Assembly: GCA_030692515.1 (NCBI GenBank)
Contig: JAUXZS010000020.1
Location: 248,001-312,000, forward strand
Reading direction: 5' to 3'
Source of the DNA: Bacteroidota bacterium
Lineage (GTDB): Bacteria > Bacteroidota > Bacteroidia > B-17B0 > Aurantibacillaceae
DNA length: 64,000 nt
The notes under the pieces are model-generated. The model saw only the letters and a program-made list of their open reading frames with translations. It did not search any database and was not told where the DNA came from. A program made the position numbers and the translations under genes. Position 1 is the stretch's first letter, and each line of letters starts with the position of its first letter. Below are positions 1 to 64,000 of the stretch, piece by piece.

Positions 1-2075
1 GTTTTAATCCCTTTACCAATAGGCATTTTATCTGCTTTGCATTCAATAATAGCATTCTCACGCACAACAACAGGTGAATTATGCGCCGAAGCATAAGTGA
101 TGGTATTATTGATTTTATCAAAACAAATAACTGTTCCATCCATACCATCTTGCCCACCTTCATGAGACAAATTTTTGATTAAACGTTTTCTAACATAGTT
201 TAATATTTCATGCGGCTCTTCAATTTTCTTTTCATTAATAGCTTCGTTAATAAAAGAAATATTTAAAATGCTCATAAAGGCACCTGGCACACCATGACCA
301 GTGCTATCGCAAACAGCTAAATAAAATTTCTCGCTAATGATTTTATCTTCTTCTTTCTCTACTTTACGTGTTGCCCAATAAAAATCGCCAGACACAATTG
401 ATTGTGGTTTAAACAATACAAAAAAATCATTCAGGTTTTTAGCTAAATAATCATTGCTAGGCAAAATTGTTTTTTGAATTCTTCTAGCATAATGAATAGA
501 ATCAACAATCTCTTTTTGTTTTTCTTCAATTACATCTTTTTGCTTACTAACCTCTGCCGTGCGCGCTATGACTTTATCTTCAAGGTTATGATTAATGTCC
601 TGAAGGTCATGTATTAGTTTACTGATGGAAGCTTGCATTTTTTTAAAGCTATTAGCCAAAACTCCAATTTCATCCTTGCTACCAGTTTTAATTTCAACAT
701 CTAAATTTCCATCGGCTAATTCTAGAGCCTCTGTTGTTAATTCGTTTAAGGGTTTTGTAATGGCCCGAGACATAAAAAAAGAAACTCCAAAAACAATTAC
801 TAACAAACATAAAAATCCAACAATAATATTGTTTCGTAAATAAGTTACTTGTTCAAAAGCTTCTTCTTCATCAATCTCGCTCATTAACACCCAATGCATA
901 TCATTTATCTTTAAAGGCTTATAGGCCGAAAGTACAGAAACACCGCGGTAATCAGGAAATATTTTAGTGTCACTTATTCCACTTAAAGCTTCTTTTGTAC
1001 CTAATGTTTTTACGGTTTGAAGTCCGATTGAACTATTATAATTTCGGATTTTTTCAATTGTTTTTTCATCTTCTTTAATATCCTTCAGCATTGCAAAATA
1101 GTTACTGCTATCTTCTAATAAAAAACGAGATTGATTACGAAGTGTATAATCGTCTCCAACAATATAAGTTTCGCCAGTATTTCCTAAACCAACATTTTTC
1201 CAATTTTTTCTATTGGTCATAATATTGTTTATTTTATCAATTGGCATTTGAAAGGCAAGGACACCAATTTCTTTATCGCCATCAAAAATAGTACAAGCAA
1301 TAAAAGAAGAATGTGCATTATAAGAGGGATGATATGGCGCAAAATCTACAATTTGCACGAAATTTTTCTTTTTATTTTTAGTTACAGAATTAAAAGCAGA
1401 AGCCAGATTGGTATTTTTAAATGGGCCGTCAATTAATGATGTAGCAAAATCTACTTCTTTGTAAACGGTATAAACAATATTTCCTGTTTCCGTATCTATT
1501 AAAAAAATATCATAAAAGCCAAACTTCTCGGCGAAATTTTTAAATACAGAATGATATTTTGCGTGAGCTAAAGTGTAAGAACTATTATCATTAGCGCTAA
1601 CTAACTTGTCTTTTTCTCCAATTTTATTTGGATTACTTACGTAATACAAATCGGTTAAAATTACGCTCTTTTTATTATGAGAGACTTCATCGTCAAGACT
1701 TGCTTTTTGCGAAATATTTTTATTAAGCAATGGTAAAAACTCCGCGGTTACATAATCATCACCCTTTTTCTTGATTTTAGAGTATTCTTCTTCAGTATAG
1801 TTTAAATCAGTATCAATTTTATTAAAACCATTTTCTAATTCTTTCATTGCCTCAATAACCATGGGGTTTTCGGCGGTAGTAATAATTTGGTCGTTTATTA
1901 TTTGGAAATAATCTTCAATTTGGCGAGCCTTTAATTCTCTAAATGCAGTTAACTTATCAAACGATTGTTTTTGCAAGGCATGTTTAGCTCTAAAATAACT
2001 AATAAAGCCAATTACCATCATCGACATAAAGGCGATTAAGAAAAAAGTAATGGCAAGCTTTAATCCGATTTTCAT
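1..2075 (-). CDS. Sensor protein phosphatase (dCache-HAMP-SpoIIE/PP2C), 3' end cut by window edge
   Basis: My translation of the minus strand from the ATG at 2075 stays open for 691 codons to the window edge, so the C-terminal end of the catalytic domain is missing. In order it shows an N-terminal membrane segment (residues 8-28), a long extracytoplasmic region resembling a double Cache sensor (about 40-400), a second membrane segment (415-436), a HAMP-like stretch (437-490), a coiled-coil linker, and a SpoIIE/PP2C serine phosphatase domain from about 545. The metal-binding aspartates sit in SGDFYW (D563) and the DSTGHGVPGAF motif (about D590). The likely role is dephosphorylation of a partner protein, such as an anti-sigma-factor antagonist, in response to an external ligand; ligand and target are unknown. 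The same linker-phosphatase module occurs in the gene at 31185-35315. The domain calls are firm; the physiological role is inference. Confidence 0.9.
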   Translation of the reverse strand, partial: MKIGLKLAITFFLIAFMSMMVIGFISYFRAKHALQKQSFDKLTAFRELKARQIEDYFQIINDQIITTAENPMVIEAMKELENGFNKIDTDLNYTEEEYSKIKKKGDDYVTAEFLPLLNKNISQKASLDDEVSHNKKSVILTDLYYVSNPNKIGEKDKLVSANDNSSYTLAHAKYHSVFKNFAEKFGFYDIFLIDTETGNIVYTVYKEVDFATSLIDGPFKNTNLASAFNSVTKNKKKNFVQIVDFAPYHPSYNAHSSFIACTIFDGDKEIGVLAFQMPIDKINNIMTNRKNWKNVGLGNTGETYIVGDDYTLRNQSRFLLEDSSNYFAMLKDIKEDEKTIEKIRNYNSSIGLQTVKTLGTKEALSGISDTKIFPDYRGVSVLSAYKPLKINDMHWVLMSEIDEEEAFEQVTYLRNNIIVGFLCLLVIVFGVSFFMSRAITKPLNELTTEALELADGNLDVEIKTGSKDEIGVLANSFKKMQASISKLIHDLQDINHNLEDKVIARTAEVSKQKDVIEEKQKEIVDSIHYARRIQKTILPSNDYLAKNLNDFFVLFKPQSIVSGDFYWATRKVEKEEDKIISEKFYLAVCDSTGHGVPGAFMSILNISFINEAINEKKIEEPHEILNYVRKRLIKNLSHEGGQDGMDGTVICFDKINNTITYASAHNSPVVVRENAIIECKADKMPIGKGIK

Positions 2076-2148
2076 GCGTTGTTTGTGCGATTATTCAGTT
2101 ATAATTTATTAGAGGTTTAAATTTAACTTTTTATTCTAAATAAAAAAA

Positions 2149-2168
2149 GGCGAACCAAATAGCTCGCC
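2149..2168 (-). terminator. Hairpin terminator below serC, possibly bidirectional
   Basis: A 7-bp stem (2149-2155 with 2162-2168) encloses a 6-nt loop. Read on the minus strand it has one G-U pair and is followed by seven T (complement of 2142-2148). On the plus strand it is followed by a T-rich run from 2170. It lies downstream of serC and upstream of the phosphatase gene, so it most likely ends serC transcription. Confidence 0.7.
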
Positions 2169-2180
2169 GTTTTTTCTTTT

Positions 2181-2219
2181 ATCGGTGTAAATCCGTTTAA
2201 ATCTGTGTCATCCGTGCTC
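2181..2219. repeat. Degenerate 10-bp tandem repeat, about four ATCYGTGTMA units
   Basis: Four consecutive units start at 2181, 2191, 2201 and 2210 and follow the pattern ATC(G/C/T)GT(G/T)(T/C). They lie in the 3' untranslated region of serC, between its stop codon and the terminator hairpin. The units resemble the GTG-containing repeats at 49544-49702. From memory, such GTG-rich intergenic repeats recur across Bacteroidota genomes; no database was consulted. Confidence 0.6.
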
Positions 2220-2225
2220 CATCGC

Positions 2226-3299
2226 CTATGCAAATTTCTTTTCAAAATCTTTCATCACATCTACTAACACTTGAACACTTTCCAAGGGCAAAGCATTGTA
2301 CATAGATGCGCGATATCCACCAACATCTCTGTGTCCACGAATACCACTAATGTTAGCGCTCGCCCACATTTTATCAAATTCAGATTCTAATTCAGGTTTT
2401 GTTGTTAAAAAACAAGCATTCATTTGGCTACGATCTTCAACAGCTGTTGTTCCAACAAATAAAGTATTTCTATCTATTTCATTATATAAACAATCTGCCT
2501 TTTGTTGATTAATTTTTTCAATCCAAGCAATGCCACCATTTTTCTTTAACCATTTTAAAGTAAGTAAGGTTACATAAATAGGAAACACAGGAGGTGTATT
2601 GTACATACTGCCACCTTTAATGTGCACTTGATAATCTAACATGGATAACATTTTTCGTCCGGTTTTTCCCAATGCATCTTTTTTTACCATAACCATAGTA
2701 CTTCCGGCAGGACCCATGTTTTTTTGAGCACCGGCATATATTAATGAAAAATCTTTTGCATTTATTTTTCTGCTAAAAATATCGGAACTCATATCGCACA
2801 CCAAAGGAATATTAGTTTTGGGAAATTCTTTTAATTGTGTTCCAAAAATTGTATTATTACTAGTAATGTGTAAATAATCAGCATCCGTTGGAACCGTATA
2901 CCCTTTAGGAATATAATTGAAGTTTTTATCTTCTGATGTGGAAATTACTTTTGTGTTACCAATAATTTTAGCTTCTTTAATGGCTTTACTTGCCCAAACA
3001 CCAGTATTTATGTAGGCTGCATAACCTTTATCGGTTAATAAATTATAAGGCACCATTGCAAATTGTAAACTTGCGCCACCCCCTAAAAACATAACATCAT
3101 AATCATCACCAACCTCAAATAATTCTTTTATAATAGCATGAGACTCATCAATTACTTTTTCGTAATTTTTACTACGGTGCGATATCTCCAATAGGGATAA
3201 ATCTAAACCATCAAAATTAATACAAGCGTCAGAAGCTTGCTTTAAAACATCTTGAGGTAAAATTCCAGGGCCGGCACTAAAGTTGTGTATTTTTGTCAT
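2226..3299 (-). CDS. serC: Phosphoserine aminotransferase
   Basis: This 357-aa protein has the full length of the SerC family. SerC is a PLP-dependent class V aminotransferase that converts 3-phosphohydroxypyruvate and glutamate to phosphoserine in serine synthesis; it also acts in one pyridoxal-phosphate route. Typical features are the N-terminal NFSAGPG motif, the glycine-rich GGGASLQF segment near residue 73, and the PLP lysine in AGAQKN (K193). The C-terminal RASMYNAL arginine region is also present. The start is ATG, with an AGG six bases upstream. In many Bacteroidota serC sits beside serA, a ferredoxin and an acyl-CoA reductase. Here it stands alone, and a ferredoxin/acyl-CoA reductase pair lies far away at 54857-56287. 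Gene identity is very secure. Confidence 0.97.
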   Translation of the reverse strand: MTKIHNFSAGPGILPQDVLKQASDACINFDGLDLSLLEISHRSKNYEKVIDESHAIIKELFEVGDDYDVMFLGGGASLQFAMVPYNLLTDKGYAAYINTGVWASKAIKEAKIIGNTKVISTSEDKNFNYIPKGYTVPTDADYLHITSNNTIFGTQLKEFPKTNIPLVCDMSSDIFSRKINAKDFSLIYAGAQKNMGPAGSTMVMVKKDALGKTGRKMLSMLDYQVHIKGGSMYNTPPVFPIYVTLLTLKWLKKNGGIAWIEKINQQKADCLYNEIDRNTLFVGTTAVEDRSQMNACFLTTKPELESEFDKMWASANISGIRGHRDVGGYRASMYNALPLESVQVLVDVMKDFEKKFA

Positions 3300-3357
3300 A
3301 TACCTAATTTTTAAATTTAAATGTGTTTTTTAATATGAGTTAAAATTAATAAAATGT

Positions 3358-5445
3358 TTAATCGTAGAGTAATTTAATTGAGCCATTATTTAAAGTAATT
3401 ATTAATACTTTATCATTTAATGATTGAATAGTGTTTATATCACCTAAAAGTAACTTCCCCTTATTGTCAATCAACTCCTTTACATCACCATGAACAAGAT
3501 AATAATGAGAACTTATTTTTTGTATTTCAGAACTGGACGAAAACACTTCTTTACCTTGAAGATTAATTAAAATAAACTTATCTTTTAATTGAACTATTGC
3601 ACAACTATCCAAAAAATCAGTTGCTTTGGAGTATTTGTAAGGAATAACCAAATTAAGTTTACGGTCAACATATCCAAATTTATTTTTATTTTTAACCAAA
3701 ATCAATCCATTTGATGCAAAATTAATTTCATCATAGGCTCCAAAATCAATACTTGTTTTACCATTTAAATCAATAAAAGATTGCTGGTTTTTTTTAAGCA
3801 ATTTTAATAGCTGTCCGTTAGTATAAAAATCTGCAGGTTTTTCTTTTAAAAAGTCGTAGGATATTGCACTCAAAAAACAACCATTTCCACTAAAAAAACC
3901 ATACATGTTGTTAAGCACAATAATATAAATAGAATTGTTTGCAACAAGAATTTGATCGTATTTAGCCTCTAAGATTTGTTTTCCAGAAGAGTTAATTAAA
4001 CCGTATGAATTTCCTTTTTTCTCCACCGCAATTTTATCAACACCAAAATCAGAAAGCCAGTCAAACTGGGCTTTATGCAGATTACCATCCTTAGATATAA
4101 AACCACTTTTCCCATCCAACCGATAATATGCAAAATCGTTTTTAAAATCTCTTAACTCTTCAAAACGCGGTTCAATAATAATTTTCCCGAAATTATTTAT
4201 TGCTCCGTATTTTCCATTTACTTTAAAAGTGTAATAACCATTTGATATTTCGTTTATTTCGTCAAATAGTGTTGAAATAATTTGTCCTTGCCTATTAATA
4301 AAATACCATTTGTTATTATTTTTTACAGGAGCAATTCCATTTTTAAACGTGTATGCCTCTGTGAAAAATTGATTAAACGGATTTGAATTTTCTTTATTAA
4401 TATAATATACCGAATCGTTTTTATTTACAACTGCTAAACCTTCCGAAAACGGTGTAACGGCATCAAATACAATTGGAATTACAGAGTTTGTATTTTCATC
4501 AATAAAGCCAAAAAAATCATCCTTTTGATACGGATAAAGCACTAAATTATTTAATTCTAATTCTTTTAAAATAGAATTTCTTAATGGAAATTTTGGATTT
4601 TCTGCCAAGAACTTTTCAAGCTCTTCATTAGAAAAAGATTTAACTGATAATGCAAATACCAATTTCCAAGCTTCCAGATTTTGTGGCGCCGTTTTGTAAT
4701 TAGCAACAAATAACTTTAAACCTTTAACATCTGATTTTTCTTTATAGATAGAAAATAATTTTTCGTAAGCCGAATTCAATAATACATTTTCAGGATTATT
4801 TTTTATAAAATTAATATACGAAGCTGCGGAATTATCTTTTGTGTACTCATCAAAAACCTGCCTATCAATTAAAAGTAAAGCTTCCTGCACAAAAAGACTT
4901 TGCGGATGTGTTATTACAAACTCTTTGGTTTGTTTACTATCATTTAAACCAAGTACTTCATTGTACTCGATTTCATCCCTTAAATAAATTGCATCGGTAA
5001 GTGTTTTTTTATTTGCTAAATAATTTTGTCTTAAAAAATTATTGTACTTTATCAAAATGTTATCTTTAACTATTTTATCAAAAGCTTTTGTTGCAATAGT
5101 ATCAACCAAATGTATAATAGAACTACTATCAATTTTAAATCCAGAAAATTCTTTAACTTCTTTTTTAATAGCAAATAAATTAAAACTTAAAGTGATATAT
5201 TTTGAAGCTGAATCTAAATTATAAAAAGGATTATTGTTACGACTATAAATAGTTGCTAAGCCAAAAGCTGAATAAGGGTTTTGTTTTTTTTGAAAATTGT
5301 TATTAAATATTTTTTTTGCTTTAAAATAATCAAAAACAGAAAGCGCTTTAAATCCTTTCTCAATGTTAGACGCGTTTAGATTACAAAAAGTAAAACTACA
5401 TGCGAGAATTAAAATAGACTTAATTATGTTTTTTATAAAATTCAA
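3358..5445 (-). CDS. Secreted WG-repeat protein with helical N-terminal half
   Basis: The 695-aa product begins with a signal peptide (hydrophobic core about residues 5-24). Residues 35-300 form a helical, TPR-like region that tracks tasks such as FxAKKIFNNN. From about residue 305 to the end there are successive WG-type repeats, recognisable as units with G(F/Y)(I/V)(N/D) followed by a strand and an IxxxFDxx segment, for example near 311, 385, 415, 450 and 475. WG repeats form beta structures of unclear function and are abundant in Bacteroidota envelope proteins. The product is probably periplasmic or surface-exposed. It ends 58 bases upstream of serC in the same direction and may or may not be co-transcribed with it. 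No enzymatic motif was seen. Confidence 0.8.
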   Translation of the reverse strand: MNFIKNIIKSILILACSFTFCNLNASNIEKGFKALSVFDYFKAKKIFNNNFQKKQNPYSAFGLATIYSRNNNPFYNLDSASKYITLSFNLFAIKKEVKEFSGFKIDSSSIIHLVDTIATKAFDKIVKDNILIKYNNFLRQNYLANKKTLTDAIYLRDEIEYNEVLGLNDSKQTKEFVITHPQSLFVQEALLLIDRQVFDEYTKDNSAASYINFIKNNPENVLLNSAYEKLFSIYKEKSDVKGLKLFVANYKTAPQNLEAWKLVFALSVKSFSNEELEKFLAENPKFPLRNSILKELELNNLVLYPYQKDDFFGFIDENTNSVIPIVFDAVTPFSEGLAVVNKNDSVYYINKENSNPFNQFFTEAYTFKNGIAPVKNNNKWYFINRQGQIISTLFDEINEISNGYYTFKVNGKYGAINNFGKIIIEPRFEELRDFKNDFAYYRLDGKSGFISKDGNLHKAQFDWLSDFGVDKIAVEKKGNSYGLINSSGKQILEAKYDQILVANNSIYIIVLNNMYGFFSGNGCFLSAISYDFLKEKPADFYTNGQLLKLLKKNQQSFIDLNGKTSIDFGAYDEINFASNGLILVKNKNKFGYVDRKLNLVIPYKYSKATDFLDSCAIVQLKDKFILINLQGKEVFSSSSEIQKISSHYYLVHGDVKELIDNKGKLLLGDINTIQSLNDKVLIITLNNGSIKLLYD

Positions 5446-5510
5446 TTATTAGACTGTGAAGTTTGTAATAATTTTAGCATCGTCAAAGACTAAAACATCA
5501 AATTATTATA

Positions 5511-5518
5511 TACCTTTG
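5511..5518 (+). promoter_or_regulatory. Bacteroidetes -7 element (TACCTTTG) for the small membrane protein
   Basis: The sequence matches TAnnTTTG exactly and ends 9 bases before the ATG at 5528. Transcription starting a few bases downstream would leave almost no leader. It also argues against the upstream in-frame GTG at 5456, which would precede the promoter. No clear -33 TTG was seen. Confidence 0.5.
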
Positions 5519-5527
5519 TTGATAATT

Positions 5528-5719
5528 ATGTTTACAACAGGAAGAATTATTTTTACAGTTGTTTTTTTATTGATTTTTATCATAGGCTTAGCTTGGAGTT
5601 ACCGTAAAGACAGAGCGATAACAAAAATTCATTTTAATAAACCTTATTTAATACTTATCGCAATATTAAGTTTCTTAACCATTCTTTATATAATTGTTAA
5701 AATAAGAAAATTTCTTTAA
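5528..5719 (+). CDS. Small two-helix membrane protein of unknown function
   Basis: The predicted 63-aa protein has two hydrophobic segments (about residues 7-23 and 41-57) separated by a short basic loop beginning WSYRKD. An in-frame GTG at 5456 would lengthen it by 24 residues. I prefer the ATG at 5528 because a TAnnTTTG promoter lies between the two and the protein then begins directly with its first membrane helix. Short proteins of this pattern (MFTTGR, then a helix ending in WSYRKD) are familiar to me from Bacteroidota genomes, but no function is known. It reads divergently from the WG-repeat gene. Confidence 0.7.
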   Translation: MFTTGRIIFTVVFLLIFIIGLAWSYRKDRAITKIHFNKPYLILIAILSFLTILYIIVKIRKFL

Positions 5720-5737
5720 AAACACCGATAATTTTGA

Positions 5738-5745
5738 TATATTTG
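5738..5745 (+). promoter_or_regulatory. Bacteroidetes -7 element (TATATTTG) for the secreted protein at 5779
   Basis: This is an exact TAnnTTTG match 33 bases before the ATG at 5779. The in-frame TTG at 5734 overlaps the element, so it is unlikely to be the translation start. No convincing -33 element was seen. Confidence 0.5.
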
Positions 5746-5778
5746 TGTATCAAAATAGTAAAAACACAACTATCAACT

Positions 5779-6561
5779 ATGAAAAACTTCCTAATCTTAA
5801 TATGTTTCTTGAGTTTCAACAATTATGTTAATTCGGCTACACTTGTTATTGAGGGAAAATATCAGAACAAAAATGTATTTGTTCAAAATGCATACGGTGC
5901 AAATGGAGTTGGTTTTTGTGCTCAAGAAATAAAAGTTAACGGAAAAATCACTACCGACGAAACAAACTCAAGTGCTTTTGAAATTGATTTAGGGGCTTTA
6001 CAATTAAAATACGGACAAAAAGTAATTATTGAAATTAATCATCAAGAAAATTGCACTCCAAAAGTCTTAAATTTAGAAGATTTAAAATCTAAACCAACCT
6101 TTGATGTTTTAACAATAAATATCTCTCCTACAGGTTTATTAAAATGGACTGCAAAAAACGAAACAGGCTCTTTACCATACATTATTGAGCAATTTAAATG
6201 GAATAAATGGGTTCCAATTGGAGAAATGGACGGCGTGGGCAGTCCTGAAAATCATGATTACTCTTTTCAAGTTACAATGCATAGCGGAGAAAATAAATAC
6301 CGTGTAAAACAAAAGGGTTTAAATTCTTTTGCTAAATACTCTCCAGAAGTTAGTGTAAAATCAACTATCGAAAAACCATCGTTTGCAATTCCAAAAAACA
6401 ATAAGAGTATTGATTTTAATAAAGAAACAGCCTATGAAGTATTTGATGCTTATGGAGACGTTGTTAAGAAAGGATATGGCAATCAAGTTAACATTGATAA
6501 TCTAACAAAAGGCAAATATTATTTATGTTATGATAATATTTTAACTGATTTTACTAAATAA
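5779..6561 (+). CDS. Secreted protein with a sorting-domain-like C-terminus
   Basis: The 260-aa product starts with a clear signal peptide (about residues 1-20, MKNFLILICF followed by an NSA cleavage region). The body is beta-rich with no recognisable catalytic motif. The last 45 residues (YEVFDAYGDVVKKG, later an INIDNL-type strand and a KGKYYLCY segment) resemble the type A C-terminal sorting signal of type IX secretion substrates, in which a short beta-sandwich ends the protein. I infer export across the outer membrane or periplasmic residence. The start was chosen because the signal peptide begins here and the upstream TTG overlaps the promoter. It converges with the NUDIX gene. Confidence 0.75.
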   Translation: MKNFLILICFLSFNNYVNSATLVIEGKYQNKNVFVQNAYGANGVGFCAQEIKVNGKITTDETNSSAFEIDLGALQLKYGQKVIIEINHQENCTPKVLNLEDLKSKPTFDVLTINISPTGLLKWTAKNETGSLPYIIEQFKWNKWVPIGEMDGVGSPENHDYSFQVTMHSGENKYRVKQKGLNSFAKYSPEVSVKSTIEKPSFAIPKNNKSIDFNKETAYEVFDAYGDVVKKGYGNQVNIDNLTKGKYYLCYDNILTDFTK

Positions 6562-6571
6562 TTAAAATAAG

Positions 6572-7195
6572 TTACCTTTCTAAAATAGTTTTTAGTTCGT
6601 TAAGAATCATTGCTGTAGCACCCCAAACTTTATAACCCTCTACCAAAAAGTAGGGGGTTTTTATTTTATTGCCATCTACCTCCAATTCTCCTAATTCAAT
6701 TGTATTTATATTCATCAAGTTGTTTAGAAATAATTTTAAAACATTTTTCACTTCTTGCTCGTGTGGAATCATTAAAGGGCCCTTATTTTTACAAACACCA
6801 ACATATGGTTCTACCAAAAAACTGCTTACAGGAATAAATAAACTCGTTAACTTCCCAATTATTTCAATTCCACTACCTAGGCCAATCTCTTCATAACACT
6901 CTCTAATAGCAGTATTTTGCAAGTTTTCATCCGATGTTTCAAACTTACCTCCAGGAAAACCAATTTGTCCACTATGCAGTCCATTATAAACTCCCCTTTC
7001 AATTAAAGGAATAAAAACATTTCCATCCTCATCTAAACAAAAAACAATTAAAACGGCACTCAATTGATACTGACTTTTCTCTAAAGTTTTTACATCAACT
7101 CTAGGTCGTGATAAAGGCGCCATCTCATATTGAACCTCTATACCAGGCAAGGTTTTTTTTAATTCTATTTTAAGCTTATTTATCAGTTCTTCCAA
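6572..7195 (-). CDS. NUDIX hydrolase, CoA pyrophosphatase (NudL)-like
   Basis: With a TTG start at 7195 the product is 207 aa. The NUDIX box is present around GGKFETSDE ... RECYEEIGL, preceded by the HSGQIGFPGGK segment typical of the CoA/acyl-CoA pyrophosphatase subgroup, which cleaves CoA to 3',5'-ADP and phosphopantetheine. The N-terminal region (LPGIEVQYEMAPLSRPR) also matches that subgroup. A longer reading up to 7381 exists, but it runs into ribBA and its promoter and adds a low-complexity serine-rich stretch, so I rejected it. No ATG lies at the expected position, so the start is a judgement. It is divergent from ribBA. Substrate is inferred from family resemblance. Confidence 0.85.
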   Translation of the reverse strand: MEELINKLKIELKKTLPGIEVQYEMAPLSRPRVDVKTLEKSQYQLSAVLIVFCLDEDGNVFIPLIERGVYNGLHSGQIGFPGGKFETSDENLQNTAIRECYEEIGLGSGIEIIGKLTSLFIPVSSFLVEPYVGVCKNKGPLMIPHEQEVKNVLKLFLNNLMNINTIELGELEVDGNKIKTPYFLVEGYKVWGATAMILNELKTILER

Positions 7196-7237
7196 AAGAA
7201 ATAAAGTGGGTTTAAATAATTGAACCCTTAAATTAAG

Positions 7238-7245
7238 TAAATTTG
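7238..7245 (+). promoter_or_regulatory. ribBA promoter -7 element (TAAATTTG)
   Basis: This is an exact TAnnTTTG match ending 11 bases before the ribBA ATG, with a TTG at 7220-7222 as a possible -33 element. The implied leader is only a few bases, and no FMN riboswitch can fit in this gap. Confidence 0.55.
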
Positions 7246-7256
7246 CAGAATATATT

Positions 7257-8462
7257 ATGAGTGAATTTAAACTAAATACAATAGAGGAAGCTTTAGAAGA
7301 TCTTCGTAAGGGTAGAGTTATTATAGTTGTTGATGACGAAGACCGTGAGAATGAAGGAGATTTTATTACCGCCGCAGCCAATGCAACACCAGAGGTTATA
7401 AACTTTATGGCTACTCATGGTCGTGGATTAATTTGTACCGCTATTACAGAACAAAAAGCAAAAGAATTACAATTAGATATGATGGTGAGTGCCAATACAA
7501 GCACACACGAAACTGCATTTACAGTATCTATAGACCTTTTAGGCTTTGGTTGTACTACAGGCATTTCTGCCTCAGATAGAAGTAAAACTGTATTGGCATT
7601 AGTTGACCCTACTAAAAAAGCAAGTGATTTTGGAAGACCAGGACACATTTTTCCTTTAAAAGCTAAAGAAGCCGGCGTATTGCAAAGAACCGGACATACA
7701 GAAGCTACTATAGACCTCGCACGTTTAGCAGGATTTGAGCCTTGTGGCGCTTTAGTAGAAATTATGAACGAAGACGGAAGTATGGCTCGCCTACCTGAAC
7801 TTGTGAAAATTGCAGAACGTTTTGATTTAAAAATAATAACTATTAAAGACCTTATTAGTTATCGTTTAGCAAAAGAATCGAATGTTGACCGCATTGTGGA
7901 AGTTAAGATGCCAACAAATTGGGGCGATTTTGACTTAGTTGCCTATAAAGTTAAAACAAACGGCCAAGAGCACATGGCTTTAGTAAAAGGCACATGGGAA
8001 AAAGATGAACCAGTGTTGGTGCGCGTACACTCAAGCTGTGTTACAGGTGATGTGTTTGGAAGTTGTAGATGCGATTGCGGATCACAGTTACACGCAGCGA
8101 TGGAAATGATAGAGAAAGCGGGAAAAGGCGTTATTGTATACATGAATCAAGAAGGCCGCGGTATTGGTTTATTAAATAAATTAAAAGCTTATAAGTTACA
8201 AGAAAATGGTAGAGATACTGTAGAAGCAAATATTGAACTTGGTTTTAAAATGGATGAACGTGATTATGGAATTGGTGCGCAAATTTTAAGAGACCTTGGT
8301 GTAAGTAAAATTAAATTGCTTACAAACAATCCTAAAAAGCGTGCAGGTCTTATTGGTTATGGTTTAGAGATAGTTGAAAATTTACCAATTATAGTTGAGC
8401 CAAATACACACAATGCAAAATATTTGCAAACCAAGAAAGATAAAATGGGGCATTCGATTTAG
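7257..8462 (+). CDS. ribBA: Bifunctional 3,4-dihydroxy-2-butanone-4-phosphate synthase / GTP cyclohydrolase II
   Basis: The 401-aa protein carries out the two committed steps of riboflavin synthesis, acting on ribulose 5-phosphate and GTP. The RibB half (about 1-200) contains the acidic [11 protein letters not shown] motif and the RTGHTEA segment. The RibA half (about 205-401) contains the zinc-binding cysteine cluster in [17 protein letters not shown] and the [10 protein letters not shown] active-site motif. Both sets of catalytic residues look intact, so both activities are expected. The ATG start has a promoter element 11 bases upstream. No other rib genes are nearby. It converges with fahA across an inverted repeat. 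Confidence 0.97.
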
Positions 8463-8478
8463 ATTATTTCTAATAAGA

Positions 8479-8520
8479 CCCGTCAGGTTTATAACAAACA
8501 CAGTTTAAAACCTGACAGGG
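8479..8520. repeat. Imperfect inverted repeat (CCCGTCAGGTTT / AAACCTGACAGGG)
   Basis: The two arms (8479-8490 and 8508-8520) pair with one bulged base around a 17-nt loop. The element sits between the stop codons of ribBA and fahA. It lacks a T-run on either strand, so it is not a standard intrinsic terminator, though it could still act as an mRNA 3'-end structure for both genes. The CCTGACAGG core resembles palindromic intergenic repeats I associate with Bacteroidota genomes. Confidence 0.6.
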
Positions 8521-8528
8521 CTAAGAAA

Positions 8529-9782
8529 TTACTTCGCAGGTAATAAAGTAGCAATACATTCACCAAAGCCTATACGAATACCATCTTTTTCGCAATGCCC
8601 ACGAATAATAATGGTATCGTTATCATTTACAAATTTACGTTCTGTGCCATCTTTTAAAGTAATTGGTTTTGTTCCCTTCCAAGTTAATTCCATCATACTA
8701 CCATATTCACTTGGGTCAGGACCACTTATAGTGCCACTTCCCATTAAATCCCCAATATTTACATTACAACCGTTTACAGTATGGTGCGCTAATTGCTGCT
8801 CCATCGTCCAATACATATATTTATAATTAGATGTACAAATTTTATTCTCTTCACCATTTTGTGGTTTTAAGAATACATCTAACTTAATATCCAAATTTTT
8901 ATCCCCCTTATATTCTAAGTATGGTAATACTTTTGGATCTTGCGTATATCCTTTAGTTCTAAAAGGTTCTAAAGCTTCTAAAGTAACAATCCAAGGAGAA
9001 ACTGTGCTCGCAAAATTCTTTGACAAGAAGGGTCCTAATGGCACGTATTCCCATGTTTGAATATCGCGCGCGCTCCAATCATTAAACAACAGCATTCCGA
9101 ATATATAGTCGTCTGCTTGCTCCGTTGTAATGTTATCTCCCATTTGGGTTGACTTACCAATAACAAATGCAGTTTCTAATTCAATATCCAATAATTTACA
9201 AGGACCAAATACCGGCAAATCAGAATCTGCTGGTTTTTGTTGGCCTTTAGGACGATGAAAGTTTGTTCCCGAAACAGAAACAGAAGATGCTCTGCCATGG
9301 TAACCCACAGGAATGTGTTTCCAGTTTGGCATCAAAGCATTTTTAGGGTCGCGAATCATGGTGCCGATATTTGTTGCATGATCTATACTGCTATAAAAAT
9401 CAGTATAATCACCAACATGAACTGGCATAAGCATTTTAACAGCATTTTGTTTTTTGAAAATTAAATCAAACAATTTTTTATCTGTTCTTAACACAGAGTT
9501 TTCATCACATAATATTTCAATTAATTTTGTCCTTACGCCATTTGTAACTGTTTTACCTAAGCCAATAAATGGATTTAAATATTTTTCATCAAATACCGAG
9601 CGGTTAATATCTAAAAGATCAAGGCTTTCTAATTCAAATAAATCAATAACATAATCACCAATTGCAGAACACGCATGGTGCTCTACTTTATTATCAGAAT
9701 AAATCCCGAAAGGAATATTGTAAATTGTAAAATCTGAAGTTGGTGCAACTTCAATCCAAGTTTTTAAATTTTTAGTAAGCAT
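8529..9782 (-). CDS. fahA: Fumarylacetoacetase
   Basis: This 417-aa protein matches full-length fumarylacetoacetate hydrolase, the last enzyme of tyrosine catabolism (fumarylacetoacetate to fumarate and acetoacetate). Visible family features are the N-terminal FGIYSD region, the DYTDFYSS catalytic segment with its histidine shortly after (SIDHATN), the VGYHGRASS segment, the ELETAFVIG metal-ligand region, and the GDLMGSGTISGP loop. It begins 2 bases after the end of the NADH dehydrogenase gene, so it is very likely the last gene of that operon. No other tyrosine-degradation genes are seen in the window. Confidence 0.96.
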   Translation of the reverse strand: MLTKNLKTWIEVAPTSDFTIYNIPFGIYSDNKVEHHACSAIGDYVIDLFELESLDLLDINRSVFDEKYLNPFIGLGKTVTNGVRTKLIEILCDENSVLRTDKKLFDLIFKKQNAVKMLMPVHVGDYTDFYSSIDHATNIGTMIRDPKNALMPNWKHIPVGYHGRASSVSVSGTNFHRPKGQQKPADSDLPVFGPCKLLDIELETAFVIGKSTQMGDNITTEQADDYIFGMLLFNDWSARDIQTWEYVPLGPFLSKNFASTVSPWIVTLEALEPFRTKGYTQDPKVLPYLEYKGDKNLDIKLDVFLKPQNGEENKICTSNYKYMYWTMEQQLAHHTVNGCNVNIGDLMGSGTISGPDPSEYGSMMELTWKGTKPITLKDGTERKFVNDNDTIIIRGHCEKDGIRIGFGECIATLLPAK

Positions 9783-9784
9783 AT

Positions 9785-11029
9785 TTATTTTTTATCTGAT
9801 TTTATTATTAATCTAAAAGATTGGTCAAAAGTAAAATAGCTCCACATCCAGTTTATAAAAATTAATAATTTATTTTTAACTCCTAAAATAAGCATTAAGT
9901 GTAAGAACATCCAAAATAACCAGGCAAAAAAACCTTGAAACTTTAAAAAAGGCAAATCAACAACCGCTAAATTCCTTCCTACAGTAGCCATGCCGCCCCT
10001 GTCCTTGTATTCAAATTGGATTAAAGTTTTTTGATTTTGTAAATTCAAAATATTCTTAAATAAAATATCTGCTTGGTTATTAGCAACTGTTGCAACTTGA
10101 GGGTGACCATTAGGATATTTATCAGTTACCATAAAGGCAATATCACCTAATGCAAAAACATCTTTTATGCCTTCAACTTCATTAAACCGATTTACTTTTA
10201 TTCGATTTCCTTTTGCAATTACATTTTCGGGCAAGCCTTTAATTAAATTACCTTTAACACCTGCCGCCCAAATTAAATTTTTTGTTTTTATTTTATCTCC
10301 GTTAGAAAAAACAACTTCATTACCGTCGTAGGATGTTACTTGAGTTGAAGTAAGCACATTTACTCCCAATTTATTTAAATAGCTTTCAGATTTCGCAGAT
10401 GCCTCTGTTGACATGGAAGCTAAAGTTTTTGAGCCCGCCTCCACTAAATAAATATTCATTTTATTAAAATCTAATTCGGGATAATCCTTTGGTAGAACAT
10501 GAATTTTCATTTCCGCTAATGCTCCGCTAACCTCTACACCGGTTGGACCACCTCCAACAATTACAATATTTAATAATGCCGCTTTTGTGTCTTTGTCAGC
10601 AACAAGAGCATTTTCTAAATTCTGAAGAATTCTATTACGTAAATTTAAAGCTTCGCTGAGCGATTTCATTGGCAGGGCATTTTTCTCGACCAATTGATTC
10701 CCGAAAAAATTTGTATCTGCTCCTGTTGCAATCACTAAATAATCATAGTTAATTTCTCCAATACTAGTTAAAATACTTTTTTTGGCAGGATAGATTTCAT
10801 ATACTTCAGCATAACGAATGTGAATATTTTTATAATGTTGAAATACTTTTCGAAGCGGAAAAGCTATTGAACTAGGCTCTAAGCCAGAAGTTGCAACTTG
10901 ATAAAACAATGGCTGAAATTGATGATAATTATTTTTATCAATTAGCCAAACTTCGAAATTTTTATTTTTTAATTTCCTTGCTAATCTTAATCCTGCAAAA
11001 CCAGCTCCTATAATTACTATTTTTTTCAT
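9785..11029 (-). CDS. ndh: Type II NADH dehydrogenase (NDH-2), FAD-dependent
   Basis: The 414-aa product has the two-Rossmann architecture of NDH-2. The FAD-binding motif GAGFAGLRLARKL is at residues 8-20, an ATG motif (VIATGADT) follows near 100, the NAD-binding GGGPTGVEVSGALAEM is near 163, and the FAD-contacting FALGDIA is near 296. A hydrophobic C-terminal stretch (FFAWLFWMFLHLML, about 370-385) is the usual membrane anchor. NDH-2 transfers electrons from NADH to quinone without pumping protons. It lies between an unknown 170-aa protein and fahA, with a 2-base gap to the latter. A lycopene-cyclase-like or sulfide:quinone oxidoreductase alternative is less likely, because no catalytic cysteine pair is seen. 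Confidence 0.9.
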   Translation of the reverse strand: MKKIVIIGAGFAGLRLARKLKNKNFEVWLIDKNNYHQFQPLFYQVATSGLEPSSIAFPLRKVFQHYKNIHIRYAEVYEIYPAKKSILTSIGEINYDYLVIATGADTNFFGNQLVEKNALPMKSLSEALNLRNRILQNLENALVADKDTKAALLNIVIVGGGPTGVEVSGALAEMKIHVLPKDYPELDFNKMNIYLVEAGSKTLASMSTEASAKSESYLNKLGVNVLTSTQVTSYDGNEVVFSNGDKIKTKNLIWAAGVKGNLIKGLPENVIAKGNRIKVNRFNEVEGIKDVFALGDIAFMVTDKYPNGHPQVATVANNQADILFKNILNLQNQKTLIQFEYKDRGGMATVGRNLAVVDLPFLKFQGFFAWLFWMFLHLMLILGVKNKLLIFINWMWSYFTFDQSFRLIIKSDKK

Positions 11030-11058
11030 TATTTAAGCTCCTTTATAAAGCAATTATT

Positions 11059-11571
11059 TTAATTAACCCTTTGTTTAATATTCTCGATTAAATCACTTAC
11101 CAATTCTTTATTTTTACTTTTAGTATTTTGAGCTATCTCTAAGGCTTTAGTAAGAGTAATTTCATCAATAGTACCTTCAATATTTTCAACCACTGTTAAG
11201 CCTTCCATTGCCAATAAAAAATTATCATTGCAACTAAGCTCAACAAAAAACAAAAAATGCTTCGTGAAATCTAAACAGGCTTCCCAACATGCTGCCGTTA
11301 AAATTATTTTTTCTTCGATGCGTTCTGCTTTTTTAATTGCATTAATCATCAATTCAACAGAATTAGATTCTTTTAATTTTAAAAATATCTCTTCGCTTTC
11401 TTGTCTTGTAACTCCCTTCTCTAACAAACCTTCCAAAAGATCGGCAGCATTATTTTCTTTCTTACTAAAGCCATCTCTTGCAATAATTAAAGTGCTATAT
11501 TCTTCTTCGTTAAATAATTTTTTAGGATCAAAAGCATCCTCATCTAAAAGTTCATTTACAATATCATCCAT
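11059..11571 (-). CDS. Unknown soluble acidic helical protein beside MoxR
   Basis: This is a 170-aa protein that I do not recognise. It is acidic at the N-terminus (DDIVNELLDEDAFDPKKLFNEEEY) and appears all-helical, with pairs of amphipathic helices that could form a HEAT- or ARM-like solenoid (ELMINAIKKAERIEEK, then AACWEACLDFTKHFLFFVELS). It starts 15 bases downstream of the MoxR ATPase gene and precedes the NADH dehydrogenase gene by 29 bases, so all three are probably co-transcribed. By position it could be an adaptor or client of the ATPase, but nothing in the sequence proves this. There is no signal peptide. Confidence 0.75.
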   Translation of the reverse strand: MDDIVNELLDEDAFDPKKLFNEEEYSTLIIARDGFSKKENNAADLLEGLLEKGVTRQESEEIFLKLKESNSVELMINAIKKAERIEEKIILTAACWEACLDFTKHFLFFVELSCNDNFLLAMEGLTVVENIEGTIDEITLTKALEIAQNTKSKNKELVSDLIENIKQRVN

Positions 11572-11586
11572 GTTATTTGGTACTAG

Positions 11587-12549
11587 TTATAATAATTGTT
11601 TAATAATATCTTCAACAGAAACACCTTCGGCTTCTGCTTTGTAATTTAATACAATTCTATGTCGCAAAATTGGTGTAGCAATTGCTTTTACATCTTCTAT
11701 ATCAGGACTATATTTACCATTAATAGCGGCATGTGCTTTAGCACCAATAATTAAATATTGAGATGCTCTTGGTCCTGCTCCCCATTGCAAATACTTTGTA
11801 GTTACATCGGCTGTAAATTCGCTATTTAAACGCGTTTTATTAACCAACTTAACAGCATATTCAATTACATTATCCGCAACAGGTATTTTGCGAATTAAAT
11901 CTTGAAAGAAAATTATTTCTTGAGCATTTAAAATTTTATTTAATTGTACTTGCACATTTGCGGTAGTTAACTTCACAACCTGCAATTCCTCGGCAAACTT
12001 CGGATAATCTAACCAAACATTAAACATAAAGCGGTCTAATTGTGCTTCGGGTAAAGGATACGTTCCCTCCTGTTCGATCGGGTTTTGAGTTGCTAATACA
12101 AAAAAAGGAGTTTCTAAAACATATTTTTTTCCTGCCGTAGTAATTTGACGTTCCTGCATGGCTTCTAAAAGCGCGGCTTGGGTCTTAGGAGGGGTTCTGT
12201 TAATTTCATCAGCTAAAATAATGTTGGCAAACAAAGGACCTTTAATAAATTTAAAATTACGGTCTTCATCTAAAATCTCGCTACCAATAATATCGCTTGG
12301 CATTAAATCGGGAGTAAATTGAATACGATTGAAGGTTAAGCCTAATGCATCTGAAATAGTATTTACCAATAAAGTTTTGGCTAATCCCGGTACACCAACT
12401 AATAAGCAATGACCTTTACTAAAAACAGAAATTAAAACATTCTTAATAGTATCTTCTTGCCCAACAATTACTTTAGAAATCTCTTTAGTTAATTGATTGT
12501 ATTTTGAAACAAAATCCTGTAAAGCTTCAGTATCAGATTTATATTGCAT
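11587..12549 (-). CDS. MoxR-family AAA+ ATPase
   Basis: The 320-aa protein is a complete MoxR ATPase. The Walker A motif is in GVPGLAKTLLV (near residue 54), Walker B is in IILADEINR (near 110), sensor 1 is in LATQNPIEQEGTYPLPEAQLDRF (near 150), and a C-terminal helical lid follows. MoxR proteins are chaperone-like ATPases that usually act with von Willebrand factor A proteins and DUF58 proteins. Neither is present here: downstream come an unknown helical protein and ndh. A promoter-like element lies upstream at 12596-12607. Confidence 0.93.
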   Translation of the reverse strand: MQYKSDTEALQDFVSKYNQLTKEISKVIVGQEDTIKNVLISVFSKGHCLLVGVPGLAKTLLVNTISDALGLTFNRIQFTPDLMPSDIIGSEILDEDRNFKFIKGPLFANIILADEINRTPPKTQAALLEAMQERQITTAGKKYVLETPFFVLATQNPIEQEGTYPLPEAQLDRFMFNVWLDYPKFAEELQVVKLTTANVQVQLNKILNAQEIIFFQDLIRKIPVADNVIEYAVKLVNKTRLNSEFTADVTTKYLQWGAGPRASQYLIIGAKAHAAINGKYSPDIEDVKAIATPILRHRIVLNYKAEAEGVSVEDIIKQLL

Positions 12550-12595
12550 AATTAAAATTTATTTTTAATAACTTATTTGTTTGATTTCATTGAGA

Positions 12596-12607
12596 AATAA
12601 ATACAAA
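12596..12607 (-). promoter_or_regulatory. Candidate promoter (TTTGTATTTATT) for the MoxR operon
   Basis: Read on the minus strand the site fits the TTTGTAnnT pattern seen in front of several genes in this window. It lies 47 bases upstream of the MoxR ATG. The final TTTG of the classical element is not conserved, so confidence is moderate. Confidence 0.35.
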
Positions 12608-12724
12608 TTAGTGTTTAAATATAGCAATAAAAAATCAAAATAAACTGAAGAATATCAGGCTTTTATAGCTAAAATACCTTAAAAATTTAAGCCAAAATAA
12701 AAAGTAAAATTTAGGTTTTTAAAA

Positions 12725-15700
12725 TTAGTAATCGCTAGCTGTTATAGCGCGCTTACGATAAGTAAGGTTAAAATAATCAAGAATTTCATTAATGTTTTCC
12801 GCTTCGGTTTTTGTTTTATCAATATAATAACCCGCATTGATAACGTGAATATTTGAAGATACACCGCTTTTTACATTTGGAACAAAGGCCACCGACCAAC
12901 GCTCATCATCAGCCTTAACCTTAATTATCCTATAAATATAAATATGGCCATTTTGATATTTATTTCGAGCTTCCACTTCTTTAATAAAAAGTAAACTGTC
13001 ATTTTTGCCTTTATCTTTATCGTAACTATAAACAGCCGCTAATTGAATTTGAGAGGCCAAAACAGATTCAATCAAACTACTTTGACTTAGATATTTTTTA
13101 TCAAATTTATCGCTTAGTTTTTCTTTTTCTAATTCGGTATAAAAAAACGTTCGTGTAAATTTATTTTTTGAATAATAATTAAATAATGTATCGTTTATTA
13201 TGATATTATGCTTTGCCAAATTAATAGCAACCGGCATTGCAATGTTTTGTGTTTTTATTTTAGATAATTTACCGAAGAATTGTTTTGTTTTCTCATCGGT
13301 CTTATAAAATGGCGATAAAATAATAGCATAATTTACCAATGAATTACGATTAAATGTTTCTAGTCCCGCTAAATACTCAGAGCCCTTAAATAAAGAATTA
13401 TTAGTGAAGCCATCTATGTTAGTTTGAAGATTTTCGGCTAGTTCTTTTAAAGATTTATCTAAATAATCGTAATCATTTGAAGATTTTGTAGTAGAGGGGT
13501 TATATCGTTTTAACGCCAAATTAGCATCAGCTAAAATATTATCTTTTTGAATTAAATAAGATGAAGGCGAAATAATTTTTTTATTGACTAATTCGGCAAA
13601 TAAAGTATAAACTGCATCCTTGTATTCATCATACTTAGTTAATACCATCATATCCGGGAAAAAATTCTTACACAACTCTAAGGAATCATGTAACACTGCA
13701 AAAACATCAGAAACAATTGTAACCTCACCAACCAAAGGCGTTTCATTTGTGATTAAATTTTTAAAAGCGGAAAACGAAGCCGGCGTTTTTAAATAAGCTA
13801 AGCCCTTAAGCATACATAATTGTAAATAAAAACTATCGGTATATTGTTTATATAAATTTTTATAAGGCTCTATTATTTTATTATTGTTCATAGTGCCGCC
13901 ATTAACAAATAATTGCGCCCGACTATTCTCACTCACAGAGCTTAAATTTTTACTTTGAATGAAATCTACAAAATCATCAATGTAAACTTTATTCATAATT
14001 ACTGAATTCTGAAAAGAATTATTTGCTCTTTGACGAATTACAGTATCGCTACTACATAAATCATTTAAAAGAATTTTAAATTTATTTTCGAATATGTTTT
14101 TACCAACAACGGTATCTTTTGGGGTAAAACTTTCCATAAACCCTTTTGTCCAACCTTTTAAACCAATTAATGAATCATAAGGAGCAATAATTTCTTGCAT
14201 GATTCCGTCTTTAAAAAAAATCCTGACATCCAATACTCTTGAAGTAGCCGTGTCTTTTAAGGTGCATTTATATTTATAAATGCCATCTTTATTTGAAACT
14301 GTTTTATGTGTTATTAGCATAGCCGTAGTATTTTTTAAAGCTGCGCTTATGGCTTCTTCAATCTCATTAATATTACGGTAATCATAATCATTATACTTTT
14401 CGAAAGTTATATTTACGTACTCATTACTAGATGGAGAATAATAAAATTTATTGCTTGAACGATAATCGTAATCATTTGCTGGTGGGTCTTTTTTGACTTT
14501 ATATTTTTCGTATTCTTTATTATATAGTTCATTAAATCTACTCGCGGCGCTTTCTGTAACTTCATCTAAGGCTTTAAAACAAAAATCATCGTCAGTTATT
14601 TGCTTTATTGGATTTATAGATTCAAAGTCGGTTAATTTAAAAGACGTAAAAACCTCATTAAAAAAACCATTTTCTTTTTCAGAAATAAGATAAACTAAAT
14701 AATAATGAACACCTTTAATAAATAACTTACCATAAAAATTGTGACCAACTTTATTTTTAGCTTTAAATTTAATACATGGTAAATTTTGTTCGTTTATAAT
14801 TTCACGAGAAATATTTTCGGAGAAATTGTAATTCTTTAAAATATTCTTAGATAGTAAGTTTAATTCAAACGTATCTTCCTCCAAATATTGAAAATCATTG
14901 TAAACAGCCCGTTTTACGCCATAAAATTGTTTTTGAGCGTTATTGTATGCATATAAATCCTCAACCAAACCCTTTGAAGAAGAGCTATTGTTTTTAGTAT
15001 AAGAATAATCGCCATTAACTTTAACGCTAAAGCCTTTTGTTGGAGGAGTAAAATAAGTAAACGATTGGCTCTTTGGTTGAAATTGAATAGAATTAAAAAA
15101 TTGTTTTGAATCGCTACCAGTAGCGTAAGTTTGTTTACCTCCTAATTTAAACACTATCATCTCTAAATCTGAGAAAAATATTTGATAATGCTGCTCATCT
15201 CCTCTTCTAATTTTATTTACAATTTCAATCCCTTTTAAACCATTATTAGATGTAATTTCTTTTTTTGAAATAATTTTTCCGGGAATATTTTCAAATAATA
15301 AACTATCTACTTTTTGTAACATTTGAGTGGCAGTCAAATTAAATACTGGTCCAAAATGTTTTAAGCGGACAACGGTATAAAAACTACCGTTAATCATATC
15401 AGCATAGATAAAATATTTTATATTTTCAAAATTTATGATTTGAGTTAATTTACCCGGTAAATTCATTGCAATAGAAGAATCATTAATAAACTGTTTTTGA
15501 AATTTTACAGGTTTAACAATTGCATCTAAGGCATCGCGCATCGCGTCACTTTTTTTGGAATTTTTTGGGAACACAGGCTCAACAGTATAGCCTTTTTCTC
15601 TAAGTAATTCAATTACACCTTCACTGCCTGGTAAATGAGCGGCGCCAACTCCACTAAATAAAGATTTTGTTTTTAAAACTGAATCTATAGTATTTACAAA

Positions 15701-16423
15701 AAAAACATTTCTATCGTTAATTAAAAATTTTTGCGTGTTTTTGGTGCTATTTTTTTTGCTTAAGCTATCTAAAAGATCAAGATTTCCGTCACGATAGGCA
15801 TCCTCAATTTTTTGTGCGTTAAAATAATTACCACTGCTAGTAGTGTTATCTTCTTCATTCAATTCATCATCGGGTAAAGCGGCAAGCCGTGCTTTTATTT
15901 CCGATTGTGCAAAATCTTCGAGGCTAATTAACTGTTTATTTAATTTTGATGCAGATTGAAAAATAAATAAATCGATATAAGTATTTTCCTCAAAATTTTC
16001 TTTGCTATGATTACGCCTATATAACAATCCGTTTATTATATCAGGTTCATAACTTAATACGCCTTGTAGCATTCTTTTATCAGGAAAAATTGGCATAAAG
16101 GTAGATCTGTAAAAATCCTTTTTATAATTATTGCTGTATATAATTTGATTTGCTTGATCTAATTCACCGGTTTTTTCCATATTAAGCAACCAATCTCCAG
16201 GATTTGTTTCTAAACCTACAACCTCAACGCTTTTTAAAGCCTCAAAAAATTGTTCAGATAAATGATAGGCAACACGGCTACTTACATGCATTGTGCCATA
16301 TAAATAAGAAGGTTTTTTAATTCCATTCCCGGTAATTTTCCAAAGAAGAGTTGGGTATTGTTTAGGTGATTGGGAAATCACGAAAAAAGGTAATAAAATA
16401 AATATATACAAGAATCTCTTCAT
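12725..16423 (-). CDS. Giant TraB/GumN-domain secreted protein (1232 aa)
   Basis: The product has a signal peptide (residues 1-18, ending VISQ). A TraB/GumN domain spans about 25-290, shown by LLWKITGNG, YLYGTMH (residues 41-46), VVGLETNPGDW (68-78) and GVGAAHLPGSEGV (258-270). These are the paired GTMH, GLE and GxAHLPG motifs of this putative metalloprotease family, whose members usually have 250-350 residues. The remaining 940 residues are novel to me: a possible second lobe at about 300-620 with many beta strands and a helical region from about 780 to 1150. No transmembrane segment was seen there. It probably acts in the periplasm or at the surface. The neighbours, trxB upstream and MoxR downstream, give no functional hint. 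Confidence 0.85.
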   Translation of the reverse strand: MKRFLYIFILLPFFVISQSPKQYPTLLWKITGNGIKKPSYLYGTMHVSSRVAYHLSEQFFEALKSVEVVGLETNPGDWLLNMEKTGELDQANQIIYSNNYKKDFYRSTFMPIFPDKRMLQGVLSYEPDIINGLLYRRNHSKENFEENTYIDLFIFQSASKLNKQLISLEDFAQSEIKARLAALPDDELNEEDNTTSSGNYFNAQKIEDAYRDGNLDLLDSLSKKNSTKNTQKFLINDRNVFFVNTIDSVLKTKSLFSGVGAAHLPGSEGVIELLREKGYTVEPVFPKNSKKSDAMRDALDAIVKPVKFQKQFINDSSIAMNLPGKLTQIINFENIKYFIYADMINGSFYTVVRLKHFGPVFNLTATQMLQKVDSLLFENIPGKIISKKEITSNNGLKGIEIVNKIRRGDEQHYQIFFSDLEMIVFKLGGKQTYATGSDSKQFFNSIQFQPKSQSFTYFTPPTKGFSVKVNGDYSYTKNNSSSSKGLVEDLYAYNNAQKQFYGVKRAVYNDFQYLEEDTFELNLLSKNILKNYNFSENISREIINEQNLPCIKFKAKNKVGHNFYGKLFIKGVHYYLVYLISEKENGFFNEVFTSFKLTDFESINPIKQITDDDFCFKALDEVTESAASRFNELYNKEYEKYKVKKDPPANDYDYRSSNKFYYSPSSNEYVNITFEKYNDYDYRNINEIEEAISAALKNTTAMLITHKTVSNKDGIYKYKCTLKDTATSRVLDVRIFFKDGIMQEIIAPYDSLIGLKGWTKGFMESFTPKDTVVGKNIFENKFKILLNDLCSSDTVIRQRANNSFQNSVIMNKVYIDDFVDFIQSKNLSSVSENSRAQLFVNGGTMNNNKIIEPYKNLYKQYTDSFYLQLCMLKGLAYLKTPASFSAFKNLITNETPLVGEVTIVSDVFAVLHDSLELCKNFFPDMMVLTKYDEYKDAVYTLFAELVNKKIISPSSYLIQKDNILADANLALKRYNPSTTKSSNDYDYLDKSLKELAENLQTNIDGFTNNSLFKGSEYLAGLETFNRNSLVNYAIILSPFYKTDEKTKQFFGKLSKIKTQNIAMPVAINLAKHNIIINDTLFNYYSKNKFTRTFFYTELEKEKLSDKFDKKYLSQSSLIESVLASQIQLAAVYSYDKDKGKNDSLLFIKEVEARNKYQNGHIYIYRIIKVKADDERWSVAFVPNVKSGVSSNIHVINAGYYIDKTKTEAENINEILDYFNLTYRKRAITASDY

Positions 16424-16506
16424 CCAACTGGGATATTACTATATAAACTTAAACATTTAATTTTGGTTACAAAAGAATGAAACCACATTTACTTTTTCAT
16501 AAAACA

Positions 16507-16537
16507 AAATTGCCTTCAAGTTTATTGAAGGCAATTT
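16507..16537 (-). terminator. trxB terminator, 13-bp perfect hairpin
   Basis: Arms 16507-16519 and 16525-16537 pair perfectly around a 5-nt loop. On the minus strand the stem is followed by a T-rich stretch (the complement of the A-rich bases 16498-16509). It lies 5 bases beyond the trxB stop codon and separates trxB from the TraB-type gene. Confidence 0.85.
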
Positions 16538-16541
16538 ATAA

Positions 16542-17492
16542 TTAATGAATTCCTGAGGAGTTTAAATATCTTTCGGCATCTAAAGCTCCCATACATCCAC
16601 TTCCTGCGGCAGTTACTGCTTGTCGGTACGTTTTATCTGAACAATCTCCAACAGCATAAACACCATCTAGTTTCGTTTTAGTACTTCCGGGTATAATAGT
16701 TAAATAACCTTGCTCATCCATATCTAACTGACCTTTAAAAATACCGGTATTTGGAGTATGTCCTATTGCTACAAAAAAGCCGGTAACATTTAAAGTTTTT
16801 GTTTCGCCGGTTTTAATATTCCTAACAATAGCGCCCTCAACTGCATCTTTACCTAAAATATCAACTGTTTCAGAATCCCACAATATTTCAATATTAGGTG
16901 TGCTTAACACACGTTGTTGCATTGCTTTACTAGCACGCATTTCGCCTCTTCTAACAATCATGTAAACCTTTTTACATAATTTAGAAAGGTAAGTTGCTTC
17001 TTCTGCAGCAGTATCACCTGCTCCAACAATTGCTACGTCTTGTCCCTTAAAAAAGAAACCGTCACAAACAGCACATGCACTAACTCCGCCAGCATTCATG
17101 CGTAAGCGCGTTTCGTTTTCTAAACCAATCCACTTTGCGCTTGCACCTGTAGAAATAATAACAGTATCCGCTGTTAATTCAATTGTTTCATCAACCCAAA
17201 TTCTTTTGGGTTTTGATAGAAGATCAGCTTTAGTAACTAATCCAAATCTTACTTGAGTTCCAAAACGCTCAGCTTGAGCTTTCAAGTCATCCATTAATTT
17301 GGGACCAGTAACTCCATTTGGGTATCCCGGGAAATTATCAACCTCGGTGGTTTCTGTTAATTGCCCCCCTGGTGTTAAGCCTGTATACATAATGGGTTTT
17401 AAATCTGCTCTTGCTGCGTAAATTGCAGCTGTATAACCTGCAGGACCAGAACCAATAATTAAACAGGTAATATGTTCTATTTTAGATTGCAT
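16542..17492 (-). CDS. trxB: Thioredoxin reductase
   Basis: The 316-aa enzyme uses NADPH to reduce thioredoxin. It shows the FAD-binding GSGPAGYTAAIYAARA motif near residue 14, the redox-active CAVC pair (CAVCDG) near 140, the NADPH-binding GAGDTAAEEA near 160, and the C-terminal GVYAVGDC FAD motif. The open frame extends 13 codons further upstream to 17531. I chose the ATG at 17492 because family members begin about 10 residues before the FAD motif and because a TAACTTTA promoter element lies between the two starts. The gene ends in a strong terminator and appears monocistronic. Confidence 0.97.
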   Translation of the reverse strand: MQSKIEHITCLIIGSGPAGYTAAIYAARADLKPIMYTGLTPGGQLTETTEVDNFPGYPNGVTGPKLMDDLKAQAERFGTQVRFGLVTKADLLSKPKRIWVDETIELTADTVIISTGASAKWIGLENETRLRMNAGGVSACAVCDGFFFKGQDVAIVGAGDTAAEEATYLSKLCKKVYMIVRRGEMRASKAMQQRVLSTPNIEILWDSETVDILGKDAVEGAIVRNIKTGETKTLNVTGFFVAIGHTPNTGIFKGQLDMDEQGYLTIIPGSTKTKLDGVYAVGDCSDKTYRQAVTAAGSGCMGALDAERYLNSSGIH

Positions 17493-17509
17493 AATAAATT
17501 TTTGAAGTG

Positions 17510-17517
17510 TAAAGTTA
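17510..17517 (-). promoter_or_regulatory. trxB promoter -7-like element (TAACTTTA)
   Basis: The site matches TAnnTTT with a final A instead of G, 17 bases upstream of the trxB ATG. It shares the GTTAACTT core with the site in front of ettA. Confidence 0.4.
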
Positions 17518-17678
17518 ACGCTTAGAAACAAACATTACTTTAAATAGCTTATGATTTTTACACAATTTATGATTAGTTTTTAAAATAAAAACAAAGCATT
17601 GATTCTTGCTTTTAGCAATTAGTTTTAATTCTAATGCCTTTTACTTTATACTTTGAGTAAAATAAATTATGCTTAAAA

Positions 17679-18707
17679 TTATTTTCCTAAACTTAGTTTA
17701 ACATTGTAACTGCCTTTATTGGCAGCATTATAAACTGTTTCATAAATAGAAATGTAAAGCATTCCGCTTTTTTTTGCTGTACCATTAAATTTAGAACCCG
17801 CTTTTAAATTTTCAGAGGAGCCGTCTCCAATACGATATACAACCTGACCATAACTTGGGTAACCACCGCTAGAACCACCCTCATCCTCATTACCATAAGG
17901 TTTAGTCCACTCGGTTGCAGTTTCAGCTTTGCTACTACCATCAGGTTTATATTTAGAATTACTTAAACTTGCAAGCATTACTTCGCCAGTTGTTTGAAGT
18001 GTAAAGCGTTGTCCGTTTTTTAAAACAACGCCCGTTTTTAACCAACCACCATTTGTATTTCCGCTTATATGTTTTGTTGCATTTAATTTAAAAGAATACT
18101 CTCCAGAACCTGGCTCCATTGCGACAGAAATATCTATGGTTTTTATTTTTTCTTTTGGAACACTTAGATTACCATATTCTGTTTTAATATCCAATTTTGT
18201 GAAATTATAGTTTCCACCCATTAAGTAAATATTATCAATTGTAAGAATATCTTCTTTTGGTAAATCACTAGAAAGATTATTTGAAGACTGGATTTCAGAC
18301 AAAGCATTATCAATGGTAAACTCTCCAGTATATGATTCTTCGGAAGAAACATTTTTTGGATCATTAAAAAAATCTTGAATAAATGGGATTGCTTTTACTC
18401 CGGTTTTTAAGATGTCATTATAAGCAGCTTTTCTTGTATCTTCGATATTGCTAGTAGATAAGATTTTTAAATTACTTATTACTTTTTGACTTACTGAATT
18501 ATCTTTTCCTATGCCAATTTCAATATGACTCACTTTCGCAATTGGAATTTGTAATTTACCAAAAGCAGTAACTAGTTCAATATCTGCGAGACTAGTAGTA
18601 CCTTTAATTATGTTACCATCTAATAAATCCAAACTAACCTCGGCTTGTTTTTGAGAGAAGCAAAAGTAGCTTGCTACCATTAAAAGTGAAAGAAAAAAGT
18701 TTCTCAT
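17679..18707 (-). CDS. Secreted protein with a PA-IL (LecA)-like C-terminal domain
   Basis: The 342-aa product has a signal peptide (about 1-18). Residues 22-75 (SLDLLDGNIIKGTTSL..., IPIAKVSHIEIG) form a small beta domain, and a related copy recurs near 145-195 (LTIDNIYLMGGN, VPKEKIKTIDIS). The C-terminal 140 residues (GGWLKTGVVLKNGQRFTLQTTG, then YRIGDG, and GMLYISIYE ... GSYNVKLSL) match the pattern of the galactose-binding PA-IL jelly-roll fold. Calcium or sugar binding is not demonstrated. It starts 16 bases downstream of the UspA gene, so the two may be co-transcribed. Function unknown; probable periplasmic or surface location. Confidence 0.75.
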   Translation of the reverse strand: MRNFFLSLLMVASYFCFSQKQAEVSLDLLDGNIIKGTTSLADIELVTAFGKLQIPIAKVSHIEIGIGKDNSVSQKVISNLKILSTSNIEDTRKAAYNDILKTGVKAIPFIQDFFNDPKNVSSEESYTGEFTIDNALSEIQSSNNLSSDLPKEDILTIDNIYLMGGNYNFTKLDIKTEYGNLSVPKEKIKTIDISVAMEPGSGEYSFKLNATKHISGNTNGGWLKTGVVLKNGQRFTLQTTGEVMLASLSNSKYKPDGSSKAETATEWTKPYGNEDEGGSSGGYPSYGQVVYRIGDGSSENLKAGSKFNGTAKKSGMLYISIYETVYNAANKGSYNVKLSLGK

Positions 18708-18723
18708 TAAAATAAACTAAAAA

Positions 18724-19629
18724 TTAATAACCGTATCCACCAGTGCCCGTAAGGATACTCCCATGAGAATCACCAATAACAGGACGAATACAAATTACTG
18801 GCACTTTACTTAAGTGAATAACTTGTTGTGAATATGGGCCTAAAAAGAAACCACTTAATTCAGCTTCTTGGTCTGTCATTATTACAATTAAATCGGCATT
18901 AATTTTATTTACATAATCAATAGTTGCAGTAGCTCTATTTTTTACTTTAGAAATTAAATCATTATGAGAGACTACGTTTGCCTTTTTAGCAAACCCTTCA
19001 ATTTGATGTAATATTAATTCCATTGATGGTTTTTCAGATTCTTCATCACTTCCTAGCAATCCTATAACATGCAATGATGCGCTAAATTTTTTAGCTAACT
19101 CAATAGAATAATTAACTTTTTGACGGGTATGGGCACTAGTATCAATTGGTAATACAATTTTATTATATCCTTTATGGTTCGCATCACTATTCATTGCCAT
19201 TGTAGGACAAGGTGCTTTGGTAATTACTTTTAATGCAGTACTTCCAATAACTAATTCTTCTAAAGCAGAATACCCATGAGTTCCCATCACGATTAAAGTT
19301 GCTTCAATTTCTTTTGCAACATCTGTAATTTCTCGATTTGGAGAACCAATTTTTGTAATACACTCTACTTCTACTCCATATTCCTCTTTAACCTCTTCAG
19401 CAAGCTGTAATAATCTTTCTTGAGCGATTTTCTCGAAATCGGTTTGGGCGTGAACGCTTATATTTGGTAAAAACATTTCTTGAGAGAAATACAGAATATT
19501 AATTACGTGTAACAAATAAACATTACCCTGAGTTAATTGAGCAGTAAATGCTCCATGCTTAATCGCTAATAAAGATGTTTCACTAAAATCAACCGGAATT
19601 AAAATTTTTGAAGAGTTAAAATGGATCAT
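18724..19629 (-). CDS. Tandem universal stress protein (UspA x2)
   Basis: The 301-aa protein holds two Usp domains, about residues 6-146 and 155-285. The first has the classical ATP-binding signature near its end (VMGTHGYSALEELVIGSTA, then APCP). The second keeps DLIVIMTDQEAELSGFFLGPYSQQVI but has lost the regular GxxGH form, which suggests a degenerate nucleotide site. Members of this family help tolerance to starvation, oxidative or membrane stress by unclear means. It lies 68 bases after ettA and 16 bases before the PA-IL-like gene on the same strand. Confidence 0.92.
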   Translation of the reverse strand: MIHFNSSKILIPVDFSETSLLAIKHGAFTAQLTQGNVYLLHVINILYFSQEMFLPNISVHAQTDFEKIAQERLLQLAEEVKEEYGVEVECITKIGSPNREITDVAKEIEATLIVMGTHGYSALEELVIGSTALKVITKAPCPTMAMNSDANHKGYNKIVLPIDTSAHTRQKVNYSIELAKKFSASLHVIGLLGSDEESEKPSMELILHQIEGFAKKANVVSHNDLISKVKNRATATIDYVNKINADLIVIMTDQEAELSGFFLGPYSQQVIHLSKVPVICIRPVIGDSHGSILTGTGGYGY

Positions 19630-19697
19630 AATCTGTGTTTTTTAAGTATAAATATATCTTTTTTTTATTTAATCAGTAATTTAAATGAAAATACCTT

Positions 19698-21395
19698 CTA
19701 TTTTACCGCTAACTTTTTATAACGTGGACGCTTAGGCTCAACATTACCTAGTCGCTTTTTACGATTTTCTTCATACTCGCTATAACCACCTTCGAACCAA
19801 TATACGCTGCTATCTCCTTCAAAGGCTAAAATATGAGTACAAACCCTATCTAAAAACCACCTATCGTGGCTAATAATAACACCACATCCAGCAAAATTTT
19901 CTAAACCTTCTTCTAAAGCGCGCAAAGTATTTACATCTAAATCATTTGTTGGCTCATCTAACAATAGCACGTTCCCCTCTTCTTTTAAGGCCATCGCTAA
20001 ATGTAAACGATTACGTTCACCGCCAGATAAAACACTTACTTTTTTACCTTGATCGCTGCCAGCAAAATTAAATCGAGAAATATAAGCGCGAGAATTCATT
20101 GGTTTACCACCAAGAATAATATTATCTAATCCGCCACTTATAACGTCATAAACAGTTTTATTTGGATCTAATTCTTTATGATTTTGATCTACATAACTTA
20201 TCTTAACTGTGGGGCCAACAATAAATTCGCCAGTTGTTGGCTTTTCCTCTCCCATTATCATACGAAATAAAGTTGTTTTACCAGCACCGTTAGGCCCAAT
20301 AATACCAACAATTCCGGCTGGAGGTAATTTAAAATTTAAACCTTCATATAACAATCTATCCCCAAAGGCTTTTGAAACATTAATTGCTTCAATAACTTCG
20401 TTACCAAGTCGCGGACCGTTAGGAATAAATATTTCCAAATTCTCTTCTTTTGAGCGAGAATCTTCGCCCATCATTTTATCGTAGTTATTTAAACGCGCCT
20501 TTTGCTTAACACCGCGACCTTTAACACCCTGACGAATCCAATCTAACTCTCGCGCTAAAACTTTTTGACGTTTACTTTCTGTTTTTTCTTCTTGTTTTAA
20601 ACGCGCACCTTTTTGCTCTAACCAACTACTATAATTCCCTTTCCATGGAATGCCCTCTCCTCTATCTAACTCTAAAATCCAACCGGCTACATTATCTAGG
20701 AAATATCTATCGTGCGTTACGGCAATAATAGTTCCTTTGTATTGTTGCAAATGTTGTTCTAACCAATCAACACTTTCCGCATCTAAGTGATTGGTAGGCT
20801 CATCTAATAATAAAATATCCGGTTCTTGTAACAATAATCTACATAATGCAACGCGACGACGCTCACCACCAGACAACACTTTAACTTCAGCGTTACTTTC
20901 AGGACAACGCAACGCATCCATTGAGCGCTCCAAACGGTTATCTAAATTCCATAAATCATGTTGATCAATTAATTCTTGTAGTTGAGCTTGACGATTAATT
21001 AACTTATCCATTTTATCTGGATCATTAAGAATTTCTTCATCACCAAACTTATTATTTACCTCTTCAAATTCATTTAAAATATCTACATATTTTTGAACTC
21101 CTTCACGTACAATTTCAATTACAGTTTTAGTTTCGTCCAGCTTAGGCTCTTGTTCAAGCATCCCTATAGAATAACCTGGAGATTGATGAATTTCTCCAAT
21201 ATAATCTTTATCCATTCCAGCAATAATGCGCAGTAATGTAGATTTCCCTGAACCATTTAAACCTAAAACACCAATTTTGGCGCCATAATAGAAAGAAATA
21301 TAAATATCTTTTAATACTTGTTTTTGTGGTGGATGTATCTTAGATACATTTACCATACTAAATATGATTTGACGACCTTCTGGAGTTGTAGACAT
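19698..21395 (-). CDS. ettA: ABC-F protein, energy-dependent translational throttle EttA
   Basis: The 565-aa protein has two ABC cassettes and no membrane domain. Walker A motifs are GLNGSGKST (near residue 47) and GPNGAGKTT (near 370). Signature motifs are LSGGERRRVAL and LSGGERNRLHL, and Walker B motifs are DILLLDEPTNHLDA and VLLLDEPTNDLDV. The arm and linker between the cassettes (about 245-320) match the EttA subgroup, as does the start (an FSMVNVSKIHPPQKQVLKD-like opening). EttA binds the ribosomal E site and gates initiation according to ATP/ADP. An antibiotic-resistance ABC-F is less likely given this close EttA pattern. Confidence 0.95.
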   Translation of the reverse strand: MSTTPEGRQIIFSMVNVSKIHPPQKQVLKDIYISFYYGAKIGVLGLNGSGKSTLLRIIAGMDKDYIGEIHQSPGYSIGMLEQEPKLDETKTVIEIVREGVQKYVDILNEFEEVNNKFGDEEILNDPDKMDKLINRQAQLQELIDQHDLWNLDNRLERSMDALRCPESNAEVKVLSGGERRRVALCRLLLQEPDILLLDEPTNHLDAESVDWLEQHLQQYKGTIIAVTHDRYFLDNVAGWILELDRGEGIPWKGNYSSWLEQKGARLKQEEKTESKRQKVLARELDWIRQGVKGRGVKQKARLNNYDKMMGEDSRSKEENLEIFIPNGPRLGNEVIEAINVSKAFGDRLLYEGLNFKLPPAGIVGIIGPNGAGKTTLFRMIMGEEKPTTGEFIVGPTVKISYVDQNHKELDPNKTVYDVISGGLDNIILGGKPMNSRAYISRFNFAGSDQGKKVSVLSGGERNRLHLAMALKEEGNVLLLDEPTNDLDVNTLRALEEGLENFAGCGVIISHDRWFLDRVCTHILAFEGDSSVYWFEGGYSEYEENRKKRLGNVEPKRPRYKKLAVK

Positions 21396-21415
21396 TATAA
21401 ATAATTTTTAAAAGC

Positions 21416-21423
21416 CGAAGTTA
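21416..21423 (-). promoter_or_regulatory. Candidate ettA promoter element (TAACTTCG)
   Basis: This weaker TAnnTTnG match sits 20 bases upstream of the ettA ATG. It shares the GTTAACTT core with the trxB site. Confidence 0.3.
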
Positions 21424-21535
21424 ACGATTCCTTAAGAATTAAAAAATCATTTAATATTAGGGCTATATTAGACGGTTTTGTTAAATTATTCTTTAATTGT
21501 CTTGATTTTATATTTCTTAGTATAAATAAAGGGTA

Positions 21536-21543
21536 TAAATTTG
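21536..21543 (+). promoter_or_regulatory. -7 element (TAAATTTG) for the DUF2779 gene
   Basis: This exact TAnnTTTG match overlaps an in-frame GTG at 21543 and lies 35 bases before the ATG at 21579. The overlap argues that translation starts at 21579. Confidence 0.5.
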
Positions 21544-21578
21544 TGCAATCATATGAAAAGGAAACCGAGTCAAAATTA

Positions 21579-23039
21579 ATGAACAACACAATTAATCTAA
21601 TAAGCAAAACGGCCTATTTAAAGTTTGAACAATGCAAAAAGGCCTTTTATTTTTATAAAAAACACCCCTATTTGCGCGATAAAATAAGTGTTGATAAACA
21701 GTTAACCTTTAAGCGTGGGCATCAGGTTGGCGATTTTGCGCAATCGTTATTTCCTGGTGGAATTGATGTTTCAAAAAAAGCAAAAAATTCAACCGAAGGA
21801 TTAGAGCTTACTAAAACATTAATTGAGAACAAAACACCTGTTATTTATGAGGCCACTTTTTCTTTTAATGATGCCTTAATTATGGTGGATATATTGTGTT
21901 TAGAAAATGGACATTACACCGCTTATGAGGTAAAAAGCTCTTTTAAAATTTCAGATATTTATCTAAAAGATGCCTGTTTGCAATACTATGTTTTAAAAAA
22001 TGCCTTGCCAAATTTTGATGATTTGTTTTTAGTCACGCTTAATCAGGATTATATTTTTGAAAACGAAATAAACCCAAAACTATTATTTAAAAAACGTAGC
22101 GTAAAAAAGGAAAGCGAGAAAAATTTACCTTATTTTGAAAATCAACTTTTTGAAGCACAACTTGTTTTAGAACAAAATAAAATTCCAAACATTAGTATTG
22201 GCAAACACTGCTTTAAACCTTATCAATGCGACTATTTTAATAATTGTTGGAAAGACACAATTAATGAAGACAGTATTTTTAATTTGCCTTTATTAGATAA
22301 GGAAAAGTTATTTGAATGGTATAATAGCGGAATTCTAAGTATCAACCAGGTTGGAGAAGAACAAGATTCCAAAGAAATTATTTATAAAATAAAAGCCGCT
22401 TATTTTGAAAACAAACCTATAGTAAATAAGGAAAAAATCGCATCTTTTTTATCGACAATAGAGTTGCCAATAATTGCCTTGGATATGGAAATGTGGGGGC
22501 CGGCAATACCAAAAATTAACGGCACAAAACCATTTGAACAGCTACCCTATTTGGTTTGTTTTTTTGATGGCAAAAACCATTCTAGTGTGTTTATTGATTA
22601 TAAAAGTGATGAACGAAAATTATATGCCGACAAATTAATTGAGAGCACATCAAACTATAAGTCTATTTTGGTTTACGATGGCACTATGGAAAAAATGGTG
22701 ATCAACAATCTTATTAAACTTTTTCCCGAACTTAAAACAGATTTAGAAGCAATAAAAAACAAGTTTAAAGATGTATTTGATGTTTTTTTAGAATTTAGTT
22801 ACTATCACCCATTATTTAAAACTAACTTTTCTTTAAAAACTGTTTCCAACGTTTTATTAGAAAATATTAATTACTCTAAAATTACTTCTGGATTAGAAGC
22901 AATGGCTTATTTTGATCGATTTAGAAACGAAGAAAATCTTGTTGAAAAAGAAATCATTAAACAAGAATTAATTGACTATTGTCAAACTGATACTTTGGCC
23001 ACTTACCAATTAGTAGATTTTTTACTTAGTTGTATTTAA
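21579..23039 (+). CDS. DUF2779 protein: Cas4-like PD-(D/E)XK nuclease fused to a DEDD-type exonuclease-like domain
   Basis: The 486-aa protein appears to join two nuclease folds. The N-terminal half contains a RecB/Cas4-like core with an acidic residue after a strand (MVDILCLENG, about D104) and YEVKSS (E117, K119). Its cysteines at C19 and C211, C217 and C223 are spaced as in Cas4/AddB iron-sulfur cluster nucleases. From about residue 295, LDMEMWGP (D302, E304) followed by a VYDGTMEK segment, a FKDVFDVF segment and a final YCQTDTLATYQLV suggest an RNase H-fold 3'-5' exonuclease. The two domains form the recognised DUF2779 arrangement. It stands alone with no cas genes nearby; DNA repair or nucleic-acid turnover is inferred. 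Confidence 0.8.
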   Translation: MNNTINLISKTAYLKFEQCKKAFYFYKKHPYLRDKISVDKQLTFKRGHQVGDFAQSLFPGGIDVSKKAKNSTEGLELTKTLIENKTPVIYEATFSFNDALIMVDILCLENGHYTAYEVKSSFKISDIYLKDACLQYYVLKNALPNFDDLFLVTLNQDYIFENEINPKLLFKKRSVKKESEKNLPYFENQLFEAQLVLEQNKIPNISIGKHCFKPYQCDYFNNCWKDTINEDSIFNLPLLDKEKLFEWYNSGILSINQVGEEQDSKEIIYKIKAAYFENKPIVNKEKIASFLSTIELPIIALDMEMWGPAIPKINGTKPFEQLPYLVCFFDGKNHSSVFIDYKSDERKLYADKLIESTSNYKSILVYDGTMEKMVINNLIKLFPELKTDLEAIKNKFKDVFDVFLEFSYYHPLFKTNFSLKTVSNVLLENINYSKITSGLEAMAYFDRFRNEENLVEKEIIKQELIDYCQTDTLATYQLVDFLLSCI

Positions 23040-23114
23040 TTTGTTTGCCATGCAATTACCATCAATAAACTATCTATTTAACCTTGTCAATTTTAAAAGT
23101 ATCATAAACAAAAA

Positions 23115-23148
23115 AACCCTCCCGTATTTACCGGAAGGGTTTTTTTTT
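23115..23148. terminator. Bidirectional terminator between converging genes
   Basis: The arms 23115-23124 and 23131-23141 form a GC-rich stem with one internal mismatch. It is flanked by six or more A on the left and eight T on the right. It lies between the ends of the DUF2779 gene (plus) and the lipoprotein gene (minus) and can serve both. Confidence 0.85.
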
Positions 23149-23166
23149 AAGAAATTAATTTAATAA

Positions 23167-23436
23167 TTATTTCTTTTTACCACCTTTTAAGTTTGCTAAT
23201 GAATCAGCAACGCGAGCTGAATCAGCTTTTGCTTTTTCAGCAGCAGCAGCAGCTTCAGCAGCAACAGCAGCTTCAGCTTCAGCAGCAGCGATAGAATCTT
23301 GTTTAGATTTTTCTACTGCAGCAATAGAATCTTGTTTTAATTTTTCGGCTTTCTCGATTTCTTCTTTAGAAGGACCACAAGCAACGAAAGCAACTGACAA
23401 TGCAGCTACGGCAACGATTGATAATACTTTTTTCAT
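23167..23436 (-). CDS. Small lipoprotein with 11-residue coiled-coil repeats
   Basis: The 89-aa product starts MKKVLSIVAVAALSVAFVACG, a signal peptide with a lipobox-like FVAC. After the lipid cysteine it is almost entirely Ala, Glu, Lys and Asp. Two near-identical 11-residue units (EKLKQDSIAAV and EKSKQDSIAAA) are followed by an alanine-rich stretch and a third degenerate unit (EKAKADSARVA). This is a hendecad-type coiled coil, reminiscent of short helical outer-membrane lipoproteins. A longer frame reaches to 23556 but would place 40 residues before the signal peptide, and a good promoter lies inside that stretch. Function unknown; a structural envelope role is inferred. Confidence 0.85.
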   Translation of the reverse strand: MKKVLSIVAVAALSVAFVACGPSKEEIEKAEKLKQDSIAAVEKSKQDSIAAAEAEAAVAAEAAAAAEKAKADSARVADSLANLKGGKKK

Positions 23437-23463
23437 TTTAGTTTTTAAGTTTAAATTCAGTTG

Positions 23464-23471
23464 CAAAACTA
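23464..23471 (-). promoter_or_regulatory. Lipoprotein promoter (TAGTTTTG with upstream TTTG)
   Basis: On the minus strand an exact TAnnTTTG element lies 27 bases upstream of the lipoprotein ATG. A TTTG at 23487-23490, 15 bases further upstream, could be the -33 element. It is one of the most complete promoters in the window, consistent with a highly expressed lipoprotein. Confidence 0.55.
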
Positions 23472-23582
23472 CAATTTTTTTAATATCAAATACAAAAAAA
23501 CAAAAAAAACACATTATTTTTCTAAAAATAGCTTCAGGGTACTCTATTAAGAGCAAAAATTTGCCTTAAATTTACAGTGATT

Positions 23583-24617
23583 ATGTACAAAATATTAAAA
23601 TCTTTACTTTTTCAAATAAACCCCGAAAGTGCTCACCACTTAACGTTTTCCCTTCTAAAACTTGGGAAATTTCTGCCATTTTTCACTTATTTTTCGGGGA
23701 AAAGTTCGGTTAACCTCCACCCTTCCCTTGCAAAGAACGTTTTTGGACTTAATTTCAGAAATCCGGTTGGTTTAGCTGCCGGTTTAGATAAAGATGCCAT
23801 CGCTTTTAATGAATTGGGTGATTTTGGCTTCGGTTTTATAGAAATTGGCACTGTTACCCCAAAACCTCAACCAGGTAATGATAAACCTCGCCTTTTTAGA
23901 TTGCCCAAAAATGAAGCTTTAATTAACAGAATGGGATTTAATAATCATGGTGTTACTGAAGCTGCCAAAAAACTAAGAAATAGAAAAGACAAAACCCTTA
24001 TTATTGGAGGTAATATTGGCAAAAATAAACTTACTAGTAACGAAGATGCAGTAAATGACTATATCATATGTTTTAATGAATTGTTTGATGTTGTTGATTA
24101 TTTTGTGGTAAATGTTTCCTCTCCAAACACCCCAAATTTGCGCGATTTACAAGAAAAAGAACCTCTAACCAAATTATTAAATACGCTTCAAAATCTTAAT
24201 TTACAGAAGACTAATCCAAAGCCAATTCTTCTAAAAATTGCACCAGACTTAACAAACACTCAACTAGACGATATTATAGATATTATTAAAGATACCAATA
24301 TAGCAGGCGTTATTGCCACAAATACCACAATTAGCCGAGAAGGCTTAGATTATGATGCCTCTCAAATTGAAAAATTTGGTGCTGGCGGTTTAAGTGGATT
24401 GCCATTGACAAAAAGAAGTACCGAAGTAATTAGATACCTCAAACAAAAATCAAACAATGCCTTTCCTATTATTGGTGTTGGTGGCATACACAGTGCTGAA
24501 GATGCTCTAGAAAAAATAAAAGCCGGAGCAGATTTAATTCAACTTTATACTGGCTTTATTTACCACGGACCAAAACTAATAAGCGATATTAATAAAAAAT
24601 TGATAAAACATGATTAA
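23583..24617 (+). CDS. pyrD: Dihydroorotate dehydrogenase (quinone)
   Basis: The 344-aa enzyme oxidises dihydroorotate to orotate with quinone as acceptor, the fourth step of pyrimidine synthesis. It is the membrane-associated class 2 type, recognisable by its extra N-terminal helical region ([22 protein letters not shown]). Further motifs are [12 protein letters not shown], the catalytic serine loop ([17 protein letters not shown]), and C-terminal FMN-binding GVGGI and [11 protein letters not shown]. The start could be the GTG at 23577 two codons upstream; the ATG at 23583 fits the family better. Its last 8 bases overlap the hydroxymethylglutaryl-CoA lyase gene, so they are translationally coupled. 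Confidence 0.96.
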
Positions 24618-25467
24618 AATAACTGAATGCCCTCGTGATGCCATGCAAGGCATTAAACAAATAATTCCTTCTGAATTAAAAGCGAAATACATTACCCAAT
24701 TATTAAAAGTTGGGTTTGAAACTATTGACTTTGGAAGCTTTGTTTCGCCAAAAGCTGTTCCCCAAATGCATGATACAGCGGAAGTATTGGAGATGCTTGA
24801 CCTTTCTGCGGGTAACACAAAACTATTATCAATTATAGCTAACAAACGCGGAGCCGAAGATGCCCTTAAATTTGAAGAGATTTCTTTCTTAGGCTTTCCC
24901 TTTTCTATTTCGGAGACTTTTCAACAGCGTAACACAAATTCTTCTATTCAAGAATCATTAAAAACAGTTGAAGCAATTCAAAGAATGTGCTTTAAGTCAA
25001 AGAAAAAACTATTAGTATATATTTCGATGGCCTTTGGCAATCCATATGGTGACAAATGGAATACTGATATTGCAATTGATTGGTGCAGAAAAATAAATAG
25101 TTTAGGCATAAAAAACATTGCGTTAGCAGATACTACTGGCTCTTCAACTCCAGAAAGCATTACGGAATTATTTAGTGCTTTAATTCCTGAATTAAAAATT
25201 GTTGAAATATCAGCCCACTTACACTCAACCAAAGAAAAAGCACAAGAAAAAATTAATGCTGCCTATTTAAGTGGCTGTAGAAATTTTGATGTTGCCATAC
25301 ATGGTTTTGGAGGTTGCCCAATGGCGGCAGATAATCTTGTAGGCAATTTGCCTACAGAAGCTTTAGAAGAATATGCTTTAAAAAATAATATCGCTTTGGG
25401 TTTAAATAAAGAAGAGTTGAATAAAAGTTATGAAAGCAGTTGGGAAATATTTAATAATTATCATTAA
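24610..25467 (+). CDS. Hydroxymethylglutaryl-CoA lyase
   Basis: This 285-aa TIM-barrel protein belongs to the HMGL-like family. HMG-CoA lyase splits HMG-CoA into acetyl-CoA and acetoacetate at the end of leucine catabolism. Visible features are the N-terminal [11 protein letters not shown] metal/substrate motif, [31 protein letters not shown], and the catalytic-cysteine loop [16 protein letters not shown]. The first motif carries ECPRDAMQ where most bacterial enzymes have VGPRDGLQ, a small deviation. It overlaps pyrD by 8 bases. The metabolic link with pyrD is not obvious, and the pairing may be incidental. Confidence 0.92.
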
Positions 25468-25487
25468 TTTGAGCCATAAATAAAACA

Positions 25488-26354
25488 ATGATTGTGATTA
25501 AATTAAAAACCAAAATACTTTTTTTATGTTTAATCTCGATTAATTTATTTGGGCAAAAAGAATTTGAAAAATATGGTCCGTTTGGATGTTTAACTTATAC
25601 AGATTTAAAAGAAGCGTTAAAGATTGAAACTAAAGTATACAAACTAGATTTAAGCTATAAAAAACTTGAGCCTAAATTGTATGAGAAATTATACAAATTA
25701 AAAGATCTTCAGGCATTAAAGCTCAGCAGTAATGAGATCGCTGATTATCCAAAAAATTTTGATGAGCTTGCTAATTTAGTTTATTTCGCATCCTACAATA
25801 ATAAATTAACGAGTTTCCCTCCAAATTTACAACCTTTTAATAATTTATATTATCTAGAGCTACAACACACAAAAATTGATAGCATTCCAGCGCAAATTGC
25901 CTATTTAAACAAATTGCAATCTTTTAAATTTGGAAATACTGACGATACTTTAAGTTTACCTAACACTTTTTACTTTTTAAAAAACTTAAAAGACATAAGT
26001 ATTGAAAATTGTGTAATGGATAGTTTCCCAAAACAACTTTTTAAAATCACAACATTAAATTATCTCAACCTATCAAACACAAACACGCATTATATTACTA
26101 AACATTTTGAGCGTTTTAAAAACTTAGAAGTATTAATTATTGAAAACAATCCATTAGCAGAATTACCTTTTGATATTTATAAAGCACAAAACCTTCGATT
26201 AATTTCTTTAAGAGGGAATAAACTAACCAAAATACCTGATAGTATTTCTCAACTTGAAAACTTGACTTTATTAGATTTAAGGGGGAATTTAATTGAAAAG
26301 GAAGAAATTGACAAACTAAAAATTCTCTTGCCGGGTTGCGAAATTAAATTTTAA
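25488..26354 (+). CDS. Secreted leucine-rich-repeat protein
   Basis: The 288-aa product has a signal peptide (about residues 5-22, ending LFGQ). It is followed by roughly nine leucine-rich repeats of about 23 residues each, for example LQALKLSSNEIADYP, LYYLELQHTKIDSIP, LEVLIIENNPLAELP and LRLISLRGNKLTKIP. The xLxxLxLxxNxIxxIP pattern is typical of the bacterial LRR class. It probably mediates protein binding at the cell envelope. No sorting domain or catalytic part was seen. It is 20 bases downstream of the HMG-CoA lyase gene, and its last 11 bases overlap the end of the converging M23 peptidase gene. Confidence 0.85.
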   Translation: MIVIKLKTKILFLCLISINLFGQKEFEKYGPFGCLTYTDLKEALKIETKVYKLDLSYKKLEPKLYEKLYKLKDLQALKLSSNEIADYPKNFDELANLVYFASYNNKLTSFPPNLQPFNNLYYLELQHTKIDSIPAQIAYLNKLQSFKFGNTDDTLSLPNTFYFLKNLKDISIENCVMDSFPKQLFKITTLNYLNLSNTNTHYITKHFERFKNLEVLIIENNPLAELPFDIYKAQNLRLISLRGNKLTKIPDSISQLENLTLLDLRGNLIEKEEIDKLKILLPGCEIKF

Positions 26355-27324
26355 GCTTTTGTCCTAATTGTAATATTGAAGTTTCTTTAATATGATTTTT
26401 CTTGCACAAAGATTTAACTGTTGTGTGATTTCGTCTTGCAATTGCACCTAAATTATCGCCTCTTCTAACAAAATAAACACCACCTTTTGCCAAGCCAGAA
26501 TATTTAGCGCCTTTACTACCAGATCTAGCATAACCAACATCTTTTTTATGGCGAGAATGTAAAGCTCTCAAGTCATATTTATTTTCAACATCTAATTTTC
26601 TTAATGTAAAACAATTTGTTTTAAGTTCACCTTTAGCGTAATCAATAAAATCTTCAGTATCTAAAGCCTGTCCTAAATAGCGAAATTCTAAATGTAAATG
26701 ACTTCCGCTAGAACGACCGGTGTTTCCACCTAAACCTATTAAAGTACCTGCTGTTAATGTTTGCCCTGGCTCAACCAATAATTTTGAAAGGTGCCCGTAA
26801 ACTGTTTCTAATCCATTATTATGTCTTACAATTACACAATTTCCATAACCTTGACAATATTTCGCCAAACGCACCATACCATCAAAAGCTGAAACGACCT
26901 GATCGCCAGTTTCTAAATCAATATCAGTGCCATAATGAGGGCGATATTTTCTCCAGCCAAAAACACTGGTTAATCCACCGCTAAATGGCATAACAAAGCC
27001 TCCATCACCATTCTCTGTTAGTTGAATAACAACGCTATCTACTTTAAAACACTCACTAAAGTTATATGGGTGAGCCATTAATGTGTCCCAACTCGCATAA
27101 AGATCGTGACTTGGAAATAGAATTTGATTAGTATCGGGACTTTCCTCTTCCGAATCAAAAATATTTTCGTTATTAACTATAAATTTCGTTGTATCGTCAC
27201 CCTTAGTTTTAGCTTTTTTATCATCACCACGCTTCGTCTTATCATCATGATAAGAAAAAGATTTTGCACTTACGTTAAAACACGCAATGCAAGTAATTGA
27301 TAATATGATGACTAGCCTTTTCAC
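26344..27324 (-). CDS. M23 family peptidase with C-terminal LysM domain
   Basis: The 326-aa product has a signal peptide (about 1-20). The peptidase domain (about 115-225) contains the zinc ligands of M23 endopeptidases in HYGTDIDL (H and D) and GSHLHLEFRY (HLH). A LysM module ends the protein (FVRRGDNLGAIARRNHTT ... LQLGQKLKI) and should bind peptidoglycan. It therefore most likely cuts or remodels peptidoglycan cross-links in the periplasm. A charged DDKTKRGDDKKAKTKGDD-type linker follows the signal peptide. The start codon is GTG at 27324, since no ATG precedes the signal peptide. The 3' end overlaps the LRR gene by 11 bases. Confidence 0.92.
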   Translation of the reverse strand: MKRLVIILSITCIACFNVSAKSFSYHDDKTKRGDDKKAKTKGDDTTKFIVNNENIFDSEEESPDTNQILFPSHDLYASWDTLMAHPYNFSECFKVDSVVIQLTENGDGGFVMPFSGGLTSVFGWRKYRPHYGTDIDLETGDQVVSAFDGMVRLAKYCQGYGNCVIVRHNNGLETVYGHLSKLLVEPGQTLTAGTLIGLGGNTGRSSGSHLHLEFRYLGQALDTEDFIDYAKGELKTNCFTLRKLDVENKYDLRALHSRHKKDVGYARSGSKGAKYSGLAKGGVYFVRRGDNLGAIARRNHTTVKSLCKKNHIKETSILQLGQKLKI

Positions 27325-27466
27325 TTTTAGATTAAGTTTTGCAAAGATTAATTTTTTAACGAGAAAACCAAACCCTTCGTTCCGTTTTTGGGGTAAAAGT
27401 TATTAACAATTGATATTTTTATGGTTATTTTTTGAAAAATTGCCTTATTTTGATCGAACATCTTAA

Positions 27467-27955
27467 TTAAAAGTCGAATTTCAAGGTTTTTTCAGGATTT
27501 ACCACTTTCAAACTTTTTTTTGCTCCATTAACTTCAATATGTACAATATTCATTTGATCTTTTAGATAGTCATATAATAAGGTATTATCAACTTCAATAT
27601 TTTTCGGAACATCTACTTTGTCAAATTCGATATACATCCAAATTGCATCTGCCTCATGTTCAAAACCAATTAACTTAAAGCTTAAAGATTTGTTGTTAAC
27701 CTTAAATTTTAATTGCGCTATTAAATAATCAAATAAAATTTTAGCAGTTGCATCTTTATCTTTAGTATTAATAAGATCTATTGGTTTTTTGTACTTTTTT
27801 TTAAGCGCCGCCTCAAAATCATTAGTGAAAAGCTTCACAGAGCCTTGCATCATTTTTTCTTTTGCATTGTATTTTAGGTCTACCACCCCTAAATAAAAAG
27901 GATGTTTAAACGAGGCTAATAAAATAATTATTATAAAAACTAAAACTTTTCTCAA
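27467..27955 (-). CDS. DUF6702 family exported protein
   Basis: The 162-aa protein has an N-terminal signal segment (about 4-16) directly followed by HPFYLGVVDLKYN, the hallmark opening of DUF6702. It also has the family's (I/V)KLFTNDFE segment. Function is unknown; members are often found next to HupE/UreJ-like or M1-peptidase genes, and here the divergent hupE-like gene and the M1 peptidase gene follow at once. The conserved histidine after the signal might bind metal, which is inference. The start codon appears to be TTG at 27955; there is no ATG ahead of the hydrophobic segment. Confidence 0.8.
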   Translation of the reverse strand: MRKVLVFIIIILLASFKHPFYLGVVDLKYNAKEKMMQGSVKLFTNDFEAALKKKYKKPIDLINTKDKDATAKILFDYLIAQLKFKVNNKSLSFKLIGFEHEADAIWMYIEFDKVDVPKNIEVDNTLLYDYLKDQMNIVHIEVNGAKKSLKVVNPEKTLKFDF

Positions 27956-28000
27956 CTTAGTTGTTTAATTATAAATTAATAATTGGTCTAAGTTACAAAA

Positions 28001-28588
28001 ATGAGTGAATTTTGGATATGGTTTTCTACCGGCGTTGAACATATACTAGATTTAAATGGTTATGATCATATTTTATTTGTAACCTTATTGGTATTTAGTT
28101 ATTCTTTTAATAAATGGGCTAAGCTGTTATTACTTATTTCGGCATTTACAATTGGTCATTCAATTTCTTTAGCTTTGGCTGTTACCAACCAAATCACACT
28201 TCCAGTTACATTAGTTGAATTTTCTATTGGTTTTAGTATCTTAATTACAGCGGTTTATCATCTCTTAAATTTTAAAAAAACAGAAGATAAAAATTCTGTA
28301 TTCTTAATTTTTGTAGTTTCATTTTTTGGATTAATTCATGGTTTAGGATTTTCCTATCTATTAAAATCAATGCTTGGTAGAGAAGAATCGGTCTTTTATC
28401 CATTGCTTTATTTTAATTTAGGATTAGAAGTAGGTCAACTTATTATAGTTTCGATAGTTTTGCTTTTTTCTATAATTATGGCTTTTGTATTTAAATGTCC
28501 GTTTAAACTATATAAATATACTTTAGTAAGCGTTATTGGAATAATTGCTTTAATAATAACATCAAAACGTTTTTTAGATTTTTTTTAA
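28001..28588 (+). CDS. HupE/UreJ-family membrane protein
   Basis: The 195-aa integral membrane protein has about six hydrophobic segments. The family signature histidines are present: GYDHILFV near residue 20, FTIGHSISLAL near 47, and FGLIHGLGFSYLL near 108. Members include nickel or cobalt permease-like proteins encoded with hydrogenase or urease. No hydrogenase or urease gene is seen here, so the substrate is uncertain. In Bacteroidota the common arrangement is DUF6702 - HupE-like - M1 peptidase, and it is found here with DUF6702 divergent. Confidence 0.85.
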   Translation: MSEFWIWFSTGVEHILDLNGYDHILFVTLLVFSYSFNKWAKLLLLISAFTIGHSISLALAVTNQITLPVTLVEFSIGFSILITAVYHLLNFKKTEDKNSVFLIFVVSFFGLIHGLGFSYLLKSMLGREESVFYPLLYFNLGLEVGQLIIVSIVLLFSIIMAFVFKCPFKLYKYTLVSVIGIIALIITSKRFLDFF

Positions 28589-28640
28589 GTTCCAAGTAAA
28601 AACTAATTTAAATGTTTCACCAATAAACGCAAGGTTTTAT

Positions 28641-28655
28641 CCCCCTAAAAGGGGG
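28641..28655. repeat. CCCCC-TAAAA-GGGGG hairpin
   Basis: A 5-bp all-GC stem with a 5-nt loop lies in otherwise AT-rich sequence between the HupE-like gene and the M1 peptidase gene. There is no T-run after it on the plus strand, so a terminator role for the HupE-like gene is only possible, not clear. It could instead belong to a dispersed palindromic repeat family. Confidence 0.45.
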
Positions 28656-28732
28656 TTGCATGACAGCAATTAATCCTATAAATTTAGCCTTACAATTTAA
28701 ATACCTTTTTAACTCTATAAATTTATTACAGT

Positions 28733-31105
28733 ATGTATCCTTGTATCAATTTTTTTAATTACAACAAAACAATTTTTGGATCTATTTTAATTTTCTTTTC
28801 GCAAATTTTCTTTTCGCAAAACATTCAAAATAATCCACAATCAAATCATGGTAACAAGTTTGAGCAATTGGGAACTATACTTCCAACGCCGAACGAATGC
28901 CGAACCGCATCTGGCGCACCTGGCGGAAAATATTGGCAACAGCGTGCGGATTATGACATAGATGCGAAATTAGATGAGAAAAATTTATCGATTGTTGGAA
29001 CAGAAACTGTTACTTATTATAATAATTCTCCAGATAACTTAAATTATATCTGGTTACAATTAGATGAAAATCAACACGACCCAAACAACGAAGTAAATTA
29101 TTTTGATGAAAATAAAATTACTGAGCCAATCACGGAGCAAGCTTTAAAAGGATTGCAAACAAAAGAAAATTTACAAGGCTTAGGTGATAAAATTGATGCA
29201 GTTACTGATGAATTTGGAAAAGCATTAAAATATACAATTAATGGAACAATGATGCGCATTGATCTTCCGAAAAACTTAGCATCAAAAACAAAAACAAAAT
29301 TTATTGTTAAGTGGCATTACAAAATGATTAATCGTACTTTATATGGCGGCCGAGGTGGATATGAATATTTTGCGGAAGACGGTAATTATTTATTTACAAT
29401 GGTACAATGGTATCCGAGATTATGCGTGTATAGCGATTTTCATGGTTGGCAAAACAAACAATTTACCGGTAGAGGAGAATTTGCATTAGTTTTTGGAAAT
29501 TATAACGTAAAAATGACTGTTCCATCCGACCATTTAGTTTGTTCAACCGGAGAATGCCAAAATTACCAGCAGGTTTTAACTCCTGCACAATATGGAAGAT
29601 GGCAAAAAGCTCAAACAGCAAGCGAACCTGTTGAAGTTGGCTTACTAGCCGATGCAATTGAAGCGGAAAAAAACAGTTCGGCATCTCAAAAAACAAAAAC
29701 CTATATTTTTAAAGCAGATAGCGTGCGCGATTTTGCATGGGGAAGTTCTCGCAAATTTGTTTGGGATGCAATGTCAACAAATTGCATGGGTAAAAAAGTA
29801 ATGTGTATGAGTTTTTATTCTAAAGAAGCTTATGGTTTATACAGAAAATATTCTACAAAAGTTGTTGCGCATACAATTAAAACTTATTCAAAATACACAA
29901 TCCCTTATCCATACCCAGTAGCCCAAAGTATTGAAGCAGCCAACGGAATGGAGTATCCTATGATATGTTTTAATTTTGGCAGAACAGAAAAAGATGGCAC
30001 TTACACAGAAGCTACAAAAAACGGAATGATATTAGTAATAATACATGAAGTTGGTCATAACTTTTTTCCTATGATAATTAATAGTGATGAACGCCAATGG
30101 AGTTGGATGGATGAAGGATTAAACACTTTTGTACAATTTTTAACCGAACAAGAATTTGATTCTAATTATCCTTCACAACGCGGACCAGCCCACAAGATGA
30201 CAGATTATATGCGCTTGCCTAAAAATCAATTAGAACCCATTATGACCAACAGCGAAAACATAATTGGTTTTGGTGCAAACGCCTACGGCAAACCCGCAAC
30301 TGCTTTAAATATTTTACGTGAAACAATTATGGGTAGAGAACTGTTTGATTTTGCTTTTAAACAATATTGCACACGTTGGGCTTTTAAACACCCTGAACCG
30401 GCAGATTTTTTTAGAACCATGGAAGATGCCAGTGCTGTTGATTTGGATTGGTTTTGGAGAGGTTGGTTTTATGATATAGAGCCTGTAGATATTGCAATAG
30501 ACACCGTAAAGGCTTTTACTTTACATAAAGGAAATAAAATACCTGTGGCTTTTGATACTATAATTACTTTTCCAAAACAAAAAGATTTTGAATTTATTAC
30601 TCAAATACGTAATAAAGAAAGTGGCCTAAAATCTTTAGTGGATGTTGATACAACTTTACGTGATTTTTACTATCACTATAAACCAAAAGAAATTACTAAA
30701 GAGGTGAAAAATCGTTTTGAAGATCTTGAACCGATAAGTGACACCGCAATAACAAAGTACGCCAATAAATATATTTACGAGATTAAATTCTCAAACAAAG
30801 GCGGCTTAGTTATGCCATTAATTATTCAATTTAATTATGTAGACGGAAGTAGTGACATAGAAAGAATTGGCGCTTACATTTGGCGCAAAGACGAAAAAGA
30901 AGTAACCAAAACGTTTTTGAAAAGTAAAAAAGTAGCTACCATAATTTTAGACCCTTTAAAAGAAACAGCAGATATTAACGAGCAAAATAATTATTGGAAT
31001 GTGAAACAACAGCCAACTAAGTTTGATTTGTTTAAAGCGAAAACAACAAAAACTCGCGGCCAAAGCACTGGAGAAAATCCAATGCAAAAGGCTAAGGGTA
31101 AATAA
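28733..31105 (+). CDS. Large M1-family zinc metallopeptidase
   Basis: The 790-aa product has a signal peptide (cleavage near FFSQ) and the gluzincin motif HEVGHNFFP near residue 438, followed about 19 residues later by WSWMDEGLNTF, where the E completes the zinc site. These are the HExxH-(18)-E elements of M1 aminopeptidases. The usual upstream GAMEN exopeptidase motif appears as ANGMEYPM. The region before it is the M1 beta-saddle domain; the part after residue 600 (IDTVKAFTLH onward) is a beta-rich extension. It is likely periplasmic or surface-attached and digests peptides. A bidirectional terminator follows. Confidence 0.93.
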   Translation: MYPCINFFNYNKTIFGSILIFFSQIFFSQNIQNNPQSNHGNKFEQLGTILPTPNECRTASGAPGGKYWQQRADYDIDAKLDEKNLSIVGTETVTYYNNSPDNLNYIWLQLDENQHDPNNEVNYFDENKITEPITEQALKGLQTKENLQGLGDKIDAVTDEFGKALKYTINGTMMRIDLPKNLASKTKTKFIVKWHYKMINRTLYGGRGGYEYFAEDGNYLFTMVQWYPRLCVYSDFHGWQNKQFTGRGEFALVFGNYNVKMTVPSDHLVCSTGECQNYQQVLTPAQYGRWQKAQTASEPVEVGLLADAIEAEKNSSASQKTKTYIFKADSVRDFAWGSSRKFVWDAMSTNCMGKKVMCMSFYSKEAYGLYRKYSTKVVAHTIKTYSKYTIPYPYPVAQSIEAANGMEYPMICFNFGRTEKDGTYTEATKNGMILVIIHEVGHNFFPMIINSDERQWSWMDEGLNTFVQFLTEQEFDSNYPSQRGPAHKMTDYMRLPKNQLEPIMTNSENIIGFGANAYGKPATALNILRETIMGRELFDFAFKQYCTRWAFKHPEPADFFRTMEDASAVDLDWFWRGWFYDIEPVDIAIDTVKAFTLHKGNKIPVAFDTIITFPKQKDFEFITQIRNKESGLKSLVDVDTTLRDFYYHYKPKEITKEVKNRFEDLEPISDTAITKYANKYIYEIKFSNKGGLVMPLIIQFNYVDGSSDIERIGAYIWRKDEKEVTKTFLKSKKVATIILDPLKETADINEQNNYWNVKQQPTKFDLFKAKTTKTRGQSTGENPMQKAKGK

Positions 31106-31130
31106 TTTAATTTACTTTTGAATGAAACAT

Positions 31131-31167
31131 AAAAAAACCGTAACAATTATTTTGTTACGGTTTTTTT
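31131..31167. terminator. Bidirectional terminator, 16-bp perfect stem
   Basis: The arms 31131-31146 and 31152-31167 pair perfectly around a 5-nt loop, with GTTACGG at the core and runs of A and T at the ends. It separates the converging M1 peptidase (plus) and multi-GAF phosphatase (minus) genes. Confidence 0.9.
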
Positions 31168-31184
31168 TACGTTTTAAAACTAAC

Positions 31185-34100
31185 TTAAATCTTAACTGCA
31201 ATCAAACAAACATCATCAACTTGCTCTAAACCGCCTTTCCATGATTCAAAAGTTTCGTCTATAATTTGCTTTTGCTCATGCATAGGCTTTTTTGAAACAC
31301 TTAAAATAAGGTCTTTTAAATTTTTGAATTTAAATTTTTTACCTTTTTCACCACCAAATTGGTCGGCATAACCATCGGTTACTAAATAAATTTGGTCACC
31401 CGGAAAAACTGGAATTTTATTTAAATCAAATTGTTTTCCCTCTGTTGAATGTCCTCCAATAGAGAATTTATTAGGGCGGTATTCGATTAACTCATCATTT
31501 CTAATAATTATTAAAGGACGATGAGCACCGGCGTAATCAATAACATTATCTTTTTTAGAATAAGCGCACAAAGCAATGTCCATTCCATCATTGGCAGAGC
31601 TTTCAGAGCTTTTACGAATAAGCTGCACTAACTTTTCATCAATGCTCGATAATGCATCGGCAGGATTGGTAATATTTTGATCGTTAACTACTTTGTACAT
31701 AATATCACTACAAATAAGCGACATAAAGGCGCCAGGAACTCCATGCCCTGTACAATCGGCGGCAGCAAACACTGTAGTATCCCCAAAATGCTCAAACCAG
31801 TAAAAATCGCCACTTACAATATCTTTGGGCTTGTATAAAATAAAACTATCAGTAAAATTTTTATTAAAATCATCAATATTTGGTGCAATAGCTTGCTGAA
31901 TTTTCTTCGCGTATTTAATGCTATCTGTAATATCTTTATTTTTTTCTTCGATTATAGCTTTTTGCTTAATAACCTCAGTTGTTCTTTCTCTAACTTTTTC
32001 CTCTAAGTTTTCATATAAACCTGCGTTATCCAGTGCAATAGCAATTGAAAGCGCTAAGTTTTTTAGAATATTAACATGAAACTCAGAATAAGCATGTTTA
32101 GAAAAACTTTGAACGGTTAATACTCCTATTTTTTTCTCTTTTGTAAATAGAGGTAAATAAATTATTGAATTTGGGGAACTTCCTGCAACTGGTGCTAATT
32201 GTACTTTTAAGTATTTTGCATATTCTTTATCAACATCATTAATAATGATTTCTTTTTCATTATCAAAACACCAAACGGCATATCTTTCTTTATCGCTTAA
32301 AAAGAATTCAAAAAAATCCATTTTAACTGAGCGCTCGATAAATCCAGGAAACTGTAAACTTTCAGTAACAGGATTATAAATTCCTATGCCAAAAGACTCG
32401 GCACTCATTAAATCATTTACTTTATTATAAACAGTTGAAACAATATTTTCTACAGAGAGTGATGAAGCTATATCCTTTGTTATTTCTGCGGTTATTTTAA
32501 TATCATTAAAGTTTTTCTCCAATAATTCTTTTTGGGCTATAACCTCTGCAGTTCTTTCACCAACTCTAAACTCTAAATTATTATAAAGAGAAGCGTTATC
32601 TAACGCAATAGCGGTATAAGTAGCTACGCTTTTAATTAACTGAAGGTGATAATCTGTATACACATTAGGTTTAAAACTCTGAACAGAAATTACACCTATC
32701 TTTTTATTATTTTGAGTTAGAGGTATATAAATAATAGACTCCGTACTTTTACCTGGTTGAGCTGTACGTTTTTTAATTTTATTTGTTTTTAAAAATTCTT
32801 CGGTAAAATCATGTATAACATAATCCTCTTGATTAGTAAAGCATAATATTGCCGGGCGAGAAACATCGGTTAATTCATAAAAATAATCTTCTAAAATATT
32901 TCCGTCCTCAATAACACCGCTAAAATTTATACGTTTAGTACTTGAATCGTAAATACCTATACCAAACATAGTAGCATCCATCAATTTATTAATGCTATTG
33001 TATACCTTACTAATAATTTCTTGAATAGAAAATGTACTTGATATTTCTTTACCTATTTCACTAACTAAGCGAGTGTTTTCGAAAGTTTTCTCAATTTCTT
33101 CTTTTTGTTTAACAACTTCCAAAGTACGTTCATTTACCTTATCTTCCATATTCTCATATAGATAAGCATTTTCTAGCGCAATGGCAGTATAAGTTCCAAG
33201 TGTTCTTAAAATATCTAAATGATGTGGTTGGTAGGCAAATTTCTTAAAGCTTTGAACGGTAATAACACCAACAATTTTTTCGCCAATCATCATCGGTGAA
33301 AACAATAATGAATTAGGCATATCCCCAGCTACAACTCTAATTTGCTGAACATATTTTTTATATTCATTTACGTTATCATTTAAAAAAATATCTTTTTTAT
33401 TTACAATACACCAAACGGTATAGTTGTTTTCATCCGTTAAAGGAATAGTTGCAACATCCTGTGCTACAATTCCATTTTCAATCTCATATTTATAAGCTAC
33501 TGAATTTATTTCGGGTTTATAAATACGCACACCAAAACAATCCGCATCCATAATTTCGCAGATTGAGAGATGTAGTTTTTTGAAAATTTCGCCAAGATTT
33601 AAGTTTGATGTAATTTCTTTACCAATTTCACTTAACTTTTTATTGTTTTCATAAGACTTTTCAATTTCCTCTTTGCTTTGAATTAATTCTTTTGTTCTTT
33701 CAATAACTTTTTGTTCTTGCTCCTCATACATCTTTGCATTTTCAAGTGCAATTGCTGTGTAACTTGCTAAATTTTTAAAAATATTTACTTGGTAATTATT
33801 ATAAGCATTTTTTGTAAAGCTTTGAACAGTCATTACTCCTAATAGAACATCTTTATATTTTAACGGAAGATAAATTAAAGATTCAACATTTCTTCCAGCT
33901 TTTGGAGCACTAGATGATTGAAGATAATTAGAAATTTCATTCTCTAGATCACTAATAACAATTTCTCTTGATTCGTTAAAACAAAGAGATGTTAATCTAT
34001 TATTATCATCTAATTCATATTTCAAATTTTCAAAGCGCTCTTCACCCTCTATATACAACGGATAAACAATAGTATGATCTTCTGCTTTATACAAACCAAT

Positions 34101-35315
34101 TCCAAAACCCGGAGCGTCCATTAATTCATTAACACTTTTGTAAACTGTATTTACAATTGTTGCCACAGATAAATTAGAAATAATTTTTTGCCCAACTTCT
34201 CTCATTAAGATTAAACTATCAGAAAAATTTTCTAGTTCCCTGGCGCGTTCTTCCAATATTGCTTTTTCAGCTTGCGATTGAAGTACTTTATTTTGAAGTT
34301 CTAAACTTTTTGATAATTGTGCACTTTTATGATTTCGAACATCTTCTTTTGCTTTGTGAAATATTTTATAAAATTTTAAAGCTTCTTCAGATTTTTCTTG
34401 TTTCTCATATAACTCAGCTAATTTTTCACTTGCTTGAAAAGTTGCTTCCTTACTTCCAATTTTTATTGATATGTCAAATGCTTCCGTCAAATTTTCGATA
34501 GCATTTATAGTATCGTTTTTTTGAATATATAATTTCCCAATATTATTTAAAGTAGTTGCAACACCAAATTTAAAATCAATTTCTTTTCGAATTTTTAAAC
34601 TTTGATTAAAGCATTCTAGTGCTTTATCAAATTGTTTTAAACCCGTATATGCTCTACCCAACCCATCAAGAGCAAAAGCCGCAACCCTAAAGTTACCGGT
34701 TAACTCTTCTATAATACTTAAACAATCGTTATAATAATCTAAAGCTTTATTAAAATCTTTTAAATTATAGTAGGTTTCTCCTAATCCATCTAAAACCTTT
34801 ATTAAAATATTTTTTAAATCATGAGTTCTACAAATTTTCTCGCTTTTTATAAGAACTTCTAATGCGCTTTCGTTTTGCTCAATAGTATAGTAAACAGTAC
34901 CCATACCATTTAAACCGTCGGCCATACCCAATTCAAAATCAATTTCTGTACTTAAATCGTAACTTTTTTTATAATATTTTATCGAAGTATCATAATCTGA
35001 TAAATAGAAAAAATTACTCCCTAAAACATAATTAGTTTCTGCTTCGTTTTTTTTGTCGCCTAATATTTGAAATAATGAAATTGCCTCAAAACAATAATTT
35101 GCTGCATCTTCGTTTTTAGCTATCCAAACATGGCAAGCGCCAAGAGTTTTTTTTGCTAAAGCTATACCTAAACTATACTCTAATTTTGTAGATTCATCTA
35201 AAGCTTCTGTAGCCAATTCAATTGCCTTTGGAGTATCTTCCCGATTTAAACTCCAAGCTTTTTGATTTAAATCATCGATTTTACTAGTAGAAATATTTAG
35301 TGTTGAAGTATTCAA
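31185..35315 (-). CDS. TPR - four GAF - SpoIIE/PP2C phosphatase signalling protein (1376 aa)
   Basis: Residues 1-330 form about seven TPR motifs (for example ALDYYNDCLSI, ALECFNQSLKI). A coiled coil (330-372) leads to four GAF domains at about 373-526, 561-716, 751-906 and 942-1098. Each ends in the same helix (TAIALENA or TAIALDNA). The repeat phase is almost constant: 376, 566, 756 and 947. After a second coiled coil comes a complete PP2C/SpoIIE phosphatase (about 1125-1376) with SGDFYW (D1170), DCTGHGVPGAF (D1187), DGMD and a final EQVDDV. No membrane segment is present, so it is cytoplasmic. The likely role is ligand- or partner-controlled serine dephosphorylation. The start codon is TTG; no ATG precedes the first TPR. 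Confidence 0.93.
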   Translation of the reverse strand: MNTSTLNISTSKIDDLNQKAWSLNREDTPKAIELATEALDESTKLEYSLGIALAKKTLGACHVWIAKNEDAANYCFEAISLFQILGDKKNEAETNYVLGSNFFYLSDYDTSIKYYKKSYDLSTEIDFELGMADGLNGMGTVYYTIEQNESALEVLIKSEKICRTHDLKNILIKVLDGLGETYYNLKDFNKALDYYNDCLSIIEELTGNFRVAAFALDGLGRAYTGLKQFDKALECFNQSLKIRKEIDFKFGVATTLNNIGKLYIQKNDTINAIENLTEAFDISIKIGSKEATFQASEKLAELYEKQEKSEEALKFYKIFHKAKEDVRNHKSAQLSKSLELQNKVLQSQAEKAILEERARELENFSDSLILMREVGQKIISNLSVATIVNTVYKSVNELMDAPGFGIGLYKAEDHTIVYPLYIEGEERFENLKYELDDNNRLTSLCFNESREIVISDLENEISNYLQSSSAPKAGRNVESLIYLPLKYKDVLLGVMTVQSFTKNAYNNYQVNIFKNLASYTAIALENAKMYEEQEQKVIERTKELIQSKEEIEKSYENNKKLSEIGKEITSNLNLGEIFKKLHLSICEIMDADCFGVRIYKPEINSVAYKYEIENGIVAQDVATIPLTDENNYTVWCIVNKKDIFLNDNVNEYKKYVQQIRVVAGDMPNSLLFSPMMIGEKIVGVITVQSFKKFAYQPHHLDILRTLGTYTAIALENAYLYENMEDKVNERTLEVVKQKEEIEKTFENTRLVSEIGKEISSTFSIQEIISKVYNSINKLMDATMFGIGIYDSSTKRINFSGVIEDGNILEDYFYELTDVSRPAILCFTNQEDYVIHDFTEEFLKTNKIKKRTAQPGKSTESIIYIPLTQNNKKIGVISVQSFKPNVYTDYHLQLIKSVATYTAIALDNASLYNNLEFRVGERTAEVIAQKELLEKNFNDIKITAEITKDIASSLSVENIVSTVYNKVNDLMSAESFGIGIYNPVTESLQFPGFIERSVKMDFFEFFLSDKERYAVWCFDNEKEIIINDVDKEYAKYLKVQLAPVAGSSPNSIIYLPLFTKEKKIGVLTVQSFSKHAYSEFHVNILKNLALSIAIALDNAGLYENLEEKVRERTTEVIKQKAIIEEKNKDITDSIKYAKKIQQAIAPNIDDFNKNFTDSFILYKPKDIVSGDFYWFEHFGDTTVFAAADCTGHGVPGAFMSLICSDIMYKVVNDQNITNPADALSSIDEKLVQLIRKSSESSANDGMDIALCAYSKKDNVIDYAGAHRPLIIIRNDELIEYRPNKFSIGGHSTEGKQFDLNKIPVFPGDQIYLVTDGYADQFGGEKGKKFKFKNLKDLILSVSKKPMHEQKQIIDETFESWKGGLEQVDDVCLIAVKI

Positions 35316-35412
35316 TTTTCTTTTCTAACACATAAATATAAGATTGTTTAAGATAAAAACAAAATTTAGAATTTTATCCAATTATAAATAAGACTTTATG
35401 TTACCTAACTGC

Positions 35413-37185
35413 TTATTCTACAAGCATTTCAAAAGGTAAGCGTGCTTGAATTCCTTTTACATTAACTAACTTTTGAAGTTGTTTAAAATATGTAAAAGAA
35501 ACACCCAAATTTCTTTTAACGAAGCGTGATTCCAACTCTAATTCTTTTTTATTTAAAAAGGCGTCAAAAGGACTTTTTTGTTTAGGTAATTCAATAAGTT
35601 TATATTCAGTTAGATTAGCTTTTTTTGCAGCATAAGCTAAAGCAGCATCCATTCCGCCTATCTCATCAACTAAATTAATCTTTAAAGCATCTTTACCAGT
35701 CCAAACCCTACCTTGGCCAATACTATCAACATCAGCTTGGCTCATTTTACGTCCTTCTGCTACGCGCTTGGTAAATACATCATACACTTTTTCTACGCCA
35801 CTTTGAATATAACTATATTCCGACGCAGAAACAGAGCGTAAGGCTCCACCCACATCACTGTGTAAATTTGTATTTACAGTATCAATCGTAATTCCTAATT
35901 TTTGATCTAAAGCTTTTTGAATATTAGGTATTATTCCAAAAACGCCAATAGACCCGGTAATTGTGTTTGCTTGAGCAAAAATTCTATCTGCACCGCAACT
36001 TATATAATATCCACCGCTTGCAGCTAAATTACCCATACTAACAATTACAGGTTTTATTTTTTTTGCCAACATAATTTCTCTCCATATAACATCGCTTGCT
36101 AAAGCGCTGCCACCTGGCGAATTAACACGTAAAACAATTGCTTTAATTTTATCATCCAATCTAGCAGCCTTAATTGTTTTTGTTAAAGCATCACTGCCAA
36201 TTTCATCATCTCCACCATGTCCACTCGAAATACTCCCAGATGCATATATAACTGCAATTCTTTTCGAGTCTAAGCCTTTAACTTTTTTATCTTTTGGCTC
36301 ATATTTATCAAAATCAACTAAATTTATTTTATCCTTATCAGTAATACCTATTTTCTTTTTTAATTCTAAAATAACTTCATCTTCATATAGAGCATTATCA
36401 ATAAGCGTTCCTATAGCGTCTTCAGGGAAACGAATCGCTAAAGTATTTGCCATTTTATTAAGCTCTTCAATAGAAATTTTTCTTTCATCAGAAACAGAAG
36501 TTAAAATAGTTGACCAAATACTATTTAAAAAAGTTTCAGATTGCAGCCTATTTGAGGCGCTCATTTTATCTAATAAAAATGGCTCAACTGCACTTTTAAA
36601 TCTGCCGTGTCTAAACACTTGTACTTCAACACCTAGTTTTTCGAAGGCATTTTTAAAAAACATTAAACTCATACTTAATCCTTTCCAATCTAAACTACCT
36701 TGAGGATTTAAAAAAATCTTATTAGCAACAGAGGCCAAATAATATTCTTTTTGTCCATAATATTCACCATAACAATAAATAAATTTTCCTGATTTTTTAA
36801 AATCCGTTAAGGCATTTCGCAATTCCTCTATTGTTGCAAAACCCGCTTCTAAACTTTTAGAATAAATATAAATTCCCTTTACTCTATCATCTGTTTTAGC
36901 TTTTGCTATTTTATTTAAAAGAGTATTTAAACCATGGCCATCTTGGTCTCCGAAAGGACCAAAATCTCCAAGATCTTTAAAAGGGTTATCTTTTTCTCTG
37001 TCAATAATTTGTCCGTCTAAAACCAATTTTAAAACAGAATTTGTTTTAGATATACCTTCGTCATCCTTTTTGTCACCAGCATCTATGCTAGATTTAATAA
37101 TACCAACAATTATTACAATAGATAATATAGTTGCTATAATTATCCCTAAAATTGAACCGAAAAATGCGCCAAAAAACTGTTTCAT
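35413..37185 (-). CDS. sppA: Signal peptide peptidase SppA, 67-kDa type
   Basis: The 590-aa protein has an N-terminal membrane anchor (about 5-30) and two tandem ClpP-like domains, as in E. coli SppA (618 aa). The first domain carries the lysine-containing segment (FRHGRFKSAVEPF, near residue 200). The second carries the nucleophile serine in MGNLAASGGYYIS near 395, preceded by RVNSPGGSALAS. It degrades cleaved signal peptides in the membrane. It lies upstream of the multi-GAF phosphatase gene on the same strand with a gap of 97 bases, and it is divergent from the folK fusion gene. Confidence 0.94.
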   Translation of the reverse strand: MKQFFGAFFGSILGIIIATILSIVIIVGIIKSSIDAGDKKDDEGISKTNSVLKLVLDGQIIDREKDNPFKDLGDFGPFGDQDGHGLNTLLNKIAKAKTDDRVKGIYIYSKSLEAGFATIEELRNALTDFKKSGKFIYCYGEYYGQKEYYLASVANKIFLNPQGSLDWKGLSMSLMFFKNAFEKLGVEVQVFRHGRFKSAVEPFLLDKMSASNRLQSETFLNSIWSTILTSVSDERKISIEELNKMANTLAIRFPEDAIGTLIDNALYEDEVILELKKKIGITDKDKINLVDFDKYEPKDKKVKGLDSKRIAVIYASGSISSGHGGDDEIGSDALTKTIKAARLDDKIKAIVLRVNSPGGSALASDVIWREIMLAKKIKPVIVSMGNLAASGGYYISCGADRIFAQANTITGSIGVFGIIPNIQKALDQKLGITIDTVNTNLHSDVGGALRSVSASEYSYIQSGVEKVYDVFTKRVAEGRKMSQADVDSIGQGRVWTGKDALKINLVDEIGGMDAALAYAAKKANLTEYKLIELPKQKSPFDAFLNKKELELESRFVKRNLGVSFTYFKQLQKLVNVKGIQARLPFEMLVE

Positions 37186-37193
37186 TATATGTA

Positions 37194-37201
37194 TATATTT
37201 G
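37194..37201 (+). promoter_or_regulatory. -7 element (TATATTTG) for the folK fusion gene
   Basis: This exact TAnnTTTG match is 50 bases upstream of the ATG at 37252 and is followed directly by TATTTTAT, so it also fits TTTGTAnnTTTA. Confidence 0.45.
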
Positions 37202-37251
37202 TATTTTATAATGAAGTTAGGTAATAAACAATTTTAGATTGAAATAATATT

Positions 37252-38349
37252 ATGAATGTGGCTTTTTTGTGTTTGGGCGGAAATATTGGTAACCGGATAG
37301 AAAATATTAGCGCAAGTAAGAGGGAAATTGAACGATTAATTGGAGCAATTGAATCAGAATCTAGCATCTATGAAACTCAGGCCTGGGGCAGCGACTCTCA
37401 AAACAATTATTTAAACCAAGTTATAAAAATAACCACAAAACTAAATGCTAAAACAGTTTTAAAAACATTGTTGAAAATAGAAAAAAAATTAGGAAGAAAA
37501 AGAAGTGCTATAAAAAATAATGACAGAACAATTGATTTAGATATTTTATTATTTAATAATGAAATAATTAATGAACCAACTATTGAAATACCCCACCCTA
37601 GAATGCACAAACGTAAGTTTGTTTTAAAACCATTAAGCGAAATTGCATCAAGCATAAAGCATCCTGTTTTAAAAAAAACAATTTCTGATTTGTATAAAAA
37701 TAACAAAGACAAATTAGAAGTTAAATTATATAAACAGGAAAAAGTAAAAACACTTAAATATATTTGCATTGAAGGTAATATTGGTTCTGGAAAAACCACT
37801 TTGGCAAAGGCCTTAGCATCAAAATTAAATGCAACATTTTTACCGGAGGAATTCGAAAACAACCCATTCTTACCTTTGTTTTACGAAAATCAAGAATTAT
37901 TTGCATTTCCACTTGAATACAGCTTTTTGATAGACAGATTCAGGCAAATAGAACAAACTTTAAAAAATGAGAAAAAATTAATTGTAAGCGATTATAGTTT
38001 ATACAAGTGTTTATGGTTTGCAGAAATAAATTTATCTAAATCAGACTTCCAGCTATTTAAGAAACAATTTAAAATTATTTTGGATCAATTACCAAAGCCT
38101 GATTTAATTATTCACTTAACAACTACAACTAAAAACTTAAAACAAAATATAATTAAGCGCAATAGAAAATACGAGAAAAATATTGCAGAAGAGTATTTAA
38201 TAGCCCTAAATAACCAATATCATAAAGGCTTAAAGAAAATAAAAAATGTAAAAAAATTAAATTTGGTTATTACGAACTACAATGATAAGCTAGAATCATC
38301 GTCTATACTGGCAACTAATAACTTTATCAAAGAAAATTTTGGCAAATAA
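37252..38349 (+). CDS. folK: Fused HPPK (FolK) and deoxynucleoside kinase
   Basis: The 365-aa protein joins two enzymes. Residues 1-155 are 6-hydroxymethyl-7,8-dihydropterin pyrophosphokinase of folate synthesis, with CLGGNIGNR, the GPxK-like basic region and the signature RTIDLDILLF (92-101). Residues 165-365 are a P-loop deoxynucleoside kinase of the dCK/dGK type, with GNIGSGKTT (175-183), an LPEEFENNPFL substrate loop and a YSLYKCLWFAE segment replacing the usual DRS motif. The C-terminal lid holds IIKRNRKYEKNI. It would pyrophosphorylate the pterin and salvage deoxynucleosides. There is no stop or frameshift between the halves. Confidence 0.9.
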   Translation: MNVAFLCLGGNIGNRIENISASKREIERLIGAIESESSIYETQAWGSDSQNNYLNQVIKITTKLNAKTVLKTLLKIEKKLGRKRSAIKNNDRTIDLDILLFNNEIINEPTIEIPHPRMHKRKFVLKPLSEIASSIKHPVLKKTISDLYKNNKDKLEVKLYKQEKVKTLKYICIEGNIGSGKTTLAKALASKLNATFLPEEFENNPFLPLFYENQELFAFPLEYSFLIDRFRQIEQTLKNEKKLIVSDYSLYKCLWFAEINLSKSDFQLFKKQFKIILDQLPKPDLIIHLTTTTKNLKQNIIKRNRKYEKNIAEEYLIALNNQYHKGLKKIKNVKKLNLVITNYNDKLESSSILATNNFIKENFGK

Positions 38350-38361
38350 TTCCAAAAAAAT

Positions 38362-38369
38362 TACATTTA
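38362..38369 (+). promoter_or_regulatory. Candidate promoter (TACATTTA) for the OmpA-family gene
   Basis: TAnnTTT with final A lies 13 bases before the ATG at 38383. The same octamer occurs before the gene at 46311. It lies close behind the folK fusion gene, so read-through is also possible. Confidence 0.3.
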
Positions 38370-38382
38370 GTTAAAATTTAAA

Positions 38383-40284
38383 ATGAAAAAAAATATCATA
38401 CTACTATTTGTTATTTTTTGCTTTGTTCTATCAAAAGGACAAATTACAATAATTGGCCATAATGAAGTTAATAATTCGCCTCTTTTAAACACAACAATTC
38501 AAGTAAAGCAGGATGGTGTTCTCAAAGAAACTATCAATACAAAATCATCAAACAACTTTACTATTAAACTAAATTTCAATCATAACTACCTTATTTATTT
38601 TATCCATCCAAATTGTCAAACAATGTTTCTTGAAATAAAAGGAGATAACATACCTATAGAAAAACAAGAAATAAACATGGTTCATGAATTAAATATACCT
38701 TTTGTTTTAAAAACAGATGGGGATATAGATACAAGCGCTTTTAAAAAGGCATTCTGCAAAATAATATTTGACGGTAATTCTAAAATGATTGCTGATATTG
38801 AATACAATAAACAATTTAATAAAACCATTTTAAAAAAGACACCAACCATAGATGACAAAAAAGAAAATAATGTTATAGAAGAATTACCTGTTATACTTTC
38901 TGGTCAAATAAGCTTAAATAAAAACACAAAATTGCCAATTTCTAACCAGATTGTTACCTTATTTGATAAAAATGGAAAAGTAATAAAATCAACTTCTACA
39001 AACAGATTTGGAGCTTTTACTTTTACAGAAATTAAAACTTCAGAAGTTTATAAACTTAAAATTAATGCTAAAGATGCGGAATCCTCAACAGCTAAATTCT
39101 CTTTATTTAACTCCGACAAAATACTGATTACTGAGTCGAAACCTGCGAATGGGTTTTGTGAATGGATTCTTAAACCGGCCGAAATAAAAAACCTCATTAA
39201 TAATTTATATACATCAAATATCGGAGGTAAATTGGTTTTATCTTCGGCCCAGCAAAAAAAATTCTTTGCAAATAAAACTATTTATTTATGCAATAAGTAC
39301 AATACAATCATTCAAAAAACAACTACAAATATTTTAGGAGCCTTTGTTTTTGAAGGAATAAAACCAGATAATTCTTTTTTTTTAGGTGTTGATATAAAAG
39401 AAGTTGGTGCAGGAGAAAAACTAGATTTATTAAACAAAGACGATAATTATGTGAAGTTTTTTGACACAATTGCAGGGAATAGAAGATCATTAAAAATAAA
39501 TTCAAATTATAACGAATTGTTTAATTCTATTTCTATTAGTGAAGATGAAATGAAAATGAACTTAAACGCAAAAGTTTATGGCGACCAAGCCACAAAGCCT
39601 CTTGGTAGGCTAAAAATTATTTTATTAAATGAAAATTATGTTGTTATTGATAGTGTGTTAACTGATGACTTTGGCGCTTTTAAATTTAAGTATTTGCCGT
39701 TTTTAAAGCGTTTTTATTTGAGCGCAAACAATTCTGATAATGTTTTGGATGCTTTTAAAAATATTTTAATTTACTCTTTAGATGATAAATTAATTAAAAT
39801 TATCACAAACGAAAAAGGAAAACGTTTCATTTATAAGCCGATTGATGCCGAAATAAATAAAATTAAAGATATAGAGTTAGAAGACCCTTGGTTGGAATTA
39901 TTAACCGATAAAAATCCTAAACCACGCAACAATACAATTATTGAAAATATTTTATTTGAAACAAACAAAACTGATTTATTGCCACAAGCAAAAGAAGTAC
40001 TTAATAAAGTGATTTTAGTTTTAAACACCAATAAAACTATTAAAATAGAAATTAGTGCGCATACCGATAGTAAGGGAACTGATTCAGACAACCTTAAACT
40101 TAGTCAGCTACGCGCCAAAACTGCCTTAAATTATATTACTGCTGCCGGAATTGATGCCGAAAGAATTATTTCAATAGGCTATGGCGAAGAAAAATTACTA
40201 AATAAATGCGTTGGCTATACTCCATGTAGTGAAATTGAACACGCACAAAATAGACGAATAGAATTTAAAATATTAGAAAATTAA
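38383..40284 (+). CDS. OmpA-family protein with three internal carrier-like repeats
   Basis: The 633-aa product has a signal peptide (about 1-20). Three copies of a 75-90 residue beta-rich unit of the carboxypeptidase-regulatory-like type follow, marked by the motifs NRFGAFTF (about 208), NILGAFVF (about 314) and DDFGAFKF (about 427). The last 115 residues form an OmpA C-terminal domain (ILFETNKTDLLPQA, then ISAHTDSKGTD, NLKLSQLRA and AQNRRIEFKI) that binds peptidoglycan. It is likely an envelope anchor linking peptidoglycan to the outer membrane or to type IX/gliding components; gldC follows after 12 bases. The specific role is unproven. Confidence 0.88.
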   Translation: MKKNIILLFVIFCFVLSKGQITIIGHNEVNNSPLLNTTIQVKQDGVLKETINTKSSNNFTIKLNFNHNYLIYFIHPNCQTMFLEIKGDNIPIEKQEINMVHELNIPFVLKTDGDIDTSAFKKAFCKIIFDGNSKMIADIEYNKQFNKTILKKTPTIDDKKENNVIEELPVILSGQISLNKNTKLPISNQIVTLFDKNGKVIKSTSTNRFGAFTFTEIKTSEVYKLKINAKDAESSTAKFSLFNSDKILITESKPANGFCEWILKPAEIKNLINNLYTSNIGGKLVLSSAQQKKFFANKTIYLCNKYNTIIQKTTTNILGAFVFEGIKPDNSFFLGVDIKEVGAGEKLDLLNKDDNYVKFFDTIAGNRRSLKINSNYNELFNSISISEDEMKMNLNAKVYGDQATKPLGRLKIILLNENYVVIDSVLTDDFGAFKFKYLPFLKRFYLSANNSDNVLDAFKNILIYSLDDKLIKIITNEKGKRFIYKPIDAEINKIKDIELEDPWLELLTDKNPKPRNNTIIENILFETNKTDLLPQAKEVLNKVILVLNTNKTIKIEISAHTDSKGTDSDNLKLSQLRAKTALNYITAAGIDAERIISIGYGEEKLLNKCVGYTPCSEIEHAQNRRIEFKILEN

Positions 40285-40296
40285 TTAGTATAAAAA

Positions 40297-40620
40297 ATGA
40301 AAACCTCCGAAATAAAATTTAAAGTTACTGTTGACGAAAATAATTTACCCCTAAGTATAGAATGGGACGCTCCGGATTCAGGAGAAAAAAGTAAATGCAA
40401 AAGTGTTATGATAGCTCTTTGGGATGAGAAAGAAAATAATACGTTAAGAATAGACCTATGGACAAAAGATATGATGGTAGACGAAATGAAAAAATTTTAT
40501 CATCAAAATATTATGACTTTAACTGACACCTATTTGCGCGCTACTGGCGATACAAAAACTGCAGATAACGTTAAGACTATTTTTAACGAAATAGGAAAAG
40601 ACATTGGGGTTTTGAAATAG
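40297..40620 (+). CDS. gldC: Gliding motility protein GldC
   Basis: This 107-aa protein matches GldC over its whole length, with the characteristic EIKFKVTVDENNLPLSIEWDA opening in two parts and a central SVMIALWDEKENNTLRIDLWTKDM region. GldC is a small soluble protein required, with GldB, for Flavobacterium gliding, although many non-gliding Bacteroidota keep it. gldB is not in the window. It lies 12 bases after the OmpA-family gene and probably shares its transcript. It converges with rsmD. Confidence 0.93.
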   Translation: MKTSEIKFKVTVDENNLPLSIEWDAPDSGEKSKCKSVMIALWDEKENNTLRIDLWTKDMMVDEMKKFYHQNIMTLTDTYLRATGDTKTADNVKTIFNEIGKDIGVLK

Positions 40621-40630
40621 TAGTAAGAAA

Positions 40631-41164
40631 TTATTTGTTCGCAAAAAAACTAAAGTTAACATTGCCATAACTTCTTTTTTGCACAAAATTGCTTAGTGCT
40701 TCTAAATTAGTTCTTGGTCCGTGTTCTATTATCAACCAACCATTTGGATTTAGTAATTGTTTATCAAACACTAATTGATGAATGGTTGGGATGTTTTCTA
40801 ATTCATACGGTGGGTCCGCAAAAATCAAATCAAATTTTTGATTGCAATGCTTTAAAAAATCAAACACATCACTTTTAACAGCGTCAATATTAAATTTTAA
40901 TTCTTTACTAGTTGCTCTTAAAAAACCAACACATTTAAAATTTCCATCTACACTTAAAATATCAGTACTTCCTCTTGAGGCAAATTCTAATGAAATATGG
41001 CCTGTACCGCTAAATAAATCTAAAACTTTGGTTTCGTCGTAATTTATCTTATTATTTAAAATATTAAATAAACCCTCTTTAGCAAAATCTGTAGTTGGCC
41101 TAACGGGCAAACCTTTAGGAACTTTAATAACTCTTCCCTGATGAGTTCCGTTTATTATACGCAC
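40631..41164 (-). CDS. rsmD: 16S rRNA guanine-966 N2-methyltransferase RsmD
   Basis: The 177-aa protein is a class I SAM methyltransferase. It shows RIINGTHQGR at the start, the family motif RPTTDFAKEGLFNIL, the SAM-binding VLDLFSGTGHISLEFASRG and the catalytic DPPY (LIFADPPYEL). It methylates G966 of 16S rRNA. Its start overlaps the end of the upstream DUF3822 gene by 10 bases, a conserved Bacteroidota arrangement, so they are translationally coupled. Confidence 0.95.
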   Translation of the reverse strand: MRIINGTHQGRVIKVPKGLPVRPTTDFAKEGLFNILNNKINYDETKVLDLFSGTGHISLEFASRGSTDILSVDGNFKCVGFLRATSKELKFNIDAVKSDVFDFLKHCNQKFDLIFADPPYELENIPTIHQLVFDKQLLNPNGWLIIEHGPRTNLEALSNFVQKRSYGNVNFSFFANK

Positions 41165-42012
41165 AAATGTTGATTTAAAACTGTAAAATAATGGTGTAAT
41201 GGCAATTTTGAAAGTTCGCCCTCTAATTTTATTTTAGAATCATGAATTCCAAAATTTACATGCTTAATATATTTTTTAATACTTAAAACCAAAGCATCGT
41301 TAGTTTGAACCTGACCACATATAAAAAGTTTAACCTGAAGCGGATTTAAATTAAACTGCTCCATCATGAAGAGCAAATAATATAAAACATCCTCATTATT
41401 CTCATAACTAAAAGTGTTGTAAAAAAGCAAGTCGCTTTTATCCTTTGCCATTATTTCTAACAAACCATCGTTTAGAGACATAAATAAATTGCTATTTATT
41501 AAAGAATGATTCCCGAAAAACAAATCAATATTTATTGCACCTGAATGTTTAATGATAGCTTGACTAAAAGTTTTTTCTAAATAGTGAATTAAATCTTGCT
41601 CAAATGCATAGCAAAATTTTACATTTTTTATAGAATGAAACAATGGGTTTTTAATTTCCGATAAACCGGTTGAGAATTTTAAAAACTCCTTTAAATCGTT
41701 TTGGTTAGAATAAGATTCGGGCACTATAGCAAATTCCTTATTTGAAATCGAAATTAATATCCTCTCGAATTTTTTTTGGGGGATTTGATAATTATTTAAG
41801 AGCATTTCAATTTTTTCCACTAAAGTTCCAGCACCTAGAATATTTAATAACTCAATATGGCGCAACTCATTAACATTTTTAAAATTAGCGTCGGAAATTG
41901 AATAGATTAAAGAATTATTACTGATAAATAATGACAAAGAATAAGCATCCTTTTCCTTAAAATTGCTTTTATCGGTTAAAATCAGCTTTTCTTTATAATA
42001 TTGGCTCAACAT
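41155..42012 (-). CDS. DUF3822 family protein
   Basis: The 285-aa protein is recognised as DUF3822 from its position directly upstream of rsmD and from its pattern: alternating beta strands and helices with paired SLSLFISNN and SLNDGLLEIMAKD strands, and PLHHYFTVLNQHL near the C-terminus. It may have an actin-like ATPase fold by structural analogy, but no nucleotide-binding motif is firmly visible. There is no signal peptide. Its function is unknown; the coupling to rsmD suggests a link with ribosome or coaD-type housekeeping genes. Confidence 0.8.
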   Translation of the reverse strand: MLSQYYKEKLILTDKSNFKEKDAYSLSLFISNNSLIYSISDANFKNVNELRHIELLNILGAGTLVEKIEMLLNNYQIPQKKFERILISISNKEFAIVPESYSNQNDLKEFLKFSTGLSEIKNPLFHSIKNVKFCYAFEQDLIHYLEKTFSQAIIKHSGAINIDLFFGNHSLINSNLFMSLNDGLLEIMAKDKSDLLFYNTFSYENNEDVLYYLLFMMEQFNLNPLQVKLFICGQVQTNDALVLSIKKYIKHVNFGIHDSKIKLEGELSKLPLHHYFTVLNQHLCV

Positions 42013-42078
42013 TTTAACAAAGCTAAGGTATTCTTAAAAATAAAAAACTTTTTTTTTAAATTCAATTAAACCTTTTTG

Positions 42079-42086
42079 TATCTTTA
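42079..42086 (+). promoter_or_regulatory. Promoter (TATCTTTA, preceded by TTTTG) for the lipoprotein at 42121
   Basis: The site has the extended form TTTTGTAnnTTTA and lies 34 bases before the ATG. The same extended pattern precedes genes at 44657 and 46311. Confidence 0.45.
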
Positions 42087-42120
42087 TTATCCTATCAAGA
42101 CATATAAAAAATAAAGCACC

Positions 42121-43074
42121 ATGAAAACTTCAAAAATTTATTTAGGATTAGCTGTTGGCTTAATTGCCTTTTCCATTACACTTACTTCTTGCCGTAAAAA
42201 AGAAAAAACCGCTGAAGTTGCTCCCGATAATGAACAAACCACTGCTACTGATAATAATTTAGCGGAAAGCATTTCAAATGATATCGTCGCAATGGGCAGT
42301 CAGGTTTGCGAAACAGGAACCTTAACAACTTTTAAAACAAATTCAAATTTTGGCGGAAATGACCTTTCATTTTTACCAGTTTGTGCTATTGTAACATCAA
42401 GTCCTTCTATAAAAACTTATACAGTAGATTTTGGAACAACAGGTTGTGTTGGAACAGATGGGCGCACACGTACCGGTAAATTGGTTTTCAATTTTTCCGC
42501 TTCAACTCCTACTGCAACCTATTATCGTAATCCGGGTTTTAGCATGAGTATTACAAGTGCAAACTACGTTGTTGATGGGAATCAAATTAACATAATTAAC
42601 AAAACTGTTAAAAACACCACACCTGCTACAATTACTCCCGCCGCATATCCTGGAATTAACTTAACTTGGTCGGTAAGTGCAAATGTTTCTATTGTAAAGG
42701 CAAGTAATGCAGGAACAGTATCATGGACATGTAACCGTACTAAAGAGTTAATAAATACCAACGAAAACACACTTTGTTACAATGGTCAAGCCTACCCAAT
42801 TAATTGGACAAAAGCAAAAATAAAAATTAATGGCACAGCTACCGGTACCAATGCAAAAGGAGAAAGTTATAACGCTTTAGCTAAGGATTTAGTGAGAGAC
42901 TTTAATTGTGCACCCGATATTACAAAACCACACCGTCATCCATTTATTAGTGGTAAAATTGAATACACACCAGGAACTCGCCCTACTCGTTTCATAGATT
43001 TTGGAAATGGTGCTTGTGATTTTTCAGGAACTATTACAATTAACGGACAATCATTTGTATTTACTTTGCAATAA
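42121..43074 (+). CDS. Predicted lipoprotein, beta-rich, unknown
   Basis: The 317-aa product has a lipoprotein signal peptide with lipobox LTSC near residue 24, followed by an acidic, threonine-rich linker (to about 50). The body is dominated by beta strands and holds pairs of cysteines (for example VCETGTL, VCAIVT, TTGCVG). Two segments resemble each other: VDFGTTGCVG...RTRTGKLVF near 105 and IDFGNGACDFSGTITI near 300, which suggests an internal repeat of about 190 residues. I do not recognise a named family. It is likely anchored in the outer membrane. A terminator hairpin follows. Confidence 0.75.
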   Translation: MKTSKIYLGLAVGLIAFSITLTSCRKKEKTAEVAPDNEQTTATDNNLAESISNDIVAMGSQVCETGTLTTFKTNSNFGGNDLSFLPVCAIVTSSPSIKTYTVDFGTTGCVGTDGRTRTGKLVFNFSASTPTATYYRNPGFSMSITSANYVVDGNQINIINKTVKNTTPATITPAAYPGINLTWSVSANVSIVKASNAGTVSWTCNRTKELINTNENTLCYNGQAYPINWTKAKIKINGTATGTNAKGESYNALAKDLVRDFNCAPDITKPHRHPFISGKIEYTPGTRPTRFIDFGNGACDFSGTITINGQSFVFTLQ

Positions 43075-43093
43075 CAAAACTTACAAAATTTCT

Positions 43094-43120
43094 AAAGCCA
43101 TCCTAATTAGGGTGGCTTTT
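43094..43120 (+). terminator. Terminator after the lipoprotein gene
   Basis: The stem AAAGCCATCCT pairs with GGGTGGCTTT, with one G-U pair, around a short AATT-type loop and is followed by six T. It lies 20 bases after the stop codon of the lipoprotein gene. Confidence 0.8.
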
Positions 43121-43139
43121 TTATTTACATTTATACTTA

Positions 43140-44579
43140 ATGTCCCCAATTAATTCATCACACGATTTTGAAAAAACAGTTGCCGCTTATTTGCCATTTG
43201 CCGCAAACAGTGATCAAAAAATTGCTATCAAAAAAATTTCAGACTTTATTTTTAATACAGATGAACGAAGTGTTTTTATTTTAAAGGGGTATGCTGGAAC
43301 TGGTAAAACAAACTTAATTTCGGCATTTACTAAAGCATTGCCAATTATAAAATGGCGTAGCGTTTTATTAGCGCCTACCGGCAGAGCAGCTAAGGTACTT
43401 GGAATGTATTCGCAAAAACTAGCGCAAACAATTCATAAAAAAATTTTTAGAAAAGAAATTGGAGCTAATGGCGCATTTTACTTTTCGCTTGCAGAAAACT
43501 TACATACAAATACTTTGTTTATTGTAGATGAAGCATCGATGATTAGTGCCGATTCTAATAGTGAAAATCTGCTAAATAGTATACTAGAAAATTTATTTGA
43601 ATACGTTTATAGTGGGCAAAATTGTAAATTAATTTTAATTGGAGACACGGCGCAACTTCCACCAATTGGTAGTAATGAAAGCCCTGCTTTAAATGAAAAT
43701 TATTTAAAAACAGCTTTTCATTTAAATATAAATTATTTCGAATTAAAAGAGGTGGCGAGGCAACGTTTAGAGAGTGGTATTTTGCTAAACGCAACTAACA
43801 TTCGAAATACTATTGGCATTCAAAAATTTGAATTTCCAAAATTAATCTGTTCAGCAGATGTTATAAATATACCGGGCGACGAACTGGAAGATTGTATTAA
43901 CTCCGCAATTTCAAAATATGGCGAAGAAAATGTTGTAATAATAACCCGAAGTAATAAGCGCGCTAATTTATTCAATCAAAGTTTTCGTAATCGTATTAAA
44001 TTATATGAAGAAGATATTTGTGCGGGCGATAAAATAATGATAGTAAAAAACAACTATTATTGGTTGCCTGAAAATAACGGCGAAGCCGGTTTTATTGCTA
44101 ATGGCGACATGGCCGAAATAACAAGATTAATTAATCGAGAAACTATTTATGGTTTTAATTTTTGTGAATGTCAAATTCGATTTATTGATTATCCGAATTT
44201 ACCAGAGCAGCAGGTAAAAATAATAACCAATAGTCTTTTTTCAGATAACCCCGCACTCAGCCAAGAAGAACAAAAACATTTATATGAAGCTGTTTTAGCA
44301 GACGTAAGCAACGAACCAATAAAGGGAATTCGAATGGCGTATTTAAAAAATAGCCCATATTATAATGCACTACAAGTAAAATTTAGTTATGCTATAACTT
44401 GTCATAAATCACAAGGTGGTCAATGGCCAATTGTTTTTATTGATCAGGGCTATTTGAAGGAAGAAAATATGGATGAGAATTTTCTTCGTTGGCTTTATAC
44501 TGCAATTACAAGAGCAACTGAAAAAACATATTTAGTCAATTTTAACGCTCTGTTAATTAACGAGTTAACAATAACATGA
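43140..44579 (+). CDS. RecD2/Dda-like superfamily 1 DNA helicase
   Basis: The 479-aa product is an SF1B helicase. It shows Walker A in LKGYAGTGKTNL (near 56), Walker B in IVDEASMIS (near 130), motif III in LIGDTAQLPPIG (near 173), and C-terminal motifs V and VI in TCHKSQGGQWPIVFID and WLYTAITRATEKTYLV. The lack of a long N-terminal domain and its length favour a compact RecD2/Dda-type enzyme that unwinds DNA 5'-3', perhaps in repair. In Bacteroidota this protein often annotates as an AAA-family ATPase. A tracrRNA or phage role is not suggested by the neighbours. It is preceded by the terminator of the lipoprotein gene and stands alone. Confidence 0.9.
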   Translation: MSPINSSHDFEKTVAAYLPFAANSDQKIAIKKISDFIFNTDERSVFILKGYAGTGKTNLISAFTKALPIIKWRSVLLAPTGRAAKVLGMYSQKLAQTIHKKIFRKEIGANGAFYFSLAENLHTNTLFIVDEASMISADSNSENLLNSILENLFEYVYSGQNCKLILIGDTAQLPPIGSNESPALNENYLKTAFHLNINYFELKEVARQRLESGILLNATNIRNTIGIQKFEFPKLICSADVINIPGDELEDCINSAISKYGEENVVIITRSNKRANLFNQSFRNRIKLYEEDICAGDKIMIVKNNYYWLPENNGEAGFIANGDMAEITRLINRETIYGFNFCECQIRFIDYPNLPEQQVKIITNSLFSDNPALSQEEQKHLYEAVLADVSNEPIKGIRMAYLKNSPYYNALQVKFSYAITCHKSQGGQWPIVFIDQGYLKEENMDENFLRWLYTAITRATEKTYLVNFNALLINELTIT

Positions 44580-44633
44580 TGGTAAAGATTTAATAATATA
44601 ATAGAAACCACTATAATTTTAGCTTTTTTTTTG

Positions 44634-44641
44634 TATTTTTA
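44634..44641 (+). promoter_or_regulatory. Promoter (TATTTTTA, preceded by TTTG) for the barrel protein at 44657
   Basis: The extended motif TTTGTAnnTTTA lies 15 bases before the ATG, implying a short leader. Confidence 0.45.
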
Positions 44642-44656
44642 TTGAGTTAAAATTTA

Positions 44657-45598
44657 ATGAGAAAAGTCCTTATTTTATTCATCTTATCTTTTTTTGTACT
44701 GGTCTCTGAGGCTCAGAATTTTACGCGCCCGGGAGAATGGAAAAAATACAGAAAAGAAGTTTTTATTTCCATTGGAACCTCAAATTTTTTAGGTGATTTA
44801 GGTGGAAGAGATCAAATTGGAAAAGATTATAGCCCAGTAGATTTAGAGCTTTCACAAACCAGAACCGCATTTGGTCTTGGATACCGTTATAAAATTGACA
44901 AATGGATTAATGTTGTAGGGAAATTTAACTACTTAATTGTTAAAGGTGATGATGCATTAACTCAAGAAATATACAGAAACAATAGAAATTTAAATTTTAA
45001 ATCTAATATTTTTGAATTAGCAGGAAGAGTAGAAATTGGTTACACAAGTTCAAAAACCGGAAACAGATATGGAATTAAAAGAACACTAAGCCGAAGACAT
45101 AAAGCAAATAATCATTCATTCTACGTATTTGCTGGTGTTGGTGGGTTTTACTACAATCCTAAAGGAAGGGATGCCAGCGGTAACTATATAAAGCTTAGAC
45201 CACTTCACACTGAAGGACAAGGATTAGCAGGAGGCCCTAAACAATATTCAAATTACAGCGTTTGTATACCGCTTGGCGCATATTATAAAATGACTATAAA
45301 CAAACAATGGAGTGTTGGCTTGGAATTTGCGTGGCGCAAAACCTTTACAGATTACATCGATGATGTTGGTACTACTTATTACGATAATGGTTTTTTAAAA
45401 GCCGCATACGGACCAGTTTCCGCGGCAATGGCTGACCCCAATAAAGGTAATATCTACGGTCAAACTTTACCAAACGCCGATGGTACAGGTGGCCAAAGAG
45501 GAGATTTACAAAAAGATTCCTATATTTCTTTAGAAGTAACTGTTGGTTACATTTTCAAACAAAAGCGTAAACGCGCTCGATTAAGAAGTAAATTCTAA
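44657..45598 (+). CDS. Outer-membrane beta-barrel protein, DUF6089/PorG-like
   Basis: The 313-aa product has a signal peptide (about 1-19, ending SEAQ). Alternating strands such as VFISIGTSNFLGDLGG and FGLGYRYKIDKWINVVGKFNY, together with the final phenylalanine (RSKF), indicate an outer-membrane barrel. The opening EVFISIGTSNFLGDL ... TRTAFGLGYRY resembles DUF6089 proteins, the family containing the type IX secretion component PorG. It is longer than typical PorG (about 230 residues), with an extra loop at about 150-190. Assignment to PorG itself is not secure; it could be a paralogue. Confidence 0.7.
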   Translation: MRKVLILFILSFFVLVSEAQNFTRPGEWKKYRKEVFISIGTSNFLGDLGGRDQIGKDYSPVDLELSQTRTAFGLGYRYKIDKWINVVGKFNYLIVKGDDALTQEIYRNNRNLNFKSNIFELAGRVEIGYTSSKTGNRYGIKRTLSRRHKANNHSFYVFAGVGGFYYNPKGRDASGNYIKLRPLHTEGQGLAGGPKQYSNYSVCIPLGAYYKMTINKQWSVGLEFAWRKTFTDYIDDVGTTYYDNGFLKAAYGPVSAAMADPNKGNIYGQTLPNADGTGGQRGDLQKDSYISLEVTVGYIFKQKRKRARLRSKF

Positions 45599-45628
45599 TT
45601 ATTTTTCACATTATCTAAATCAAATCTA

Positions 45629-46153
45629 ATGAATTTTTCATTAAGACCATGGCATACTAATGATTTAGAAAGTCTTGTTACACATGCCAACAATAAAGAA
45701 ATTGCAAAATTTATGACCGACAAATTTCCGCATCCTTATACCAAAGATAAAGGGGAAGCATTTATTGAATTTGCCACAAAAGAAACTCCAAATAATATTC
45801 TTGCTATTGAGATTAACGGTAAAGCATGCGGTGGAATTGGTATTCATCCTCAACAAGATATCCATTGTAAAAATGCAGAATTAGGTTATTGGTTAGCTGA
45901 ACCATTTTGGGGAAAAGGCATAGTGACTAAAGCAATCATTGAAATGGTAGATTATGGTTTTATAAATTTTGATATTAATAGAATATTTGCCCGACCATTT
46001 GGGTCTAATTTAGCCTCTCAAAAAGTTTTAGAAAAATCGGGGTTTATTTTAGAAGCCCGTTTCGAAAAAACACTATTTAAAAATGGCGAATATTTAGATG
46101 AATTGGTTTATGCTATTAGAAGGGAAAATAATAAACAAAAAATCAAGATTTAA
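45629..46153 (+). CDS. GNAT N-acetyltransferase, RimJ/RimL type
   Basis: The 174-aa protein has the GNAT fold of the RimJ/RimL branch: N-terminal LRPWHTNDLESLV, the strand with GGIGIHP, and the acetyl-CoA loop in LGYWLAEPFWGKGIVTKAI (GKG near residue 96). The C-terminal FARPFGSNLASQKVLEKSGF motif completes it. It would transfer an acetyl group from acetyl-CoA to an amine, possibly a ribosomal protein N-terminus; the substrate is not identifiable. It lies 30 bases after the barrel gene. Confidence 0.92.
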   Translation: MNFSLRPWHTNDLESLVTHANNKEIAKFMTDKFPHPYTKDKGEAFIEFATKETPNNILAIEINGKACGGIGIHPQQDIHCKNAELGYWLAEPFWGKGIVTKAIIEMVDYGFINFDINRIFARPFGSNLASQKVLEKSGFILEARFEKTLFKNGEYLDELVYAIRRENNKQKIKI

Positions 46154-46277
46154 AATGTCTAAATCACTTTAAAAAATTTCATTTGTCATTAAGGAATGAA
46201 AAGAAATTATTTAATTTTCTACTCATAAGTTGTTAAGAAGATTTATTACAAATAAAAAAAACAAACCTAATCTTTTG

Positions 46278-46285
46278 TACATTTA
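46278..46285 (+). promoter_or_regulatory. Promoter (TACATTTA, preceded by TTTTG) for the protein at 46311
   Basis: The site fits the extended TTTTGTAnnTTTA pattern and lies 25 bases before the ATG at 46311. Confidence 0.45.
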
Positions 46286-46310
46286 GCTATATAAATTTAA
46301 ACTATAAAAA

Positions 46311-46985
46311 ATGAAAAAGATTTCCATAATTACTTGTATTATGTTTTTTTTATCGAGCATAGCTTTGAATGCGCAAGCTGATAAAAACAAAAAGAAAACA
46401 GAAAAGTCTTCGTCAAATGCAAGTACAGGCAATGGATGTTTTAATGAAAGCAGTAAAATTTTAAATATTGGAATTGGAATTGGAGGGAGAGGATATTATA
46501 ATTACAATAATGGATATAGAGGGTCAAAATACCGTTCAAGCCCTTCATTTGGAATTAGCTATGAGCAAGCCTTAAAAGAAAAAATTGGCCCTGGGTTTAT
46601 AGGTATAGGAGCTTACCTTGGATACCAAAGTGCCTATTGGCAATATGATTATGATTATAAAAATAATAATAATTACTATTATTATAAACACAAATGGAAG
46701 TACATGTTTTTTGCAGCAAGAGCTGCTTATCATTTAGATGCATTAAATTTTGAAAAAGGAGAATTATATTTTGGTGCTTTACTTGGATTGAGATATACTA
46801 GCTATTCTTTTGAAACAAACGATATTGACCCAAACAAAGATTCTTACCGATTAAAGAATAGCAGTTTATGGCCAAGTTATTCCGGCTTTATAGGAGGTCG
46901 TTATTATTTGGCGTCAAAAATTGCTGTTTATGGGGAGATTGGCTGGATGTCGTGGTTAACAGTTGGAGCTAGTTTCAAATTTTAA
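46311..46985 (+). CDS. Predicted outer-membrane beta-barrel protein, unknown
   Basis: The 224-aa product has a signal peptide (about 1-21, ending NAQA). A lysine- and serine-rich linker comes next, then a series of amphipathic strands (ILNIGIGIGGRGYYNY, GFIGIGAYLGYQSAYWQY, ELYFGALLGLRYTSYSF, AVYGEIGWMSWLTVGASFKF) ending in phenylalanine, the typical mark of an outer-membrane barrel. Tyrosine- and asparagine-rich loops (YDYDYKNNNNYYYYKHK) are likely extracellular. No family was recognised. It is flanked by two acetyltransferases but has its own promoter. Confidence 0.8.
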   Translation: MKKISIITCIMFFLSSIALNAQADKNKKKTEKSSSNASTGNGCFNESSKILNIGIGIGGRGYYNYNNGYRGSKYRSSPSFGISYEQALKEKIGPGFIGIGAYLGYQSAYWQYDYDYKNNNNYYYYKHKWKYMFFAARAAYHLDALNFEKGELYFGALLGLRYTSYSFETNDIDPNKDSYRLKNSSLWPSYSGFIGGRYYLASKIAVYGEIGWMSWLTVGASFKF

Positions 46986-47051
46986 AACGTTTATTTAACA
47001 ACATCAATTTCTTTAATTGATATTTATCTTATTTTCAAAAAAAAATATTTG

Positions 47052-47059
47052 TAACTTCA
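47052..47059 (+). promoter_or_regulatory. Weak promoter candidate (TAACTTCA, preceded by TTTG)
   Basis: TTTGTAACTTCA lies 19 bases before the ATG at 47079 and partly matches the local TTTGTAnnTTTA pattern. Confidence 0.3.
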
Positions 47060-47078
47060 TGCAAATAAATTTACAATT

Positions 47079-47519
47079 ATGATCTATCGAGAAGCAAAAG
47101 TAGAAGATATTAAAGGAATTCAGGCTGTTAGAAAATTAGCGCATGAATACGCTTTGTTAGGTGCAACTAGAATTTCGGATAAAAAATTTGCAGAATATAT
47201 TACAACTAATGGTAAAGGATGGGTATGTGAGGTTGATGGCACAATTGTTGGTTTTTCTATTGTAGATTTAAAAGGAAATAGTATTTGGGCTTTGTTTGTA
47301 AAACCTCAATTTGAAAAACAAGGCATTGGTAAACAATTATATACTTTAATGATGGATTGGTATTTTGATCAAACAAAAGAATCAATATGGCATACTACAT
47401 CTCTCACTACAAAATCAGAACAATCCTATACTAAATTGGGTTGGGTTAACCAGGGAAAAAATAATGTAGGTGAAACAAAATTTGAAATGACCTATAAAAA
47501 CTGGATACAAAATGGCTAA
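47079..47519 (+). CDS. GNAT N-acetyltransferase
   Basis: This is a compact 146-aa GNAT protein: IYREAKVEDIKGIQAVRKL at the N-terminus, the strand pair GWVCEVDGTIVGFSIVDLKG, and the acetyl-CoA loop in WALFVKPQFEKQGIGKQLYTLM (QGIGKQ near residue 86). The C-terminal SEQSYTKLGWVNQG segment completes it. The substrate is unknown. It is separate from the RimJ-type paralogue at 45629 and is followed by a secreted metallopeptidase after 17 bases, with which it may be co-transcribed. Confidence 0.92.
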   Translation: MIYREAKVEDIKGIQAVRKLAHEYALLGATRISDKKFAEYITTNGKGWVCEVDGTIVGFSIVDLKGNSIWALFVKPQFEKQGIGKQLYTLMMDWYFDQTKESIWHTTSLTTKSEQSYTKLGWVNQGKNNVGETKFEMTYKNWIQNG

Positions 47520-47536
47520 ATAAAAATCATTCAATT

Positions 47537-48913
47537 ATGAATATAAAAAAAGAAAGTCTTTTCAAATTTTTTCATATTTGCATTTTTTTAAATCTGTCTA
47601 GTTCAGCATTCTTGCTTGCCCAAAGAAACATAACTTCAGAAGACACACAAATACCAATTGAAAATAATATTCTTAGTCTAAGTCCTGTTAATTCAAAAAA
47701 CGTCACTACTTATACCAATAAATCTGATGCGTATCTAAAAAAATACCAACAGCAATCATTTTATATCCCAACAAAAAACGACAGAGTTATTACATTAAAA
47801 ATTACTGTTCATGTTTTTAAGCCAATGGGCGATACCGGAAGATGGCAAATGAATGACAATAATTTTAATGGCTTACCTGCATTAAAATACATGTTAGATT
47901 CAATCACAAATGGTAATCAAGAAAGGTTTTCGTGGAAACGAAATGCTAGTTATAAAGTTGAAGGTTTTAATCCTGTATTTATTTCAGATTCAAAAATAAA
48001 TTACGAAATAACAAATATTTATTTTTATTCAAACAAAGATTTGTATTTAATAAATAATGATGAAGCTTTGTTTAATTATATTTTTAAAACAGACTCTACT
48101 CGAATTGATGAAGGAATGCCATTGGTATTTAACGGTAGCCCTGGTCCGGGACACTTATCAAGCTATAAAGGTTCCGCAGCTGTAGTTACAACTTTACAAG
48201 CTTTTGATATTGTTTTTTCAAGATCACATTTACTTCATGAAATTGGTCATGCTTTTGGCTTAGGACACACTTATGCAAATGCTTTAGGTGCAGGATCTGA
48301 ATGGCAAAATTTTAACGGAGCTTGCGGCTCAATAGATTATTTAAGCGATGTATTTCCAAATAATAATCCCGCTTGCAATGCCGACAGAAGCGCCCCAACA
48401 AATCCCCCTTGTATGTCATGCTGTGAAATAATTCCAGACACTAGCAATAACATCATGAGCGGAGCAAGATATAACCGCTGGATATCACCTTTACAAATGG
48501 GAAGAAGAATAAGAACAATGCACTTAGATGCTAATAATGGTCATAACCTAAGGCAATTTGCTAAAGATATAGAAAGTGATCATAAGAATGCATGGGTGAT
48601 TAATACAAACGAACTTTGGGATTTTGATATTCAAATGTATAATGACATTATTGTAAAACCTGGAGTTACTCTTACAATTACAGGTAAAGTAGCAATGGCT
48701 ATTGATGGAAAAATAAAATTAGAAAAGGGCGCAAAATTAATTGTAGATAATGGTGAAATTACAGGCTGGTGCAAATCTGGTAACTGGATTGGAATAGAAA
48801 CGCCAATGGTTAAAAAGAAAAAGAATAAAAAAACTACAGCTGTTTTAATTAAGGTTATTAATGGTGGAACAATTAATAAATCAAAAATTCAAATGCCAAT
48901 TGACACCAATTAA
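47537..48913 (+). CDS. Secreted zincin metallopeptidase, M43/M12-like
   Basis: The 458-aa product has a signal segment (about 12-29, ending FLLAQ). The zinc-binding motif HEIGHAFGLGH (near residue 234) is the extended HExxHxxGxxH form of metzincins, and MSGARYNRW downstream (near 310) is a candidate Met-turn (NIMSG). The intervening cysteine-rich segment (ACGSIDYL, PACNADRS, CMSCCEI) suggests disulfides. Residues 355-458 resemble a beta-helix-like tail (VKPGVTLTITGKVAMAIDGKIKLEKGAKLIVDNG). It is likely secreted and proteolytic; pappalysin-like is a guess. Confidence 0.85.
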   Translation: MNIKKESLFKFFHICIFLNLSSSAFLLAQRNITSEDTQIPIENNILSLSPVNSKNVTTYTNKSDAYLKKYQQQSFYIPTKNDRVITLKITVHVFKPMGDTGRWQMNDNNFNGLPALKYMLDSITNGNQERFSWKRNASYKVEGFNPVFISDSKINYEITNIYFYSNKDLYLINNDEALFNYIFKTDSTRIDEGMPLVFNGSPGPGHLSSYKGSAAVVTTLQAFDIVFSRSHLLHEIGHAFGLGHTYANALGAGSEWQNFNGACGSIDYLSDVFPNNNPACNADRSAPTNPPCMSCCEIIPDTSNNIMSGARYNRWISPLQMGRRIRTMHLDANNGHNLRQFAKDIESDHKNAWVINTNELWDFDIQMYNDIIVKPGVTLTITGKVAMAIDGKIKLEKGAKLIVDNGEITGWCKSGNWIGIETPMVKKKKNKKTTAVLIKVINGGTINKSKIQMPIDTN

Positions 48914-48924
48914 AACAAAAAAAC

Positions 48925-49027
48925 TTTAAACCACATAGTAAGATAGGTGGTAGACAAAAAAAGAAATCATAGCTTCACTTTCTTTTATATGATATTAATA
49001 AAATAAACTATGTGCCTATGTTTTAAA
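48925..49027. repeat. Inverted-repeat unit upstream of the osmC-like gene
   Basis: The left arm (48925-48947, containing TTTAAACCACATAGTAAG) and the right arm (49005-49027, containing AAACTATGTGCCTATG) are imperfect inverse copies. Inside lies a smaller stem of AAAGAAA (48961 region) with TTTCTTT (48979 region). The unit fills nearly all of the gap between the zincin gene and the osmC-like gene and would form a long hairpin in RNA or DNA. The ACCACATAG / CTATGTG core resembles an intergenic repeat I know from Bacteroidota; this was not checked against a database. Confidence 0.6.
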
Positions 49028-49040
49028 AATTAAACATAAA

Positions 49041-49517
49041 ATGAAAAAAGAACATTATTATAAAACAACAATTACTTGGACGGGTAATTTAGGAGAAGGA
49101 ACTGTTGATGCAAGATATTATAGCAGAAACCATACGCTTTCAATAAAAAATAAAGAAGATATCTTATGCTCATCAGACACACCTTTTAGAGGCGATGGCA
49201 CAAAACACAATCCAGAAGACTTTTTATTATCTGCTTTATCATCTTGCCACATGTTATGGTATTTGCACCTTTGCGCCGATAACGGAATTACCGTTGTAGA
49301 ATATGTTGACAATGCAGAAGGCGTTATGCAAGAAAATGAAGGTGGTGGCGGGCAATTTAAAGAAGTAACATTAAATCCAACAATTACAATTACAAATAAA
49401 GATCATATTGAAAAGGCAAATGAATTACATGCAGTAACAAACAAAAAATGTTTTATTGCAAACTCTTGTAATTTTAAAGTTAAGCATGAGGCAAATTACA
49501 TCGTTAAAGCAAATTAA
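49041..49517 (+). CDS. OsmC-family peroxiredoxin-like protein
   Basis: The 158-aa protein is a complete OsmC/Ohr-fold protein. The two redox cysteines are visible in LLSALSSCHMLWYLHL (near residue 72) and FIANSCNFKVKHEA (near 145). The start YKTTITWTGNLGEGTVDARYYSRNH matches OsmC-like proteins of the YhfA/OsmC-like subgroup. It would reduce organic hydroperoxides using thiols. The gene stands alone, with structured repeat units on both sides. Confidence 0.92.
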   Translation: MKKEHYYKTTITWTGNLGEGTVDARYYSRNHTLSIKNKEDILCSSDTPFRGDGTKHNPEDFLLSALSSCHMLWYLHLCADNGITVVEYVDNAEGVMQENEGGGGQFKEVTLNPTITITNKDHIEKANELHAVTNKKCFIANSCNFKVKHEANYIVKAN

Positions 49518-49543
49518 ATTAAAAAAAGTATCACCTCTATTAA

Positions 49544-49702
49544 GCCACTAATTACACTAATTTCACAAATCAATAGTTAAGGTTATTATAAAAATATAAA
49601 TTTAATTTATCAGATATTATTATTCTAAAGATGAATCCTTAGAATAATATTTTGTCGGTTTAAAATAAAGTTTAGTTTATTGTTAATTCGTGAATTAGTG
49701 CC
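49544..49702. repeat. Inverted-repeat unit downstream of the osmC-like gene, with internal hairpin
   Basis: The left arm (49544-49571, GCCACTAATTACACTAATTT...) and right arm (49682-49702, GTTAATTCGTGAATTAGTGCC) are inverse copies of a GTG-containing repeat. At the centre lies a perfect 11-bp hairpin (49618-49628 with 49639-49649, 10-nt loop). It occupies almost the whole gap between the osmC-like gene and the S46 peptidase gene. It could act as a 3'-end structure for both converging transcripts or be a miniature mobile repeat. Confidence 0.6.
49618..49649. terminator. Central hairpin, possible terminator
   Basis: The perfect 11-bp stem with a 10-nt loop is followed by TTTTG on the plus strand. 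It is AT-rich and thus weaker than the other terminators, but it is the only candidate after the osmC-like gene. Confidence 0.4.
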
Positions 49703-49721
49703 TTTTTTTTGGTCAACCGTT

Positions 49722-51878
49722 TTATTTCACCAATTTCATTTCGCTTAATAAATAACCAGCACCTGCATATTTATCAATCATCCATAATGTAAAACGTACA
49801 TCTAAAACAATGTTACGACAAAAATTTCCGTTATACATAACATCGCTCATAGTTCCTTCCCAATTTCTATCAAAATTTGTTCCAATTAATTCGCCATTAG
49901 CATTAATTACAGGACTTCCACTATTACCACCTGTTGTATGATTGCTACCAGTAAATGCAATTCTTAATTTTCCGTTTTTATCAGCGTACTGACCGTAATC
50001 TTTTTTATCATACAATTCAACTAAACGAGGTTTAACATAATAATCCTCTAAACCTGTTTTATTTTTCTCAACCATTCCATCAATAGTTGTGTAATGCAAA
50101 TTCAACACACCATCTTTTGGTTCGTAATCGGCCACCTTACCAAACGAAACGCGCAAAGTACCATTTGCATCAGGATAAAATTTTCTGTCCTTTACGTTTT
50201 CAATTAAACCTTTTACATACACTTGTTGTAGTTCGTTAATCTGACGGTCATAATAACCTATTTGAGGAATAACTGTTTTTTGATAATGTAAATAAATACT
50301 AGAGGCTAATAAATACATTGGATCTCTTTCGTAAAGAGAGGCATTTTTTTCAAAATCATTAAACATTAATTTAGCTTTATCATTATCAATAAAACTAGAA
50401 TTGTTATATAAAAAATCAGTCAAGGCAATTGTATTACCATTATGAACTGTTAATAAGGAATCCAAAAAACGAGGCATAAACTCTCTATCAGTATTAGCAA
50501 CATAAGTTTCTAACATGGCTTTACAAATTTTTCTATCCGTTTCTTTATTAAAATTTTTAAATGGCAAAGAAGGTTGAGTTTTCTTTAAAAGCTCATCAAA
50601 TTTATTTTCTTTTCCTTTTTGTTTTAATTTTAACTCATTAAAAACAGGAATAAAAGTAGCTGCATATTTAAAAGCATCAACACCCCATAAACACTCAGTA
50701 AAGTAATCGTATTGTTTACTCAGCGGAGCATATTCTTGATAAGTACGTTTAAATTCATTAAACAAACTTTTATATGTTTCTTTTTTACTTGGGTTATTTG
50801 ATACTAGCGTTAGAAAATCATCTTCTTGCTTTTTCTTTTTATTGATGGCATCAGATTTTATTAGGCCTGCCATTTCTCCACTCCATTTTTTGTAATAGTT
50901 GGCAACGCCTGCATATTTTGCTGTATACATTAAACGAAGTGTGTCATTTTTTTTCATGTCAGCGTCTAATATATTTAAACGCTTTTCGCGTAAACTTACT
51001 CGTAATGGGTCTTGCTGATTTATTAAAAGATCAACCGCATAAGACGTTAAATATTCTTGAGTTCTTCCAGGAAAACCATATACCATTGTAAAATCACCTT
51101 TCTCTATTCCCTTTAATGAAATTGGAAATGAATATAGAGGCTTATAAGGAATATTATCAGCACTAAATTCGGCTGGTTTATTTTCTGCACTTGCATAAAT
51201 TCTAAACATACTAAAATCTGCATTGTGGCGTGGCCATACCCAATTATCAGTCTCATCACCAAATTTTCCTATGCTTTCTGGTGGTGTTCCAACTAAACGA
51301 ATATCTTTAAACGTTTCGGTAACAAATAAATAATATTCGTTGCCATAATAAAAAGGACGAATAAAGGCTTCATAATGCGAATCTTTTTTTGCAAGCAATT
51401 CCAAATTTTTAATAGTTGCTTTTATGGCAGAGTCTTTTTGAATTTCAGAAAAAGATGGATTTAAAGAGGTCATCACTTTTGCAGTGACATCTTCAATTCT
51501 TTTTATGAAAGTAACCGTTAAACCTGGGCAATTCAATTCTTCGCTTGGCTTCATAGCCCAATAGCCATTTTTTAAATAATCATTTTGCACAGTGCTAAGA
51601 CCCGCGATAGATGAAAATCCACAATGGTGATTGGTTAGTATTAATCCTTTTGTAGAAATAACCTCAGCAGTACAGCCACCACCAAATATCGCCACTGCAT
51701 CTTTCATACTAGCTTTGTTAATACTATATATTTGCTCTGCAGTTAATTTAAAGCCATTTTTTTTCATGTCTTTAATATTTAAAGCTTCAATTAATTGTGG
51801 CATCCACATTCCCTCGTCAGCTTTAGCTAAAAAAGTAATTATTGTAAATACTAGTATTATTTTATTTTTCATTTTCAT
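49722..51878 (-). CDS. S46 family dipeptidyl peptidase (DPP7/DPP11-like)
   Basis: The 718-aa product (start at the ATG 51878, giving MKMKNKIILVFTIITF as signal peptide) is an S46 exopeptidase. It shows DEGMWMPQL at the mature N-terminus, the catalytic histidine in GLILTNHHCGF (near residue 80) and the nucleophile serine in TGGNSGSPVINANG (near 650), with GKFGDETDNWVWPRHNADF providing the aspartate region. S46 enzymes cut dipeptides from peptide N-termini in the periplasm and occur mainly in Bacteroidota. DPP7 and DPP11 cannot be separated here by eye. An upstream frame to 51920 was rejected because it adds a charged stretch before the signal peptide and enters a repeat. Confidence 0.93.
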   Translation of the reverse strand: MKMKNKIILVFTIITFLAKADEGMWMPQLIEALNIKDMKKNGFKLTAEQIYSINKASMKDAVAIFGGGCTAEVISTKGLILTNHHCGFSSIAGLSTVQNDYLKNGYWAMKPSEELNCPGLTVTFIKRIEDVTAKVMTSLNPSFSEIQKDSAIKATIKNLELLAKKDSHYEAFIRPFYYGNEYYLFVTETFKDIRLVGTPPESIGKFGDETDNWVWPRHNADFSMFRIYASAENKPAEFSADNIPYKPLYSFPISLKGIEKGDFTMVYGFPGRTQEYLTSYAVDLLINQQDPLRVSLREKRLNILDADMKKNDTLRLMYTAKYAGVANYYKKWSGEMAGLIKSDAINKKKKQEDDFLTLVSNNPSKKETYKSLFNEFKRTYQEYAPLSKQYDYFTECLWGVDAFKYAATFIPVFNELKLKQKGKENKFDELLKKTQPSLPFKNFNKETDRKICKAMLETYVANTDREFMPRFLDSLLTVHNGNTIALTDFLYNNSSFIDNDKAKLMFNDFEKNASLYERDPMYLLASSIYLHYQKTVIPQIGYYDRQINELQQVYVKGLIENVKDRKFYPDANGTLRVSFGKVADYEPKDGVLNLHYTTIDGMVEKNKTGLEDYYVKPRLVELYDKKDYGQYADKNGKLRIAFTGSNHTTGGNSGSPVINANGELIGTNFDRNWEGTMSDVMYNGNFCRNIVLDVRFTLWMIDKYAGAGYLLSEMKLVK

Positions 51879-51904
51879 ATTTTTTAGTTTCTTTTTATTC
51901 CTCT

Positions 51905-51936
51905 CCCGCCCTTCGGGCACCCTCTCAATGAGAGAG
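51905..51936. repeat. GC-rich double hairpin upstream of the S46 gene
   Basis: Two adjacent stems occur in an AT-rich gap: GCCC-TTC-GGGC (51908-51918) and CTCTC-AAT-GAGAG (51922-51934). The arrangement CCGCCCTTCGGGCACC followed by CTCTCAATGAGAGAG looks like a dispersed repeat rather than a gene-specific leader, but it lies just upstream of the S46 start codon and could fold in its mRNA. Confidence 0.5.
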
Positions 51937-52023
51937 ACAAAATTACTTAATTAAACCAGCCATTTTAATATGAATATTTTTATTTTTTTTATTTGGCATA
52001 TTGAGTTTTTATCATTTTTTAAT

Positions 52024-53367
52024 TTATTTTTTTGGTGATAAAAAGTTCATTGCATCTAATTTAATAGCGCTATCTAAGGGTATTTGGAGATCGTTACTTT
52101 TTTGTGTTGACTTTTTTAATAATGCCGGCGTTTCTCTTACTTGTTTTGCGTAAACCTGGATCTGTTTATTTTTTTCGGCACGGGCATAATATGTTTTTGG
52201 AGAAGTATATAATTCATAGGCATCTTCAATAAAATTATTTCCAAACATCGGTAAATTTCCATCAGAATATAAAATCATGATGACATGATTACTTTCAATT
52301 TCTTGTTTTAAATTTAATTCCCACACCTCCACTTTTTCGCCTTGACGAGGAGAAGGTACAACACGATTAGCGTAATACCAAAATTGTCCGTTTGCAAAGC
52401 AGGCCTGCCCTACTCCCATATAAACAGGGCCGTACCAGTAACTATCAGAAATCGTAAGCACTCGCGTGGTATTTTTTGAGCTATCGTTTTCGAATTGTAT
52501 TTCCGGATAAGCCAATTTCATATTTTGATTTGGTTCATGATACAAATTCATACTCTTTAAAACATCTGCATCGCGACTTCTTGCAGAATCAACCACATCC
52601 ACTTTATTCCATATTATTGCAGGCATATCACAATTATGCAATTTTTCGATGTGCTTAATAATTGTATCAACTGCTAAACACTCACCGTAGTAGCTCCAAT
52701 GATGTCCAAATTTTGGAAACAAAGGGTATTTAGAAGTAGGTTTTAATTTATCGAAATAAGAATAAAGGTCTAAATAATTTATACCAATATTTTTACTGTT
52801 TGAAACAAATAAATTATGATTGGTATTTAAAATAGGATGCACGTATTTGTCTTCAACAAATTCTTTACAAGCTTGCCCTTTACCCGGAGCATATACTAAC
52901 AACAAATCAATTCCCTTTTTCTTTAAAGTATCTTGTACAACTTTTGCTTTTTGTAAAAGTGTTTTTACTTTTCCCTCTTTAATTAAATCATCGCCAAAGG
53001 CAGAAAAAATATACCCTTCGCTAAAAGCATAATCATTTTTACCAAGCACAAAACCATTTACACGAATTTGATTAAATGCTTTATAATAAAATTGGTTATT
53101 TAACCTTACCATTTTTTCTTTGTAAGCCCAATGATCGTTATTATAATCGTCTGATGTTGATTGATAAGAACCATCAAACCACGAGGCTTTTGAAAAAATT
53201 GGTTTGTCATTGCTAATAACTATGCCGACTAAATTTGGCTTGTTGTAAGTTAAATCTTCTTCGTTTTCTCTCGACTGGTATTTTAATATAGCATATAACA
53301 TAGGCCAAGCAATAGCTAATAATATAACTACATGATGGAGTGAATATGTTTTATTTTTAACTGCCAT
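52024..53367 (-). CDS. AlgX/AlgJ-like SGNH-fold protein
   Basis: The 447-aa protein has an N-terminal membrane segment (about 13-27) and a periplasmic body. It contains GHHWSYYGECLAVDTI near residue 232 (an AlgX/AlgJ-type histidine region), a YAPGKGQACKEF segment near 158, and LTISDSYWYGPVYMG near 305, where the serine of TISDSYW is the candidate nucleophile. Such proteins work with MBOAT acyltransferases to O-acetylate surface polysaccharides. Its ATG overlaps the stop codon of the upstream MBOAT gene by one base, so the pair is translationally coupled. The substrate glycan is not identified. Confidence 0.85.
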   Translation of the reverse strand: MAVKNKTYSLHHVVILLAIAWPMLYAILKYQSRENEEDLTYNKPNLVGIVISNDKPIFSKASWFDGSYQSTSDDYNNDHWAYKEKMVRLNNQFYYKAFNQIRVNGFVLGKNDYAFSEGYIFSAFGDDLIKEGKVKTLLQKAKVVQDTLKKKGIDLLLVYAPGKGQACKEFVEDKYVHPILNTNHNLFVSNSKNIGINYLDLYSYFDKLKPTSKYPLFPKFGHHWSYYGECLAVDTIIKHIEKLHNCDMPAIIWNKVDVVDSARSRDADVLKSMNLYHEPNQNMKLAYPEIQFENDSSKNTTRVLTISDSYWYGPVYMGVGQACFANGQFWYYANRVVPSPRQGEKVEVWELNLKQEIESNHVIMILYSDGNLPMFGNNFIEDAYELYTSPKTYYARAEKNKQIQVYAKQVRETPALLKKSTQKSNDLQIPLDSAIKLDAMNFLSPKK

Positions 53368-54779
53368 TAAAACCTAAAATAAATAAAAGGATTAAAGTCT
53401 AAGGCCGAAATGTAACTTAAGGAAATATAAAACAAAGTAATACTAACAAACACCGCTAACCATTTTCCTGAATTAGAAAAACTCTCGCCATAAATTTTTT
53501 CTTGAATTTGTTGGGTAGGTTTTGTAATTGCAAAAAACGAAAACACCAAAGCTACACTTGCCATAAAAATAAAATCGTTATTCATGGCAAATTTACCATC
53601 AAAGAAATTAAACGAATACATTTGTTTAACAACACTTAAGCCATAATTTAAATCTTCGTTACGGAATATAACCCAACCAGTAATTATTATTATAAAGGTA
53701 ATTGGAACCGAAATAAATTTGCCCAATTTTTCGAACACCCTAAGTAAAAATAAACGTTCTAAAATTAAAAACACACCGTGATAGGCTCCCCATAAAACAA
53801 AATTCCAACTTGCGCCATGCCACAAACCAGAAAGTAAAAAAACAATAATTAAATTACGATACAATTTAGAGTTAGAACCTTTATTTCCTCCTAAGGGGAT
53901 ATATAAATAATTTTTCATCCATACTCCCAAAGTAATGTGCCATCTGCGCCAAAATTCATTTACACTTCCGGATGTATATGGATTCTTAAAGTTCTCTGGA
54001 AATCTAAAGCCCATCATTTTACCTAAACCAATTGCCATATCGCTATAGCCACTAAAATCAAAATAAATTTGAAAGGTATAAGCTAAAGCACCAACCCAAG
54101 CAGCGGCAGTATCTAATTGCTCGGGTGGTAAATTAAAAACAGCATCGGCTTGCATACCTAATGTATTTGCGATAATGGTTTTTTTAGCAAGACCTAAACA
54201 AAAAATTAAAAAGCCACTTAATTTTACATTAGGTGTGTAATTTTTTTCACGATTTGTAATTTGGTCAGCAATATCATTATAGCGAACAATTGGACCAGCA
54301 ATTAACTTCGGAAACAATAAAATATAAGTTTGATAGTGCCAAAAGTTTTTAAGTGGTTTGTGAACGCCTCTATAAACATCTATTACATAAGTTAAGCTCT
54401 CGAAAGTATAAAACGAAATACCAATTGGTAACACAACTTTTAGCCAAGAAATTTCTGTGCCTAAAAGAGCATTAATGTTATCAATAAAAAAATTACAATA
54501 TTTAAAATAAAATAGTAAGCCTAAATTTAAGCAGAGTGATATAACTAAAAATTTGTTTTTTGCACCTTGTGTTTTTTGGTTGTGCATGGCGTTTACCAAA
54601 AAATAATCTAAAAACGTTGTGCCAAGAATTACGAAAATAAATTTTGGTCCACCCCAACTATAAAAATAAATACTTGCAATTAATATTACCGCATTTTTAA
54701 ATTTATGAGGCACTAAATGGTAAAGCAATAAAAATATTGGAAGAAAATATATTAAGAAGGTTATGCTACTAAAAACCAT
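53367..54779 (-). CDS. MBOAT-family O-acyltransferase, AlgI-like
   Basis: The 470-aa polytopic membrane protein (about ten hydrophobic segments) belongs to the MBOAT family. It carries the invariant histidine in LLSGLWHGASWNFVLWGAYHG (near residue 320, shown in part) and the FWRRWHITLGVWMKNYLYIPLGG motif near 285. The opening MVFSSITFLIYFLPIFLLLY is typical of AlgI. It would move an acetyl group across the membrane for the coupled AlgX-like partner. No alginate genes are nearby, so a different polysaccharide is more likely. Confidence 0.92.
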   Translation of the reverse strand: MVFSSITFLIYFLPIFLLLYHLVPHKFKNAVILIASIYFYSWGGPKFIFVILGTTFLDYFLVNAMHNQKTQGAKNKFLVISLCLNLGLLFYFKYCNFFIDNINALLGTEISWLKVVLPIGISFYTFESLTYVIDVYRGVHKPLKNFWHYQTYILLFPKLIAGPIVRYNDIADQITNREKNYTPNVKLSGFLIFCLGLAKKTIIANTLGMQADAVFNLPPEQLDTAAAWVGALAYTFQIYFDFSGYSDMAIGLGKMMGFRFPENFKNPYTSGSVNEFWRRWHITLGVWMKNYLYIPLGGNKGSNSKLYRNLIIVFLLSGLWHGASWNFVLWGAYHGVFLILERLFLLRVFEKLGKFISVPITFIIIITGWVIFRNEDLNYGLSVVKQMYSFNFFDGKFAMNNDFIFMASVALVFSFFAITKPTQQIQEKIYGESFSNSGKWLAVFVSITLFYISLSYISALDFNPFIYFRF

Positions 54780-54856
54780 ATTATATTAAGGCATACAAAA
54801 ATAAGATTATTTAGGAATGCTCCAATACATTGTTTTAGTGGTTTTATTAAGAAAAA

Positions 54857-55207
54857 CTATAAATGTAAAGCGCTTTTTTTAGCTAATAATTGCTCTTCGG
54901 TTTCAACAACATCTTCATCCAAAATACAGCAATCTACAGGGCAAACAGCAGCGCATTGTGGTTCATCGTGAAATCCTTTACATTCGGTACATTTATCGCT
55001 TACGATAAAATAAACATCCATGTTTTTTGGTGTTTGAGGTGCATCTGCATCTACCTCTTCGCCACTATTATGTCCTGTAAACATTCCTTTCACACCGGTT
55101 CCATCGGCAAAACGCCATTCGGCACCGCCTTCATATATTGCATTATTAGGACATTCAGGTTCGCAAGCGCCACAATTAATACATTCGTCTGTTATTTTAA
55201 TTGCCAT
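54857..55207 (-). CDS. 4Fe-4S dicluster ferredoxin
   Basis: The 116-aa protein has two cluster-binding motifs. The first is [12 protein letters not shown] near residue 9. The second is [18 protein letters not shown] near 76, where the third cysteine is delayed by an insertion, as in Azotobacter-type and Bacteroidota ferredoxins. The two motifs sit at opposite ends of a long acidic loop (residues 30-65). It carries electrons for an unidentified oxidoreductase. It is divergent from the acyl-CoA reductase gene, a common pairing in this phylum. The regulatory region between them is only 57 bases. Confidence 0.92.
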
Positions 55208-55244
55208 TTTTTTACTTAGTTTTGTTTTTTATTAAAATAGGTTA

Positions 55245-55252
55245 CAAATATA
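55245..55252 (-). promoter_or_regulatory. -7 element (TATATTTG) for the ferredoxin gene
   Basis: Read on the minus strand this is an exact TAnnTTTG match 37 bases upstream of the ferredoxin ATG. It lies in the 57-base gap shared with the divergent acyl-CoA reductase gene, so the two promoters must overlap. Confidence 0.5.
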
Positions 55253-55264
55253 CAACCTAAAAGT

Positions 55265-56287
55265 ATGACATTAAAACAAAGAATAGCAGGTTTTGTTCAA
55301 GTAGGATTGTTTATAAACCGACATTTTGCAGAGCAAAAACCTAACGAAACACAGTTGCATCAAGGCTTAGACAAGCTTATTGAAATGGCTCACATTTACA
55401 ATAATTGGTTTATTCCTGAGTTTGTTAAAGAATCTATAATTAACATTAGTAGCCAATTAAAAGAAGAAGAACTCGTTAATTTCACAAAATCCATTATAGA
55501 AAAGCCTCAAAAAACGGTTGCTATTATATGTGCAGGCAATATTCCAATGGTGGCATTTCATGATGTGTTATGTGTTTTATTAAGTGGCAATAAAGTTTTA
55601 ATAAAACTTTCGAGTGATGATAATGTGTTATTGCCTTTCTTTTTAAAACTATTAACGCATTACGAACCGGAGTTTGAATCGCAGATTTTATTTGCTGAAG
55701 GAAAATTAGGTGCCTTTGATGCCGTAATAGCAACAGGTAGTAATAATACAGCTCAACATTTTAAAACCTATTTTGGAAAATACCCACATATTATTCGCAA
55801 AAACCGCACTTCCATTGCTGTAATAACTGGTAAAGAAACTACAGAAGAGCTAAAGGATTTAGGCAAAGATATTTTTTTATATTTTGGATTAGGCTGCAGA
55901 AATGTTAGTAAAGTAATGGTTCCTGAAGGATATTCTTTTGATAAACTTTTTGAGGCGATAATTGATTATGGATTTGTAGTGAATAATAAAAAATATGGCA
56001 ATAATTACGATTACCACAGAGCCATTTATTTATTAGAATCGATGACGTTTTTAGATAATAATTTTTTAATGGTAAAAGAAAGTGTTGATTTGCACTCACC
56101 TGTTGGTGTTTTATATCACCAAACTTACCATAGCGAAAAGGAGTTATCTGACTATTTAGGCTCAATTAACGAGGGACTGCAGTGTGTTGTAGGGCAAAAT
56201 CATATTCCTTTTGGTTATTCACAACAGCCTGTTATTAGTGATTTTGCAGATGGTGTAAATACTCTGGAATTTTTAGTAAATTTATAG
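55265..56287 (+). CDS. Acyl-CoA reductase (LuxC-like)
   Basis: The 340-aa protein resembles the LuxC acyl-CoA reductase family and its aldehyde dehydrogenase fold, which reduces acyl-CoA to aldehyde with NADPH. Visible features are the strand-turn VAIICAGNIPMVAFHDVLCVLLSGNKVLIKLSSDD in parts near residue 80-115, the cofactor strand DAVIATGSNN near 151, and the catalytic-cysteine region LYFGLGCRNVSKVMVP near 210. It may produce aldehydes for lipids. It lies 7 bases ahead of a type IX secretion substrate gene. The exact substrate is unknown. Confidence 0.87.
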   Translation: MTLKQRIAGFVQVGLFINRHFAEQKPNETQLHQGLDKLIEMAHIYNNWFIPEFVKESIINISSQLKEEELVNFTKSIIEKPQKTVAIICAGNIPMVAFHDVLCVLLSGNKVLIKLSSDDNVLLPFFLKLLTHYEPEFESQILFAEGKLGAFDAVIATGSNNTAQHFKTYFGKYPHIIRKNRTSIAVITGKETTEELKDLGKDIFLYFGLGCRNVSKVMVPEGYSFDKLFEAIIDYGFVVNNKKYGNNYDYHRAIYLLESMTFLDNNFLMVKESVDLHSPVGVLYHQTYHSEKELSDYLGSINEGLQCVVGQNHIPFGYSQQPVISDFADGVNTLEFLVNL

Positions 56288-56293
56288 AGGTTT

Positions 56294-57136
56294 ATGAACA
56301 GACTTTTAAAAATAATTTTTACTTTATTTATTTCCACTGCTGCTTTTGCACAAGTACCAACGGCTACAATTGTTAGTCCTTCTGCAACATTATGCTCTGG
56401 TACTTCATTAACCTTCTCATCACAAACATCTAATTCTCCAACTGATTATCTTTGGACAATTACGCCAACTAAATCTGTTTCTATATTACCCGACTTAACT
56501 AGTCCCTCTGTTACTTTTACATTTACAACTGGCGGTAATTATGTTATTAGCTTAATGGTTTCTAATCTTACAGGTTCAAGTGTAACAACAAGTACAGTTA
56601 ACGTAACAAAATCTGCAAAAGCTTCGTTTAATGCGAGTTTAACCACAACAGGTTTTCCAAATCAATTAAATTTAACCAACTATTCTACAAATACAATTTC
56701 AAATCAATGGTTATTTAACGATGATTTATCTGCCAATACCACTTCATTAAATACAATTAAAAATTATTCAGTAAGCGGCAGTTATTCTGTTACTTTAATT
56801 GCTTATGGTAATTTAGGTTGTAACGATACTTCTTATTACGCTTTCAGAATTTCAGATTCATCTGGCGTTACTTTGCCAACTATATTTTCTCCAAATGGAG
56901 ATAATGTAAATGATATTTTTAAACCAATTACAAAAGGAATTTCAAGCATGAATGTTTGGATTTATAATCGTTTTGGAAACATTATAACAAATTGGGATAG
57001 AGTAAATGCTTTTTGGGATGGACATACTACTAGTGGCGAAAGATGTGAAGCCGGTGTTTATTTTGTAATAGTTGAAGCCACAGGTTTTGACGGGAAGTCC
57101 TATAAATTAAAACATAGTTTAACGCTTGTTAGATAG
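56294..57136 (+). CDS. Type IX secretion substrate with PKD-like domain and type B sorting signal
   Basis: The 280-aa protein has a signal peptide (1-19, ending AFAQ). Next come a PKD-like beta domain (about 22-105: LTFSSQTSNSPTDYLW, then YVISLMVSNLTG) and a second one (about 108-190). The final 85 residues are the gliding-motility-associated C-terminal domain (PTIFSPNGDNVNDIF, then MNVWIYNRFGN and CEAGVYFVIVEATG), the type B signal for secretion by the type IX system. The product should be a surface or secreted protein. Its stop codon lies 2 bases before the unusual start of the ABC ATPase gene. Confidence 0.9.
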   Translation: MNRLLKIIFTLFISTAAFAQVPTATIVSPSATLCSGTSLTFSSQTSNSPTDYLWTITPTKSVSILPDLTSPSVTFTFTTGGNYVISLMVSNLTGSSVTTSTVNVTKSAKASFNASLTTTGFPNQLNLTNYSTNTISNQWLFNDDLSANTTSLNTIKNYSVSGSYSVTLIAYGNLGCNDTSYYAFRISDSSGVTLPTIFSPNGDNVNDIFKPITKGISSMNVWIYNRFGNIITNWDRVNAFWDGHTTSGERCEAGVYFVIVEATGFDGKSYKLKHSLTLVR

Positions 57137-57138
57137 TT

Positions 57139-58107
57139 ATTTTACAGGTAAACAACATATCGTTTAATTATCACAATCAACATTATTTTAAGGGAATAAG
57201 AAATGTTTCGCTAAAAATAAACAATGGCGAAATTCTTTGTTTAGTTGGCAAAAGTGGCAGCGGTAAAACTACCTTAATGAAATGCATTTACGGCTTAGAA
57301 GATCTTGATGAAGGTGAAGTAATCTTTGAAGGCAAAAAAGTTCTTGGTCCTGCTTACAATCTTATTCCTGGATATAAAGACATGAAATTGGTGAGTCAGG
57401 ATTTTTATGTTTTAGATTTACACACCGTTGAAGAAAATATTTTTGATAAATTAATTGGTTATACCGACGAGGTAAAACAAAAAAGAGCAAACAAACTATT
57501 AAAATTATTAGATTTAGTAGCTTTAAAAGATTCAAAAGCGAAGTATTTATCAAGTGGCCAAAAGCAGCGTGTAGCAATAGCTAGAGCACTAGCAATTATA
57601 CCAAGAGTATTATTATTAGATGAGCCTTTTAGCAATCTAGATACAATTTTAAGTGAAAAATTATTTGCTTTTATTACCAGAGAAGTTAAAAAAAATAAAG
57701 CATCGGTAATATTAATAACGCATTTAGCAGACGAGGCTTTAAAATATGCCGACACACTTGCAGTAATTGATAATGGCAAAATAATACAGATGGGTGAAAA
57801 ATGGCAAGTTTATTATCAACCAAAAAACACAAAGCTTGCAGGCCTTCTAGGTTCTTTTAATATTATTAAACCAGAAGACTTTGAAAATAAATCAAAACAT
57901 AAAACTAAACTTTTTGTTAGACCAGATAAACTAAAGTTAGTTACTCCTAAATCGCCAATAGATTTGCGATTAGTAATTCTTAACTGCGTTTATAATGGAA
58001 AATGTTTTGAAATTTTGGCAGAAACAAAAACAGGAAATTCTTTAGTAATCTATAGCACAAAAAAGTTAGAAACAAATACTGTGCATTATTATACGGTAGA
58101 AAATTAA
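57139..58107 (+). CDS. PotA-type ABC transporter ATPase with non-canonical start
   Basis: With an ATT start at 57139 the product is 322 aa. It contains LVGKSGSGKTTLM (Walker A, near residue 38), a Q-loop in LVSQDF, the signature LSSGQKQRVAIARAL, Walker B in VLLLDEPFSNLD, and a C-terminal TOBE-like region (FVRPDKLKLV) typical of PotA/FbpC importers. The frame is closed upstream at 57130-57132. Between that stop and Walker A there is no ATG, GTG, TTG or CTG. The first ATG (57277) lies after the Walker A lysine and would destroy the ATP site, so ATT (57139) or ATA (57133) must start it unless the sequence has an error. No permease or binding-protein gene is near. Confidence 0.85.
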   Translation: MLQVNNISFNYHNQHYFKGIRNVSLKINNGEILCLVGKSGSGKTTLMKCIYGLEDLDEGEVIFEGKKVLGPAYNLIPGYKDMKLVSQDFYVLDLHTVEENIFDKLIGYTDEVKQKRANKLLKLLDLVALKDSKAKYLSSGQKQRVAIARALAIIPRVLLLDEPFSNLDTILSEKLFAFITREVKKNKASVILITHLADEALKYADTLAVIDNGKIIQMGEKWQVYYQPKNTKLAGLLGSFNIIKPEDFENKSKHKTKLFVRPDKLKLVTPKSPIDLRLVILNCVYNGKCFEILAETKTGNSLVIYSTKKLETNTVHYYTVEN

Positions 58108-58108
58108 T

Positions 58109-58675
58109 TTACCATTCTTCTTTATCACCATCAGCAGATGATTTATTCATACCTTCTTTAATATCTTCGGCAACAACACCAACACCTTTAAGCGCAATAC
58201 CTCTTAGTTTTTTCCAAACAATATCGCCCATAATCATACTCCCGCATTCTGGCACTTTATTATCAATACTACCCGCTGAAGTTCTACCGCTTGTGCTAAT
58301 ATGTTTAATATTAGAAATCGTGTATTTGTATTTATTATCCTTACACTCAATAATTACTTTCATACTTATCTTTCCTGTATAATCAACTTCAGGATTTAAC
58401 TCTTTTGGTTTAACTGGAAATGTTGCAGTACACTCAGCTTTTGAACCTGTTGTAATACCGCTTGTTTTACCATAGCGACTACTTTCAAGTTTAACCCAGT
58501 TTACGGCACGTTTTAATAATTCACTTGCAGGTAATGAATCGGTATTAACTACCTCAGAAATTTTTGTTTCGTTTTTCTTTTTCGGTGCATCATCTTCTGT
58601 AACATTTTGGGCTAAACTTGTAACACTAAATAAAACCAAAAAACAAAGTATAAATTTCTGTAAATATTTTTTCAT
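58109..58675 (-). CDS. Exported protein, DUF4468-like
   Basis: The 188-aa product has a signal peptide (about 1-23, ending SLAQ). The central part (LLKRAVNWVKLESSRYGKTSG, then ATFPVKPKELNPEVDYTGKISMKVIIECKDNKYKYTISNI in pieces) has the helix, strands and KDxKYxYxIxN pattern of DUF4468, an unknown-function beta-helix domain of Bacteroidota. It converges with the ABC ATPase gene with a one-base gap. A C-terminal charged tail (about 165-188) ends it. Confidence 0.72.
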   Translation of the reverse strand: MKKYLQKFILCFLVLFSVTSLAQNVTEDDAPKKKNETKISEVVNTDSLPASELLKRAVNWVKLESSRYGKTSGITTGSKAECTATFPVKPKELNPEVDYTGKISMKVIIECKDNKYKYTISNIKHISTSGRTSAGSIDNKVPECGSMIMGDIVWKKLRGIALKGVGVVAEDIKEGMNKSSADGDKEEW

Positions 58676-58741
58676 GTATAGTTTTTATTATTTATAATCC
58701 TCTCATCCATTTTTGTGCCGAGATGATAAAATTACAATTTT

Positions 58742-61150
58742 TTAGTAAATTTTAGGGTATTGGTTTGGATTAACTTCTGACATTAAATTATAAATAGTAT
58801 CAAAAACATCATCAGAGTTTGGTTTGCTAAAATAATCTCCATCGCTACCATAAGCTGGTCTGTGGTCTTTAGAAGCTAGTGTTAAAGGACTTGAATCTAA
58901 AAACTTATACGCGCCCTGTTCCTCAACAATTTTTTGTAGGATATAAGAGCTAGCTCCACCCGAAACATCTTCATCTAAAACTAACAAACGATTTGTTTTT
59001 TTAACAGATTCAACTATTGAATGATGAATATCAAAAGGAATTAAGGTTTGTAAATCTATTAATTCCACTGAAATACCATGTTTTTCTAAATTTTTAATTG
59101 CTTCTTGCGCCACTCTAATACTACTGCCATAAGAAACTAATGTAATATCAGTTCCGGTTGTTAAAACTTCAGGAATACCTAATGTCATTTTATACTCACC
59201 AAAATTACTTGGTTGTTTTTCTTTTAAACGATAACCATTTAAAGGCTCAATAACTAGTGCCGGCTCATCTGATTCTAATAGTGTGTTATAAAAACCTGAA
59301 GCGATAGTCATGTTACGAGGCACACAAATATTTATTCCTCTGCATGCATGAACAATCATACCCATTGGCGAACCGCTATGCCAAACGCCTTCTAATCTAT
59401 GGCCACGCGTGCGGATAATAACAGGGGCTTTTTGCTTACCCTTTGTTCTCCACTGCACAGTTGCTAAATCATCGCTCATTAGCTGTAATGCGTACAATAA
59501 ATAATCTAAATATTGTATTTCAGCAATTGGACGTAAACCGCGCATGGCTAAACCAATGGCTTGCCCCATAATTGTTGCTTCACGAATACCTGTATCAAAC
59601 ACACGGTGTTCGCCATATTTTGCTTGTAAGCCTTCCAGGCCTTGGTTTACACCGCCAATTTTTCCAGAATCTTCTCCAAATATCATTACTTCGGGATATT
59701 TAGAAAGAATAGCATCAAAATTATCGCGCAATATTTCGCGACCATCCATTTGCTTATCCTCATTATATTCAATAGCAGATGGAGATATATTTTTTATTTG
59801 TTTTAAGGATTGAGAATATAAATGAGAGCTAAATCTATCCTCATTTTCAACACGCGAATTATTTAACCAAGAAATTAATTTTTCGCGTGCATCGGTAGAT
59901 TCATTAACTGTTAAACGTAAAACATTTTTAATCGCTACGTGAATTTCTCTGCGAATTGGTTCTTTAACAGATTGTAATTCGGTTTTTATTGCTAAAACAG
60001 AATCTCCACCAATTACATCAAATAAAGCGCAAACCTCAGCAACTTCATTTTTAATTGGCGTTAAATAATCCGACCATGCATTTGTTTTTGCAATTTTTAC
60101 AGCCTCTTTTGCGTCTTCTTCAATTTTATTTAATTCGGCTTCATTTGCTAACGCATTATTCAAAATCCATTCGCGCATTTGTTTTACGCAATCAAAATCA
60201 ATTTCCCACTGCAAACGCTCTTTGTTTTTATAACGTTCATGCGAACCGCTTGTACTATGCCCTTGCGGTTGAGTAACCTCTTCAACGTGAACTAAAACAG
60301 GCACATGCTCTTCGCGACAAACTTTAATTGCTTTTTCGTATGTTTCGCAAAGGTGAGCATAATCCCAACCCTTTGTTTTAAATATTTCGTAGCCCTTGCC
60401 ACCGTTTTCGCGTTGAAAACCTTTAAGAACTTCGCTAATACTTTCTTTTGTTGTTTGGTATTTTTTTGGAACAGAAATTCCATGTCCATCATCCCAAACG
60501 CTTATTAACATTGGTACTTGAAGAACACCTGCGGCATTAATTGTTTCCCAAAATAAACCTTCGCTCGTAGAAGCATCACCAATTGTACCAAATGCAACTT
60601 CATTTCCTTTATCGCTATAAGTATTAAAGGGTGCTACATGTAACTCTTTATTTATTTTATAAAAATGTGATGCGTATGCTAAACCTAATAGGCGTGGCAT
60701 TTGCGAGCCTGTAGGTGAAATATCACTGCTAGAATTTTTTTGATCTTTTAAAGCTTTAAAAGATCCATCATTATTTAAACTATGAGTAGCAAAATGTCCG
60801 CCCATTTGACGGCCAGCGCTCATAGGCTCTAAATTAATATCAGTATGACCATATAAACCCGCAAACCATTGTTGTAATGTAAGTGCGTTAATAGACAACA
60901 TAAATGTTTGATCGCGGTAATAACCGCTTCTGAAATCGCCATTTTTAAAGACCTTGCTCATAGCTATTTGAGCTAATTCTTTTCCATCTCCAAAAATACC
61001 AAACTTTGCTTTTCCGGTAAGCACTTCTTTTCTACCTAATAAACTTGCCTGTCTACTTTCATTCACTAATTTAAAATCTTCCAAAACAATTTTCTTGAAA
61101 TCTTCGAAACTTAAATTACTTGCTTTTACGTCACTATCTTGTTTTCCCAT
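58742..61150 (-). CDS. Fused alpha/beta E1 component of a 2-oxoacid dehydrogenase complex
   Basis: The 802-aa protein joins E1 alpha (about 1-390) and E1 beta (about 470-802). The alpha half holds the thiamine-diphosphate motif GDASTSEGLFWETINAAG followed by WDDGHGIS (near 190-225). The beta half holds MIFGEDSGKIGGVNQGLEGLQAKYG near 488 and RTRGHRLEGVWHSGSPM near 590. In Bacteroidota this fused form is usually the branched-chain 2-oxoacid dehydrogenase E1, which decarboxylates the oxoacids of leucine, isoleucine and valine. Pyruvate as substrate cannot be excluded. No E2 or E3 gene is in the window. Confidence 0.92.
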   Translation of the reverse strand: MGKQDSDVKASNLSFEDFKKIVLEDFKLVNESRQASLLGRKEVLTGKAKFGIFGDGKELAQIAMSKVFKNGDFRSGYYRDQTFMLSINALTLQQWFAGLYGHTDINLEPMSAGRQMGGHFATHSLNNDGSFKALKDQKNSSSDISPTGSQMPRLLGLAYASHFYKINKELHVAPFNTYSDKGNEVAFGTIGDASTSEGLFWETINAAGVLQVPMLISVWDDGHGISVPKKYQTTKESISEVLKGFQRENGGKGYEIFKTKGWDYAHLCETYEKAIKVCREEHVPVLVHVEEVTQPQGHSTSGSHERYKNKERLQWEIDFDCVKQMREWILNNALANEAELNKIEEDAKEAVKIAKTNAWSDYLTPIKNEVAEVCALFDVIGGDSVLAIKTELQSVKEPIRREIHVAIKNVLRLTVNESTDAREKLISWLNNSRVENEDRFSSHLYSQSLKQIKNISPSAIEYNEDKQMDGREILRDNFDAILSKYPEVMIFGEDSGKIGGVNQGLEGLQAKYGEHRVFDTGIREATIMGQAIGLAMRGLRPIAEIQYLDYLLYALQLMSDDLATVQWRTKGKQKAPVIIRTRGHRLEGVWHSGSPMGMIVHACRGINICVPRNMTIASGFYNTLLESDEPALVIEPLNGYRLKEKQPSNFGEYKMTLGIPEVLTTGTDITLVSYGSSIRVAQEAIKNLEKHGISVELIDLQTLIPFDIHHSIVESVKKTNRLLVLDEDVSGGASSYILQKIVEEQGAYKFLDSSPLTLASKDHRPAYGSDGDYFSKPNSDDVFDTIYNLMSEVNPNQYPKIY

Positions 61151-61160
61151 TATAAAACCT

Positions 61161-61171
61161 TAATATACAAA
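61161..61171 (-). promoter_or_regulatory. Promoter candidate (TTTGTATATTA) for the E1 gene
   Basis: On the minus strand the site fits the TTTGTAnnTT pattern and ends 10 bases before the ATG at 61150, implying a very short leader. Confidence 0.4.
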
Positions 61172-61306
61172 TATAATAGATTGAGTGGAATGGCAAAAAT
61201 ATTTTAGACTATTTAAGCCTACAGCCTGAAAATAATTGAAAAACTAACCTTTACTTAATGTAAAAGTAATTGAGAATGGTTTAAAAATTTAGATTAACAA
61301 AAAGAA

Positions 61307-62359
61307 TTATCGTTTAACGTATTGCTCTTCGTAATACTTTGCGTAGTTGCCAGAAGTTACATTATTTAACCATTCGTCGTTAGCTAAATACCAATCTACA
61401 GTTTTATCTAAACCTTGCTCAAAAGTTACTGAGGGCACCCAGCCTAAATCTTTTTGTAATTTGGAAGAATCAATTGCATAACGCAAATCATGCCCTGCTC
61501 TATCTTTTACAAATGTGATTAGTTTTTCGTTGGTTCCTTCTGCACGGTTTAATTTCTTATCCATTATTTTACATAATAAACGAATAACATCAATGTTTGT
61601 CCATTCGTTATGCCCACCAATATTATAGGTACTTCCTAATTTTGCATTATGAAAAATAGTATCAATAGCAACTGCGTGATCAACTACATACAACCAATCG
61701 CGAACGTTTTCGCCCTTACCATAAATTGGTAATGGTTTATTATTTTTAATATTATAAATGCAAAGCGGAATTAATTTTTCGGGAAAATGATTTGGACCAT
61801 AATTGTTACTACAATTAGAAATTACAATTGGTAAACCATAAGTATCAAAATAGGCGCGCACAAAATGATCGCTACTTGCTTTTGAAGCAGAATAAGGACT
61901 GTGCGGGTCGTAAGAAGTTTCTTCAGTAAACATGCCCGTTTCGCCTAAGGCACCATAAACTTCATCGGTACTTACATGGTAAAATTTAGAGAACTTAGAA
62001 TTATCTTTTTTATATAATTCCTTTGCAGCGTTTAATAAATTTACGGTGCCAATAACATTTGTCATCACAAACTCTAATGGGTTGGTGATACTTCTATCAA
62101 CATGACTTTCGGCTGCTAAATGCACAACCGCATTGTATTGTTCTTTTTCGAATAAAGCGTTTATAAAAGCAGCATCTACAATATCTCCTTTTATGAATTT
62201 ATAATTTGGTTTATTTTCAATATCAGTAATGTTGGCTAAATTTCCTGCGTAGGTTAATTTATCTAAATTATGAATAGTATAATTTGGGTATTTGTTTGCG
62301 AATAAACGCACAACATGCGAACCAATAAAACCTGCAGCACCTGTAATAAGAATTTTCAT
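61307..62359 (-). CDS. rfbB: dTDP-glucose 4,6-dehydratase
   Basis: The 350-aa protein is an extended short-chain dehydrogenase. It has the NAD-binding GAAGFIGSHVVRLF at residues 7-20, the STDEVYG segment near 132 and the catalytic YxxxK pair in PYSASKASSDHFVRA near 162-175. It converts dTDP-glucose to the 4-keto-6-deoxy sugar, the branch point to rhamnose and related sugars. Neighbouring rml genes are absent from the window and may lie beyond the right edge. It ends a minus-strand cluster with the UDP-sugar dehydrogenase gene (gap 20 bases). Confidence 0.95.
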   Translation of the reverse strand: MKILITGAAGFIGSHVVRLFANKYPNYTIHNLDKLTYAGNLANITDIENKPNYKFIKGDIVDAAFINALFEKEQYNAVVHLAAESHVDRSITNPLEFVMTNVIGTVNLLNAAKELYKKDNSKFSKFYHVSTDEVYGALGETGMFTEETSYDPHSPYSASKASSDHFVRAYFDTYGLPIVISNCSNNYGPNHFPEKLIPLCIYNIKNNKPLPIYGKGENVRDWLYVVDHAVAIDTIFHNAKLGSTYNIGGHNEWTNIDVIRLLCKIMDKKLNRAEGTNEKLITFVKDRAGHDLRYAIDSSKLQKDLGWVPSVTFEQGLDKTVDWYLANDEWLNNVTSGNYAKYYEEQYVKR

Positions 62360-62379
62360 TTTCTAAAATTAAAATTAGT

Positions 62380-63672
62380 TTAAAGACTCCAATAGGTTAA
62401 ACCCTTTATTTTGTCCTTGTACATTCCTTTTATATCAACTAAAACACCTTTATTTGAGAGAATAGATTTAAAAAATTTCTCGTCTAACGGTTTGTATTCT
62501 TTATGATTTACGGCAACAATAACACCATCATAACCTTTACCTAATTTATTTAAACCAAAACCATATTCGTGTTTTAATTCATCGCTGTCAGCATTTGGAT
62601 CAACAATTTCAACTTTAACACCAAAGGATTTTAGCTCTTTTACAATATCGGCAACTTTTGAATTACGAATATCGCTTACATCTTCTTTAAAGGTTGCGCC
62701 CATTACCAAAACTTTTGATTTTGATAAGTTTTTTCCAGCGGCAACAATTCTTTTAACGCAAGTTTTAGCAACATAAAAACCCATGCTATCATTTACGTAA
62801 CGCCCGCTATTAATAACACGCGCGTGATAACCCATTTCTTCTGCTTTATAGGTTAAGTAATAAGGGTCAACACCAATACAATGTCCACCAACTAAACCAG
62901 GAGAAAATTTTAAGAAATTCCATTTTGTTCCGGCAGCCTCCAAAACGTCATAAGTATTAATTCCTATTCTAGAAAAAATAATTGATAACTCATTCATCAA
63001 TGCAATATTTACGTCGCGTTGCGTGTTTTCAATAATTTTTGCAGCTTCGGCAACTTTTATGCTTGATGCACGGTGCGTTCCAGGCTCAACAATTATTTCG
63101 TAAGTTTTAGCAATATTCTCTAAACTTTCTTTATCACAACCCGATACAATTTTTAAAATTTTAGTAATGGTATGTTCTTTATCTCCTGGATTAATACGCT
63201 CGGGCGAATAACCCACTTTAAAATCTTTTACAAATTTTAAACCAGAATATTGCTCTAAAACAGGAATACAATCCTCCTCGGTACAACCAGGATAAACAGT
63301 AGATTCATATACTACATAATCACCTTTTTTAAGCACTTTACCAACCGTTGTTGATGCACCAATTAAAGGTTTTAAGTCAGGTAAATTATGTTCGTCTATT
63401 GGTGTAGGAACAGCGATGATAAAAAAGTTAGCCTTTTTTAAATCTTCTAATTTGTGAGTAAAGGAAATATCAGAACCTGCAAAATCTTTTTTAGTTAATT
63501 CCTGACTTGGGTCTATTCCCTTTTTCATCATATTAACGCGTTTTTCGTTAATATCAAAACCTATTACTTTTACTTTTTTTGCAAATGCAAGGGCAATTGG
63601 TAAACCTACATACCCTAAGCCAATAACGGCAACTGTAGCTTCCTTCTTTAAAATCTTATTGTAAATACTCAT
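62380..63672 (-). CDS. UDP-N-acetyl-hexosamine dehydrogenase (TviB/WbpO-type)
   Basis: The 430-aa protein belongs to the UDP-glucose/GDP-mannose dehydrogenase family. It has the NAD motif VAVIGLGYVGLPIALAF near residue 14 and the catalytic cysteine in GLVGGHCIGVDPYYLTYKAE near 265. The IGVDPYYL form points to the TviB/WbpO type, which makes UDP-GalNAcA, rather than the WbpA type with CIPIDP. It oxidises the 6-hydroxyl of UDP-sugars for capsule or lipopolysaccharide. It is 20 bases ahead of rfbB and 18 bases behind the Gfo/Idh/MocA gene, so all three are probably one operon. Confidence 0.9.
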   Translation of the reverse strand: MSIYNKILKKEATVAVIGLGYVGLPIALAFAKKVKVIGFDINEKRVNMMKKGIDPSQELTKKDFAGSDISFTHKLEDLKKANFFIIAVPTPIDEHNLPDLKPLIGASTTVGKVLKKGDYVVYESTVYPGCTEEDCIPVLEQYSGLKFVKDFKVGYSPERINPGDKEHTITKILKIVSGCDKESLENIAKTYEIIVEPGTHRASSIKVAEAAKIIENTQRDVNIALMNELSIIFSRIGINTYDVLEAAGTKWNFLKFSPGLVGGHCIGVDPYYLTYKAEEMGYHARVINSGRYVNDSMGFYVAKTCVKRIVAAGKNLSKSKVLVMGATFKEDVSDIRNSKVADIVKELKSFGVKVEIVDPNADSDELKHEYGFGLNKLGKGYDGVIVAVNHKEYKPLDEKFFKSILSNKGVLVDIKGMYKDKIKGLTYWSL

Positions 63673-63690
63673 ATATTAAATTCTAATTTT

Positions 63691-64000
63691 CTAAACTGTA
63701 ACTTCTTTAACTTCTTTTATAACGTTTGCTGGCCTTAAGGCATATATACGTTCAATTATATCTACAACCTTCAATCCTTCTAAAGCATTTGTGGATATTT
63801 TATTTTTTCCTTTTAAAGTATCTACAACATTTTCGATAACATTATGATGATTGTTAGCGGAACCTTTGTAAGCACCGTAATCATTAGCAGGATTAGTTTC
63901 ATTTAAAATTGGCATAGTATAATCTTTTATATTACACACATCAATTTGATCCATATACTGACCGCCAACTTTAACGCTTCCTTTACTTCCAACAATGGTT
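63691..64000 (-). CDS. Gfo/Idh/MocA-family oxidoreductase, 5' part cut by window edge
   Basis: Only the last 102 codons are in the window. The frame is open to the edge (TIVGSKGSVKVGGQYMDQID onward), so the ATG at 63954 is internal, not the start. The C-terminal portion contains NDYGAYKGSANNHHNVIENVVDTL followed by a final helix (GLKVVDIIERIYAL), which matches the sugar-nucleotide dehydrogenases of the WlbA/WbpB type. Together with the neighbouring UDP-HexNAc dehydrogenase it suggests synthesis of a diacetamido or ketosugar uronic acid. The N-terminal Rossmann part is not visible, so subfamily is uncertain. Confidence 0.8.
   Translation of the reverse strand, partial: TIVGSKGSVKVGGQYMDQIDVCNIKDYTMPILNETNPANDYGAYKGSANNHHNVIENVVDTLKGKNKISTNALEGLKVVDIIERIYALRPANVIKEVKEVTV

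Follow-up and report, generated by a model that had tools for sequence, protein, structure and literature searches.

A predicted AUU/AUC start codon of an ABC transporter ATPase gene is kept across most genera of one Bacteroidota family

We identified an ABC transporter ATPase gene whose predicted AUU/AUC start codon is kept across most genera of one Bacteroidota family. The gene lies in a 64,000-nucleotide stretch of contig JAUXZS010000020.1 (the window, whose coordinates are used throughout), and its translation very probably begins at an ATT at 57139. What is read directly from the aligned sequences is which codon stands there and that it is conserved, that no alternative start is available, that the surrounding region is cleared, how far away the upstream gene ends, and that an SD is missing. 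The pattern suggests that production of the ATPase is deliberately throttled. The features of the locus are as follows.

55265-56287, + strand: LuxC-like gene
56294-57136, + strand: upstream gene of 280 aa with PKD and CHU_C / T9SS type B sorting domains (PF13585, PF18911, TIGR04131)
57119-57198, + strand: translation initiation region with few ATG, GTG or TTG triplets, whatever the frame (counts in 53 loci)
57133-57135, + strand: ATA, rejected as an alternative start (not conserved)
57134-57136, + strand: TAG stop of the upstream T9SS gene, 2 nt before the ATT at 57139
57138, + strand: pyrimidine at -1 (57 of 59 AUH loci)
57139-57141, + strand: predicted ATT start codon of the ABC ATPase (conserved codon column; the only possible start in 53 loci)
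57139-58107, + strand: ABC transporter ATP-binding protein, 322 residues counting the initiator, a PotA/FbpC/PhnT-like ATPase (PF00005)
57157-57159, + strand: Ile codon 7, ATA, synonymously constrained (codon columns and parsimony)
57247-57270, + strand: Walker A motif GKSGSGKT, behind which lies the first in-frame ATG (57277)

The ATPase frame is closed upstream by a TAG (57130-57132) and continues ATA GTT ATT TTA CAG GTA AAC AAC ATA TCG. Codon by codon, this frame contains no ATG, GTG, TTG or CTG from that TAG up to the ATG at 57277, which bears out the initial annotation that no ordinary start precedes the Walker A lysine. As that annotation also recognized, a start at 57277 would remove the ATP-binding lysine, because the Walker A motif lies upstream of it. 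The protein matches PF00005 with 112 bits (cut-off 25), and the 25 NCBIfam models listed of 190, among them PhnT2, WtpC, PotA, CysA and a ferric type, each scored below their own cut-off. Residues of Walker A, the signature and Walker B are invariant in 21 aligned orthologues (G36, K37, S38, G39, G41 and K42 among the invariant positions), and the N-terminal L1, N5, I6 and F8 are nearly invariant as protein.

We searched 87 genomes of the window organism's family, to which the order adds none, and found an ATPase orthologue in 76; the 11 genomes without a match, the four g26 genomes among those in which no orthologue was found, and a second fragment in G009 were left out. The column read in each locus is the codon directly before the first Leu of the ATPase, which aligns with 57139. 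Among the 76 loci it is ATT in 43, ATC in 15, ATA in one, CTG in five, ATG in six and another codon in six (CTT in two, and CTC, TTT, GGA and TTG in one each). Within the window's genus (37 loci) the counts are ATT 18, ATC 13, ATA 1, ATG 4 and GGA 1. AUH codons occur at the column in seven of ten genera (g1, g27, g28, g29, g30, g32 and g33); g31 has TTG, g25 has CTG together with upstream canonical codons, and four g30 genomes have CTG. In 53 of the 76 loci, the window included, no ATG, GTG or TTG lies upstream in the open frame, and the column codon is the only possible start. Another 11 combine a non-AUG column codon with an upstream canonical codon and stay outside the 53-locus counts, and 12 are canonical, with ATG or TTG at the column or with upstream starts only. 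The initial annotation had preferred ATT at 57139, and the comparison agrees with it: the codon class of this column is kept in relatives and the flanking columns vary. An ATG here in relatives had been set beforehand as the finding that would count against ATT; the six of 76 loci that carry one are a small minority, and the ATT reading stands.

Outside the family, five loci were read in the outgroups G037, G047, G055 and G057 and left out of the counts, and those of G047, G055 and G057 have ATG at the start column or one codon from it. A scan of named genomes found at least 80 homologous loci among the matches listed. One of these, L031 ("Bacteroidetes bacterium isolate RYN_275"), is a member of the window's genus at 66% identity and has no canonical start, with ATT present; the other 79 listed share at most 37% identity. 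Together with the T9SS domains of the upstream gene, L031 is the basis for placing the organism in Bacteroidota. Of ten loci from these 80 that were read for their start, four have ATG directly before the aligned residue, four have it 2-12 codons upstream, and L087 has GTG directly before the aligned residue; the tenth is L031.

Several genomes of genus g33 (loci L151, L152, L153, L155, L157, L158, L160, L161, L162, L164 and L171) have an in-frame ATG, GTG or TTG 9-29 codons upstream. These canonical codons sit at the end of the upstream gene, most of the loci keep ATT at the column, and two ATPase starts may coexist in these genomes.

We used a quick tree of 77 ATPases (including G047 as the only outgroup; first 12 codons left out; several long branches) to count changes at the column. 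Over the 65 AUN rows, parsimony gave minimum counts of 10 third-base changes between T and C versus 3 between G and non-G. In an 864-kb sample of the window organism's own genome, the unambiguous starts are most often ATG (229 ATG, 50 TTG, 23 GTG). The class of the ATPase start codon thus appears, on this sequence evidence, to be held by selection. In three g33 genomes that belong to the 12 canonical loci (G109, G096 and G097) the frame reaches upstream ATGs and the column is CTT or CTC, as expected if these genes start elsewhere; the column there behaves, as far as the alignment tells, as a start codon released from duty.

The surroundings of the column are also unusual. Whatever the frame, 2 of the 53 loci have an ATG between -20 and +60, 1 has a GTG and 13 have a TTG. 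These values lie below every one of 27 windows inside the same genes (in-gene minima 15% for ATG, 21% for GTG and 65% for TTG), and in the own genome the surroundings of 229 ATG starts give 41%, 25% and 78%. Since the 53 loci had been chosen for lacking upstream in-frame canonical codons, we repeated the downstream part on all 64 non-AUG loci and found ATG in 3, GTG in 2 and TTG in 7, versus in-gene medians of 50%, 39% and 73% over 25 windows; one or more of the in-gene windows matched the low ATG value, with 3%. The same downstream stretch of the 12 canonical loci contains ATG in 4, GTG in 1 and TTG in 2. All of these are raw locus counts that carry no correction for kinship. The base at -1 of the 59 AUH loci is T in 48, C in 9, G in one and A in one, compared with A in 46%, T in 39% and C in 14% before the 229 ATG starts of the 864-kb sample. 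Extended pairing of a -1 U with the initiator tRNA is one idea about this position. No GGAG, GAGG or AGGA was found at -20 to -4 in any of the 53 loci. Bacteroidia ribosomes are described as hiding their anti-SD in the accessible parts of two papers (PMC8710568; PMC9976891), and depletion of AUG around starts is known in Bacteroidetes from what is available of a third (PMC6847099); at the ATPase loci, unlike there, the depletion extends to GTG and TTG.

We also looked for RNA structure and for other copies of the motif. For six g1 genomes, hairpins were predicted around the start, with z between -1.8 and -4.5, and RNAalifold found no common structure in 29 coupled g1 loci, so a hairpin conserved over stop and start was rejected as a general feature. 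No 16S model match was found in the own assembly, where one had been looked for in connection with rRNA pairing of AACAUAUC. A search of the own genome for the start plus the AACATATC motif returned a single exact match, the ATPase gene itself. With one or two mismatches it returned 10 matches versus 6 in a backward control; none of the seven that were read (L221-L227) has the look of a gene with its start there, and these were discarded.

In 44 of the 53 loci (including G087, at a contig end), a co-directional gene of more than 100 aa stops 1-8 nt before the predicted start. By eye, the C-terminus of the upstream gene in relatives resembles that of the T9SS gene, for which the family scan covered the window copy. 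In the other nine loci (G002, G004, G005, G069, G070, G073, G104, G105 and G108) the nearest stop of a long gene is 10-180 nt away, or none was found, and AUH is kept. Coupling is therefore not indispensable, and reinitiation cannot account for every locus. For the four ATG-start loci of the window's genus, the closest long frame ends at a distance of 75-117 nt, or no such frame was found. A canonical start goes with loss of the close spacing (Fisher p 0.002, kinship ignored and G087 counted as lacking a close stop) and with loss of the AUA at codon 7 (p 8e-6, kinship ignored). Over five independent pairs the direction holds (spacing 2.3 to 0.4; AUA 2.0 to 0.1) and is not significant, a level of 0.05 being out of reach with five pairs.

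Codon 7 is the most over-represented codon among the 190 codon columns tested (z 13.7; two of the 76 loci were too short for the alignment). It is ATA in 65 of the 69 family rows with Ile, where ATA makes up about a quarter of Ile codons, and in 52 of the 53 loci whose only possible start is non-AUG. Parsimony gave 3 changes at this codon versus 4-23 at six other conserved Ile columns, which places it second of 119 columns for fewest changes. In part this excess is an ordinary preference for ATA at early codons, as ATA is raised at most of codons 2-9 in the own genome (35-58%, but 22% at codon 5), with 58% at codon 7. It would also fit the avoidance of decoys, AUA being chosen since AUU or AUC would act as in-frame false starts; ATA is itself the start in only one of 59 loci. 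Against this stand the frequency of ATC in the region, in any frame (47 of 53 loci), and the same preference for AUA at most early codons. Another Ile column, at 57286-57288 (KCIYG, after Walker A), is also codon-frozen, with ATT in 56 of 60 rows and 4 changes by parsimony.

To see the ATPase beside other genes, we scanned 864 kb of the own genome, in which 676 genes were called and 28 flagged, most of them with an ordinary ATG slightly downstream. The scan is insensitive and would miss short genes, and the C44 stretch was chosen in the knowledge that infC lay there. Besides the ATPase, it contained two convincing genes without a canonical start, infC and miaA. The infC gene (G000:C44, about 987-1634, - strand; L266) has no ATG, GTG or TTG start and has GGAGG followed by ATC. 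Across the family, 22 of 30 infC loci read have GGAGG and, 2-5 nt further on, an in-frame ATT (17) or ATC (5), and 17 of these 22 lack any in-frame canonical codon. Five of the 30 have ATG (four g26 genomes and one of the two G002 copies); the rest are TTG without an SD in g31, L194 with neither, and one locus that is cut off. This SD is common in the family, although Bacteroidia ribosomes usually ignore SDs. The miaA gene (tRNA dimethylallyltransferase; G000:C68:303834, + strand; L263) has no canonical start before its P-loop, likely starts at ATC, and has no long upstream frame ending close by. In the family, three of 30 miaA loci lack a canonical start (L271, L280 and L282) and the rest have TTG, ATG or GTG. 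AUH starts thus appear to work in the window organism's family, given infC, the ATPase and miaA, and of the three genes infC and the ATPase keep the class.

The lineages without an SD-plus-AUH infC, g26 and g31, are also without an AUH start of the ATPase: g26 (L193, L202, L205 and L209) has ATG at infC and no ATPase orthologue was found in it, and g31 (L190 and L181) has TTG at both genes. With two lineages only, this joint absence may be due to chance.

Both regulatory ideas of the initial annotation, translational coupling and a regulated rare start, fit these observations. On balance, we lean towards a throttled, largely coupled and IF3-sensitive second cistron, whose inefficient AUH start would be reached largely by termination-reinitiation; here we infer initiation at AUU itself, coupling, control by IF3, and low dose as the purpose. 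The initiator tRNA would begin the ATPase at AUU, or at AUC in sister species; codons of this class are disfavoured by the fidelity step of IF3. Most of the ribosomes on the ATPase would probably come from the T9SS gene by termination-reinitiation. Coupling of this kind needs very short spacing, as far as the accessible text of PMC10666635 goes. Reinitiation would limit the output of the ATPase to a small part of that of the upstream gene and make it sensitive to IF3 and to start-codon stringency. In E. coli an excess of IF3 lowers SD-less reinitiation about threefold, according to the available part of PMC2268962; an AUU reached by reinitiation could therefore be sensitive on both counts. Selection would act against a G at the third base, since an AUG would lead to too much ATPase or make its synthesis independent of the upstream gene, and would remove nearby AUG, GUG and UUG codons that would capture the ribosome.

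The main rival is de novo initiation at AUU or AUC, independent of the upstream gene, at a weak start in an AT-rich, competitor-poor region that holds the ATPase low. We regard this as possible, though not what we would expect. The nine loci that keep AUH without a close upstream stop argue for it, as does miaA, which in the own genome has neither a canonical start nor a close upstream gene; the spacing kept in 44 of 53 loci across several genera argues against it, and the loci of the window's genus that start with ATG belong to those without a close neighbour. More tentative, and less likely than not, is the proposal that ribosomes of these SD-blind Bacteroidota support an SD-independent near-cognate initiation, in which post-stop reinitiation on AUU or AUC within a few nucleotides is combined with an NUG-stripped region, a pyrimidine at -1 and the constrained AUA at codon 7. 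If so, the second gene of the operon would be read out by the stringency of initiation (IF3) and not by an RBS, and this would have been kept through most of the family's divergence. It is very unlikely that the AUH start makes up one half of a switch in the RNA, with the codon-7 AUA inside the same structured or protein-bound element. The rank of that codon and the g1 hairpins could be taken as signs of such an element, but RNAalifold found no shared fold and early AUA codons are generally raised in the own genome.

It is also improbable that the protein starts elsewhere, whether at the ATA (57133), at the GTT (57136) or at the ATG inside the gene (57277), or that ribosomes enter its frame by a -1 shift from the T9SS gene. 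The frames are formally open and several g33 genomes have upstream in-frame ATGs, but the columns before 57139 vary, with stops in close relatives (G019, G006, G021 and G035 have an in-frame TAA two codons before their ATC), and the N-terminal residues listed above hardly vary at the protein level; a start at 57277 would lack Walker A. The ATA that the initial annotation kept as an alternative falls in a column that reads ATA, CTA, TAA or others in relatives. The frameshift that it named as a refuting finding, one joining the ATPase frame to an ordinary start upstream, is excluded as a conserved device: the distance to the upstream stop ranges between 1 and 7 nt over 57 loci, which shifts the two frames against each other from locus to locus, and some loci have an in-frame stop between the genes. 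The assembly error hiding an ATG that it also considered is excluded, since 59 of 76 separate assemblies share the codon class, with ATC in both the single-contig G001 and the two-contig G031 assembly. A sequencing or assembly error or a decaying gene is hardly credible. None was found in the window gene, and Walker A, the signature and Walker B are invariant in the orthologues; a stop does lie inside the matched ATPase stretch of a few relatives (G024, G030 and G083-G086).

A literature search of open-licence papers found no description of this ATPase gene's start, and a gene caller restricted to ATG, GTG and TTG would be expected to cut the ATPase behind Walker A or to drop it. The best-known gene of this kind is infC, which encodes IF3, starts with AUU, AUC or AUA, and in E. 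coli regulates itself. It shares the codon class with the ATPase; the infC of this family has a strong SD, whereas the ATPase has none and is no translation factor. The E. coli pcnB gene has an AUU start that limits the protein dose, which is the same codon in a different gene and lineage. In Streptomyces, the available sections of PMC5472188 describe a conserved GTC start of sigR that is repressed by IF3, with a weak start on sigR and its partner rsrA made in excess, so that the throttle keeps one product below its neighbour. The likeness to the ATPase is a conserved non-canonical start within an operon, and the differences are the codon and a conserved AGGAGGTG SD (PMC5472188). In S. aureus, cvfC1 (AUU) and ccpN (AUA) have conserved starts of the same kind outside infC, and non-AUG starts lowered yield; there, as reported in the accessible part of PMC13009471, an extended SD compensates, and none is present at the ATPase. 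Termination-reinitiation pairs share with the ATPase a start within a few nucleotides of an upstream stop (PMC10666635, as far as available). The reinitiation in the available portion of PMC2268962 is SD-less and IF3-sensitive, and was described there for other start codons with matching mutant initiator tRNAs and not for a natural AUU.

Compared with the class of infC, sigR, cvfC1 and ccpN, the ATPase likewise lacks a canonical start and has a codon conserved between species (59 AUH and 5 CTG of 76), and the compensating SD is absent. Few genes other than infC have a conserved near-cognate start, and sigR, cvfC1 and ccpN lean on a strong SD. The ATPase start may therefore serve as a natural test of what besides an SD permits initiation at AUU, in a class whose ribosomes generally ignore SDs, and of whether the level of IF3 sets the stoichiometry of an operon. 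It resembles the starts of infC, pcnB, sigR, cvfC1 and ccpN and differs from them in the absence of an SD and in its position, mostly behind a stop codon; because of these two differences and of the effect of IF3 on SD-less reinitiation, we favour a coupled, IF3-sensitive and throttled cistron.
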